The notes under the pieces were generated by a model. The model did no database searches and had not been told where the DNA came from. It worked only from the letters and a program-made list of their open reading frames with translations. A stretch of DNA of 64,000 nucleotides from Trichuris trichiura (taxonomy: Eukaryota > Nematoda > Enoplea > Trichinellida > Trichuridae), in the NCBI GenBank assembly GCA_037903355.1, contig JBAJFE010000042.1:1934001-1998000 (forward strand). The letters are read 5' to 3'. The translations under genes were made by a program, and so were the position numbers. Below, piece after piece: positions 1-64,000 of the stretch (within the stretch, counting starts at the first letter, position 1; each line of letters starts with the position of its first letter).

Positions 1-1514
1 AGCAACTTTTGTACACAAACCATCCGTGAACCGCAACAAGAAAAAATCTGAGGCGCAGAAAGTCGATTCTACTCCAATTTTCAGAACTTTCCATGACATA
101 TAACGTCATCATGCGCTACTTGCTGGTCCCTAGATAGACAGCCGCAAATAAAAAACCTTTTTAAGCCCAACGCAAGCAACTGCTATTGCAAAGGCGAACT
201 TCTATCGCGAAGAACGTCCCTTCGCAAGCACTGGAACCATTAAAGAGTTTTGCGGCTTGAGTTGCTGCTGCCTGATTCATACGGTAACTGCGGCTTACAA
301 AGTTGTCATAAGCTTTGCGGAGGGAGCTAAAATAGTTTTAAGAAAGCTTGACATCACTCTACTGCACCATGAATTCAAGTTGACCTGCTTTGTTTAATTC
401 GATAATGAGTGATTGACGTTTTCAAAGGGCTCGTTTCCGCTTAAGCTTCTCTGCCACAGTGAAAACCGAATAAGAAAACTTCCAGGAAGTATTCTAACTC
501 CATTGCAACAAAACAGTGCCCTCGTTATTGACCTGCGCTTACCTAGGCAGACAGATGACCAAATACTATCGAGATAACGTGCTCGACCGAGGTCGCTTCT
601 GATTCACTTAGCATTCATATGCATTATGTATAAGCTAGTAATTCTCGAAACTTTTTTTTCAGGCGTAGTTGCAGATTTGTTTCCCAGTGAAACTTCCGTG
701 TGGCTCTCGTTTGAAACTTTCTAGCTGAAACTAAACATTTCTAACATTTATGCAAGGAGAGAAATGTTTGAGGAACATCATTCACAAAGTAACCTCGCAT
801 CGGCTACTTTGCGTGCTTCAATGTTATCGTTGCCAACGGGGCATGCAAAGCTCTGAAAGGTTCGAAGGACTGTTTATTGGTAAATGAAAATAAACGTTTT
901 GTACTCTTCCGTAATAAAAACACGCACACGAAATTCGAAAAAGGGCGTTAAAAAGTCGTTTGTTTACAATTGCTTCAATGTTACAAATTCATTACCACAA
1001 TCGATATCAAGCAAAGTGGCAAGGGCTAAGCAGTGCCGACGCAGCACAAAAACTAAATTTATTACACCTGCAGATCATTTCCATACAGTATGATTTACCC
1101 TTCGGAGTGTCGGAGAACAGGCTGAAGTGGAGTGAACGATTTCCTGCTCACCGGTATGATATGTTTTTCTACGCAGCAGCAGCCCGCCTCTATTGTCTAA
1201 TCGCTAAAAAGTCTAGGTGCATTGCTCATCCCTCTGTGGACTATCATACCGTTCTCAAATGATTAAAAATAAGCTTGTGTAATCAAAGCTGTAAACATTC
1301 TCAGTGCATCTGTTTCACAAAATTCGCAATTTCCAGTTTAAAATTCCATTGCACATGTATTTTGTGTTCGCCACATATTTTTGCGAGAGAGAGAGAGAGA
1401 GTGCATCTTTGTCTTTTCATTTTAATTTGCATGTGGCTTGTCAAGCGATTCTTGAAAGTTCTGAGCTTTATAGATTATTTAGTATTTTATTTGGCTGTTA
1501 GTTTGCTCTCCGTA
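1..1514. other. Upstream region without a recognised gene
   Basis: I see no conserved protein, tRNA or repeat family here apart from a short GA microsatellite. Reading frames are short and look random on both strands. The last part presumably holds the promoter of the SKP1 gene. Confidence 0.5.
1385..1401. repeat. (GA)n microsatellite
   Basis: An uninterrupted GA dinucleotide run of about 17 bases, roughly 180 bases upstream of the SKP1 start codon. Confidence 0.9.
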
Positions 1515-1524
1515 TGTGTTTCAG
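1508..1524 (+). other. Putative splice or trans-splice acceptor before SKP1
   Basis: A pyrimidine-rich stretch ends in gtgtttcag at 1524, leaving a 54-base leader before the ATG at 1579. In nematodes such a site often receives a spliced leader. A cis-spliced 5' UTR intron is equally possible. Confidence 0.45.
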
Positions 1525-1578
1525 GTGAAATGGTTCGAATGATTCAAAATTTTCTAGATTCCATTATCGAAAAACGAA

Positions 1579-2284
1579 ATGTCCCGTAAGTTGAGGGTGG
1601 TCAGCTCCGATGGTGAAACGTTCGAAGTTGAGGCGGAATGTTTGAAAATGTCTAATACGATCAGAACCATGCTTGAAGGTACAACTTCCATTGTGTTGCC
1701 GGTTTAGTAGGTTTTCCTTTCAGACCTTTGCATTGACGAAAGTCAAGCTGAATTGGAGCCTATTCCTCTAATGAACGTAAACGCAGTTATCCTGAAAAAG
1801 GTAATTGTAATAATGCTTGTTTCTAAAGAAAAGCAACATTTCCAAATAGGTTATTCAATGGTGTGCTTATCATTATGATGATCCTCCGATGATGAACGAC
1901 GACGAATGCAAGGAGCGAAGAAGTGACGACATCAATGCTTGGGATGCCGAATTTTTGAAAGTTGATCAAGGGACCTTGTTCGAGCTAATTTTGGTGGGAT
2001 TCGTTAATCAGTGCTTAAGCAAAAGTTGTTGTTCCATGTCGCTGCACTTTAAGGCTGCTAACTACTTGGATATAAAGGGTCTGCTGGAGGTTGCTTGTAA
2101 AACGGTTGCAAATATGATAAAAGGAAAAACTCCGGAAGAAATTCGCCGGACTTTTAACATCAGAAACGACTTCACGCCGCAGGAAGAGGAGCAGGTAAGT
2201 GCTGATTTCTTAGATCGAAATGCAAATATATAGACGCGTCTGAATTTTCAGATTCGCAAGGAAAACTCGTGGTGCGAAGAGTAA
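1579..2284 (+). CDS. skp1/skr: SKP1-like SCF ubiquitin ligase adaptor
   Basis: S-phase kinase-associated protein 1 links F-box proteins to cullin-1 in SCF E3 ubiquitin ligases, in cytoplasm and nucleus. I read five exons: 1579-1678, 1724-1800, 1850-1993, 2054-2194 and 2252-2284, giving 164 residues, close to the usual ~160. All introns are 45-60 bp with GT...AG ends. The N-terminal BTB/POZ fold begins with [14 protein letters not shown]. The C-terminal Skp1 domain follows, with [47 protein letters not shown] and the terminal WCEE. Intron 3 (1994-2053) is a multiple of three and has no stop, so an unspliced frame reads through it. It is called an intron because the family joins LFELI(L) directly to AANYLDI. 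Nematodes often have several skr paralogues; which one this is cannot be told. Confidence 0.95.
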
Positions 2285-4072
2285 TCAGCTTTGTGCTGCG
2301 CAAGTATAATTCCTTGATCAGCTCGTGACTTTTAGTGTTCGCGTTTGGCCGAATTTTAACTGCTTTAGTTCAAGTTCCTGCTGTCATTACTTTTGTCGTA
2401 GTATGTTATGTCACGTCGCTGCGGTTATTATAGCAAACGTTTGCAATTTTCTGTAACAAACGTTTGATGCTTCAGAGTTCGAACCTGCGAAGCAGGAACT
2501 GTTTGGGGGGTAAGAACTACGGTGTACCTGCTTAAAAATGGCTGGTATAAAAGACCGCAGTGAATCGAAGGTACGGTTCTAAGCAAAAGTAATGTTTCCA
2601 CGTATGCAAGAAACAATTCAAGCAAGCTTAAATTTCGAATTCTTGGGGGCTATTAGAAATCCCTGCCAACGGTAAAGAAGCCGCCACTTTAGACTACAAG
2701 TCTTTTCTTTAAGTGAAGGCTTCTGAATAACCTGTTACGAAAAAACCAGTACTTTTGGACGGAATCCTTTGAATGTAGGGAAAGTCTGATTTAGCGACTC
2801 TGCGACAAGCATCAAAAAATAAGAGACAGTGCAAGCTGATGAAGTTTCTACTAAGCTGTAGTCCTGGTTCAAAACCTAAGCAGACGAAGTATTTTTCTGG
2901 ATTTGAGGTTTTCGCAGAATGGTAACGCTCATGTAGTGAACACAGCCTGAACTTCGGTATTGAGGCGTCAGTTTTGGATCTGTTTAACAATTTTATATAA
3001 CCTGATATTCTGAATGTAGTAAAGCTACACGAAGCAAATGTTACTACTATGGCCAACAGGAACAATGCAATCACTGGGGTAATGTAGAGTAGGAAGATAC
3101 TGAGCTTTCAGCCAAAATACCTTAACGCCAATCCAGACAGATCGAATAGCTTATGTCAGAAAAAATAGGTTTCAATGCTGAGTAATTTTTAGCGTAGAGA
3201 TGAAGAATGCAGAACTGCGATTCCTATGCTGAATTTGCAAGCATGTCTCCATAAGATCGTTCAGATCCTTCGGAAGCTAGCTGTCATGCAAGGGAAAGTC
3301 AAGGATGAAATGTCCGCAAAGATAGCCTGGAAAGGAAAATCTTAACAGGAGTGCTCTGTGAGTTCTCTACAGCTGAAAATACTGGTTGGTTATCGAGAAG
3401 GAACATCGCTTGAATACCATGGAAATAACAATTCTAAGGACAGCCTTCAGAATACGCGAGATAGATATCAGGAAGTGAAGCAGAGAGAGAAGATGACTAT
3501 CTAGTGAAACAACTGCTGAAATTATTAATAGTGGACAAGGAAGAGAATTTAGATTGATATACAAATTAAATGCAAGATTTGTAGACCCCAACAGAAATCG
3601 TACGAGATAGACAAAGTGATAGAGCGCTCTAGTGTATTCATTGTACAACAATAACTTCCAAATCCTTACAGTATGGTGTGCTTTGCGTTCAGTAAACGTA
3701 TACGCATCTTCGCTTGACAGACTATTACATTACAAATGCGAAAGGAACGAATGGGTTCACAAAGTGCGATTTGGAAATGCAAAATTCCTTGAGCAGGTTA
3801 GTAGTGCCCAGCGTAGAGTTGCGAAGTTACGCTCAGTCGTTTAAAAGTATCACGCATCCGGTAAATGAGCGTACAGTGCGTTGCAGCCTAAGAGTTCATT
3901 CATGTGAATAAGCAGCAGCTGAGCTTTCGCGCCAGCGTTTGCTACTGTAGTAGAAATCTGATCAAGCCAACTTATCCCGATTACGAAACATCCTGCAATG
4001 AGCGAGCAAGGATGACAAAGTTTGCGCAGATGCTTTAGACGCGTAGCATAAACCTGACGGAGTCTACACCTA
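2285..4072. other. Intergenic region left of the retrotransposon array
   Basis: No recognisable gene. The open frames (longest 121 codons on the minus strand at 2709-3074) show no motif I can assign. The segment ends at the target-site duplication of the array. Confidence 0.5.
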
Positions 4073-4077
4073 TAATC
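4073..4077. repeat. Left target-site duplication of the array (TAATC)
   Basis: Five bases directly before the first LTR, repeated exactly after the last LTR at 35572-35576. Five-base duplications are usual for Copia integrases. Confidence 0.85.
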
Positions 4078-4213
4078 TGTTAGAATTTCTGCCCCTTCAT
4101 ACTGTATCATTTGTACCTGAAGGCTAATGACTGTACTGCTGCGTGAGTCAGTCCGCTCGTGTTGTCTGTTGTCCTGCTGAGCGTCTAATAAAGCGGTCTA
4201 CGGATCCTCATCA
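4078..4213 (+). repeat. Copia LTR 1 (5' outer)
   Basis: 136 bp, starting TGTTAGAATTTC and ending GGATCCTCATCA. It is clearly related to LTRs 2-4 but differs from LTRs 2 and 3 at many sites, for example in the middle, where LTR 2 reads TTTTGGGTGTGTTG. An AATAAA-like motif (ctaataaag) lies near 4188. No purine tract precedes it, as expected for a true 5' LTR. Confidence 0.9.
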
Positions 4214-4215
4214 AG

Positions 4216-4228
4216 TGGTAGCAGAGCG
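4216..4228 (+). promoter_or_regulatory. Primer-binding site, initiator-tRNA-Met type
   Basis: TGGTAGCAGAGCG lies two bases after LTR 1. It complements the 3' end typical of animal initiator tRNA-Met. The same site follows LTR 2 (14446) and LTR 3 (24693) but not LTR 4. Confidence 0.8.
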
Positions 4229-4240
4229 TGATTAGATGAC

Positions 4241-5345
4241 ATGATAAACGATAAAGACGATGGTAACCTTCTCAAGCTCAATGGCAGCAATTATCATGAC
4301 TAGAAATTCAATATGGAATGCCTGCTAAGGAAAAAGAACCGATGGAAGTACGTCGATGGGCCGGTTAAACGTCCTGAACAAACACCGATGAATGCTGCTG
4401 AAGTCGAACACTTTGTTGAATAGGCAGAAGTTGCCCAAGCAACAATTGTTCTCGCGATCGAACCGTCTCAGCAACAACACATCCACAATTGTGAAAATGC
4501 TCAGGATGTATGGCAAAGGCTGGAAGCCGCGTCAGAACCGAAGTTTCGCCCTTGCAAGATGCAGCTAACGAGAGCGTCGATCGACAATAAACTCTCTGAA
4601 ACAGAACAGAACCTATGGAAAATCACGTTACGCGCACCAGGCGTCTTGCACTGCAGCTCAAAAAGGTACGCCTCGAATTCAAAGACGATCAATCGACAAA
4701 CATTCTCATAGCCAACTTGCCCGCCAGCTACTATTCAGTAGCGTTAGCAATAATGAGTTGGGACGAATGTAAGTTTACATTTGACGCCGTCAAAAGAGCA
4801 TTGCTTACTGAAAGTTCCCGGAGGCAACAGCAACCAGTTTAAAGAACCGAAATTTCGGAAGCGCTAATTGTGAAGCACGAGCGTAGCCTCTCCATTTCGA
4901 AGCGACGTGTAAACCTATCTGGACGCCGAAAACTGAATCCTATTTGCTACAAGTGCCGTCAGTCAGGACACGTTGCTTGCGAATGCTTTAATGATCCATT
5001 ATCAAGTCGACCACGACGACTTCAAACACCAGTGACTTGGCTCCATGTACAACGCTACCGGGTATTAGCGAAGCGTTTATACTCGACAGTGGAGCAACAC
5101 GCTATATGTGCAGTCAAAGAAACCGGTTTTCGGATTTTTGTCGAATTGAGCTGTCAGAAATCTACTCAGCTGGCGACAGCAAAGAAACACTAAAGGCCCC
5201 AAAAGTCGGGACAATTTACGCAAGACTACCTAGGATACTATGTGGCATTATTGACACGAAGTTACTTGATGCACTTTACGTACCGAAGTATCGTAGAAAT
5301 TTGCTATCAGTGGCTTGTCATTATGTCGTGTTTGAAAAAGGATAG
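4241..5345 (+). pseudogene. Unit 1 Copia gag and protease remnant
   Basis: Gag packages element RNA, and the aspartic protease cuts the polyprotein. The gag frame starts near 4241 with a UBN2/DUF4219-like N-terminus (NLLKLNG...W). It runs, with an internal stop at the codon before AEVAQATIVLA and several frame changes, into a CCHC zinc knuckle at 4945-4986 (CYKCRQSGHVACEC). The protease active site ILDSGAT is at about 5079-5099 and is intact. Protease residues continue to LDALYVPKYRRNLLSV. Stops and shifts mean no functional Gag can be made from this copy. Confidence 0.85.
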
Positions 5346-6420
5346 TGCAAATTTACGAGCTGCCAACAAGAAGTCTTGTTGCTGAAACCCGCGAGAAAGA
5401 TGGGCTGTACATCTTGGATGCGCAGGTATACGCTTAAAGGGGAACGGCATTCAGTGCGCAACAGAAAGACAGTTTCATGTGGCACAAGCGCTGCTGCCAG
5501 AAAACAGTCGTTCACCAGCCTACCGGGACTGTAGAAGTCAGCACAGTGAAAATGTGCACTCTTGGAGCGCCGGCGGTCGAGAAGAGTGCTGGAGCTTGTT
5601 CACTGTGACATCTGCGGACCAATGCCGGTTAAGTCAATTATTGAAACCTTGTATGTCTTGACGTTTATGGCGATTACAGTCGGAAGACATTTGTTGCGTG
5701 CTTAAAAGCAAAGTCAGAAGCGCCAGGTAAGCTCAAAGAGTTTGTTGCATTAGCAGAAAGACAGACTGGAGAGAAGGTTAAAGCTGTCTGAACTGACAAC
5801 AGGTTAGAATGCTGCAACAAAGAATTGCAGTTTTACTCCAGAAAGTTTGCCATAAAGCACTGTTGGAAAATGGCCGCCGAACACACGTCAACAAGAGTGA
5901 CTCCCGGCGGAGGAAGTTAACCACCTACCCACGGGCAATTTGCCAGATGCAGATAAGACGCCTACGCCGATAAGAACGACGCTTGCTCTTTTCTGCTCTG
6001 CGCTGTTATTCTGTTCGCTTGTGCCAGTCCTGATAAGCTGCTTGCTACGTTACGGTGTTTTTCATCATCAAACTGTCTTCGCTTCTCGCTTGCTCTGCAT
6101 GCTAGACTGGAACACGTCTCATTTTTCCAACAAGCACGAACGGTCCAATGTTGAGACGTCGCGAATGAATGGTGTTGCTGAAAGAGCTAACGGAACATTA
6201 ATGGATTTGTCTAGTGCTATGCTGAAGTCAAGCAGTTTGCCCAAGCAATTCTGGGCGGAAGCGATTACGGCGGCCACATATGTCAAAAATAGAGTGTCAT
6301 TCATCGACTGATGAAGCAGTTCCGCGAACGTGGACTGGCAGAAGAGTGAACATCCGTTACCTGCGAGCGTATAGGTGCTTAGCGTACGTGCAGACAATGT
6401 AGCGGGGCCTAAAAAAGCTG
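5346..6420 (+). pseudogene. Unit 1 Copia integrase remnant, split by a solo LTR
   Basis: The DDE integrase inserts the cDNA. Pieces in several frames resemble the Copia integrase: the first catalytic Asp region (about 5590-5640, better kept in unit 2 as LVHCDICGPM), the TDNRLE block near 5797-5814, and the third catalytic Glu in NGVAERANGTL (about 6171-6203) followed by LPKQFWAEAI. A 272-bp insertion at 5861-6132 separates the second and third catalytic regions. Several in-frame stops are present. Confidence 0.8.
5861..6132. mobile_element. Solo LTR nested in the integrase (unit 1)
   Basis: A 272-bp insert that begins TGTTGGAAAA and ends TTTTTCCAACA, with AGCAC on both sides (5856-5860 and 6133-6137). 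The TG...CA ends and the 5-bp duplication fit a solo LTR left by LTR-LTR recombination of another retrotransposon. It does not resemble the Copia LTR or the Gypsy 3' LTR-like segment of this window. Orthologous inserts are in units 2 and 3. Confidence 0.8.
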
Positions 6421-7433
6421 GATGGCCCAGCTGAGGCTGGAATCTTGTCGGCTATGGTATCTACCGCGTGGGATACAGAGTTTCGTTGCCGTGCGAAAAA
6501 GATGGTCGTGGAAAGGTTATTGAGGCGAAATTCATCGAAGACCCTGCGGCAAGCATCTTACTGCGGAAACCCATCAGGGTCAGCCTGCGTCGAAGCCCAC
6601 CACCTCTCCTCAGGCCGCATACTGCTGACCAACTTGCTCCGTCGCTCAGGCAGTATCAAGCTCGGCAGCGACACCGCCTGCTGCCAGAGTCAGCCATCAC
6701 CGTCGTGGCAACTACTGAGCTACTCGGTCTTCGTGAAAATTGTCCTTGAGGCACGCACACTCTCGGCAAGCTGACGACCAGACCGACGAGAGTCCGCGCC
6801 GCCGCCCGCAAGCATCTTACTACGGAAACCTGTTAGAGTCAGCCCGCATGCCGTCTATCCGACTATCGCCAACGGTAGCACGCGTCGAAGCCTCATCGAA
6901 AGTAAGAATGGCTTCAGTGAACTATATGGAGCTAATGAAGTGAATCACAATGCTCCATTGGAGTGGCTACCTATTGATAGTGATACCAATGATGTGAGCG
7001 AAAGGGAATCACATGAAATCAAAAAGTTCACTGAATCCCTTGAAGACGTGGAGGAAAATGGTGAAATAAGTCTATCGCAAAGAAGCGAAATGGACAACGA
7101 AGAAACTGTCCATGTACGTCCTTCAAGGAGACGAAACGCGTAGAAACAGGAAAGTCCAAAGATGAAGTGAATTTTGCAACGTTCATCGATGCTAGCAGTG
7201 TCGATGAGGCATTGTCTTCAAGTGAGGCCAACGAGTGGCAAAAAGCCGTGCACGAAGAACACAGAAGCTTGTTAGCTCGAAACACGTGGATGGAAGTTCA
7301 AATGCCTAAACAACCTACGTTAATTGGCAGCAAGTGGATTTTTCATCGAAGTTAAACAGTGAGGGTAAAGTTCAACGCTACAAGGCACGTTTGGTAGCAC
7401 GGGTGGGGTTTTCCCAGAAAAGTGGCCCGGTAT
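6421..7433 (+). pseudogene. Unit 1 integrase C-tail/linker and Copia RT N-terminal part
   Basis: The linker is Pro/Arg-rich in translation and contains a direct repeat (about 6549-6590 and 6808-6849, both starting GCAAGCATCTTACT). The RT begins with the Copia signature NEWQKAVHEEHRSLL, then NTWMEVQMPKQ and IGSKWIFH (7227-7351). It continues as YKARLVARVGFSQKSG (about 7378-7427), where it stops abruptly at the Gypsy insert. The RT resumes at 9274. Confidence 0.8.
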
Positions 7434-9273
7434 GCTCCCCACCGCAAACCGGTCGGGATCGCTCAAATGATGCGCTTCTACGGCTTGTTAGAAGTGTCAT
7501 CAAACACCTAAAGGAAAATGGAAAAAGGATACCTTTTCCAATTTGGCGAACCAGAAGAGCGACATAGAAGAGTCGGCTGTCCGTGCCGTTGATGAGTAGT
7601 TACGCTTTGAAGTAGAAACTGACGCGTCAGAAGTCGCGTTAGCCGCCGTGCTGAATCAGCTAGGTAGACCCGTAGCCTTCTTCTCGCGAAGTCTACAGCC
7701 ACATGAAAGACGATACGCCGCTGTAGAAAGAGAAGCACAAGCTGTCATCGAAGCAGTGCGGCACTGGCAGCACTACTTGACCGGGAAACATTTCACGATA
7801 AAAACAGACCAGCGTTCAGTAAACTTCATGTTTAGTAAGCAGCACAGGAGTAAAACAAAAAAACGGTAAAATATTGAAGTGGCGGACGGAACTATCCTGC
7901 CTGGACTTCGACATCATTCATCGCCCTGGAAAGGACAATGTCTCGCCGGAAATGTTTTCGAGGATCGCCTGCGGCTTGGTGGCTTATGATAGGAGTCACT
8001 TGAAGCTCTTGCATGAAGGCTCTGCTATCAAGGAGTGACCCGCTTGCAGCACTTTGTAAGATCTAAGAATCTTTCCTACTCGCTCGATGAAATCAGTCAG
8101 GTGGTCAGTGGCTGTCGAGTATGCGCAGAATGTACACCCGTGTTCTATAGCCCTGAAAAAGCTACTCTTATCAAATCTACTCAGCCATTTGAACAGCTAA
8201 ACTTGGACTTCAAGGATCCACTCCGTGGCGACCCCTCTAGTCGATTTTTCCTGTCTGTTATAGATGAGTACTCGAGATTCCCTTTTGCCTTCCCGTGCCG
8301 TGATATGTCGAGTGTCTCAGTCATTAAAGCTCTGACTGAATTATTCTGTTTGTTCGGCGTCCCTGCGTGCGTCCATTCAGACTGTGGAACGGCTTTCATG
8401 AGCCGCGAACTAAGAGATTTCCTTGTAAGCAAAGGCATAGCGTGCTGCAGAACTACAGCTTATAACCCGCAAGGAAATGCGCAAGCTGAACGCTACATCT
8501 GAGTTATCTGGGAAACGGTAACGCTAGCGTTAAGATCGTGGCATATGCCCATCTCGCAATGGCGTACTGCGCTTCCCGACGTACTATACGCTCCGCGCTC
8601 GCTTCTATTTACAGCCACTAATGCTACTCCAGATGAACGAATATTTGGCTGCTGTCGTCGTTCTACTTTGGGCACGTCGTTGCCAGCATGGCTGCCGCGT
8701 CCTCGGCCTGCCCTTCTGAAAAAGCACGTTCGCTCCTGCAAAATGGACCCGTTGGTCGAAGAAGTAGAGTTGGCGGAAGCAAGTACGCAATACGCTCATG
8801 TTAGGTTCCCTGATGGACAAGAGTCTACCGTGTCTCTTCGCGACTGGGCGCCTGCAGGCTACTCTCGTGCTGAATGAAGTCCATATTAATTATGACGATC
8901 AAGATTACCGCCCGAAGAGACGATTGTAGCTGGCCAGGAGTCGTCTGAACTACTGATCGCTGAAGACCGCTTATTGTCAGAGTCCGAATCAGCCCTCGAA
9001 CAAGAACCGACAGCAATCCGTCGGTCGACACGAATACGGCGTTTTCCAGACCGCTTGGACCTCTGACAGCTTTTCCCCGTGAGGTGGGTGAATGTAGGAT
9101 GCTGGCTGATGCTTCAGTGTCGCTTATGGCTCACCGAAACTGCGTACGCTGATCGTTCTCTTACTGTCGAGTTGATGCACGCCCGCTATCTCTAGTGCAC
9201 CGTCTCTTTGACTGCTCTCTCTGTCTCCAGTTGCTAGCCGTCATTTAAGTTCAGTAAAACCAGAGTTTCGTTT
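7434..9273 (+). mobile_element. Nested Ty3/Gypsy pol and 3' LTR fragment (unit 1)
   Basis: This insert reads, in order, a Gypsy RNase H (ETDASEVALAAVL, VAFFSRSLQPHERRYAAVER, 7617-7730), the tether HRPGKDNVS, and an integrase core. The core has LNLDFKDPLRG (first Asp), HSDCGTAFMS (second Asp) and PQGNAQAERYI (Glu) at about 8200-8500. A C-terminal integrase tail runs to about 8876. A possible purine tract (gaggtgggtgaa) and an LTR-like tail from 9093 follow. Gag, protease and most of the RT are missing, so this is 5' truncated or internally deleted. The ends are not sharply defined. All frames are interrupted. Confidence 0.8.
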
Positions 9274-10310
9274 CGTGACAACTACAATGAAACGTACGCC
9301 TCCGTGGTAAGCTTTACCGTAATTGGACTGCTGATGGCATTAGTTCTGCGTTTCAGTTGGCACATACAACATGTTGTTGTGAAATGTGCTTACTTGTCTG
9401 GGAAGCTAACGGAGGAAACCTAAATGAAGTTGCCTGAAGGTTGCGAACACCCTCCGGGAGCAGTAGCAAAGCTGCTGCAGCCAATATACGGAGTAAATCA
9501 GTCAAGGCGAATTTGGAACGAGACGTTGACAACGCTTCTTTTAAACGAAGGAGTTAAAAGGCTGTGGACCAGCAGTTGCGTTTACAATTCACCGAATCGG
9601 ATGATAGTTGTTGCGTACGTTGACGACATAATGCTAATTCATCCTTAGACAGAAAATGACAATGTGATTCATGTGATAGAGCAAGAATACCACATACACA
9701 ATTTAGGGCAACTAAGTTACATGCTGGGCGCAAAAGTGGGCTGGAGAGAGGGAAAATTGCGCATGAACCAGTCAACCACTGTGGAGTGCTACACAAATTT
9801 AAAACGGACCAGTGCAAAGCAGCTTCTACTTGATTGGATCCAAGCATTCAATTGTCAAAATTGAAATGCCCGAAAACGAAAGCAGAGCGTGAAGATATGG
9901 CTTCAGTGCCATACCGTGAATGTACGCAGCGTTGTGTACGCGATCTCACGTTTTATTCGCAGTGTCGGAATTGTCACAGTTTGGTGCAAATCCAGGCAGA
10001 ATTTAGTGGAATCAGAGAAAGAGCGTGTAGCGTTATCTTAGCACGACGAAAGACTGTGAGGTAGCGCTTAAAGGAGAATGTGACAGCACGGCTGAAACTC
10101 ACTGGGATGCGGATTAGGCAGGTGATATAGACTACCGGAAGTCGTGGACCGAAATTGCAGTAAAAGTTGGAGGCACTTTGGTCGGCTGGATTTCCAAAAG
10201 CAACAATGTGTAGCCAGCTCAACGGTGGAAGCAGAACAAATGGAGTTGGCTGCGGCCGCAAAAGAAGCGAAGGGGCTGCAGATGATGTTAAAGGAACTTG
10301 CTGTTTAAGG
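9274..10310 (+). pseudogene. Unit 1 Copia RT C-terminal part and RNase H N-terminal part
   Basis: The Copia RT resumes with DNYNETYASVV, then MKLPEGCEHPPGAVAKLLQP, IYGVNQSRRIWNE and the catalytic YVDD at 9616-9627. RNase H residues (HWDAD, GWISK) follow at about 10100-10200 with stops. The segment ends at ELAV near 10302, where the R2 insert begins after TTAAGG. Confidence 0.82.
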
Positions 10311-13300
10311 GTCACTTGCTGCACAAGAGGCTGCCTTGCCCAGCAAGGTGACAAACGTGAATCAAGTTTTATCAAGCCGGCTGTTTGAGCAACCTGGTCT
10401 GACCATGAAGGTGGAAATGATAATGGATCAGCGGTGGAAATCTCAGTACAAAGAACTCATTTTAGCGCTGAAGTCGGCCGATCCTGCAATAGGCACAGCT
10501 TTACCAGCTTGGTCAGCCGTTCTTACGTCCGCCTACGTTTTACCTGAGAGCAACGACGTTTTATAAGAAATTACACATGCTTTACCAAACGAATTGGCCT
10601 CTACTACGTCAGCTGAAGTTTTATCTGTTAAAGAAAGCGTTTTACTTGATCAGCCTGCAATAGTTTTACCAACAAAGTGCACTGGCAATGTTGCTGATAT
10701 TGATGGCCAACGGCTGGATGATGCTTTGATTGCTGCTTTAACTGAGGCATCCTCTTCCGAAGCTGAAGCTGGCTCCCCTTTCCTGGACCTCGTAGTGCTA
10801 GCCGGACAAGCGCTACTCGGGCGAAATATCTTGGATGAGAATGCAAAGGCAGTTTTAAGACATTTCACCGCCACCCACGAGCGGACACCGCCTGACACCA
10901 ACTACGACCAGGAGGCAGAAACGGATGAGATATCTGCAGCTGATGCGTTTGTATAATACAAACAGGACACGACTCGCAGAACTCGTCCTTGATGGTGTTG
11001 CCCCAGTGGACCACGAAGTGCCCCTCACGGAGTGCGTTGCATTTTACACCGCGGCCTTCGGTGAGTGCTCGCCCCCCGACATGGTTCCATGTCGGCCAAT
11101 GCTCAGGCAACAGGGCGAGCGGGCGCTTACAAATGCATGGGTTTTACCCATTTTATCGGTTGATTTGAGAGCTGCCCTATCGAAGATTTTTCGAAAATCT
11201 GCCGCTGGTCCTGATATAGAGTGACTGTAGACTGTGTAGGCCGGCTGACAGAGACTGAAGTATTACTACTGTTCAACATATGGTTGTTTTATCGAGATGT
11301 TCCAGCCGTCTTTAAGCAATGCCGTGCAGCATTAATTCCGAAAAAGAGCGCCGTAAAAGGACCGGGTGATTAACGGCCAATCACCATTGCTTCAGTGTTC
11401 TATCGACTTTTTACCAAAATTCTAGCCAGCCGACTGTCAAGTATTGTTCATCTCAACTGCAGGCAAAAAGGTTTTACCAGGAAGACTGACGGTTGCGAAG
11501 AGAACACTTTTGTCGTAAACGTTGCACTCGCTCTCTCTTTCTCGTGGTGAGCACGGAGTTGTCGCTGGCCACCCTGGAGATTGCCAAGGCGTTCGATACG
11601 GTGTCCCAGGACTCTGTCCGCCGTGCACTGTTGCGTCAACGCGTGGGAACCAGCGACGTGCAGCTCATAATGAACCTTCTTATCCAGCTCATCTATACGG
11701 ATCAAGCCTTCCTCTGGGGAGTCCAGTTTCATCGCCATGAGGAGAGGAGTCACACAGGGCGACCCAATGTCGCCCTTGTTATTCTCATTGGTGATCGATG
11801 AGCTCCTCGATCAGTTGGTTCGGAATGGTGGAGGCTTCAATTTCACCAATGACGTGCAGGTGAACTGCCTTGCGTTCGCCGATGGCCTACTCCTCCTCAG
11901 CGTACGCAAGACAGGTCTGCAAAGCAATCTGTTGCTTTGTTATCGCTTTTTTACCGCTCACAGCCTGTCCTTAAATTTATAGAAATGCTGTTCGCTCAGG
12001 TTGTATAAACCTCCACGGTGCTGATCAGTGGCTCTTACGATGAAGCTACAGTTTTATCTTGATCCGGCGCAGCCGCACACCGTTTTACCGGTTTTTACCG
12101 TGGCTCAATTTCTTACCTGTCTAGGAATAGAGTTCAATCCGTTTGGTCGGCGGAGCGATCAGATATCAGGAGTGCAGGCGCTCCTGGATCGCGCATGCAA
12201 GGCAGAGTTGAAGCTACAACAGAAGTTAAAGGTTATACGAACGCACTTGTTGCCCAGGTTGCCGTATATATTGACGGCGGGTAATCTACTGAGCCAGACG
12301 GGCGCTACCATTGACAAAATGGTGCGGCGATCAGTGAAAAGGATTCTCCATTTTCCCGTCAGTGCCTTGTCCAATGACTTTATCTATTTACCAAAAAAGA
12401 AAGGCGGACTTGGTTTTATCAATGTGCAGGAAATGGTTGACCGTAGCACGATTCGACTACTGCTCAACATGAGCAGAAGCGCCGACAGAGCTGCACAGTT
12501 TGTCTCCGAGCTCTGGTTTAAACAGCGCCGGCGAAGCCGACTAATGCGGCGACAGAGAGTGGCTACGTTCGATCAGGCTGGTTTAAACGCGGCAAAAACG
12601 GCGCAGGCTGCGGCCCGAGAAGCCAAATTTATAGCCGCGTACCAGGAAACCGGCTACAAGGAGTTCTGTGATTGGCGCAGCAACGGGTGGGTGGCTGATG
12701 ATGAGATGACGGGGCACTGCTTCATCGCCGCACAGAAGGTGAGAACTTCTCTGGTCCCCACGCGCTTGCAGGCCCTTAGGGGCTGAGCTGAACCGGGAGA
12801 CCAGAGAGTTCTCTGGCGGAAGTGTGGCGTAGTAAGTGATGCCTCGGAATCCTTAATCCACATCTCCCAGAACTGCGTCTTCACAGGCGGGCTCATAGTC
12901 CGGAGGCACAATGACATTCTGAATAAACTGATGCAGTCAGCTGAAGCCTCCGGATTCCATTTTGTACATGAGCCCGTGATCTGGTTGGAGAGTGAAACCT
13001 TCAAACCGGATCTGCTCCTCGCGAAAGAAGACACGTGCTGGATTGTTGATGTAGCTGTTCCATGAGGGACAACGGACTCCCTCAATCGATGTCACTCTGA
13101 AATATACCGTAAATACGAGCCCCTCAAAGAGGCGGCTCGTAAGCTCAATGGAGCCAAGAAACTTGGCATCGGCGCGGTGGTTATAGGAGCTCGCGGAGGC
13201 TGATGCAGCTGAAACGTCGAAACATTCAAACAGCTCGGTTCGAATGTCACGGATAGATCTAAAGCGCTACTCTGCACCATGGCGCTGAAACGCACGGTGC

Positions 13301-13768
13301 TGCTGGTGAATTGGTTCTTGAGAAGCAGTGCTCAACTGGCGTTTCGAGCTGAAAGACGGGGCCGCAGCGATCTTAACCGGATTTGACAATCACTCCTCAA
13401 ACGAAGACAAGCCACGGAGTACGGGCACTCCACCTGATGTGGCGAAGAACCAACAAGGGGCACCGGCGAATACAGGCAGCGCGGAAAAGGCTTCATTTCA
13501 GGCCTGACACAGCACTCAGCGGCCAAGAAGGCATAACAGGCAACCCAACAGAAGCGTACTCACTTACTGTTCTTGTTGTTCTTCACCTTTTTGTTCGTTT
13601 AGTCTTCCGTCTTCTTCTTGCTCGGAAGCTGCACGAGCAGGTATGCCTTATGTTCGTTTTGTCCCGACATTAACGCCTTGGATTCTTTTGTTGCAGCACT
13701 TATATTCTGTTATTCTATGTTCGGTATTGCAAGCCGTACTGTAGGTAGACAATGCTAATAAATTTGAA
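10311..13768 (+). mobile_element. Nested R2-type non-LTR retrotransposon (unit 1), probably 5' truncated
   Basis: R2 elements insert at one site in 28S rRNA genes by target-primed reverse transcription. The broken frame here shows an upstream block RYLQLMRLYNTNR, the RT block SAAGPDIE near 11200, LEIAKAFDTVSQ (11578), RGVTQGDPMSPLLFSLVIDEL (11743), and a damaged catalytic FADG in place of FADD (about 11875). A thumb region runs from 12028 to 12786. After this come a CCHC-like motif (CGVVSDASESLIHISQNC) and restriction-like endonuclease residues (KPDLLLA, WIVDVAVP, about 13000-13063). The 3' UTR ends ...aatttgaa at 13768, followed at once by 28S rRNA sequence starting TAGCCAAATG, the authentic R2 3' junction. 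N-terminal zinc fingers were not found. Frameshifts and stops rule out activity. Confidence 0.88.
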
Positions 13769-13779
13769 TAGCCAAATGA

Positions 13780-13813
<34 letters not shown>

Positions 13814-13843
13814 CAACAAGATTCCTACTGTCCCTATCTACCG

Positions 13844-13877
<34 letters not shown>

Positions 13878-14062
13878 CAGAATCAGCGGGGAAAGAAGAC
13901 CCTGTTGAGCTTGAGTCTAGTCTGACTCTGTGAACAGACATTGAACGTTTAGCACAGGTGGGAGACCGGTGGCCTGCTCGCGGTGCCGTGCCAACAGTGA
14001 AATACCACTACTTTGATCGTTTCTTTACTTATTCGGTGAGGCGACTGCATGCCCTCGCTTCT
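13769..14062 (+). rRNA. 28S rRNA fragment downstream of the R2 site (unit 1)
   Basis: About 294 bases match the conserved eukaryotic 28S core immediately 3' of the R2 target. They start TAGCCAAATG and contain CTAATTAGTGACGCGCATGA, GAAACCACAGCCAAGGGAAC, GGAAAGAAGACCCTGTTGAG and GTGAAATACCACTACTTTGA, ending near CTCGCTTCT. It is a fragment, not a gene: the sequence passes directly into Copia RNase H coding sequence at 14063. A few substitutions (for example AAATGACTCG for AAATGCCTCG) show it is free to drift. Confidence 0.93.
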
Positions 14063-14272
14063 CGGTGTATTGGGACAATCAGAGTGCGATAAAATTTGTA
14101 AGTAACCGAATAGAAAGGTCACACTGTCGGCACATCGACATTGCTTATTATATCGCATGCGAAATGGACCAGGAGGTTACAGCAACGTTGAATTACGCAC
14201 TGTTCAGTGAGAACGTTGCAGACGTATTATCGAAGACCCTTCGACCACTTATGCGAAAAGTGAAATGCTGAA
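14063..14272 (+). pseudogene. Unit 1 Copia RNase H C-terminal part
   Basis: The Copia RNase H resumes after the 28S piece with [15 protein letters not shown], then HIDIAYYI and ENVADVLSKTLRPL, ending in a stop at about 14269. A purine tract (aagaaataggaggg, 14284-14297) lies before LTR 2. Confidence 0.88.
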
Positions 14273-14300
14273 TGCGAAAAGTCAAGAAATAGGAGGGCAT

Positions 14301-14443
14301 TGTTAGGATTTCTGTGCCTCTTTATACTGTATCATTTGTACCTGAAGGCTAATGACTTTACTGCTGTGTGAGTCATTTTGGGTGTGTTGTCGGTTACGCT
14401 GTCCTGTTGAGCGTCTAATAAACTGGTCTACGGATCCTCATCA
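14301..14443 (+). repeat. Copia LTR 2 (internal, shared by units 1 and 2)
   Basis: 143 bp, TGTTAGGATTTC to GGATCCTCATCA. It is preceded by a purine tract and followed by a primer-binding site, so it is the 3' LTR of unit 1 and the 5' LTR of unit 2. It reads identical to LTR 3. Confidence 0.92.
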
Positions 14444-14470
14444 AGTGGTAGCAGAGCGTGGTTAAATAGC

Positions 14471-15611
14471 ATGATGAGCGATAAAGACGTTGGTAACCTT
14501 CTGAAGCTCAATGGGAGGAATTACCATGACTGGAAACTAAATATGGAATGGCTGCTACGGAAAAAGAAGCTATGGAAGTACGTCGATTGGCCGGTTAAAC
14601 GTCCTGCACAAATACCGATGAATGCTGCTGAAGTCGAACGCTTTGATTAACAGGCAGAAGCTGCCCATGCAAAAATTGTTCTCGCGATCGAACCGTCTCA
14701 GCAACAACACATCCACAATTGTGAAATTGCTCAGGATGTATCGCAAAAGCTGGAAGCCGCGTCTGAAACGAAGTTTCGCCCTTGCATGATGCAACTAACG
14801 AGAGCGTCGATCGACAAATTCTCTGAAACAGGAAAGAACCCATGGAAAATCACGTTACGCGCACCAGGCGTCTTGCAGTGCAGCTCAAAAAGGTACGCCT
14901 CGAATTCGAAGACGAATGCACGTTCTCATAGCCAACTTGCCCGCCAGCTACGATTCAGTAGCGTCAGCAATGATGAGTTGGGACGAACGTAAGTTTACAT
15001 TTGACGCCGTCAAAAAAGCATTGCTTACTGAAAGTTGCCGGACGCAACAGCAACCTGTTTAAAGAACCGAAATTTCGGAAGCGCTAGTGGTGAAGCACGA
15101 GCGTTGCCTCTCCATTTCGAAGCGACTTGTAAACCTATCTGGACGCCGAAAACTGAATCCTCTTTGCTGCAAGTGCCGTCAGTCAGGACACGTTGCTTAC
15201 GAATGCTTTAATGATCCATTATAAAGTCGACCATGACGACGGCGTGAAACACCAATGACTTGGCTGCATGTACAAACGCTGCCCGGTATTAGCGAAGCGT
15301 TTATACTCGACAGTGGAGCAACACGCCACATGAGCAGTCAAAGAAAGCCGTTTTCGGACTTTTGTCGAATTGACCTGTCAGAAATTGACTCAGCTGACGA
15401 CAGCAAAGAAACACTAAAGGCCCAAGAAGTCGGGACAATTCACGTAAGATTTTACCTAGGATACTATGTGGCATTATTGACACGAAGTTACTTGATGCAC
15501 TTTACGTACCGAAGTATCGGAGAAATTTGCTATCAGTGGCTTGTCATTATGTCGTGTTTGAAAAAGGATAGTGCAAATTTACGAGCTGCCAACAAGAAGT
15601 CTTGTTGCTGA
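14471..15611 (+). pseudogene. Unit 2 Copia gag and protease remnant
   Basis: Same organisation as in unit 1. The zinc knuckle CCKCRQSGHVAYEC (15165-15206) keeps all four ligands and the protease keeps FILDSGATRHM. The gag frame has a stop after ERFD (about 14648) and further shifts. Base for base this segment reads the same as 24718-25858 of unit 3. Confidence 0.85.
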
Positions 15612-16640
15612 AACTCGCGAGAAAGATGGGCTGTACATTTTGGATGCGCAGGCAAACGCTTAAAGGGGAACGGCATTCAGTGCGCAACAGAAAGACAATT
15701 TCATGTGACACAAACGCTGTTGCCAGAAAACAGTCATTCACCAGCCTGCCGGGACTGTATAAGTCAGCACAGTGAAAATGTGCACCGTTGGAGCGCCGAC
15801 GGTTGAGAAGAGTGCTAGAACTTGTTCACTGTGACATCTGCGGACCGATGCCGGTTAAGTCAATTATTGAAACCTTGTATGTCTTGACGTTTATGGCGAT
15901 TACAGTCGGAAGACATTTGTTGCGTGCTTAAAAGCAAAGTCAGAAGCGCCAGGTAAGCTCAAAGAGTTTATTGCATTAGCAGAAAGACAGACTGGAGAGA
16001 AGGTTAAAGCTGTCTGAACTGACAACAGGTTAGAATGCTGTAACAAAGAACTGCAGTTTTACTCCAGAAAGTTTGGCATAAAGCAGTGTTGGAAAATGGC
16101 CGCCGAACACACGTCAACAAGAGTGACTCACGGCGGAGGAAGTTAACCACCTACGCACGGGCAATTTGCCAGATGCAGATAAAAACGACGCTTGCTCTTT
16201 TCTGCTCTACGCTGTCATTCAGTTCGCTTGTGCCAGTCCTGATAAGCTGCTTGCTACGTTCCGCTGTTTTTCATCATTACACTGTCTTCGCTTCTCGCTT
16301 GCTCTGCGTGTTAGACTGGAACACGTCTCATTTTTCCAACAAGCACGAACGGTCCAATGTTGAGACGTCGCAAATGAATGGTGTTGCTGAAAGAGCTAAC
16401 GGAACATTAATGGATTTGTCTAGTGCTATACTGAAGTCAAGCAGTTTGCCCAAGCAATTCTGGGCGGAAGCGATTACGGCGGCTACACATGTCAAAAATA
16501 GAGTGTCATTCATCGACTGATGAAGCAGTTCGGTGAACGTGGACTGGCAGACGAGTGAACATCCGTTACCTACGAGCGTATAGGTACTTAGCATACGTGC
16601 AGACAATGAAGCAGGGCCGAAAAATGCTCGATGGCTGAGC
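15612..16640 (+). pseudogene. Unit 2 Copia integrase remnant, split by a solo LTR
   Basis: The first catalytic region is best kept here (LELVHCDICGPMPVKS, about 15818-15865). The third is MNGVAERANGTLMDLSSAIL near 16374-16433. The solo LTR interrupts it at 16087-16341, and stops are present. Confidence 0.8.
16087..16341. mobile_element. Solo LTR nested in the integrase (unit 2)
   Basis: Orthologue of 5861-6132, 255 bp, with an internal deletion around AGATGCAGATAAAAACGACG. The left duplication has mutated to AGCAG while the right is still AGCAC (16342-16346). Confidence 0.78.
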
Positions 16641-17625
16641 TGTGGCTGGAGTCTTGTTGGCTATGGTACCTACCGTGTGGCATACAGAGTTCGGTTGCCG
16701 TGCGAAAAAGATGGTCGTGGAGAGGTTATTGCGGCGAAATTCATCGAAGACCCTGCGGCAAGCATTTTACTGCGGAAACCCATCAGGGTCAGCCTGCGTC
16801 GAAGCCCACCACCTCTCCTGAGGCCGCATACGGCCGACCAACTTGCTCCGTCGCTCAGGCAGTATCAAGCTCGCTGGCGTCACCGCCTGCTGCCGGAGTC
16901 AGCCATCACCGTCGAGGCAACTACTGAACTCTTCGGTCTTCGTGAAAATTCTCCTTCGGGCACGCACACTCTCGGCAAGCTGACGACCAGACCGACGAGA
17001 GTCCGCGACGCCGCCCGCAAGCATCCTACTCGTAAAATCTGTTAGAGTCAGCCCGCATGCCGTCTATCGGACTACCGGCAACGGTAGCCCGCCTCGAAGC
17101 CTCATCGAAAGTAAGAATGGCTTCAGTGAACTGTATGGAGCTAATGAAGTGAATCACAATGCTCCATTGGAGCGGCTGCCTATTGATAGTGATACAAATG
17201 ACGTGAGCGAAAGGGAATCACATGAAATCCAAAAGTTCACTGAATCCCTTGAAGACATGGAGGAAAATGGTGGAATAAGCCTATCGCAAAGAAGCGAAAG
17301 AGACAACGAAGAAACTGTCCATGTACGTCCTTCAAGGAGACGAAAATGCGTAGAAACAGGAAAGTCCAAACGTGAAGTGAATTTTGCAACATACATCGAT
17401 CGTAGCAGTGTCGATGAGGCATCGTCTTCATGTGAGGCGAACGAGTGGGAAAAAGCCATGGACGAAGAACACAGAAGCTTGTTAGCACGAAACAGGTGGA
17501 TGGAAGTTCAAATGCCTAAGCAAGCTACGTTAATTTGGAGCAAGTGGATTTTTAATCGGAAGTTGAACTGTGAGGGTAAAGTTCAACGCTACGAAGCACG
17601 TTTGGTAGCACGGGTGGGGTTTTCC
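16641..17625 (+). pseudogene. Unit 2 linker and Copia RT N-terminal part
   Basis: The RT start is an open frame from 17149, with EWEKAMDEEHRSLL, RWMEVQMPKQ and WSKWIFNRKLN. It breaks off at GFS (17625), about 14 bases earlier than the equivalent point in unit 1. Confidence 0.8.
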
Positions 17626-19470
17626 CCGATGCTGGCTGCCGCATACCGGGCCGAGTTGTACAAATGATGCGCTTCTACGGCTTGTTAGAAGTGTCATCAA
17701 ACACCGAAAAGAAAATGGAAAAAGGAGAACTTTTCCAATTTGGCGAACCGGAAGAGCGACATAGAAAAGTCGGCTGTCCGTGCTGTTGATTAGTCCTTAC
17801 CCTTTGAAGTAGAAACTGACGCGTCAGAAGTCGCGTTAGCCGCCGTGCCGAATCAGCTAGGTAGACCCGTAGCCTTCTCGCGAACTCTACAGCCACATGA
17901 AAGACGATACGCCGCTGTAGAAAGAGAAGCACAAGCTGTCATCGAAGCAGTGCGGCACTGGCAGCACTACTTGACCGGGAAACATTTCACGATAAAAACA
18001 GACCAGCGTTCAGTAAACTTCATGTTTAGTAAGCAGCACAGGAGTAAAACAAAAAAACGGTAAAATATTGAAGTGGCGGACGGAACTATCGTGCCTGGAC
18101 TTCGACATCATTCATCGCCCTGGAAAGGACAATGTCTCGCCGGACGTGTTTTCGAGGATCGCCTGCGGCTTGGTGGCTTATGACAGGAGTCACTTGAAGC
18201 TCTTGCATGAAGGCTTTTGCTATCCAGGAGTGACCCGCTTGCAGCGCTCTGTAAGATGTAAGAATCTTTCCTACTCGCTCGATGAAATCAGTCAAGTGGT
18301 CAGTGGCTGTCGAGTATGCGCAGAATGCACACCCGTGTTTTATAGCCCTGAAAAAGCTCCTCTTATCAAATCTACTCAGCCATTCGAACAGCTAAACTTG
18401 GACTTCAAGGATCCACTCCGTGGCGACCCCTCTAGTCGATTTTTCATGTGTGTGTTATAGATGAGTACTCGAGATTCCCTTTTGCCTTCCCGTGCCGTGA
18501 TATGTCGAGTGCCTCAGTCATTAAAGCTCTGACTGAATGGTTCTGTTTGTTCGGCGTCCCTGCGTGCGTCCATTCGGACTGTGGAACGGCTTTCATGAGC
18601 CGGGAACTATGAGATTTCCTTGTAAGCAAAGGCATAGCGTGCTGCAGAACTACAGCTTATAACCCGCAAGGAAATGCGCAAGCTGAACGCTACATCTGAG
18701 TTATCTGGGAAACGGTAACGCTAGCGTTAAGATCGTGGCATATGCCCATCTCGCAATGGCGTACTGTGCTTCCCGACGCACTATACGCTCCGCTCTCGCT
18801 TCTATTTACAGCCACTAATGTTACTCCAGATGAACGAATATTTGGCTTCTGTCGTCGTTCTACTTTGGGCACGTCGCTGCCAGCTTGGCTGGCGCGTCCT
18901 GGGCGTGCCCTTCTGGAAAGCACGTTCGCTCTTGCAAAATGGACCCGTTGGTCGAAGAAGTAGAGTTGGTGGAAGCAAACACCCAATACACTCACGTTAG
19001 GTTCCCTGATGGACAAGAGTCTACCGTGTCTCTTCGCGACCTGGCGCCTGCAGGCTACTCTCCTGCTGAAGTCCATATTAATTATGACGATCAAGATTAC
19101 CGCCCGATGAGACGATTGAAGCTGGCCAGGAGTCGTCTGAACTACTGATCGCTGAAGACCGCTTATTGTCAGAGTCCGAATCAGCCCTCGAACAAGAACC
19201 GATAGCAATCCGTCGGTCGACACGAATACGACGTTTTCCAGACCCCTTGGACCTCTGACAGCTTTTCCCCGTGAGGTGGGTGAATGTAGGATGCTGGCTG
19301 ATGCTTCAGTGTCGCTTATGGCTCACCGAAACTGCGTACGCTGATCGTAATCGTTCTCTTACTGTCGAGATGATGCACGCCCGCTATCTATAGTGCTCCG
19401 TCTCTTCGACTGCTCTCTCTATCTGCAGTTGCTAGCCGTCATTTTAGTTCAGTAAAACCAGAGTTTCGTT
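17626..19470 (+). mobile_element. Nested Ty3/Gypsy fragment (unit 2)
   Basis: Same insert as in unit 1: RNase H 17812-18063, integrase 18230-18700 with a frameshift near 18450, C-terminal tail to 19148, and LTR-like tail from 19285. The left junction reads ttttccccgatgctggctg. The 11-mer GATGCTGGCTG also occurs at the start of the LTR-like tail, which may mark a remnant of the lost 5' LTR. Confidence 0.78.
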
Positions 19471-20510
19471 TCGTGACAACTACAATGAAACGTACGCCTC
19501 CGTGGTAAGCTTTACCGTAATTGGACTGCTGATGGCATTAGTTCTGCGTTTCAGTTGGCACATACAACATGTTGTTGTGAAATGTGCTTACTTGTCTGGG
19601 AAACTAACGGAGGAAACCTAAATGAAGTTGCCTGAAGGTTGCGAACACCCTCCGGGAGCAGTAGCACAGCTGCTGCAGCCAATATACGGAGTAAAGCAGT
19701 CAAGGCGAATTTGGAACGAGACGTTGACAACGCTTCTTTTAAGCGAAGGAATTGGAAAGGCTGTGGACCAGCAGTTGCGTTTACAATTCACCGAATCGGA
19801 TGATAGTTGTTGCGTACGTTGACGACATAGTGCTAATTTATCCTGAGACAGAAGTCGACAATGTGATTCATGTGATAGAGCGAGAATACCACATACACAA
19901 TTTAGGCCAACTAAGTTACATGCTGGGCGCAAAAGTGGGCTGGAGAGAGGGAAAATTGCGCATGAACCAGTCAACCACTGTGGAGTGCTACACAAATTTA
20001 AAACGGACCAGTGCAAAGCAGCTTCTACTCGGTTAGATCCAAGCGGTCAATTGTCAAAATCGAAATGCCCGAAAACGAAAGCAGAGCGTGAAGATATTGC
20101 TTCAGTGCTATACCGTGAATGTACGCAGCGTTGTGTACGCGATCTCACTTTTAACTCGCAGTGTCAGAATTGTCACAGTTTGGTGCAAATCCAGGCAGGA
20201 TCTAGTGGAATCAGCTAAAGAGCATGCTGCGTTATCTTAGCGGGAAAAAAGACTGTGAGTTAACGCTTAAAGAGGAATGTCACAGCATGACTGAAATTCA
20301 CTGGGATGCGGATTGGGCAGGTGGTATAGACGACCGGAAATCATGGACCGGAATTACAGCAAAAGTTGGAGGCAACTTAGTCGGCTGGATCTCCAAAAAG
20401 CAACAATGTGTAGCCAGCTCAACGATGGAACCAGAACAAACGGAGTCGACTGCAGTCGCAAAAAAAGCGAAGGGGCTGCAGATGACGTTTAAGGAACTTG
20501 CTGTTTAAGG
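19471..20510 (+). pseudogene. Unit 2 Copia RT C-terminal part and RNase H N-terminal part
   Basis: RT motifs KLPEGCEHPPGAVAQLLQP and AYVDDIVLIYPE (catalytic YVDD near 19815). The RNase H frame 20224-20508 is the cleanest in the array, with EIHWDADWAGGIDDRKSW, GWISKKQQCVASSTM and KELAV. It is cut at 20510 by the R2 insert. Confidence 0.85.
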
Positions 20511-23500
20511 ATCACTTGTTGCACTAGAGGCTGCCTTGCACAGCAGCGTGACAAACGTGAATCAAGTTTTATCAAGCCGGCTGTTTGAGCAGCCTGGTCT
20601 GACCAGGAACGTGGAAAGGATAAAGGATCAGCGGAGGAATTCTCAGTAAAAAGAACTCGTTTTAGCGCTGAAGTCGACCAATCCTGCAACAGGCACAGCT
20701 TTAATAGATATATCTGACAGGTCAGCTTTACCAGCTCGGTCAGCCCTTCTTATATCCGCCTACGTTTTACCTGAGAGCAACGACGTTTTATAAGAGATTA
20801 CACATGTTTTACCAAACCAATTGGCCTCTACCACGTCCGCTGAAATTTTATCTGTTGAAGAAAACGTTTTACCCGATCAGCCTGCAGTAGTTTTATCAGC
20901 AGAGTGTATTGGCAATGTTGCTGATATTGATGGTCAACGGCTGGATGATGCTTTAACTGCTGTTTTAACTGAAGCATCCCGTTACAAAAATGAGGCTGGC
21001 TCTCTTTTCCTGGACCTCGTAGTGCTAGCCGGACAAGCACTACTCGGGCGAAATATCTTGGACGAGACTGCAGAGGCAGTTTTAAAACATACTTTACCGC
21101 CACCCAGGAGCGGACACCGCCCGACACCAACTTCAACAAATCCACAAGCACCAAGTACGATCCGGAGGCAGAAACGGATGAGATACCGGCAGCTGAAGCG
21201 TTTGTATAATACAAACAGGACACGAATCGCAGAAGTCGTCCTTCATGGTGTTGCGCCAGTGGACAACGAAGTGCCCTTCACGGAGTGCGTTGCATTTCAC
21301 ACCGCGGCCATCGGTTAGTGCTCGCCCCCGACAAGGTTCCATGTCGGCCAAAGCTCAGGCAACAGGGTGAGCGGGCGCTTACAAATGCATTGCTTTTACC
21401 CATTTTACCCGTTGATTTGAGAGCTGCCCTATCAAAGATTTCTAGAAAATCTGCCGCTGGTCCTGATATAGAGTGACCGTGGACCATGTAGGCCGCCTGA
21501 CAGAGGCTGAAGTATTACCACTGTTCAATATACGGTTGTTTTGTCGAGATGTTCCAGCCGTCGTTAAGGAATTCCGTGCAGTATTAATTCCGAAAAAGAG
21601 CGCCGTAAAAGGACTCGGTGATTACCGGCAATCACCATTGCTTCAGTGTTCTATCGACTTTTTACCAAAATTTTAGCCAGCCGACTGTCAAGTATTGTTC
21701 ATCTCAACTGCAGGCAAAAAGGTTTTACCAGGAAGACTGACGAGTGCGGACAGAACACTTTTATCATAAACGCTGCACTCGCTCTCTCTTTCTCGTGGTG
21801 AGCACAGAGAGTTGAGGCTAACCACCCTGGACATTGCCAAGCCGTCCGATACGGTGTCCCACGACTCTGTCCGCCGTGCACTGTTGCGTCGACGCGTGGG
21901 AACCAGCGACGTGCAGCTCATAATGAACCATCTTATCCAGCTCATCTACACGGATCAAGCCTTCCTCTGGGGAGTCCAGTTTCATCCCCATGAGGAGAGG
22001 AGTCACACAGGGCGACCCAATGTCGCCCTTGTTATTCTCATTGGTGATCGATGAGCTCCTCGATCGTTTGGTTCGGAATGGTGGAGGTTTCACTTTCACC
22101 AATGATGTGCAGGTGAACTGCCTTGCGTTCGCCGATGGCCTACTCCTCCTCAGCGACAGCAAGACAGGTCTGCAGAGCAATCTGTTGCTTTGTTATCGCT
22201 TTTTTACCGCTCGCAGCCTGTCCTTAAATGTACAAAAATGCTGTTCGCTCAGGTTGTATAAAATTCCACGGTGCCTATCAGTGGTTCTTACGATGGAGCC
22301 ATAGTTTTATCTTGATCGGGCACAGCCGCACACCGTTTTCCCGGTTTTTACCGCGGCTCAATTTCTTACCTATCTAGGAGTAGAGTTCAATCCGTTTGGT
22401 CGGCAGCGCGATCAGATATCAGGAGCGCAGGCGCTCCTGGATCGCGCATGCAAGGCAGAGTTGAAGCCACAACAGAAATTAGAGCTTATACGAACGCATT
22501 TGTTCCCCAGGTTGCTGTATACATTGACGGTAGATAATCCACTGAGTCACACAGCCACTACCATTGATAGAATGGTGCGGCAAACAGTGAAAAGGATTCT
22601 CCATTTACCGGTCAGTACCCCGTCCAATGATTTGATCTATTTACCAAGAAAGAAAGGCGGACTTGGTTTTATCAATGTGCAGGAAACGGCTGACCGTAGC
22701 ACGATTCGACTACTGCTCAACATGAGCAGAAGCACCGACAGAGCTGCACAGTTTGTCTCCGAGCTCTGGTTTAACCAGCGCCGGCGAAGCCGACTAATGC
22801 GGCGACAGAGCGTGGCTACGTTCGATCAGGCTGGTTTAAACGCGGCAAAAACGGCGCGGGCTGCGGCCTGAGAAGCCAAATTTATGGCCACCTACCAGGG
22901 AACAGGCTATAAGGAGTTCTGTGATTGGCGCAGCAACGGGTGGGTGACTGATGATGGGATGACGGGGCACAGCTTCATCGCCGCACAGAGGTGAGAACGT
23001 CTGTGGTCCCCACGCGCTTGCAGAACCTTAGGGGCCGAGCTGAACCCGGAGACCAGAGAGTTCTCTGCCGGAAGTGCGGCGTAGTAAGTGATGCCTCGGA
23101 ATCCTTAATCCACATCTCCCAGAACTGCGCCTTCACAGGCGGGCTCATAGTCCGGAGGCACAATGACATTCTGAATAAACTGATGCAGTCAGCTGAAGCC
23201 TCCGGTCCATGTTGTACATGAGCCCGTGATCTGGTTGGAGAGTGAAACCTTCAAACCGGATCTGCTTCTCGCGAAAGAAGACTCGTGCTGGATTGTTGAT
23301 GTAGCTGTTCCATGAGGGACAACGGCCTCCCTCAATCGATGCCACGCCGAAATATGCCGTAAATACGAGCCCCTCAAAGAGGCGGCTCGTAAGCTCAATG
23401 GAACCAAGAAACTTGGCACCGGCGCGGTGGTAATAGGAGCTCGGGGAGGCTCATGCAGCCGAAACGACGAAACATTCAAACAGCTCGGTTGGAATGTCAC

Positions 23501-24016
23501 GGATAGATCTAAAGCGCTACTCTGCACTATGGCGCTGAAACGCACGGTGCTGCTGGTGAATTGGTTCTTGAGAAGCAGTGCTCAACTGGCGTTTCGAGCT
23601 GACAGACGGGGCCGCAGCGATCTTAACGGGATTTGACAATCACTCCACAAACGAAGACAAGCCACGGAGTACGGGCACTCCACCTGATGTGGCGAAGAAC
23701 CAACAAGGGGCACCGGCGAATACAGGCAGCGCGGAAAAGGCTTCATGTCAGGCCTGACAAAGCACTCAGCGGCCAAGAAGGCATAACAGGCAACCCAACA
23801 GAAGCGTACTCATTTACTATTCTTGTTGTTCTTCACCTTTTTGTTCGTTTAGTCTTCCGTCTTCTTCTTGCTCGGAAGCTGCACGAGCACGTATGGCTTA
23901 TGTTCGTTTTGTCCCGACATTAACGCCTTGGTTCTTTTGTTGCAGCACTTATATTCTGTTATTCTATGTTCGGTTTGCAAGCCGTACTGTAGGTAAAAAA
24001 TGCTAATAAATTTGAA
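20511..24016 (+). mobile_element. Nested R2-type element (unit 2)
   Basis: 3,506 bp. RT palm block near 21813-21850 and RRGVTQGDPMSPLLF at 21990; the catalytic motif is FADG (22131-22142), as in unit 1. Endonuclease residues with KPDLLLAKED lie near 23255-23285. Compared with unit 1 it has small extra segments, for example about 20704-20727, and its own frameshifts. It ends ...tttgaa directly before 28S sequence. Confidence 0.87.
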
Positions 24017-24026
24017 TAGCCAAATT

Positions 24027-24061
<35 letters not shown>

Positions 24062-24309
24062 CAACAAGATTCCTACTGTCCCTATCTACCGTCTAGCGAA
24101 ACTACAGCCAAGGGAACGGGCTTGGTAGAATCAGCGGGGAAAGAAGACCCTGTTGAGCTAGAGTCTAGTCTGACTCTGTGAACAGACATTGAACGTTTAG
24201 CACAGGTGGGAGACCGGTGGCCTCTCGCGGTGCCGTGTCAAGAGTGAAATAGGACTACTTTGATCGTTTCTTTACTTATTCGGTGAGGCGACTGCATGCC
24301 CTCGCTTCT
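24017..24309 (+). rRNA. 28S rRNA fragment downstream of the R2 site (unit 2)
   Basis: Starts TAGCCAAATTCC and ends CTCGCTTCT, then Copia RNase H follows at once. About 293 bases, with small differences from units 1 and 3. Confidence 0.92.
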
Positions 24310-24518
24310 CGGTGTATTGGGACAATCAGAGTGCGATAAAATTTGTAAGTAACCGAATAGAAAAGTCACACTGTCGGCATATCGACATTGCTTATTATAT
24401 CGCACGCGGAATGGACCAGGAGGTGACAGCAACGTTGAATTACGCACTGTTCAGTGAGAACGTTGCAGACGTATTATCGAAGACCCTTCGTCCACTTATG
24501 CGAAAAGTGAAATGCTGA
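24310..24518 (+). pseudogene. Unit 2 Copia RNase H C-terminal part
   Basis: [20 protein letters not shown] to VADVLSKTLRPLMRKVKC, followed by a stop and a purine tract at 24531-24544. The bases from 24524 on belong to the block identical with the end of unit 1 and start of unit 2. Confidence 0.87.
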
Positions 24519-24547
24519 TTGCAAAAAGTCAAGAAATAGGAGGGCAT

Positions 24548-24690
24548 TGTTAGGATTTCTGTGCCTCTTTATACTGTATCATTTGTACCTGAAGGCTAAT
24601 GACTTTACTGCTGTGTGAGTCATTTTGGGTGTGTTGTCGGTTACGCTGTCCTGTTGAGCGTCTAATAAACTGGTCTACGGATCCTCATCA
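24548..24690 (+). repeat. Copia LTR 3 (internal, shared by units 2 and 3)
   Basis: 143 bp, reads identical to LTR 2, with purine tract before and primer-binding site after. Confidence 0.92.
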
Positions 24691-24717
24691 AGTGGTAGCA
24701 GAGCGTGGTTAAATAGC

Positions 24718-25858
24718 ATGATGAGCGATAAAGACGTTGGTAACCTTCTGAAGCTCAATGGGAGGAATTACCATGACTGGAAACTAAATATGGAATGGCT
24801 GCTACGGAAAAAGAAGCTATGGAAGTACGTCGATTGGCCGGTTAAACGTCCTGCACAAATACCGATGAATGCTGCTGAAGTCGAACGCTTTGATTAACAG
24901 GCAGAAGCTGCCCATGCAAAAATTGTTCTCGCGATCGAACCGTCTCAGCAACAACACATCCACAATTGTGAAATTGCTCAGGATGTATCGCAAAAGCTGG
25001 AAGCCGCGTCTGAAACGAAGTTTCGCCCTTGCATGATGCAACTAACGAGAGCGTCGATCGACAAATTCTCTGAAACAGGAAAGAACCCATGGAAAATCAC
25101 GTTACGCGCACCAGGCGTCTTGCAGTGCAGCTCAAAAAGGTACGCCTCGAATTCGAAGACGAATGCACGTTCTCATAGCCAACTTGCCCGCCAGCTACGA
25201 TTCAGTAGCGTCAGCAATGATGAGTTGGGACGAACGTAAGTTTACATTTGACGCCGTCAAAAAAGCATTGCTTACTGAAAGTTGCCGGACGCAACAGCAA
25301 CCTGTTTAAAGAACCGAAATTTCGGAAGCGCTAGTGGTGAAGCACGAGCGTTGCCTCTCCATTTCGAAGCGACTTGTAAACCTATCTGGACGCCGAAAAC
25401 TGAATCCTCTTTGCTGCAAGTGCCGTCAGTCAGGACACGTTGCTTACGAATGCTTTAATGATCCATTATAAAGTCGACCATGACGACGGCGTGAAACACC
25501 AATGACTTGGCTGCATGTACAAACGCTGCCCGGTATTAGCGAAGCGTTTATACTCGACAGTGGAGCAACACGCCACATGAGCAGTCAAAGAAAGCCGTTT
25601 TCGGACTTTTGTCGAATTGACCTGTCAGAAATTGACTCAGCTGACGACAGCAAAGAAACACTAAAGGCCCAAGAAGTCGGGACAATTCACGTAAGATTTT
25701 ACCTAGGATACTATGTGGCATTATTGACACGAAGTTACTTGATGCACTTTACGTACCGAAGTATCGGAGAAATTTGCTATCAGTGGCTTGTCATTATGTC
25801 GTGTTTGAAAAAGGATAGTGCAAATTTACGAGCTGCCAACAAGAAGTCTTGTTGCTGA
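24718..25858 (+). pseudogene. Unit 3 Copia gag and protease remnant
   Basis: Reads the same as 14471-15611, including the same stops, so the damage was shared or copied rather than independent. Confidence 0.85.
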
Positions 25859-26900
25859 AACCCGCGAGAAAGATGGGCTGTACATTTTGGATGCGCAGGT
25901 AAACGCTTAAAGGGGAACGGCATTCAGTGCACAACAGAAAGACAGTTTCATGTGGCACAAGCGCTGTTGCCAGAAAACAGTCATTCACCAGCCTGCCGGG
26001 ACTGTTTAAGTCAGCACAGTGAAAATGTGCACCCTTGGAGCGCCGACGGTTGAGAAGAGTACTACACCTTGTTCACTGTGACATCTGCGGACCAATGCCG
26101 GTCAAGTCATTTATTGAAACCTTGTATTTCTTGACGATTATGGCGATTACAGTCGGCAGACGTTTGTTGCGTGCTTAAAAGCTAAGTCAGAAGCGCCAGG
26201 TAAGCTCAAAGAGTTTACTGCATTAGCAGAAAGACAGACTGGAGAGAAGGTTAAAGCTGTCTGAACTGACAACAGGTTAGAATGCTGCAACAAAGAATTG
26301 CAGTTTTACTCCAGAAAGTTTGGCATAAAGCACTGTTGGAAAATGGCCGCCGAACAAACGTCAACAAGAGTGACTCACGGCGGAGGAAGTTAACCACCTA
26401 CGCACGGGCAATTTGCCAGATGCAGATAAGATGCCTACGCCGATAAGAACGACGCTTGCTCTTTTCTGCTCTGCGCTGTCATTCTGTTCGCTTGTGCCAG
26501 TCCTGATAAGCTGCTTGCTACGTTACGCTGTTTTTCATCATTAAACTGTCTTCGCTTCTCGCTTGCTCTGCGTGTTAGACTGGAACACGTCTCATTTTTC
26601 CAAGAAGCACGAACGGTCCAATGTTGAGACGTCGCAAATGAATGGTGTTGCTGAAAGAGCTAACGGAACATTAATGGATTTGTCTAGTGCTATGCTAAAG
26701 TCAAGCAGTTTGCCCAAGCAATTCTGGGCGGAAGCGATTACGGCGGCCACATGTCAAAAACACAGTATGCCATTCATCGACTGGTGAAGTAGTTCTGCAA
26801 ACCTTATGGACTATCAGACTAGTGCACATCCGTCACCTGCGAGCGTATAGGTACTTAGCATACGTGCAGACAATGAAGCAGGGCCGAAAAGTGCTCGATG
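25859..26900 (+). pseudogene. Unit 3 Copia integrase remnant, split by a solo LTR
   Basis: Catalytic Glu block MNGVAERANGTLMDLSSAML near 26638-26697, followed by FWAEAITAAT. A small deletion after ACATGTCAAAAAC shifts the frame. The solo LTR interrupts it at 26334-26605. Confidence 0.8.
26334..26605. mobile_element. Solo LTR nested in the integrase (unit 3)
   Basis: 272 bp, TGTTGGAAAA at the left; the right end has mutated to CCAAGA. AGCAC flanks both sides (26329-26333 and 26606-26610). Confidence 0.78.
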
Positions 26901-27870
26901 GCCGAGCTGTGGCTGGAATCTTGTTGGCTATGGTATCTACCGTGTGGGATACAGAGTTTGGTTGCCGTGCGAAAAAGATGGTCGTGGAGAGGTTATTGAG
27001 GCGAAATTCATCGAGGACCCTGCGGCAAGCATCTTACTGCAGAAACCCATCAGGGTCAGCCTGCGTCGAAGCCCACCACCTCTCCTCAGGCCGCATACGG
27101 CCGACCAACTTGCTCCGTCGCTCAGGCAGTATCAAGCTCGCTGGCGTCACCGCCTGCTGCCGGAGTCAGCCATCACCGTCGAGGCAACTACTGAACTACT
27201 CGGTCTTCGTGAAAATTCTCCTTCGGGCACGCACACTCTCGGCAAGCTGACGACCAGACCGACGAGAGTCGGCGACGCCGCCCGCAAGCATCCTACTCGT
27301 AAAACCTGTTAGAGTCAGCCCGCATGCCGTCTATCGGACTATCGGCAACGGTAGCCCGCCTCGAAGCCTCATCGAAAGTAAGAATGGCTTCACTGAACTG
27401 TATGGAGCTAATGAAGTGAATCACAATGCTCCATTGGAGTGGCTGCGTATTGATAGTCATGCAAATGACGTGAACGAAAGGGAATCACATGAAATGAAAA
27501 CGTTCACTGAATCCCTTGAAGACGTGGAGGAAAGTGGTGGAATAAGCCTATCGCAAAGAAGCGAAAGAGACAACGAAGAAACTGTCCATGTACGTCCTTC
27601 AAGGAGACGAAAATGCGTAGAAACAAGAAAGTCCAAACGTGAAGTGAATTTTGCAACATACATCGATCCTAGCAGTCGATGAGGCATTGTCTTCAAATGA
27701 GGCGAACGAGTGGGAAAAAGCCATGGACGAAGAACACAGAAGCTTTTTAGCACGAAACACGTGGATGGAAGTTCAAATGCCTAAGCAAGCTACGTTAATT
27801 TGGAGCAAGTGGATTTTTAATCGGAAGTTCAACGCTACAAAGCACGTTTGGTAGCACGGGTGGGGTTTTC
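26901..27870 (+). pseudogene. Unit 3 linker and Copia RT N-terminal part
   Basis: NEWEKAMDEEHRSFL, TWMEVQMPKQ and WSKWIFNRKF are visible. Roughly 14 bases (the VQR region) are lost relative to the other units just after FNRKF, which shifts the frame. The junction with the Gypsy insert is as in unit 2. Confidence 0.8.
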
Positions 27871-29700
27871 CCCGATGCTGGCTGCCGCATACCAGGTCGG
27901 GTCGTACAAATGATGCGCTTCTACGGCTTGTTAGAAGTGTCATCAAATACCGAAAAGAAAATGGAAAAAGGAGACCTTTTCCAATTTGGCGAACCAGAAG
28001 AGCGACACAGAAAAGTCGGCTGTCCGTGTTGTTGATGAGTCGTTACCCTTTGAAGTGGAAACTGACGCTTCAGAAGTCGCGTTCGCCGCCGTGCTGGATC
28101 AGCTGGGTAGACCCGTAGCCTTCTTCTCGCGAAGTCTACAGCCACATGAAAGACGATACGCCGCTGTAGAAAGAGAAGCACAAGCTGTCATCGAAGCAGT
28201 GCGGCACTGGCAGCACTACTTGACCGGAAAACATTTCACGATAAAAAACAGACCAGCGTTCCGTAAACTTCATGTTTACTAAGCAGCACAGGAGTAAAAC
28301 AAAAAACGGTAAAATACTGAAGTGGCGGACGGAACTATCCTGCCTGGACTTCGACATCATTCATCGCCCTGGAAAGGAGAATGTCTCGCCGGACGTGTTT
28401 TCGAGGATCGCCTGCGGCTTTGTGGCTTATGATAGGAGTCACTTGAAGCTCTTGCATGAAGGCTTCTGCTAATCCAGGAGTGACCCGCTTGCAGCATTTT
28501 GTAAGATCTAAGAACCTTTCCTACTCGCTCGATGAAATCAGTCAGGTGGTCAGTGGCTGTCGAGTATGCGCAGAATGTACACCCGTGTTTTATAGCCCTG
28601 AAAAAGCTACTCAGCCATTCGAACAGCTAACCTTGGATTTCAAGGATCCACTGCCTGGCGACCCCTCTAGTCGATTTTTCCTGTGTGTTATAGATGAGTA
28701 CTTGAGATTCCCTTTTGCCTTCCCGTGCCGTGATATTTCGAGTGCCTCAGTCATTAAATCTCTGACTGAATTGTTCTGTTTGTTCGGCGTCCCTGCGTGC
28801 GTCCATTCAGACTGTGGAACGGCTTTCATGAGCCGCGAACTAAGAGATTTCCTTGTAAGCAAGGGCATAGCGTGCTGCAGAACTACAGCTTATAACCCGC
28901 AAGGAAATGCGCAAGTTGAACGCTACATCTGAGTTATCTGGGAAACGGTAACGCTAGCGTTAAGATCGTGGCATATGCCCATCTCGCAATGGCGTACTGT
29001 GTTTCCCGACGCTATATACGCTCCGCGCTCGCTTCTATTTACAGCCACTAATGGTAGTCCAGATGAACGAACGTTTGGCTTCTGTCGTCGTTCTACTTTG
29101 GGCACGTCGCTGCCAGCATGGCTGGCGCGTCCTGGGCCTGCCTTTCTGAAAAAGCACGTTCGCTCTTGCAAAATGGACCCGTTGGTCGAAGAAGTAGAGT
29201 TGGTGGAAGCAAATACCCATTACGCTCATGTTAGGTTCCCTGATGGACAAGAGTCTACCGTTTCTCTTCGCGACCGGGCGCCTGCAGGCTACTCTCGTGC
29301 TGAAGTCCATATCAATTATGACGATCAAGATTACCGCCCGAAGAGACGATTGAAGCTGGCCAGGAGTCGTCTGAACTACTGATCGCTGAAGACCGCTTAT
29401 TGTCAGAGTCCGAATCAGCCCTCGAACAAGAACCGATAGCAATCCGTCGGTCGGCACGAATACGGCGTTTTCCAGACCGCTTGGACCTCTGACAGGTTTT
29501 CCCCGTGAGGTGGGTGAATGTAGGATGCTGGCTGATGCTTCAGGGTCGCTTATGGCTCACCGAAACTGCGTACGCTGGTCGTTCTCTTACTGTCGAGTTG
29601 ATGCACGCCCGCTATCTCTAGTGCACCGTCTCTTTGACTGCTCTCTCTGTCTCCAGTTGCTAGCCGTCATTTAAGTTGAGTAAAACCAGAGTTTGGCTTC
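27871..29700 (+). mobile_element. Nested Ty3/Gypsy fragment (unit 3)
   Basis: RNase H 28050-28250, integrase 28456-28932 (open for 158 codons, with FEQLTLDFKDP, HSDCGTAFMS and PQGNAQVERYI), C-terminal tail to 29382, LTR-like tail from 29519. The integrase frame is the best preserved of the three but still ends in a stop right after the catalytic Glu region. Confidence 0.8.
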
Positions 29701-30735
29701 GTGACAACTACAATGAAACGTACGCCTCCGTGGTAAGTTTTACCGTAATTGGACTGCTGATAGCATTAGTCCTGCGTTTCAGTTGGCACATACAACATGT
29801 TGTTGTGAAATGTGCTTACTTGTCTGGGAAGCTAACGGAGGAAAGCTAAATGAAGTTGCCTGAAGGTTACGAACATCCTCCGGGAGCAGTAGCAAAGCTG
29901 CTGCAGCCAGTATACGGAGTAAAGCAGTCAAGGCGAATTTGGAACGAGGCGTTGACAACGCTTCTTTTAAGCGAAGGAGTTAAAAGGCTGTGGACCAGCA
30001 GTTGCGTTTACAATTCAACGAATCGGATGATAGTTGTTGTACGTTGACGACATAGCGCTAATTTATCCTGAGACAGAAGTCGCCAATGTGATTCATGTGG
30101 TGAGGCAAGAATATGACATACACAACTTAGGCGAACTAAGCTACATACTGGGCGCAAAAGTGTGCTGGAGAGCGGGAAAGTTGTGCATGAACCAGTCAAC
30201 CACTGTGCTGTGCTACACAAATTTAAGACGGACCAGTGCAAAGCAGCTTCTACTCGGTTGGATCCAAGCGTTCAATTGTCAAAATCGAAATGCCCGGAAA
30301 CGAAAACAGAGCGTGAAGATGTGGCAGCAGTGCCATACCGTGAATGTACGCAGCGTTGTGTACGCGATCTCACTTTTTATTCGCAGTGTCAGAATTGTCA
30401 CAGTTTGGTGCAAATCCAGGCAGGATTTAGTGGAATCAGCTAAAGAGCGTGCTGCGTTATCTTAGCGCGACAAAAGGCTGTGAGTTAACGCTTGAAGGAG
30501 AATGTCACAGCATGACTGAAATTCACTGGGATGCGGATTGGGCAGGTGGTATAGACGACCGGAAATCATGGACCGCAATTACAGCAATAGTTGGAGGCAA
30601 CTTAGTCGGCTGGATCTCCAAAAAGCAACAGTGTATAGCCAGCTCAACGATGGAAGCAGAACAAATGGAGTTGGCTGCAGCCGCAAAGGAAGGGAAGGGG
30701 CTGCAGATGATCTTAAAGGAACTTGCTGTTTAAGG
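29701..30735 (+). pseudogene. Unit 3 Copia RT C-terminal part and RNase H N-terminal part
   Basis: KLPEGYEHPPGAVAKLLQPV, then YVDDIALIYPE (about 30037) after a one-base shift. RNase H HWDADWAGGIDDRKSW and GWISKKQQC at 30449-30733, cut at TTAAGG (30730-30735). Confidence 0.85.
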
Positions 30736-33700
30736 GTCACTTGCTGCACTAGAGGCTGTCTTGCCCAGCAAGGTGACAAACGTGAATCAAGTCTTATGAA
30801 GCCGGGTGTTTGAGCAACCTGGTCTGACCAGGAACGTGGAAATGATGAAGGATCAGCGGAGGAAATCTCAGTACAAAGAACTCATTTTAGCGCTGAAGTC
30901 GGCCGATCCTGCAACAGGCATAGCTTTACCAGCTTGGTCAGCCGTTCTTACGTCCGCCTACGGTTTACCTGAGAGCAACGACGTTTTATAAAAGATTACA
31001 CATGTTTTACCAAACGAATTGGCCTCTACCACGTCCGCTGAAGCTTTATCTGTTAAAGAAAACGTTTTACCTGATCAGCGTGCAATAGCTTTGCTAACAG
31101 AGTGCACTGGCAATGTTGCTGATATTGATGGCCAACAGCTGGATGATGCTTTAATTGCTGCTTTAACTGAGGCATACCGTTCCGAAGCTGAGGCTTGCTC
31201 TCTTTTCCTGGACCTCGTAGTGCCAGCGGGACAAGCACTACTCGGGCGAAATATCTTGGATGAGACTGCAAAGGCAGTTTTAAAACATATTTCAGCGCCA
31301 CCCAGGAGAAAACACCGCCTGACACCAACTACGATCAGGAGACAGAAACGGATGAGATACCGGCAGCTGATGCGTTTGTATAATACAGGGGTGGGGAACG
31401 TCCGGCCCGCAAGGCCATCCCATCCGGCCCGCGAAGCCATTTTCCGCCCACGCGCTAGGGCAAGCGCACATGGATGCGAGATTCAGTGAAATGTGATTGT
31501 AGAAAGTTATTTTTCATAAAGCGATAAACGTATTTTATGTGAATCCTAGTAAGAACATAAATCTTGCGTAACAAGCAGGGAGCGTCAGGCTGGCTCGAAA
31601 GACTGAGTTGCTGACAGCTCTCTGCCGACAAACCGACATTGTTAGTCCTTGGTGACAAGCAGTAGGCGCCACTGTAATGTGTGTGCGCGCATAAGTAGCG
31701 TGGACCATTCCTTTGATCGAGATAACGACTGTCCAGCTTGCTAGAGCACTTCTGCTTTTTTGCTCTCAGTAGTCACTGGCGTAGTTCTCGCCTTCCTCTT
31801 GCTATCGTTCTCAACGGTTTGCGCCGGTCGCCTGTCATATACGTCTTCGAAGTACAAAAAAGTTATTTCGTTCGCCGCAGTTGCAATTATGTTTTTTACA
31901 AATGGGTTGCAGAATTGTCTCAAAATTCTGCCTTTTATCTCGGAGTTTCCTCTCCAGGGAAAAGCAGTTCCAAGCATCCCATTAGGGGTGACTTAATAAA
32001 CATACATGCAAATAAAGCAGGCTGTTCTTCGTTTAAATACGCTATACGGCCCGCGAACGGTCTTATAAACGTCTAAACGGCCCGCGGCACCAAAAAGGTT
32101 CCCCACCCCTGGTATAATACAAACAGGACACGACTCGCAGAAGTCGTCCTTGATGGTGTTGCCCCAGTGGACCATGAAGTGCCCCTCACGGAGAGCGTTG
32201 CATTTTACACCGCGGCCTTCGGTGAGTGCTCGCCCCCCGACATGGTTCCATGTCGGCCAATGCTCAGGCAACAGGGCGAGCGGGCGCTTACAAATGCATG
32301 GGTTTTACCCATTTTATCGGTTGATTTGAGAGCTGCCCTATCGAAGATTTTTCGAAATTCTGCCACTGGTCCTGATATAGAGTGACTGTGGACTGTGTAG
32401 GCCGGCTGACAGAGACTGAAGTATTACAACTGTTCAACATATGGTTGTTTTATCGAGAGATTCCAGCTGTCCTTAAGGAATGCCGTGCAGCATTAATTCC
32501 AAAAAAGAGCGCCGTAAAAGGACACGGTGATTACCGGCCAATCAGCATTGCTTCAGTGTTCTATCGACCTTTTACCAACATTTTAACCAGCCGTCTGTCA
32601 AGTATTGTTCATTTCAACTGCAGGCAAAAAGGTTTTTTCAGGAAGACTGACGGGTGCGGAGAGAACACTTTTATTCTAAACGCTGCACTCGCTCTCTCTT
32701 TCTCGTGGTGAGCACAGAGAGTTGAGGCTGGCACACCTGGACATTGCCAAGGCGTTCGATACGGTGTCCTACAACTCTGTCCGCCCTGCACCGTTGCGTC
32801 AACGCGTGGGAACCTGCGACGTGCAGCTCATAATGAACCATCTTATCCAGCTCATGTGCAGGGATCAAGCCTTCCTCTGGGGAGTCCAGTTTCATCCTCA
32901 TGAGGAGAGGAGTCAAGCAGAGCGACCCAATGTCGCCCTTGTTATTCTCATTGGTGATCGATGAGCTCCTCGATCAGTTGGTTCAGAATGGCTGAGATTT
33001 CACTTTCACCAATGATGTGCAGGTGAACTGCCTTGCGTTCGCCGATGACCTACTCCTCCTCAGCGACAGCAAGACAGGTCTGCAGAGCAATCTGTTGCTT
33101 TGTTATCGCTTTTTTACCGCTCGCAGGCTGCCCTTAAATGTACAAAAATGCTGTTCGCTCAGGTTGTATAAAATTCCACGGTGCCTATCAGTGGTTCTTA
33201 AGATGGAGCCATAGTTTTATCTTGATCCGGCACAGCCGCATACCGTTTTACCGGTTTTTACTGCGGCTCAATTTCTTACCTGTCTAGGAGTAGGGTTCAA
33301 TCCGTATGGTCAGCGGCGCTGTCGGATATCAGGAGTGCAGGCGCTCTTGGATCTCGCATGCAAGGCAGAGTTGATGCTACTACAGAAGTTAGAGGTTATA
33401 CGAACGCACTTGTTGCCTAGCTTGGGGTATACATTGACGGTGGGTAACCACTGAGCCAGACGGCCGCTGCCATTGATGAATTGGTGCGGCAAGCATTAAA
33501 AGGACTCTCCATTTACCCGTCAGTACCCAGTCGAATGATTTTATCTATTTACCAAAAAAGAAAGGCGGACTTGGTTTTATCAATCTGCAGGCAACGGCTG
33601 ACCGTAGCACGATTCGACTACAGCTCAACATGAGCAGAAGCGCCGGCAGAGCTGCACAGTTTGTCTCTGAGCTCTGGTTTAACCATCGCCGGCGAAGCCG

Positions 33701-34927
33701 ACTAATGCGGCGACAGAGCGTGGCTACGTTCGATCAGGCTGGTTTAAACGCGGCAAAAACGGCGCGGGCTGCGGCCCGAGAAGCCAAATTTATGGCCGCG
33801 TACAAGGGAACAGGCTACAAGGAGTTCTGTGATTGGCGCAGCAACGGGTGGGTGGCTGATGATGGGATGACGGGGCACAGCTTCATCGCTGCACTGAAGG
33901 TGAGAACTTTTCTGGTCCCCACGCGCTTGCAGGCCCTTAGGGGCCGAGCTGAACCGGGAGACCAGAGAGTTCTGTGGCGGAAGTGCGGCGTAGTAAGTGA
34001 TGCCTCGGAATCCTTAATCCACATCTCCCAGGACTGCGCCTTCACAGGCGGGCTCATAGTCCGGAGGCAGAATGACGTTCTGAATAAGCTGATGCAGTCA
34101 GCTGAAGCCTCCTGATTCCATGTTGTACATGAGCCGGTGATCCGGTTGGAGAGTGAAACCTTCAAACGGAATTTGCTCCTCACGAAAGAAGACTCGTGCT
34201 GGATTATTGATGTAGCTGTTCCATGAGAGACAACGGACTCCTTCAATCGATGCCACGCCGAAAAATGCCGTAAATACGAGCCCCTCAAAAAGGGGGCTCG
34301 TAAGCTCACTGGAGCGAAGAAACTTGGCACCGGCGCGGTGGTTATAGGAGCTCGGGGAGGCTGATGCAGCCGAAACGACGAAACATTCAAACAGCTCGGA
34401 TGAAATGTGGCGGATAGATTTAAAGCGCTACTCTGCACTATGGCGCTGATACGCACGGTGCTGCTGGTGAATTGGTTCTTGAGAAGCAGTGCTCAACTGG
34501 CGTTTCGAGCTGACAGACGGGGCCGCAGCGATTTTAACCGGATTTCACAATCACTCCACAAAGAAGACAGGCCACGAAGTACGGGCACTCCACCTGACGT
34601 GGCGAAGAACTAGCAAGGGGCACAGGCGAATACAGGCAACGGGGAAGAGGCTTCATGTCAGGCCTGACGTAGCACTCAGCGGCCAAGAAGGCATAACAGG
34701 CAACCCAACAGAAGCGTACTCATTTACTATTCTTGTTGTTCTTCACCTTTTTGTTCGTTTAGTCCTCCGTCTTCTTCTTGCTCAGCAGCTTCACGAGCAC
34801 GTATGGCTTATGTTCGTTTTGTCCCGACATTAACGCCTTGGTTCTTTTGTTGCAGCACTTATATTCTGTTATTCTATGTTCGGTTTTGCAAGCCGTGCTG
34901 TAGGTAGACAATGCTGATAAATTTGAA
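30736..34927 (+). mobile_element. Nested R2-type element (unit 3), interrupted by a hAT-like insertion
   Basis: 3,458 bp once the hAT-like element and one duplication copy are subtracted, the same length as in unit 1. The RT catalytic motif is intact here (LAFADDLLLLS, about 33032-33064), unlike units 1 and 2. The frame still has shifts and stops, for example at 32997. CCHC and endonuclease regions lie near 33980-34210. Confidence 0.87.
31386..32111. mobile_element. hAT-like non-autonomous DNA transposon
   Basis: 726 bp with 14-bp perfect terminal inverted repeats (CAGGGGTGGGGAAC at each end, inverted). A perfect 8-bp duplication, GTATAATA, lies at 31378-31385 and 32112-32119. Eight-base duplications and CAGGGGTG-type ends are typical of hAT elements. 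GGCCCGC motifs repeat near both ends. No transposase motif is visible in the frames inside (31738-32076 is the longest), so it is probably non-autonomous. It is absent from the same site in units 1 and 2, where GTATAATAC is single. Confidence 0.92.
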
Positions 34928-35043
34928 TAGCCAAATGCCTCGTTATCTAATTAGTGACGCGCATGAATGGATCAAGAAGATTCCTACTGTCCCTATCCAC
35001 CGTCTGGCGAAACCACAGCCAAGGGAACGGGCTTGGCAGAATC

Positions 35044-35081
<38 letters not shown>

Positions 35082-35220
35082 TGACTCTGTGAACAGACAT
35101 TGAAGGTTTAGCACAGGTGGGAGACCGGTGGCTGCTCGCGGTATTGTGCCAGCAGTGAAATACCACTACTTTGATCGTTTCTTTACTTATTCGGTGAGGC
35201 GACTGCATGCCCTCGCCTGT
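34928..35220 (+). rRNA. 28S rRNA fragment downstream of the R2 site (unit 3)
   Basis: Starts TAGCCAAATGCCTCG (the canonical bases at the position mutated in units 1 and 2) and ends CCTCGCCTGT before Copia RNase H. About 293 bases. Confidence 0.93.
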
Positions 35221-35429
35221 CGGTGTATTGGGACAATCAGCGTGCGATAAAATTTGTAAGTAACCGAATAGAAAAGTCACACTGTCGGCATATCGACATT
35301 GCTTATCATATGGCACGCGAAATGGACCAGGAGGTGACAGCAACGTTGAATTACGCACTGTTTAGTGAGAACGTTGCAGACGTATTATCGAAGACCCTTC
35401 GTCCACTTATGCGAAAAGTGAAGAAATAG
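35221..35429 (+). pseudogene. Unit 3 Copia RNase H C-terminal part
   Basis: [20 protein letters not shown] to VADVLSKTLRPLMRKVKK. The stop overlaps the purine tract (35421-35434). A short deletion relative to units 1 and 2 removes the spacer between the coding end and the purine tract. Confidence 0.87.
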
Positions 35430-35437
35430 GAGGGCAT

Positions 35438-35571
35438 CGTTAGGATTTCTGTCCCTTTTTGTACTGTACCATTTGTACCTGAAGATTAATAACTGTATTG
35501 CTGTGTGGGTCATTCTTTGTGTTGCGTTGTCCCGCTGAGTCTCCAGCAAGCTGGTCTAGGGATCCTCATCA
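35438..35571 (+). repeat. Copia LTR 4 (3' outer)
   Basis: 134 bp. It starts CGTTAGGATTTC (the first T of TG has mutated) and ends GGATCCTCATCA. No primer-binding site follows. It is the most divergent LTR together with LTR 1. Confidence 0.88.
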
Positions 35572-35576
35572 TAATC
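35572..35576. repeat. Right target-site duplication of the array (TAATC)
   Basis: Exact copy of 4073-4077, immediately after LTR 4. Confidence 0.85.
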
Positions 35577-36671
35577 TTTTCCTTAAGTCCCGTAGATTGA
35601 ACGTTAACACAAAAATTTGTAAGTATGGCGCCATCTCTTCCTAGAAGGGTTTTCCTTTTATTTAGGATATGTTAAATTCAAAGAGATATTGTTTTCTCCA
35701 AGCTTAAGAAGCACTATTTGAATAAATTATCCAAACGGCATACAACAATGCGGGCTAACACTGTGAAATCTAGAGTGCTCGATAACAAAGCCACAACAGC
35801 AGGGGCCCAATTAAAGCGTTGAAGCAATCTAGATTGCTTCAACGCTTTAATTCGTGCGCTGCTGTTGTGGCTTTGTGTTTGAGTTGCAGCGTACATGTGG
35901 TCAATGTTGGCTCATTTTAAGAATCAGGTTGTGGCAAACAGCAGAGCGCAAAACAAGAACCTGCACATCAAGGAGGTTACGATAGTGTCGCCCATCAGGA
36001 CTGCGTGGCATGTGTTGCGTACGCTACGTTGTAAAACAGTAAACTGTTGCAGCCCACAAAGTCTACAAACCTTAATTTTAATTACGCATGTTTCTTCTAC
36101 TGAAAAGACTGCATAGTAGTTTTTTATTAAAGAAAATTGTAATAAGCACATATGAACTCATTTACAAAGCTCCCAACATTCGGCTATTTCGAATTTATAT
36201 GACAGTAGGCACGATGCTTGTAGTTTACTCACGCATGACCGACCGCGCAGTACGTACAGATGAAGTATAACGAGGTCTGCCTGTACCTTGGTACTCTGCC
36301 ACAAACCGTGTATACTAAAAATTATGCACAACAAGAAATATGCTCGCACTTTTATTAAGCTGTTGACCAAAAAGAACATAGATATAATAAACGGCAGCTG
36401 ATAATAAATTATGCCTGTGCATACAAAACCGTGAAACGTGGTCGATAGAAGAACTGTGATTATATGCGACCGACAGCTACTTCGTTCATGTCGCATCAAA
36501 GTGATAATATTCGTGGGCTCTTTCAACAACAAGAATAGGTGTAGGTATAAAGTAAAGGTAAACAATCAATCAACATTTACAGGTTCTCATTTTGCCAAGT
36601 AGTGCGGACCTTCTCTACTGCGCTTTCTAAAAGTTTCCATAACTGAAACATGCAAAACGTGCAGCGAACGT
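35577..36671. other. Intergenic region right of the array
   Basis: Apart from the 94-bp palindrome near its left end I recognise nothing. The minus-strand frame 36158-36565 (135 codons) is rich in Leu, Ile and Phe but matches no family I know, and may simply be AT-rich 3' flank of the ALYREF gene. Confidence 0.45.
35784..35877. repeat. 94-bp nearly perfect spacerless palindrome
   Basis: Two 47-base arms meet without a loop at TCTAGA (35828-35833). The only mismatches are a short patch (gggccc against cgtgcg) and the end base. The arms contain GCCACAACAGCAG and AATTAAAGCGTTGAAGCAAT. It could be a tiny foldback element or an inverted duplication. Confidence 0.9.
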
Positions 36672-38141
36672 CTACCACACCATGTAAGCTTCTAAGTCGG
36701 CATCCAATGACGCTTCAGTTGGTACTGGACCACGTCCTCGTCCACGTCCTCTTGTTCCACGGAAACCGCGTCTGAGACCTCGAATAGTGGTCCTACCAAA
36801 TAAACCATTTGAACATCGGCGAGAAAAGACCTTGCTCAGTCGAGTGGGAACAGCAACTCGCTGTATAGACACGTCCGACAAAGCTATCATCTCCTGCTGC
36901 ACCAGAATAAACATTTCTCGATCTCCACAAAAAAATTTCAGCTGTTACGAATTGGAAAGGTTGGAACTGAAGTGTGTTGCCCATCCACTACATGCCATTA
37001 CGGATAAGCTACCCCAAAACGGCTGCAATGACAAAAGTGGCCACGCACTGCCAAACGGAGCATCCACTTTCACACCGAAGTGATCATGCATACTTGAACT
37101 GCCACTACATTTAAACAATAGAATCTTACGATGGTAGCTGATAGCACCATTGTCAGGTAGCAGATCACAGCAACACAATAGGATATGCCAAATCAGTTAC
37201 TTAGCTCTGGGCAATACTTGACCAGCAGCAAATCGAGACGATTGAATATTAGTGAAACTCGTTTCCGGCTTACCGAAAACCGGTAGCGTTAGATAAACGC
37301 TCCGTCAGTCCACGCCTTGGTATGCGTTGGTCACCACCAACCAATCGAACATTCATTGTTCGTCCTACAAGCGTGCACTTCATGAATGTCCAATGTAGAC
37401 TTGAAACGCAGTTTCTGCTGTTGTCAAGGCGATGCTTCTTTTACATCCCAAGCAGCAGATGTGTATGCTTCAACGAACAAACGACCACTCAATACCAAAG
37501 CAGCCGCTCGTGTTCGTAACGCAGCGACGACAGAAAAAAAGAAAAGGCGCTATTGGAGCATACCGTCCAAGCTAACGTTTCCAAATTGCTTCATCGCAAT
37601 TATTGCATCACTGCGACGTGCGTACACGACATCAGCGACTCCTAGTGACTGTCCATTGCGATCATAATGCACACAGGAGCGCATCAATGGCCCAACGTCA
37701 GAGAAGAGATCCTAATAGTTCGACATTAAAACTATATTTCGAACATAAACTTCTTACTTTTATATCAGAATCAGTGACTGATGCAGCCAAGTTTGTTACT
37801 TGGATGGTAAAACCGTCATCCGAAGGCTTACGAGTGCCAACATCGGTGTATCCTTCGAAACGGTCGTGCTGCCAACGGCCAGGTGGAACAGCCTTGAATA
37901 AAAAAGAATAAGGACAACAACTAAGCCTTGGTTGTCTTACCTTGCTCCAAAAACCTCCAGAACGAAAACGACCGAAGGTACGATTGCCGAAGAATCTACC
38001 CCTGCGCAGAGAGAAGGAACCCCTGCCTCGACGTGAACGTCCACCGCGACCGCGAAGAGAATACAGATTTCCTGATTTTTTTATGATTTCATCCAGAGAC
38101 AAACCAACATCTTCAGATACTACTCTTCCGTTCACCTGCAT
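36672..38141 (-). CDS. alyref: ALYREF/THO complex subunit 4-like mRNA export adaptor
   Basis: This RNA-binding adaptor couples splicing to nuclear mRNA export by binding UAP56 and NXF1. I read five exons on the minus strand: 38141-37941, 37892-37758, 37711-37564, 37364-37274 and 36792-36672 (last acceptor could instead be at 36834). The product is 231 residues (245 with the alternative), usual for the family. In order: an N-terminal UAP56-binding motif (LSLDEIIKKSG), an Arg/Gly-rich stretch, an RRM with FTIQVTNLAASVTDSDIK, VHYDRNGQSLGVADVVY and MKQFGNVSLDG-RTMNVRLV, a second RG stretch (RGTRGRGRGRG), and the C-terminal motif LDADLEAYMVW. The start ATG at 38141 follows an acceptor-like ttcttatag about 30 bases upstream, which suggests trans-splicing. 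The intron of about 200 bp (37365-37563) is longer than the others. Confidence 0.92.
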
Positions 38142-39359
38142 CGTGGAGACAAAGAACACAAACAGAACTATAAGAAAGTACAGTAACCCAAAGCAGGTAA
38201 CAACTTATGGCAATAACTTGCTGATCACATTAAAAACGTAACTTTTCGTAACCAGTGCAACGATTTGCACGGTTGTTTACGACAAAACCCGTTTATTGAA
38301 CGTTAAATTAATGAACCTGACTATTGAGGTTAAGCGTGTGGCCTTATCAGCATCTGCGTAAGCAATTTGCTTCTAGCTGACGACACCTAAGCTTGCAATG
38401 CATAGCAGAATGGAGAACCGGGTCAACAACAACCCCGTCCTAATATTTTAAAACTTTTTCAAAATTGCCGTTGCAAGCGTGTTACCTCTACATATTAAAA
38501 GTTCATCGGATAACCCTTGCATGTAGGCTCGCTACCTTTCAGTGAGGCAAAGGTGCTTATGAAGCCATTTTAAAGTACGACCTTTCACCGCAATAAATAA
38601 TCAGTTTCAATCTTTCGTAATAAACTGCGGAGTCAGTCAACCTGACTAACCGATTTAACCTACGAGAGCACTACATAAAAACCTACTTCGCTTGACTTGT
38701 TTGCTCGGCTGAGATTTGGAGTCTTTGAGGGTCTAGTCTCCTAAATGTCCCGCTGTCCGAGAAATGCAGGTTCCTTTCTTGCAAGCACGGCCTTAATTTG
38801 TTGAGCTTTTACTAGAGAGAATGTCAATCACTCTTTCTTGCCCTTACCCAAATCTAATGTAAGAAATAAGCTTTACGTTAAACTTACGATTAGGTAAGGG
38901 CAGGACAACATGGCCGGAAAACTTACAGTACGAAAGTGGGGGCGCCTGGGAGACAAGATCCGTTTTTTGATAAACAAGACTTCGGGTCTTGTCCTAAATC
39001 TGCTCGCAAACATATAATAATCTAGGGAAGAAAACAAGGAAACGCAGTATTCTAACTAAACAACCTGCTCACGACATATGCTAATTTAGAGAGGTAAATA
39101 AGGAAATGCAGGTTTTGGATACTGTAGGTTAAAAACGTTTTCGCAGTAAAAAGCAAAAATTACCCGTTTTTCTCGCCGAGCAGCCACTGTTTTCTTTATG
39201 TCAATGTTAGGAGTATTTATAGGGCTCTTGCTTTCAACGGATGGCCTGAAAGAAACTCACATCTCGTGAAAGCGATAACTCCACGCACGTTCGAGAGACG
39301 CTGTCTGCAGTTTTTGTGTGATTCTTTGCGAAAAATGGAAATACTGTGCAAATAACCCT
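38142..39359. other. Intergenic region between ALYREF and a Merlin remnant
   Basis: No gene recognised. A short stem-loop, ACAAGAC-ttcgg-GTCTTGT (38974-38992), and a TGCCCTTACC inverted pair (about 38839 and 38895) are the only structures I see. Confidence 0.4.
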
Positions 39360-40080
39360 GTAAAGTGAGCAGCTGTCGCGTTCAGAAGACCTCCAATGTC
39401 GTCATTACATTCATATACTTGTGGAGCAATAACTACGAGACGTTAAAATTTTGCTCCAGAGAACTCAGTACCAACGTCGCTTCATCTGTGGGTGCAAGCG
39501 ATTCTAGTGCTGATCTTATAGAGCTTAACAAAAACTGCGCGGTGACCTGGAAGAAGCGCTTGCGAGAGGTTGCTGCTGAGTTGTTGCGCAGCCACCTATG
39601 TGTAATAGGCGGTCCAGGTCACATCATGGAGGTCGACGAAGGCCTCTTCTCCAAGAGGAAGTCTCAGTGGCAGAGCGTACCCAGTGCAATGGGGGCGTAT
39701 GCCGAGAGACCGGAGAATCTTTCCTTGTGCCCGTTGGGCGCCGTAGTAGCCAGACGTTGAAATCGCTGATAGGGCAACACAGCAGGCAAGGCACTACGCT
39801 CGTTACTGACGCCTGGCGAGGGTACCACAGTCTGTCTCAGGAGGATTACACTTTCCTGAGAGTGAATCACTCAATCAATTTTGTGCACCACGTGAGAGGA
39901 GCGCACATACAGACTGTGGAACCCTGTGGACGCAATTGAAGCGGTCAGACAGGCACCGGCTGAGTCGGTGCAGCGCACGCAGGAACGAGCTGGACTCGTG
40001 CCTATGCGAGTTCATGTGGCGCAGCAGACTACGTCCCAATGAAGACCCATTTCACAATCTTGGGTGACACAGCCACTTAA
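39360..40080 (+). pseudogene. Merlin-type (IS1016/IS1595-like) DDE transposase remnant 1
   Basis: Merlin transposases move short DNA transposons with 8-9 bp duplications. Pieces in two frames match the family in order: W-KKRLREVAAELL, GGPGHIMEVDEGLFSKRKS with the first Asp (39625-39665), a frameshift, CRETGESFLVPVGRRSSQTL, LVTDAWRGYHSL with the second Asp (39800-39836), VNHSINFVHHVRGAHIQTVE with the catalytic Glu (39861-39920), and a degenerate C-terminal LCEFMWRSRLRPNEDPF. Length is near that of the family, but shifts and stops make it a fossil. I could not find its terminal inverted repeats. Confidence 0.8.
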
Positions 40081-43000
40081 TGAGCGCCTGTATGACCTCT
40101 TTTCTGTATACAATTGTAAATAGAATTGTATTATGTAATAGTTGTTTGTCACCTTGTAAATAAAGTTGCTGTTTTCTTTGCTTCCGTCGATGGACACGTG
40201 ATAACGTTCACTGAAGGCGAATAGCATAGGCGTTAGCCCTTCGATCGCATCGAAAGCGTAATCATATGGTGTATTTGGGTGATTTTATTCGACGCAAAGT
40301 TTAAATTTGGCTTGTGCTATACGCCCAGGCTGAAACAGGTATATGCAAGTTACAGCTGTCGCAGGTGCTACTTTGACCGTTTTTGTTTTAGGATCACGCG
40401 ACGTTATGTAAAGTGAATTTCCATTCTTAGCCGATTCGTGCAGCATCTATCCGGTATGTACAATCAGGCTTCGCGAGCGCAGACAAGCAATTCAGCAAAG
40501 TTAACGGAAAAGTTACCAACATTTTACTTGATCCGGGTCCCTGCGCATGCATAAGGCGTTAGTAGGTTTGAATGGTAATACACGTAAAAGAACCGATAAA
40601 ATGTTTGTGTTGAGGGTTGCGCCTTCGAGGTGAAGCATAACCAAAGTAACTTTATTGGTTATACAGCGCAAACAGAATAAACTAGTGGACACTAATTATC
40701 AGACCGACATGGAGGTAGGAGAAACGAGCGAGGTTCGCGAGAGGGTTTTAATCAGGGAACGTCTAGACAGCTTCCAGGCGTCGTCACTCCCTCAGCTTCA
40801 GATTAACGATTATAAACACGTCACAGATTGGCCATCGATGGACACCATCCGTTATCGTTAATCCTGCCTTTGTTGTAGACTGACGTCTATTAACAGCTCT
40901 GCTCTTTTCTTCGTGACAAATGTCTGGCGTAGCAGCTCCAACAATAAGTATACATACAATAAGTATATATTGTTTAGACCATTCTGTAAGTGGCTTTATG
41001 TGATGCATCTGGATAAAAAAACTCCTACCGTAAATTACGTATGTGGGCAAACCAATAAAAGAAAAACCCGTACTACTCGCAATACTCTATACCAAGAATG
41101 TCAAACTGAGGGACCTCTGAGGGCCCCAAGGTCACATTTACGTTGTGATGAGAACCGCACAGGCGACTTACTTAAGTCTTTTAATGAAAATTACTGCGGA
41201 ATATTTTTATTCCTTAGGCATAGATACACAGTGTGCATGCATATGGTTTGTCCGTGCTCATGAATGCAAAGTAACAAAGTTATGTAACGAAGGAACGGAA
41301 TTCTAAATGGCAATGTGGATTTGTTTGTAGCAACAGCAAATACATCGTGCAAAAAGTATAACTCTTCAAAATGAACATTTATTTACGACTTTTCAGTCAT
41401 TTTGTACAGCATTCCTTTTGCGCGCAGCAGATGTACTTGCAAAGGGCCGCCAGTTTGACATGCCTGCTCTATACGGTGGGTTGGGGATCAACAGGGAGTT
41501 GGTGTAACAGTAAGGGAAGCCTACGTTTCTCAGCTGTATCATTAGTCTCCTATAGTTTCCAACCTTCTTGTGGATTCTTGTAGGCACAGGGTGCGCTGGC
41601 ATTGGTGGCTGAAAGGCTTATGTCTTCTGTTGACATGGGGGCCAAAGAAGCAGGAACCAAAATGGGGGAGGGGGCGGCGTGGATCATTGTACACAAAGTT
41701 GAAGAGTCCTTCGCGGCTGTCCACCGATTTGCTGGGACCGTGAGGGTGCCTCACGCTTGTCAGGCTTGTATGAGCACCCTGCGTTGGAAATTTTTTTAAA
41801 CAGGAAGAAGGGAGCTTTGGCAACGTCAGTAGTCTTCCTGATTCCCGGCTCCGGTAGCTGTGCAGTATTTCTCGTTGTTTGGTTGCGGTGTGTTCGTGGC
41901 CTTCAGCTTTTCTTGTCGCACGTTCCAGTTGGTTAGTCCTTAGAGTTTCGCGTTGATTCGAAAGGCTTTTTGTACTTCTTTGCCCGTTTGGTGAACTCCT
42001 GGAAGTCACTTTAGAACCACTGCAATTGGGCGGTGAGATAAACTGCCCCGGCTGAGTCGATAGGCGGCTGCTTTTACTAACGTCCCGTCTTTGTTGAGTA
42101 TTATTTGGCAGAAGCGATTTAGAGGAAGGACATGTTTGTCATAAACGCGTCGACTGTCTGAATCTGTTCAAATCTTTTAAAAACAAGCCCTGATAGCCTG
42201 GCAGATGTGGCATCGTGCGAGCCCCACGTACACCTGATTATGTTATACAAGTCTTTGAACTGCTATCGCATCTTAATCTTATTCTATTCGTGCAGCGTTC
42301 ATCCAACGTGTAGACTCAGGAGTCCTGAAGCGCACAAAAGCAAGACCGGCTAAGTTAAGCGAAAAACCGGTTCAAGTAGCGGTGCTGCGGATGAAGCGCT
42401 ATTAACCAGGATCAGCGTGTTCCCTGAGGTACCGTATGCAAAACGTTTACTACTATAAAATTAATCGCTTATATGGTGGCAGTACAATTGAGGTACGACG
42501 AATTCTAGAGTAATCACCGACAGATTAATCCATCGAGCATCAGTCATCTCATAGATCTGTTAAAACTGACCTCGTGTGAATAACCTCTCGTGAATCAGCA
42601 CCCTCTGATCTGCTAGGTGCTGAAGCTTGCCAGCTAAGTACTACAACGGTAGCTATTCACGCGGAAACCTGTGCCTTTAATGATATCCAGGTTTATCAGG
42701 GTCCTCTGACCGTAACAAGCAGAATAAAAGCCTTATCTACAGCCTAAGCCGTGAACTGAAGATCAACCATGAAATTTACAGCTAATTAAGATAAAAAGTC
42801 TCTAAATGCTCCTCACAACTACATAGACGTATATATGCTTGGGAAGGTAATTGCTTCATGGGTAGAGAAAGCGTGCGCTGTGTGTCTCGTTTTCTTACTC
42901 GTGTAGTTGAGGATGAATGTCGCGCCCCCAGTTGATTGTCAGCTTAGAAGTCCCTGTTGTGTGTAGAACCGAATACATTTCTGGTTAATGCAGCTTTAGG

Positions 43001-43345
43001 TGAATTGGATTCGTGGCATTATGGAAGCGGCGCGGAAATTTTTGTTATAAAGGTTTTTACTGTAGGACATGTTGACGTTTTACTAGACTTTTATGGGGGA
43101 ATTTTCGGGTACTAGTATGACCAGTCGTCAAGGGGAAAAAGTTATGGAAATAGGAACTCCTGGGGTGTCGTTATTTGGATAGGTTCTAGGATTAGTACTG
43201 TATGTGGATATCATAGAAACAGGGAAATGGGACAATCAAACAGTATTATGTCGAACCGATGCTCGGTCAGGTGATGCTTATCGTAAGTCGAGAGTGATAT
43301 GTTCATGAGAAAGGGAGCTATCCTGGTGATGCAAAAATAGATGAG
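40081..43345. other. Gene-poor region between transposon remnants
   Basis: Short frames only. 41542-42009 (minus, 155 codons, rich in Arg, Ser and Thr) and 40655-40861 (plus) are the longest coherent ones, but neither shows a motif I recognise. 42010-43345 has many stops in all frames. No tRNA or snRNA was noticed. Confidence 0.4.
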
Positions 43346-43355
43346 TAATATTTCT

Positions 43356-43983
43356 TTTTCTTTTTTTCGTCGTAATGGGGACTTAATTTTTTTTGCTTCT
43401 GAAAGTTTTTTTGCAATATCTACTATCCGTGTTTCAGTAAAGTTTGTTGCAAAAATGTTTAATACGAAGCTTTCGGGTTTCTCTGTGACTTGTCATCAGC
43501 GCAATTTGTGCCGCCTGTCGGGTCGGTTATCATGGCTGCAAGCCGCTCCGTCCGACCAACTCTGGCAGAGACCTCAGCCGTCAGCTCTGTCCTGAGCCGT
43601 CGCGCATCAGTCCCACCTCGTCAGTCAGACCGTGCAACGAGCGCCCACGACCGATCTTCCAGGTCGGCAACAGACTAGCAAAAGAGCGACAACGAGCGAA
43701 CCAACCATATATACCCGTGTGTTTTTAAACAGATCGGGTTTTAAACTTTCTTCTTTCCCGCGGCTCCGCCTCCTTTCTTCTGTGCCTTTCGTTGTCCCCT
43801 TTTCTTTTCGTGCCCGCTTGCACTTAATTTTGTTTTTCTTTTTTTGTTCTTAACAGGTATTTTTTAATTTTTTCTTCTAAAAATGTTTTTGCGGTATTTC
43901 CAACCCGTTTTTGAAAAACGTTTATTGCAAAAATGTTATTCAAAAATGGGTTGGAAATGTCGCAAAAAAATTTTTAGAAGAAA
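43356..43983. mobile_element. Foldback/MITE family copy A
   Basis: 628 bp flanked by a 10-bp repeat TAATATTTCT (43346-43355 and 43984-43993). The central part, from AAGCTTTCGGG through GCAAGCCGCTCCGTCCGACC, is clearly related to copy B at 48796-49538. Its right end folds into a hairpin (about 43874-43983) with 44-base arms containing TTTCCAACCC, around a short loop. No coding potential is visible. A 10-bp duplication would suit a Mutator-like origin. Confidence 0.7.
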
Positions 43984-43993
43984 TAATATTTCT

Positions 43994-44439
43994 CGTACCG
44001 ATGGAAGAGTTTTTTCTTAAGTGCCTGTTGTGTAAAAATGAGTAAGTCAAGTGATTGCTGACATTTATAGCCGTGTAGCACAAGAGCTCTTTGCGACGAT
44101 ATACGACAGATATATGTCTTTTATTGAAAGAAGAGTCTGGTTAACTTCGTATTAGACGGTACAGAACAGCAATAGTGGTACGATAGGAACACGACCAATT
44201 CGGCGATCCAAACCATTCCCGCCTCAGCCGTTTATATAGACCGTCGTTGCTCCCTATTTAGATGAATGACCGAAGCGGGACGGTGACCGTGAAAGGACAA
44301 TAGTCCAGGGAAGCAATGATGCACAGAGACAGCGAGCTCAAGCATTGTGAGCTACTGGAAACTGGGTATGGGTCTGTAAAAAGAGGGGGCCACGGTCGCA
44401 TCACCCTATGAGTAGTCTTAAGTTAAGGCTATGTGGGGC
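43994..44439. other. Spacer between foldback copy A and Merlin remnant 2
   Basis: No gene or repeat recognised. Confidence 0.4.
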
Positions 44440-45060
44440 CGACGATCTCGTGTTATTGACATCAGCAGGGGCCTCGTCCAGCTGCTGGGACAGGCACAAG
44501 TCGACGTAGGTTAAAGCTGTGAAAGATGAAGATTTGCATGAGCAAAGGTATTCCACGCGTTCGTTGGAAAAAGGGAAGCTTTCCAAGTGGAAATACAACC
44601 GCGGGAGATTGGCCACCTAGCAGTGAGTCCTCGCTGTTGTACGCCGTGAAAGCAAAAGCTGCTTCCTAGTTCCCGTTGACGACTGTCCCAGCAGCACTGT
44701 GGTCGCGTTGATAAAGATGCAGGTTTTTCCTGTCACTCGCATAATAATTAAAGAGTGGAAAGGATATGCCCGCTTGGTCGATCAGGCACGGTTACACGCA
44801 CTTGTGTGTCAATCACTCCGCAAATTTTGTCGACTCGGAAACGAGGGCACACACGCAAACGGCAGAATATCTGTGGGCGTACGTGAAGTGGAGAAATAAG
44901 CTGCGTTGCGGTTGTATGTGCCTTAGTTTATTTGGCGGTGAAGGCAGCGGGCGTGCGAGGTTCCTTTCGTGAGGACCAGGAAGAGTATCGCCGCTGCTTC
45001 GCCGCCGCGCTGAAGTGCCCTCCTTTTGCATCTCCGCCTGTTTTCCTCACGAATAAAAGC
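44440..45060 (+). pseudogene. Merlin-type transposase remnant 2
   Basis: A more decayed relative of the remnant at 39360. In order: FSKWKYNRGR (first catalytic region, about 44578-44612), then ESKSCFLVPVDDC (44650-44690), VTRIIIKEWKGYARL, where the second Asp seems replaced (IKE for TD/SD), and GYTHLCVNHSANFVDSETRA with HTQTAEYLW near 44788-44876. The parts lie in different frames, and ends could not be defined. Confidence 0.75.
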
Positions 45061-46440
45061 TGCTGAATGTTACCACGTTCATTAGTCGCGACATTCTCGC
45101 AAGCAGCGGCAAGTGCAAACCGTATACCGCAATTGTGGCAGCATGAGTCTGAAATGCTCTCTAACGTTCAGGATGCAAGGCAAATAAAGGTAATACGCAA
45201 CGTAAGTATGGAATCTGTAACTGTGGTTGTAATTGCCGAATGTAACGCCTGCCTACTCACACCAAGTGAGTACGCAGTCGCAATGCACGTATGCGATTCA
45301 CTTCGACGTCTGAGCACAGTTTCCAGGATGGTGTCGGTTAGCAATTGCGGTTTTCTCGTGTTCGCCTATTGCTAATCCCTCTGCTGACACGAGAAACGTG
45401 AAGTCGAGTCCAAGAAATGTGCGTGACGGGCCAGCTAATTTGAATTAGTTGTACAGCGGGACTCCCCCAATCCAGACGCGTAGGGGCAGAGGGTAGCCCG
45501 GATTACAGAATAAATCGGTTTATGGAAGCGGCCTACAGTACGTCACAGAAAAGCAGGTAATGCAACTTAAAGTGTAGGTTCCTGGCGTCCACAGCGCGGT
45601 GTCACTCTCTGTAAGCAGGGAGTTAGCTTAAGAGAGCAGCAATGTCCGTCTGATCAATGAAAACGACTGACCAGCATTATGTGAGAACAGATTGTAGTTT
45701 TACACAACCGGAAAACACCAGGTCTCGAGGTGCTTTGCTGCAGTCAACTTACTGGTGGAGATTGGCTCAGCAGGGCCGTGGCTGGTCTGCGCTTATGCTA
45801 ACGTATACCGAAGAGACCGGTGGCTGGTTGTTTGCTGCCATTATAGCCGCTGCCGCAAAGCGACTGTCCGTTCCGCACAGAAAGCCTAATAATCTTTAAT
45901 GCGTACGGTCGTTCTATTGTTCTCTTCCACGAGTCCGGATTAGAGAAGGGTCCGGTTTATGGGAGTCCGGATGAACGAGGTTTCATTGCAATCTGCGCGT
46001 AGTTTTGGAAAGCGCCGTCCAGTTGGAAACGATGTAAAAGTTCAACCACAGGAACCTGCGTTTTTCGCTGTTTTGGCGTAGTTACAGTACGACTGGTAGC
46101 AAGCACACAGGAGAGATCCGTTTTTAAGGGAAAAAAATAAAAGTTTCGCTGTGTAAAGATGAACAAACATTGAAGATGGCAAAATATCTATATTCCAATT
46201 TTCTCATTAGTACGACCTAACTAGTAGGACGACTAGGTAGTCTTATCACGATGAGGTGGGAAACCGACTGGAAAAATACTTAAATTCTACAACTTATCGG
46301 TAGCGAAGAAATACGTCCTTTCTTATGCTCAGGTGTGTTTTGGTACAGTATCCACCTACGGTCTTGTACACAATTGTTACCTCTTCCGTGCTGGAATATT
46401 TGCTAGTTTTGTCCGATTATCTGTTGTATTTTAGTAACTA
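45061..46440. other. Intergenic region upstream of RPL18
   Basis: Only short frames without recognised motifs (for example 45067-45375 and 45657-45899, plus strand). The right end presumably includes the RPL18 promoter. Confidence 0.4.
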
Positions 46441-46456
46441 TTTGCCTTGCTTTCAG
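46441..46456 (+). other. Putative trans-splice acceptor of RPL18
   Basis: tttgccttgctttcag ends at 46456, leaving a 23-base leader before the ATG at 46480. Such a short leader behind a strong acceptor is typical of spliced-leader addition in nematodes. Confidence 0.6.
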
Positions 46457-46479
46457 ATTTTCTATTGGAGTAACTGAAA

Positions 46480-47277
46480 ATGGTGCGGTATATGCAAACT
46501 CATATAGGAGAATTTCCTGTTACTCCATACTTTAGGGTATCGACATCAGCCACCGGTTTGATCGTAAGTCCGTTCGTCGCCATGCAAAATCGAAAGATCC
46601 TTACGTTCAGTTGCTTTGCAAGGTAGCCCATTTTACCAGTGTTACCTGTTTGTATGGCATTGTTTCTTAGCTGTATCGTTTCTTGGTGCGTCGTACGGGA
46701 GCAAAGTTCAACAAAATAATTTTGAAACGTTTGTACATGGCCCGGCGACACCGCCCTCCTATGTCGCTGCGGCGTGTTGCGAAGCACATGGGGCGCAAAG
46801 GTCGTAAGGAAAAAATTTGTGTCCTGGTTGGGACGGTGACCAATGATATGCGTCTGTACGATGTGCCACCCATGAAAGTAATTCGCAACAATATTCATAC
46901 ATGTTATCTTTTCGATTAGATTCTTAAATTGAACGTTTAGATTTGCGCTCTGCACGTCACGGAGCGGGCCCGAGCACGCATTCTGAAAGCTGGAGGGGAA
47001 ATTATGACATTTGATGAGTTGGCGTTGCGTGCACCCAAGGGTGAAAACACTCAACTTCTTCAAGGTAAGTAAATGTTACGCTTTTAATTACGTATGGTGT
47101 ATGCACTGTTATCTTAGCTGCGAGGTCAACTCGCAAACAAGAAAAACACTTCGGCAATGCACCTGGAACAAAGAATAGTCACGCGAAGTAAAGATTCCTT
47201 TTTGCGCTCTCATTATCCCAGCATTGCTTTATTCCAATTTAGGCCGTACGTTCGTTGCAAGAGAAGGAATCGCTAGG
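46480..47277 (+). CDS. rpl18: 60S ribosomal protein L18 (eL18)
   Basis: Structural protein of the large ribosomal subunit. I read six exons: 46480-46482 (ATG alone), 46536-46622, 46671-46877, 46941-47064, 47118-47187 and 47244-47277, with introns of 48-63 bp, all GT...AG. The 174-residue product aligns with the family from [15 protein letters not shown] through [80 protein letters not shown] and [18 protein letters not shown]. It stops at KRRNR, some 14 residues short of the usual Arg-rich tail. The splice at 47187 is needed to reach KPYVR: read straight through, the frame ends at HAK. The start codon is the whole first coding exon, a pattern known in ribosomal protein genes. Confidence 0.93.
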
Positions 47278-47546
47278 AACGTTTCGACCTGTTGTGGCAT
47301 TTGGTAGAAAATTGGGGTTTGATGAAGTAAATAGTTGAAACTGATGCATATGGGTTCATGGCGAAACTGCTAAGCTCTAATAATAGCTTGCGAAAATGAT
47401 AGCATTTACTCTGTATTCTCATTTCTTTTCTCTTAAAAACAGTGTTACGACATTCCTGTCTGTGCCCGATGAATGAGTTATTCTAGTTTCAGTGATCTCC
47501 TTGAACTGTTCTAACATGTTATTGAATGGTACTAATCGTAGTTTCA
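47278..47546. other. 3' flank of RPL18
   Basis: AT-rich, no gene. It probably contains the RPL18 3' UTR; no clear polyadenylation signal was chosen. Confidence 0.4.
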
Positions 47547-47548
47547 TA

Positions 47549-47879
47549 CAGTGGAATCTCCAAAGTTGACCCCCTCTATATGTCGATCATCTCCTTAAGT
47601 TGACCGAATTTTGACCAGTTGGTTGGTCCGCGCGTTAATAAGCTCAAGGAGAACCTCTATACGTCGACCACCGTTAAGTAGGAAGTTGACCGCTTTAGCC
47701 GTGACGTGCTATATGGGCGCAATGCTAGTTTGCTCTCTGTAAGTTGACCAGTCTGTTTGGTGTTCAACTTATGGAGGTTCAACTGCAATTTATTCAACGG
47801 AGCCACTTGTACCCACAGCCTCCTATGTTGGCCAGTTTTCCCCAGTCTCTTGGGTGGTCAATATACGGAGGTTAAACTG
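47549..47879. mobile_element. pogo/Tigger-like MITE
   Basis: 331 bp, starting CAGTGGAATCTCC and ending GGAGGTTAAACTG, with TA on both sides (47547-47548, 47880-47881), the duplication of Tc1/mariner-type elements. A further inward copy of the end (GGAGGTTCAACTG, about 47773-47785) lies inside, so it may be a composite or carry a duplicated end. Several AAGTTGACC motifs occur inside. No coding sequence. Confidence 0.85.
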
Positions 47880-48217
47880 TATTTAAAAGTGTGCGACTAG
47901 AAACACAGCAATCCCTTAGATAATTTGATATTTTCAATGAATGTCCTGGAAACTTTTTCAGAAATTTTGGGTATTTAAAACGCTTAGGAGAAACAAGCAG
48001 CCTTGAAATATCAACACAATTATGTTTACGCTTTTCATTACTGCATTTGCTAACCTTTCCGTAATTTGTGTACATTTGTCACCGTAAAGTACAGTCGGCC
48101 TTCGTTATCCGTGGCCTCGTTATCCGCGGGGTGCTATACAACGCGGTTCGTCCGGCGTGAAGTAGTGACATCATCTTTTACAACGCAGTAGACGAGAGAT
48201 AAAGCCTAGAACAGTCA

Positions 48218-48795
48218 GTGGTTGCTGGAAGTGTTTGTGGGGTGACGCAGTTAGTGAGTGAGAGGACAGGCGTCATCGATGAAGGGGTCATGGACGTAGA
48301 GAATATTGCCAAGGAGTTGGGACGCGAAGGTTTCTCCGACATGACAGAAGACGATATCAGGGAGCATATAAAAGATTGTGGAGAACCGTTCACCAGCAAG
48401 GAACTCGAGGAACTGATGCAATCACCTACGGGCGGCGACGACGACGTTACGGGAGACACAGGAGCTTAAACACCCTCTGCTTGGACGCTGCAAAAGCTTA
48501 CCAGTATTTTCCGGCAAGCGCAGATCATAGTGGATATGATTGCTGAATACGATCCATCCATGGAACGTGGCTTCATGTTTACACGAGGAATAACGGCTTC
48601 GTTGAAGCCGCTGCAAGATTTATTCGATGAAGCGAAGAAAAGGGAGAGACAGTTACTCATAACAGTGTTTATAAATAAAGCTCCGCCAGCTGCGGAGCCT
48701 AACATTTTAAGGCGAGAAGTTTCACGGCCAACAAGTTCTCATGAAACCGTAGGACTGGCCATTCTCCATGGGATTTGCGCCTACCTACAGAAGGA
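48218..48795 (+). pseudogene. Tigger-type transposase C-terminal remnant
   Basis: Acidic frame with MDVENIAKELGREGFSDMTE, DIREHIKDCGEPFTSKELEE, a stop at about 48467, then in another frame IVDMIAEYDPSMERGFMF and LKPLQDLFDEAKKRERQ. This acidic region followed by a helical tail is how many Tigger-derived transposases end. The N-terminal CENP-B-like HTH and the DDE domain are absent. An upstream ATG is not evident. Confidence 0.65.
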
Positions 48796-49538
48796 ATAAA
48801 AAATTTTTGCGGCTTTGCTACCCGTTCAAAATAAAAATTTTTTTACGGCTTTTGCTACCCGTTCGTTAAAATTCGTTTATTTCCAAAAGTATAACATTAT
48901 ACGTTTGGAATAAACGGAGCAAAAGCCGTTTCGCACCCGTTAGAAAGGAGAGAAGAAAAGAGAAAAAGAAGAATCATTTTGCTACCCGTTCGTCAAATAC
49001 CCAAAAGTTTAACACGGGCTTTCGGGCCACACCGGGGCCCGTCATCAGCGCTAAGCGCGCCGCCCGTCGGGTCGGTCATCATGTTAGCAAGCCGCTCCGT
49101 CCGACCGACCTTGGCAGGGACCTGAGCCGGCAGGTCCATCTTCACCCGTCAGGCCTTGGTCCCACCTAGTCAATCAGACTGCGGTGAGCACCCAACCGAC
49201 CTTCCACGACGGCGGCAGCACTAACAATGAGAGACAACGAGCAAACAAATGATATACCCGTCTGTTTTAAACTCTCTTCTTTCCAGGTCTCTACCTTCTT
49301 TCTTTTCAGCCACTCGTTGCCTCTTTGTTGACCGTGCTCGCAAACATAATGACCGACCCGACGGGCGGCGCACTTAGCGCTGATGACGGGACCCGGTGTG
49401 GCCCGAAAGCTCCGCGGGTTAAACGTTTGGAAATAAACGTTTTTTAACGAACAGGTAGCAAAGCCGCAGAAATTTTTTATTCTGAATAACGCACCCGTTG
49501 GCAAGGAGAGAAGAAAAAAGAAAAAAATAAGAATCAAA
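48796..49538. mobile_element. Foldback/MITE family copy B, nested in the Tigger element
   Basis: 743 bp, flanked by an exact 14-bp repeat TACCTACAGAAGGA (48782-48795, 49539-49552). Two long inverted arms (about 48950-49085 and 49345-49480) share GCTTTCGGGCCACACCGG and CGCCGCCCGTCGGGTCGGTC. The left arm holds a further nested inverted copy around GGCTTTTGCTACCCGTTCG. The centre matches copy A at 43356. No protein motif. A 14-bp duplication is unusual for a DNA transposon. Confidence 0.75.
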
Positions 49539-50085
49539 TACCTACAGAAGGAGGATAAATTGATTCCCGATGCCCCAAATGTCTCTGCCGTAGACGTTTT
49601 ATTTTATGTGGATGTGTTCCACGCGGTGTTCAGTATTTCTGCTTAAGTACACCTATGTATTTTATATTTCCCCTGCTCTGTACACATTCCGCGCACCAGT
49701 ACATCGCTTAGCTCATTAAAGCAAGGCGATTCGCAGGCGTTTAAAGAAAGAGCATTTTACTTTCACCCTTTCTTGTATCTAACGGCCTGGACTCTGATGG
49801 CTACCCCGTCGGACAAGCGCAGTCTCATTAATGTCTTTATCTCGTAGCGAGATCCCGTAGTAGCAAAGTCCGAAGGATCACTGGGTATGATAACCGTTCT
49901 GGAAGGAATTCAAGGGGGCAGAACGAAACACGCGGCTAGAATATAAGCTATTTAGCCTTTTTCATAAAGTAGCCTGTATAACGCGGATTCAGCTTAACAC
50001 GCTGAAACGCTCAAAATTTTGGACGAATTAACCGCGGATAACGAGGGCCAACTGTATATGCAAACTTATTATGAGCTTGCAGTGC

Positions 50086-50420
50086 TTAGAAACTTGTGTA
50101 TACAAGCACAGAAAACGTTGTGCGCTCGTAAGAGCCGACAGAAATGTTTCCAAATGCTCTTCTATTGCTGGAACAGCAAGGACATTCCGTAGTCTTGCCA
50201 CTCCGCTTTTGGGGTCGACGAGCTTTGCAGCGAATCTTGTGACACTTTTCTCCGGAAGGCCTGCTCTTTTCCTCTGACAGTCGACAGTACAACCAAGCGT
50301 CTTTACCAGTGAGGCCCACTTGCAACCACAGCAACTTTTTCTTGTCATCCCATCCACTGATGACGCCGCTGTACTCAAATGCCTCCAACTAGTCCACCCA
50401 TTCATTCTCTTGTATCACCG
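50086..50420 (-). pseudogene. Decayed LTR-retrotransposon gag fragment
   Basis: The minus-strand frame includes FEYSGVISGWDDKKKLLWLQ and VGLTGKDAWLYCRLSEE. These resemble the Gypsy-type gag pattern in which a Trp/Asp-rich helix is followed by L..LTG.A...Y..L. Stops occur before and after. No LTR or pol was found beside it. Assignment rests on a short motif only. Confidence 0.45.
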
Positions 50421-53400
50421 GACAGTTGTAGCATGACTGCTGGCCGGGCGGGACATTCTCATCCAGTCCACAGCGCCATTGTAGACCTTCCCTCAAAAAC
50501 TCCAACTTAAGGACACGCGAGAGTAAATAGACTGCCTTTGGTTTGGCGCAGACGGCAGGTTTTCTTCTCGCAAGCGGATTCCGCAACCGACTGAACTCCG
50601 TTCGCTGTTGTGGAGCAAGCGTGCGCGTGAGCTTGTAGTCGATGGTAAGGGATACAAAACCGAAATGCTGGGGCACAAGTAGCAACGGCTAATGACGACC
50701 GGAAATCACATGTCATTGCTATAGCGAGCTGACTTTGGTCTCCCTGCCGAAGACCACTGATGACGAGGACGATGGCTGCCATGACGGATCACCATGAGAC
50801 CTTTCGCAAGGGGTTTATACAGTTGGTGTCCCTAGGCGGTTTTGATGACGAACACTGATTGTCATCATTGCAGACCGATTGGCGACGAATGGACCTATGG
50901 ACCTTCAGCTTGGAAAAAATCTTTGTACCCTTCATAGCGCTGTCGAACAAAAAGGTTCACCAACCTGCTGCCAGGAGAGGAAGTCATCAATGGCAGCTGT
51001 CCACTAATTTGTTCTACCAGCATGGTGATGAGGGCACTAGAACGATTGGAGCTTTTTTGCGGGCATCGATCAAGACTCCAAGTGTCCTCTTCGAGTCTTG
51101 TGTTCAGTCACTGACCTCGTACAGTCATTCATTCTCCTCGCTCGGGAATAGCGCTTTGCAACAAAATGCTAATGCACAAGTAGCGGCAGCTTATGACGAC
51201 CAGGTAGTACTTGTGGTCTCCATGACAATCTGACATTGGTCTCCCTACTGGTGAAGGTTGCCCTCAACTGTTCTTCCGAGCAGCTCTGAGCCTTATGTGC
51301 AACATTCAGTGACTTTCCATCAATACTTGATACACATTGCATCTATCTATGCAGCTGGCTTTCTCTTTCGTAATGGTCGACGACCGCAATTAAAGGGCGA
51401 ATCGTCAGCCAACTGATAGGCGAACAAGTATCAGTAAAAACGAAAATGCCGATCATGAATGTTTTAATTTATCCGGGCTTTCGAAGTATCCCTTGCACTT
51501 TTCTTGCATGAAATAATTGTATGCGAGCAATACTTGCAAAATATGTAGTGCATTCATTTAACAACAGTTGTTGACAATGGCAGGTAAAACTATGCAACGC
51601 TTCTTTCGGATGGGAGTACGGCACAATGCAAAGTAAAGCTTTTTCTGTTCTAGTGTTCAGAAAACCAGATACTGTTAGGGAACGTGAAGAAGAATAGGTT
51701 TTCCGTTCGCTATTCCCGAGAAAACCACTTCACGATTGATTGGTAAAACTGTTTTCTTCCGTAAATTTGGTAAGAAACATTTCGCTTATGATTCTTTTGA
51801 TGCCGCCTGTTGCACCGGCGCATCCGCAATATATCGGTGACATTTGTCCTCACTTAAAGGCAGTGTATTTATTGCTGAACATGACAACTGATTTATGCAA
51901 CGAGTAAGGGTGCAATAGTCGATTTGAAGGTGCTCTATTCAGGGCAGCTGTTCGCGCAGGCTTTTGGAAAGACGAAATTTGGCCGAATCCTTTGAGAGCT
52001 TTGGAAAAGTTTTAACAGATGAAGAAATTTATAGAGTAGTGGACGAACGCTACTTGAAACGTCTTAAAGACATGTACGAACATATTTGAAGAATTTGATA
52101 AACACACTGTAGTTGATCAAGTAGTAAGTAACAAGTCGCTATAGCTTGGGAACGACCTATGATTTAACACAAATGAAGAGACTACGCTCGAATTTTTTTA
52201 TCCTCGAGGCTGAAAAACTTTTGAGTGACAATCTTATGTAATTAGGTTGAAGGTAGAGGAAACAGTGTAGTAAGAAAATTTGCAGCAAAGAAACTGGCTT
52301 GAGCGCTGACCACTATCAGCGATGCCTAGCGGATGTTAGAAACAATGGATATTACTATTGTTGGAGACACGCAAATGTCGACAGGCAGATCGAAATGCTA
52401 TTCATTGCTGCATGAAGAAAACTACACAGTCGCAAGTTAGTATCTTGCTGAAAGGTATAAAGGTCGAAACATTTTCCTCCAGCTGTCATCCACTTAAAAA
52501 GGAAAAATTGAACGAATTATCTCCGCAGTATTCTCGTCATATGGCAAAACTTTTTTTAGTGTACTAGACAGTGTTACCAACCAGTGTGCATTCAGCTATG
52601 TAAGTGCATGATTTCTACGAATCCAAATTCATTCATTTTTAACCTTCAGAACAGTAATCAGTAAATTACATGGGGTATTCAATACTCCATTATAACGCAC
52701 GGCATTATTGGCGAGAGAAGATTTCCCTAATTGTAAGATAATTCAAGTATTATCAGCAGACTTAAGAGGCCACATTACGCTATGATGCCGCGTATTGCAT
52801 TTATCGCCTAAACGTCGGTACCTGGCCTGGAGTTGCGTCGGAATAAAATGCAGCCGTGACTCCAGAACTCCCATAGAAAAACGGTAAACAGGTACGCAAA
52901 CCAATTACGATATATATAGTTTGTAAGCACCGTGCGCCATTATTCGCACTCAGCGTAGGAAAATATTCCCAGTGGGTCCGACAATCTGAGCTGCATTGGC
53001 CTGGGAAGAAAAGCTGAATGCCTTGGAAGACCTTCGATTTCGTAGGCTGTTTTTAGATGGCTTTCGAAGCAAGCACTGCGTCCTTGAAGTAACAAAATCA
53101 AATCCCCATTCAAGTAAAAACCTGCCTTAGTCTATGAAATCAAATGCCATATACGTAAGCGAATCTCACAGTCTACTAAGCCCTAGGTTCTACGGAACAC
53201 ATGTTTTACCCGGCACATTAAAAGCGCTCAGGACAGACAGTGAGGTAAGAGCATGATCAACGCTCTTGCCCACGAACGATTGACTCGACGATTAGTTGAA
53301 CATGCTTCAAGCTGTCCAACGACTGAGAATGAAGTCACTTTCTTAGGGAAGTATCCAACATACCACAAGCTGTAACCGAAGCGAATTTACCAATGACGGT

Positions 53401-55236
53401 GTCTAAGCCCCTCTGATAAACGTTACTAGGACACCCTACTGCACGAGCGCTAGCTCAAGTACGAATTTAGCTGTCTGCCAAGAAATACAAATGCTATCCA
53501 ACATTTACCTTTCCAGCGTCTCCCGCTTCAACATATGAGAGAGTTCATCTCAGTTTTAAGTTAAAGACGCAAGATGGTAGTTCTCCGCGAGAGGAGTAAC
53601 GTAATCAATGCACGAAAGGTACTTGCATACTGGGTTAAACATTTCGCTCATTGTTGAATTTCTCGCTCAGAACCCAATTATGACCTAAATGCACTACTAA
53701 CAAGGGTCTGTCTACAAGTTGCAAGCCAGTGATTTCCCTGCCGAAGACGGGATGAATGAGTACCGAAGGCACCGCGTTTCTCCATTTTCTGTTTTGTTTC
53801 TTGTACTACCAATAATAAGCTGGATTATGCTGTATTCACAATGAGCAGTATGGCAAAGAATTCAAAGGCTGTTTGCTATCGTAAAAAAGGTGCATTGCTG
53901 ACAAAAATATTTGGTGTGGTCAGGACACTGGCATACAGCTGACGCAAGGTAGCGAGGTACGGAAGTAAAGAAAATTATTTGTTTTTTATTGCAGCAGTAA
54001 GCAATCAAGCGACCATTACAGTGAAATATTTACGGAAAATGCTAGATATCCACTGTTAATTCGCTAAATCTAAGTTTTGCCACTAAAAAATGTTTAAAAA
54101 AGTTTTTCTCACAGCTTAAATAGATTCTGACACCGATTTAATTGTGCGTTAGCATAATATTTTGAACAGGAAAATTTGCGTGGGACAGGGTACTTTCTAC
54201 GCCTAACCTGATTGCGGTTAAATGATTACCGTCTGCTCTGCGTAGACTGCGTTTAGTCGTGTGTAGTGTTTTTTGTTTTGGTATCTGCGCTTCTTAAACG
54301 TATATGTAATACTTTGGGTGCCTTATGGGTCTTATGATTGAACTCACTATTGAACTGTTTAATACTTGAGGCGTTGCAACCGAGGCGTTCAGATCACGTG
54401 ATCCAATATCAGCGCGTAAGAAAAATGAAAACGTGCGCGTGGTAGAAGCCGCGAGTTTAAGCTCACTTTCAGGCAAAATGTATCTTGCAGGAAAAGACAA
54501 GTATTTTGGTTGTTTAATGCGTAGATGCTTTTATGTTTTCAACTAGGACATTTTTGATTTAAAAGGCAGGACAAGGGTTAGACGCACTCTTCCGTGTTGA
54601 TTTATGATTTCGTTGCTTCGATTTAAAAAAGATTCCTATTCTTCCGAATTCGAAACATTGTTGACCCAAACGGTTTGGACAAAGCTAGCTTGATGAATGG
54701 TATTCTCCCATGTTGGCCTTGTCATTTATTTTGCAAAGGTGCCCATTTTTATTTGTGTGTAGTTAATTACCCATGTTGACTATCTTCTCATGAGCCACTT
54801 TAAGTCTCTACGGTAGTAATAGTAGCGCGTAAATCCTACTTTTTTAATAGTGCCGGTGCTATTATTTTGTAATGTTTAGCTTGCATTAATCTTTTATGAT
54901 TGATCATTCAACGCTGACTTAGTTTTGTAGCCTGCATAGCCTTTAATGTATATTCTGAATCCTGCAAGAAGTATTCTTGAAAATGCAGAACCTTTAATAC
55001 AGTTGGATCTGACTGAACTTTTGACTACTAATAATTAACGTGGTCTGTGTTACGTAACGCTCATTTAGAAGATACGCTGTCCTCAGTGGACCCTAGGGGC
55101 AGTAGTCTGTCAGCTTAGAATATTTCGTTTTTGCTGTTAACTTTATCGCTTATACTATTTTCGGCGCGAAGAGGGGGTTTATACTGTGTCAATTCAGTTT
55201 CAATAAGCTTGTCTGGTAATACTGCAGGTTCGAAAC
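50421..55236. other. Long region without a recognised gene
   Basis: No conserved protein could be identified. A direct repeat of about 78 bp, imperfect, is spaced 500 bp apart (50670-50747 and 51170-51247). A short coherent piece, LTDEEIYRVVDERYLKRLKD (about 52007-52066, plus), looks protein-like but has stops around it and no family I can name. The last bases contain an acceptor-like tactgcag (55226) just before the folate gene start. Confidence 0.4.
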
Positions 55237-58200
55237 ATGGCAACGTTAATCGACGGAAAAGAATTGGCACAGCGATTAAAGAATAAGCTGAGGGCCCGTA
55301 TTGAAATTGTTCAAAGGAGTCACCCAAATTTTCGACCAGGACTGGCAATTGTCCAGGTTGGCAACCGTCCAGACTCGATCGTTTACATCAGACACAAAGT
55401 CAAAGCCGCGGAAGAGATTGGCGTCCATGTTAGTGTGGTCAAGCTGCCGAAGTCAGTAGACAGAGATACAATGATAGACGAGATCAAATCTCTAAACTGC
55501 GACACATCTATCCATGGGATAGTTGTGCAGCTTCCTCTAGAGACATGCCAACCAATTGACGCTGAAACCGTCTTAAACACGATTAAACCAGCAAAGTACG
55601 TGGATGGGTTAACAATTTTAAACGCTGGTCGTCTTGCCAGAGGTGATCTAGTCGATGCCTTGATACCTTGTACGCCTAATGGCTGCTTGGAGTTATTGAA
55701 AAGCATAGGTAATTAAGTAGTTTATGAATCATTTCTCCACGCGTTCAGAGCTTATCTCTGTTAGGTGTCGATTTGGCTGGCAAGCACTGCGTTGTAATTG
55801 GCAGAAGTAGAATCGTTGGTAGACCAGCTTCTGATTTTTTTCTTTGGCACAATGCGACCGTTACTAGCTGCCATTCTCATACAAAAAACTTAGATAAAAT
55901 TTGCCGCATGGCAGATATACTGCTAGTAGCAGTTGGACAAGCCAATATGGTCAAAGGTAATCGACAAATCGTGCATCGTCTCTGCAATTTCTATTTTGCA
56001 TTCCATTTCAGGAAGTTGGTTAAAGCCGGGCGTAGTAGTTATTGACTGCGGTATGAATGCTGCTGACGATGGCAGTCGAAAATTGTGTGGCGATGTGGAC
56101 TTTGATGAAGCTCGCCGTGTCGCGAGTTTCATTACTCCAGTACCTGGAGGGGTTGGTCCAATGACGGTTGGTATGTTGCTGAAAAATACAGTTAACGCAG
56201 CAGAAAGTGCGGTGAACTTACCCAAGTCTTGGCCATTGGTTATCCGAGAGGTACGACACCAGAGCCCTGTTCCTAGCGACATTGCAATATCCAAGGCACA
56301 AGTTCCTAGCTGTATTACCGAAATCGCGCTTGCAATTGGTTTAACGCCCGCCGAGACTGAACCATATGGCAAGTACAAGGCGAAGGTACTATTGGCGCAT
56401 CACTCTTGGCGTGAAAACCTGTCGATCTGCTTTAGATCTCTCTTGACGTTCTAAACCGCCTGAACCATGTTAAAAATGGAAAGTACGTTTTAGTTACCAG
56501 CATGACCCCAACAGCAGAAGGTATAGGAAAAAGTACTGTTACAATAGGGCTCGTTCAAGCTTTGAACGTGGCTGTTGGCGCTAACGCCATTGGTTGTGTT
56601 CGGCAACCTTCATTAGGTCTAACGTTCGGAATGAAGGGAGGTGCAACAGGAGGTGGATATTCTCGGGTAGGATTTCTTGAAGTTCTTCTGTAAAGCTCAT
56701 ATGAAAAAGCGTGTTTTCCTTGGCAGCATCTGTTTCAGTTAAATTCCTCTAAGTACTGCTGAAATTAAAACGTGTACTAGGACAAGTTTCGGAGGTGAAC
56801 AATTAATGAATGTGTAACATATGAAGAAAATCGTATGCATTACGTCGGGTCTCATATATTGAGTATTGAAAAATTTTGAATTTCCTTGGACAGCTATACG
56901 TTAGCTGTAAGCAATCTTTATTTTTTAAAGTGCTCGTCATTAGGGACAAGGCGTTACCAGCGGTAACACACCGCAAGTGAGCATTAGCAACTTCAGATGA
57001 CTTAACAAGTTTTCTAACGGTATTGTCATGGAAAGTGAAGAGAGAAGATTAAAATTTTTTTTATCGAAAGCATCTTGTTTTCACGGGAAACGCGGCTTCA
57101 ATTTTCTATTTTTAAGGGCACAATTGAAATATGCGTTAATGTTAATATTTTTGATTAGATCATCCCAATGGAAGAATGGAAGAGCCTGCATCTCACAGGA
57201 GATATTCATGCAGTAGTTGCTGCTGCCAATCTTATAGGAGCAGCTATTGATGCTCCTGTTTTTCATGAAGCTACGCAAAGTGATGAAGCTTTGTACGGGT
57301 GCTTTGTACCGATAAAAAGTGGAGTAAGAACATTTTCAAGCATTCAAATTTCCTGTTTGCAAAAACTTGGCATTAACAAAGAGCGACCAGAAGAGTTGAC
57401 AAAAGAAGAATTTAGTCGCTTTGTTCAGTTAGACATTGATCAACCCTCCATTTGCTGGAATAGGGTTCTCGACACAAACGATCGTTTCCTACGAACAGTG
57501 ACTATATAGGAGAATCGCCGACAGAGATGGGAATGTCTCGGCAGTGTCATTTCTGCATTGCGGCTTCCAGCGAATTAATAGTGATTTTATCGATGGCCAC
57601 TAGTTTGGCTGATTTGCGGAGTCGTCTTGGAGCAATTGTTGTTGCTTTTGACAAGAAAGGGGCTCCTGTTACTACAGACGATCTTGGTGTAGCCGTACTT
57701 CTGAAGGACGCTATAAGGCCTACGCTAATGCAGACGTTGGAAGGTTGTCCCGTTCTTGTGCACACCGGTCCTTTTGCAAACATAGCTCATGGGAGCAGTT
57801 CCATTCTGGCTGACTTGATAGCGTTAAAACTCGTTGGACCAGATGGTTTCGTGGTTACGGTGGCTGGTTTTGGGGCCGACATTGGATTTGAGAAATTTGC
57901 TGACATAAAGGTGGGGTGGTGTTTCGACAACACGTTAATATTAAGCTTTTTCTTGCAGTGTCGGGCTTCCGGATTAGCACCGGATGCAGTGGTGCTTGTG
58001 GTCACGATTGCAGCTTTGAAAAGGCAGGGCTGACCAGGTGAACGAGCTGACGGTATCCCAATTCAGCCAGGGAGTAAAGAGAATTTGAGCTTGATTCAGC
58101 GTGGATGCAGCAATATGATTCACCATATCAAAAGTATACGCAAATTCGGAATGGCAGCTGTAGTGGCAATCAATCGGTTCAGTACTGACTTGGATTCTGA

Positions 58201-58744
58201 ATTAGAGGTGGTCAGGTCCAAAGCCATAGCGGGAGGAGCTTTTTCCGCCGTAATTTGCAACAATTGGGCTTCCGGAGCGAAAGGAGCTTCTGAGTTGGCC
58301 AATACAGTCAAAAACGCCTGCACCGAATCGTCTTCTGGTTTTTGCCTTCTCTATTCTGGCAGTGAGTCGCTAAGGACAAAGATTGAAGGAATCACTACGG
58401 TAAGTTTATCTTAGCCCATAAGACATAATATAAGTCGATTTTTGCTGGAAATATACGGGGCTGAGACAGTGCAGTATTCGCTGAACGTAATGAAAGCTAT
58501 GACTTGTTTTAAAAAGCTTCGCATAGACAAGCTGCCTGTGTGTATGGCGAAGACTCCTTTATCAATCAGTATGGATCCGAAACTTCTTGGTGTTCCCACC
58601 GGTTATACGTTGTCTATACGTGAAATCAAAGCTTACGGCGGTGCAGGCTTTTTGCGTGCACTAACTGGGGATATTCAAACAATGCCGGGGCTACCAGTTC
58701 GTCCAGCGTTTTTTGACATGCACATTGGCAGCGTTACTGGATAG
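55237..58744 (+). pseudogene. mthfd1: C1-tetrahydrofolate synthase (MTHFD1-like), probably a pseudogene
   Basis: The trifunctional enzyme interconverts methylene-, methenyl- and formyl-tetrahydrofolate and ligates formate (ATP-dependent). Exons read: 55237-55708, 55765-55956, 56012-56385, 56436-56666, 57159-57910, 57959-58399 and about 58448-58744. The N-terminal FolD domain has YIRHKVKAAEEIG (catalytic Tyr and Lys), [20 protein letters not shown] and [16 protein letters not shown]. The ligase domain follows, with [89 protein letters not shown] and TMPGLPVRPAFFDM. Four defects: two extra bases at 57507-57508 shift the frame; TGA at 58031-58033 replaces a Gly codon; no usable AG precedes the last exon; TAG at 58742 replaces an acidic codon four residues before the usual end. 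About four residues are also missing after DLGV. Introns are kept, so it is not a processed copy. Confidence 0.88.
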
Positions 58745-61691
58745 GTTTATGGACTCAGGTAGGCCATACGTGAGAAGCCACAACAAATTTTTAATTTATT
58801 TTGCGTTTGTATACTTATGCGGTTTGTGGAACTTCACTGCTTAGGAATACGCATCATGGAAATAGGCAGTAATGAATTGTTCATTGGTTTCAATGATCTG
58901 CTCATTTCCCTTCGTTGATTGTTTGCGGTTTTCGTGAAGCCCTCATTGCGTCTCTTAACATCTGTGTAATAAAGTATGGTAAGCTTCTAAAATTATTGCA
59001 TGACGATGTTGGTGGAAGAGCATGTTCTCCTTGATTATCCGCTGGGGACGAGTTGCGGCCAAACCGTATGGGTCCGAAAGAAACTTTTTGTCGTTCTAAG
59101 GAAGGCGATATATAACTGTGCAATAGTACTCTTCACTATTTGTGAGGTACTGCTATGTCGTTCCTAAGAGCTGCATTTTCAAAGCTGTGATAGTGCTAAT
59201 CAAATAAGTTTAATATTGGATTGTTTTTAAGTGGGTCCCCAAATATAAGTAGCATTGTTAGGTTTGCTTCAACAGAAAGCTGACTACGTAAAGCTTTATT
59301 TTTTCAATCGTGTGCGCCTGTGGTTCAGCATAGTGTTTTGACAGAGTTTTCTAATAGGTTCTTCATTTTTCTTTTTCTTCTCTTCTCTCCTAGAGTTTTC
59401 TAATGCTTATTTTGAAGGAAAGTTTCAACAAAGGAATAAACTGATTTCGTTTTGAGATCCTTGAACCATTGAAGGAGAGTCTTGAGTTGCTCTTGTGAGA
59501 TGCTTGCAAGACTTCGAAACACTGGGTGTTTACTAATGGTTGTGCATAGTGCGTTAGCTGCTGGCAACGAGCAGTAGGGGTTCAGAAAAATTATGGAATA
59601 TTTTTTATTTCTGTAGCTTTCCGAATGTCACTCGCCCCGTCTTCCGCGGCTGACAATGCTCTTCCGCTGTAGATGGGAGCCAGAGCTTACTGAGAGCTGG
59701 TGAAGTTCAAAGCGCTTATTAGTCTTTCCGAATGGATGTGATTATCTTTACATACGGTTCTCCTTTGGAAAATGTAGGGGTTCAGTGCACATGTTAACGG
59801 CGTTGTAGCAGTTCTGTCTATAATTTCTAGCTCAGTGAATGTTAACTATTAATGCACAAATTACCATTTAGCGTTATCTGCCTTTCTCCTGGTTAATGTT
59901 GCCGCCTCAGAGCTGGAACAGCGTTTGTTTGCATTTCAAATAATTGAGGTTGGCGCCAAATACGCAGTCTGTAAGCGATTTTATGCAAAAGTGTTTAGAC
60001 ATTCCAAGGTCCTAACATATGCGTATGTTTTACTAAAAGAAATGGCAAAATGTTAAATGCTACTTAGCTTCCCCTTTTATATGATGGTTTAGTGAAAAGT
60101 CCGGTCTTAGTTGCTTTGATATCTGAGCGTTGCCTCATTGGTTTGTGCATTTCATAAGGCGGAAAAGTGTGAACAAATTTTGGTATATTCGCTAGAAAAG
60201 CCAAGCTATCAAAGAGATTGTTGTAAGCGTAGCACGTACTTATTGTGCCCCCTAAATTTTCGTAAAGCTTTTACTGCAGAGCTTCTTAGCCTACTTTGTT
60301 TTGTCATTAACACAAAATGCGAAAAGCCATGAAACCAGCAAGGAATTCTGGACAAAACTGCAGCTGAATGCCTGCGGACGCGAATTTAAGCGGAAAAATG
60401 CATTCTTTAATGAAAAAGTTTCATTCGGTCTATTAGGAAAGCGAGAAATGAAAAAATAATGAAGCTAAAATGAAACAGAACGAAGTGAGATTAAAAGCAA
60501 CATAAAATAAACCCAAATTTTAAAAGCTGATTTAACTTTAGCCAAAATAACTACCGTATATTACTGTTTATAAGGACTCCCCTACCTAAGTAAAGGATGG
60601 TAATGATTACCCCGGCAGTCAGCGTCGCCGTAACTGAGTCAGAATTACAAGCCTTTACTTAGGTAGGGGGAGTTCTTATAAACCGTAATATACGGTAATT
60701 TATAAATACAAAGGGCTGAAGAAAGAACTTTAAATTAACATAAAAATAATTGAACTATAATTTCGATTTCTTGTTTCTTTGTCCTTCTGTCGTCCATAGT
60801 CCTCTTTACAGAGTTCAGTTTTGAGTGCCTGGTTACTCAACGAGATCTACAGCGTCTCTTCATCTCGTGTTCCGTCCATCGCCTCCATATGCCGCCGTCA
60901 CGTTCTTTGTTGTTCCTGCTCCCACAGTCATTACTAGCGCAATACCGCATTCAGAGGTTTCCTTCTTTTTTACTGGTAAAGAAAGTATTCCATACTTGAA
61001 ACTATTTCGCATTGCCAGTATTTCTGTTTCTCAGTCTACTGTGGGATACCGTAACAGACTTGCAGGACGATTCAGACGAAACTTTTGGAACTTTAATTAA
61101 GTCTAGCATAACTCCCGGTGCTTTTCCATGACTGCTCTTTTTTTCAGCTGTTCTGATTGTTATATTCACTTTGAAAGGTTTAAGAATTACGTAAAATGAC
61201 AGCAGGATACATCAGGCCTTCACTGAAATATTTCCTTAAGGCTGCTATTGAATTGGAATAGTACCAATAAATCCACGAATTCAACTGTTCAGATGCTTCC
61301 AATCGCGGCAATATTTTTTAGAATCTAGCTTTAGCAACAAGTTTCCCAGCAACTACGGCAATGCGGTTGTTCTTGAGAATCATAAAGTTTTAATTTTTGA
61401 AATTTCATTTCCTGAGTAAGCAAGCAGAAGGAAACAACACATTTAAAAACTTCACGGAACAAGCAATTTGCCTAGCGGCCACTTGCTGTTCCTGCTGTAA
61501 CAAGTCGTAAGCATTATGCATGTCATGGAATCTTTTTAAAAGTAAGATTGCTCAGCGTAAGGGTGTTAGCACGCTGAAAAGGTGATACTTGAATAGCGCG
61601 CCTCGCCGGTATAAAAATGGACATGAAAGAATCCCTTGTTGAGCTTCTGCGTTTCGAACAACAGAAAACTGCAACAGTATGCAAGTGGAAG
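58745..61691. other. Intergenic region
   Basis: Apart from the hairpin MITE at 60552-60697 I recognise nothing. The frame 60825-61100 (plus, 91 codons) starts without a clear context and matches no known family. Confidence 0.4.
60552..60697. mobile_element. Small hairpin MITE
   Basis: 146 bp with ~45-base inverted arms. The left arm starts TACCGTATATTACTGTTTAT, and the right arm ends as its near-complement, CCGTAATATACGGTA. The arms also share CCTACCTAAGTAAAGG. A 55-bp centre carries no frame. The duplication, and so the superfamily, could not be decided. Confidence 0.8.
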
Positions 61692-62569
61692 CTACGTACC
61701 CCTGGTACTTTTCATGCCAGAATGGCAGAAGTTTGGATCTGCGGACGAGGGTTTTACCACATTCGAAGTGATTGTTTGTATCACTTTCTTGTGAACTAAA
61801 GGCTTGCGAGGTTTGTAAGTAACTTCGCATGCCGTCTGTTGATTGAAAACATGTACTTGTTTCCAACATGGAATGCTGATGTGCAGCTTTTGAATTAAGA
61901 TATAAGCTGGTAAAGCAGAGCTAAATACGAGGCACAAACAAAGTATAGCGGCATCGAAAGTGGAATAGGTTTCAGGTAAAATTAGTGCACCCAAAAGGAA
62001 AGGAATAGCATGACACATAAGCGTGAAGACGACTATAACGCTCACACGTTTCATCACGGCTATGCTCCGGCGCCGCTGCACCATACGTACAACTGTAAGA
62101 TTTGATCGGCGACATGTTACTGTAGCCGCTGTAATGACATAAATAGCAGCGCTGAACAGACTGAATAGTGTTGTCAGTAAGTAGTGGAGCCGAACATGTT
62201 GAGAATCCATAATGTCTGCTTGACGGCACAAGCTGCTGATAGCCACACTTCGACGTTCATGAACCAATGCAAATGTCATGATAGCGTTGGCGAATGCCAA
62301 AACTGTTATTGCGAGTAATAACTGATTTAACGTTTTGTCCGTAATCTTCCATGCCGGCTTCAAGAATGTGAGAGATAGAAAAAAATCTATTGAAATGAGC
62401 ATTGCAGTAAAGACAATAATGGGTTCTCCAACTGAATAAAAGAACACACTGGGAACTTTAGTATAGCATTCCATTGTCGTCATTTCATGTTCCATCCCAT
62501 CATTAGCCAATCTGTGTATAAGAAGGATTGTTTCTCCTAACGTCTCCAAAAATTCTCCCATGGAATATG
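61692..62569 (-). CDS. Serpentine (7TM) receptor, Srsx-like, 3' exon
   Basis: Probable G-protein-coupled chemoreceptor or peptide receptor of the plasma membrane. The exon encodes 289 residues from the first in-frame ATG (62561), but an acceptor (aaattacag) at 62570 shows the true protein starts in an upstream exon. Five hydrophobic segments are seen at about residues 36-63, 80-100, 124-149, 170-193 and 203-225, taken as TM3-TM7. Before them LGETILLIHRLA looks like the end of TM2. Cys32 before TM3 and Cys112 in the second extracellular loop could form the usual disulfide. SIDFFLSL sits where Srsx-type receptors have the end of TM3. The tail is Lys/Ser/Thr-rich. TM1 was not found upstream (62570-64000) with confidence. 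The ligand is unknown. Confidence 0.7.
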
Positions 62570-64000
62570 CTGTAATTTAAAACAAAAAATAGCACATAGA
62601 ACTCGCTATAGTTGTATGCGTTTAAACTGAAGTGAGCTCGTACAGCCAAATAATTACGTCCATTCGTAGCAATGATATAACTGCCTTTCTAGTTGATCAA
62701 CAGGTTTTCGGAAGTCCAGATTAATCACTGTAACTGATAATTCTGATGATCAGACAGCTAACGCATTCCAACAGGAAAACAACAAGGGAGTTTTGTAAAC
62801 GTGTTTCTTTTCTTTGGATCTGCACTGCTCTTGCACAAATTTTACCTACGGTAATTTTAGTCTTCTAAGTCTGAAATGTGAGCATACCTGAAGGAATTAC
62901 TCAATATGTTATCGAATACACTAGACCACTTGACAACGTGTGCGGTCAAAGCGCAAAAGTGAATAGGCCGTTTAGTGACTTCAAATGTCCTAGCAGTTAG
63001 GGATACCCACCAGAATGATATGGAAAGCGGAACAAATCGCAAACTAGAAAAATATGGGGATTAAGAACTAGCAGAGAATTATTATAAGTCAAAAAACTAG
63101 GAAATCAGGGCTTCAAAGAGAATGCAGCTAAGTAACTTCAAATATTGGAAACCATCAATTGACGGAGGCCGGTCCTTCTAGTGTTAAGGAATCGAATAGT
63201 TCGTCCTGTCACTTTTCACTACATTACGCATGTAAGTAGTTTTCAGAAATGTGCATATTCAGTCCTATATCTAACTGACCAAAGTATGTTGCAAACTGTT
63301 GTCGCTTCTGCACATTGGGTAATAACTTTGACAGCATGCTTGCTGCACTGAAGAAACAACTGAAAGTAAGCGGGTCTCTATTGTTGAACAAGAAGACATT
63401 TTGCAATGAGCTGCTGGGGAACACGAAAGCGAAGAGTTCATAATTATTACACCGCCTATCTGACGACAGAGCACAGGCTCAGCACTAGCTCTTATGATGG
63501 CTTAACAGAGGTTGTTTTACAGTTTGTGGTTTTTTTTATTATTTATTATATCATGTTCCTCTGGTTCACGGGTTTGGCCTGTTGGATGTATCTGTAAGTC
63601 AACTTCAAAATGCCCTACCAACGAATGGATGAGCAAACTGTTAGAGAAATTACAGAACAAATCGAATACCGTACATTTCAGAACTGCTCGTGTTCCGTCG
63701 TCAGCAGTGTTGGGGATTATTATATCATTTGTTATTTCGCCCAGCCAGGAAGCTTTTTGTTAAGCACATTGCTTGTCTGTTTGAAATAATACCCTAGATC
63801 TGTGTCTGCAATTAAAAACTTAATATCCAACAAACGGATGGATGGAAATCCATCAATAAAAGTGAGTGCGTCAGTCAACCATTTTAATGATCACCTCTCT
63901 TTGTTTCTTTCTGCTCGCCATAGATTGAAAGATGCAGAGCGTCATATATCCTTTAACTGAAGACAGTGATCATAACTGGGGTTAACGCTTTCACATTGAT
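62570..64000. other. Region upstream of the receptor exon
   Basis: It should contain the missing first exon(s) of the receptor, on the minus strand. A minus-strand frame near 62857-63042 ends at a GT donor-like site, but its residues do not convincingly form TM1. Plus-strand frames at 63406-63763 include a hydrophobic run and match nothing I know. Confidence 0.35.

Follow-up and report, generated by a model that had tools for sequence, protein, structure and literature searches.

How an R2 element still joined to 28S rRNA sequence came to lie within the codons of a Copia retrotransposon is the question raised by the stretch of Trichuris trichiura DNA analysed here, referred to below as the window (64,000 nt, C2:1934001-1998000). 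The first-pass annotation of the window read this composite as a captured R2-28S read-through RNA, which was either reverse transcribed at an off-target site in Copia or joined to it by a template switch while Copia was being reverse transcribed. The structure of the locus, the R2 copies of the rDNA and the stray R2 copies of the 72.7-Mb, 62-contig assembly together provide the evidence on which these and other explanations can be weighed.

A tandem Copia array with three R2-28S inserts

The array (4078-35571) is arranged as LTR-internal-LTR-internal-LTR-internal-LTR, with three tandem units and a single 5-bp TSD, TAATC, bracketing the entire structure at 4073-4077 and 35572-35576 (no strand assigned). 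The 5-bp TSD and the short LTRs are features of Copia elements, as is the order RT, then RNase H. All parts of the array lie on the plus strand and include the outer 5' LTR (LTR1, 4078-4213), the unit 1 internal region up to the RNase H with nested inserts inside it (4214-10298), the remainder of the unit 1 RNase H with the purine tract (14044-14300), two inner LTRs identical to each other (LTR2, 14301-14443; LTR3, 24548-24690) and the outer 3' LTR (LTR4, 35438-35571). The names RNase H and RT for the Copia pieces of the window are presumptive assignments; a Copia relative on C56 (L014) carries the Pfam domain RVT_2. Since one TSD surrounds the whole array, it is read as a single Copia insertion that was probably amplified in place. 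Three independent captures of R2 are ruled out by the LTR-linked tandem units inside one TSD.

In all three units the RNase H part of the Copia internal region is interrupted, and the interrupting sequence consists of R2 followed by a 28S rRNA tail. The R2 of unit 1 (10313-13768) is 5'-truncated and its reading frame is broken; those of units 2 and 3 occupy 20513-24016 and 30738-34927, the last being split by a non-autonomous transposon of ~0.73 kb. At 13769, 24017 and 34928 the R2 3' end abuts TAGCCAAATG of 28S, which is the canonical junction, as had been noticed in the first pass. The tails extend over 13769-14043 (271 nt, up to 275), 24017-24290 and 34928-35201 and are identical to the 28S of the genome's own rDNA at 262, 254 and 258 of 270 positions in units 1, 2 and 3, respectively, corresponding to divergences of 8, 16 and 12 of 270 (3.0, 5.9 and 4.4%). 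This alignment to the host 28S confirms the identity of the tails, and it also shortens the ~293 bases originally claimed, since the match in unit 1 stops at 14039-14043 and the last ~20 nt of the claimed stretch are Copia. The single Rfam match above the gathering score in the window is the 28S of unit 3 (51.9 bits against 50), with units 1 and 2 below it, in agreement with the statement that the window has no other rDNA.

The assignment of the insert to R2 is borne out by its match to R2 in the genome's rDNA on contig C35 (77.9-78.7% identity over 1.7-2.4 kb). Relative to the rDNA R2 used as reference, where R2 proper begins at ~46, the window copies start at about nt 1068, and they lack the 5' region where the N-terminal zinc fingers would be. 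Their longest open frame (12028-12786, 252 aa) matched no Pfam family. In a tree with eight rows of the R2 family designated family I below, the window copies form one clade (support 100/100), the sister of which is a copy on C1 (100/99). The transposon inside the unit 3 R2 (31386-32111) has the ends CAGGGGTGGGG...CCCCACCCCTG and an 8-bp TSD, GTATAATA; it is a putative hAT-like element.

The Copia codons of unit 1 extend to ~10298-10305 (QCVASSTVEAEQMELAAAAKEAKGLQMMLKELAV) on the left and restart at ~14041 (ATACPRFSVYWDNQSAIKF) on the right, and the insert is therefore placed inside codons taken to be those of RNase H, as first described. The Copia sequence and the R2 5' end are separated by a filler of 14 nt (10299-10312, plus strand), in which a Copia stretch from ~20 nt upstream is repeated as TGTTTAAGG, and ACTTGCTG is present twice. 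At the left junction, where Copia reaches to 14 nt from R2, the window shows no upstream 28S, and at the 3' junction 28S and Copia overlap by only ~1-3 nt. Both junctions recur in units 2 and 3; because they are shared by three diverged copies, they are not a product of chance. The site is empty and intact in nine of 12 related Copia loci, in which the left and right sides are 14 bp apart, while the other three have a different insert nearby, a diverged sequence with a left match only, and a right match only. Compared with these empty sites, 6-7 bp (AAACTG or GAAACTG) are missing from the window, and the R2 insert is not flanked by a TSD.

The R2 and 28S segments differ by 3.7-9.4% from unit to unit, similar to most Copia segments, implying that the triplication came after the capture. 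The first ~1.2 kb of units 2 and 3, around the inner LTRs, is identical, while other 300-bp stretches are mostly 1-12% different; the identity may stem from gene conversion or a crossover that took place recently. Between the two outer LTRs, 30 of 132 sites differ (~11% per lineage). When half of the LTR differences are set against the differences in the 28S tails, Fisher's test gives p = 0.001, 0.072 and 0.018 for units 1, 2 and 3, in a comparison that is small and involves units that are not independent, an array in which gene conversion is active and LTRs that may evolve faster. As the outer LTRs look older than the tails, these values suggest that Copia was resident before the R2-28S sequence was captured.

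The Copia of unit 1 holds further nested inserts. A solo-LTR-like insert (5861-6132) has the ends TGTTGG...CCAACA and the TSD AGCAC, another insert of ~360 bp lies at 6531-6892, and a 1.85-kb piece in the Copia RT (7426-9280), called Gypsy-like from one similarity match and from reading by eye, is without a TSD and has replaced a few bp. A segmental duplicate of window 2665-5715 (L044, C2:1580808 on) is 92% identical and covers the 5' flank of the array and the first LTR; it showed no R2, 28S or RNase H match among the matches listed from the DNA searches of the genome.

R2 in the rDNA and at stray sites

The first-pass annotation had proposed a search for R2 in the rDNA. The rDNA region read on C35 contains three 28S copies, of which one lacks the 5' part, and all three are joined to R2. 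Two families, labelled I and II for the purpose of this analysis and sharing 37% protein identity, are present there, family I in one copy and family II in two. Insertion at the R2 site of 28S was found for these rDNA copies and not for the window copy, which lies in Copia. In the family I rDNA copy, 1209 codons form an open frame that spans the RT and a putative endonuclease, named from its motif; this frame matches the R2 proteins of the solved structures 9nl3, R2Tg 9dou and 8gh6 with E values down to 1.7e-109. Among proteins, two reverse transcriptases of Trichuris muris come closest to the rDNA R2, with identities of 54% and 49%. Finger-like motifs are seen by eye in two frames, and because such motifs are in a frame other than that of the 1209 codons the family I copy is not called intact. 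No ribozyme family reached the Rfam gathering score at loci L009 and L010, and the window copy lacks the R2 5' end. At L012 (C35 ~95.6 kb) and L078 (C1:6245670), 28S sequence ~800-976 nt downstream of the R2 site directly precedes upstream 28S and R2, an arrangement for which template jumps or rDNA rearrangements are possible explanations.

This genome contradicts the view that R2 is normally confined to rDNA, on which the first-pass annotation relied. Searching its DNA with 28S and with R2 3' ends yielded overlapping sets of 11, 15 and 20 matches, which are lower bounds, and with the window units taken as one locus there are nine independent non-rDNA loci with a readable R2 3' end. In six of the nine, R2 runs on into downstream 28S, over a length of 31 to ~312 nt and to an end point that varies: 271-275 nt in the window, ~312 nt on C10 (family II), ~141 nt at C48/C56 (family I at C56), 85 nt on C9, ~44 nt at C1:6250 kb, and 31 nt on C26, where the sequence then jumps to 28S position ~930. 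The other three have at most 10 nt (5-10 nt at C2:4468 kb, 3 nt at C1:6855 kb and 6 nt on C45). The tails occur in both R2 families. Kept apart from this count are a C42 fragment of 28S that includes upstream 28S and has no clear R2 part, a family I copy on C26 that has lost its 3' end, and divergent 28S-only matches at C61, C1:743 kb and C1:725 kb. The C10 and C56 tails share a 13-nt deletion in 28S and a G-to-C change, both absent from the three C35 copies, which suggests either that the two tails derive from one variant 28S or that slippage has recurred.

Only the window and C9, among the six tailed loci, have a clean empty site. The C9 copy is an internally deleted R2 that interrupts a frame with Tc5-type transposase domains in its upstream part (Pfam); it begins within ~3 nt of the 5' end of the rDNA R2 and has no upstream 28S. 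Two empty copies of the target read GGTCGCTC-A-GAAAC-AAGAAC, and the filled site consists of GGTCGCTC, R2, 28S ending in GCGAAAC, and then AAGAAC. Compared with the two empty copies, 1 bp of the target has been lost and a 5-nt GAAAC is common to 28S and target. Among the matches listed for the C9 left flank, the right flank is 22 or 23 bp away in 33 of 39 other copies. The frame to the right of C9 and the frames beside C42 matched no Pfam family and are read as transposase by eye.

The surroundings of the other stray copies are diverse. The copy at C1:6245670-6250592 includes upstream 28S (168 nt), with an additional 28S piece in front of it; at its left end is an integrase zinc-binding domain in antisense (Pfam), read as Gypsy type, and the first 228 bp of its right flank have no other match in the genome and give no empty site. 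RT and RNase H domains in antisense (Pfam), also read as Gypsy type, lie beside the C2:4468 kb copy, and a Tc5-type domain (Pfam) lies beside that at C1:6855 kb. The right flank of C56 is found once in the genome, matching itself alone. The position of the C56 tail beside a Copia LTR was considered as a sign of Copia involvement and dropped, because that Copia appears to have entered the R2 3' end later, with the TSD CTAAT. The contig ends at C48:~2584 and C56:~2080 (L074, L014) both seem to lie inside one Copia copy, and the TSD CTAAT suggests that C48 and C56 are neighbours split by an assembly break.

Possible origins of the composite

The window composite probably arose by off-target R2 TPRT from a 28S read-through RNA into a resident Copia. 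R2 would have been transcribed within the rRNA precursor, giving an RNA that reads past the R2 3' end into downstream 28S, and the R2 protein, as the putative reverse-transcribing agent, would have taken this RNA to a non-rDNA site in the Copia already present. Reverse transcription would have started ~270 nt into 28S, copied 28S and then R2, and halted ~1 kb before the R2 5' end, whereupon a short filler and the loss of 6-7 bp would have accompanied the joining of the new end to Copia. Recombination between Copia LTRs may later have triplicated the R2-28S-Copia composite. In its favour are the empty sites, the canonical R2 3' junction of all three units, the tails of differing length at six of the nine stray loci and in both families, and the C9 insert with its 5-nt overlap. 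Over template switching it is favoured by the tailed R2 copies at C9, in a Tc5-type gene, and at C56, beside single-copy DNA, which would not obviously result from Copia reverse transcription, and by outer Copia LTRs that seem to be older than the 28S tail. An R2 that combines a complete 5' end with a 28S tail, as at C9, is predicted for an RNA template and would rarely be given by a random rDNA fragment. Against off-target TPRT, the missing TSD and the 14-nt 5' filler also fit end-joining of R2-28S cDNA or DNA, and the overlap between 28S and Copia is very short. The earlier reading is thus retained in part: read-through RNA is the likely source and an off-target site is the favoured branch of the proposal, while template switching becomes less likely in view of C9, C56 and the age of the LTRs.

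The features that weaken off-target TPRT are the ones on which a repair origin would draw, in which end-joining would have filled a double-strand break of the resident Copia with R2-28S cDNA or a piece of rDNA. The loss of bases without a TSD and the local repeats within the filler would suit such an event. The Gypsy-like piece at 7426-9280, which also lies in this Copia copy without a TSD, is a sign of local break repair, and the upstream 28S in the C42 fragment and the C1 copy is a further point in favour. Nevertheless, break repair is considered unlikely, given that the C9 R2 starts at its own 5' end in an insert that is clean on both sides, that tails are found in two R2 families, and that upstream 28S is absent from the left junction in both the window and C9. 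Rather improbable is a template-switching origin, by which R2-28S RNA was packaged with Copia RNA, two switches occurred during Copia reverse transcription and the resulting chimera integrated. The common sense orientation of R2 and Copia, the lack of a TSD at the insert and the one TSD around the whole array agree with it, whereas the tailed R2 copies at C9 and C56 are placed in a Tc5-type transposase gene and next to single-copy DNA, the 30 of 132 differences between the outer LTRs are above expectation if these are as old as the tails (8-16 of 270), and the composite was seen at one locus only among the matches listed from non-exhaustive genome searches.

Two further explanations carry very little weight. 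Entry of R2 into its normal site in a 28S fragment already lying in Copia would agree with the canonical 3' junction and is highly improbable in the face of a left junction where Copia, with no upstream 28S, comes to within 14 nt of R2; a Copia copy with a 28S fragment and without R2 was found neither in the 12 related loci nor among the matches listed from the genome searches. The joining of rDNA reads to Copia as an assembly artefact has a practically negligible chance, as both junctions recur in three copies whose R2 and 28S segments are diverged to the extent given above and the window sequence has no N.

The stray copies are not all simple, as the upstream 28S of the C1 copy and the jump within 28S in the C26 tail indicate. 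That R2 in this lineage regularly leaves the rDNA on 28S read-through RNA, with priming by few-base pairing anywhere in the 28S tail, is a proposal whose chances appear evenly balanced. If true, each R2 escape would plant a 28S fragment of different length, producing a natural record of R2 RNA 3' ends, and R2 families would have a route to gain 28S-derived 3' ends or to shift targets. Stray R2 tails of up to ~312 nt in two families constitute natural evidence that template RNAs can reach that far. Such copies bear on the off-target behaviour of R2, which is relevant for R2-based gene insertion tools, and on the spread of ribosomal fragments in genomes.

Relation to known systems

Tandem LTR-retrotransposon arrays are a known system, which the window resembles in its LTR-internal-LTR repeats inside one TSD and from which it differs in that the repeated unit holds an R2-28S insert. 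R2 outside 28S was reportedly described by Xiong et al. in 1988. The likeness to 28S-specific R2 lies in the RT homology of the rDNA relative, the 28S junction of the rDNA copies and the 5' truncation; in contrast, the window and eight other loci are outside rDNA, and six of these nine have at least 31 nt of downstream 28S. In the titles and abstract openings of the open-licence literature searched, no report described R2 copies outside rDNA with long 28S tails.

Passages in PMC12222951 and PMC3774820 describe R2 as co-transcribed with 28S, and the former passages also state that the natural 3' end of R2 RNA is unknown. In the relevant part of PMC2718515, Drosophila R1 copies outside 28S are reported to carry up to 14 nt of downstream 28S, taken there as a sign that the template RNA includes 28S, and extra-rDNA R2 copies are recorded in five Drosophila species. 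The R1 copies are similar to those described here in that stray copies sometimes have downstream 28S, whereas the tails here measure 31 to ~312 nt and are on R2; the passages of that paper considered here mention no 28S tails on the Drosophila extra-rDNA R2 copies. Fish R2, as portrayed in part of PMC5035012, has 28S-like parts in its 3' UTR, and two families (R2NS) have lost target specificity, so that 28S sequence joined to R2 and the loss of strict targeting are shared with the present case. However, the fish examples concern a segment of a family's 3' UTR or a target-less family, while the Trichuris tails vary by copy and both Trichuris families keep rDNA copies. For off-target insertions of R2Tg in human cells, a section of PMC12222951 reports downstream sequence matching 4-5 nt of the donor's 3' homology, to which the GAAAC overlap at C9 may be compared; the donor in those experiments was engineered, whereas the Trichuris copies are a natural record.
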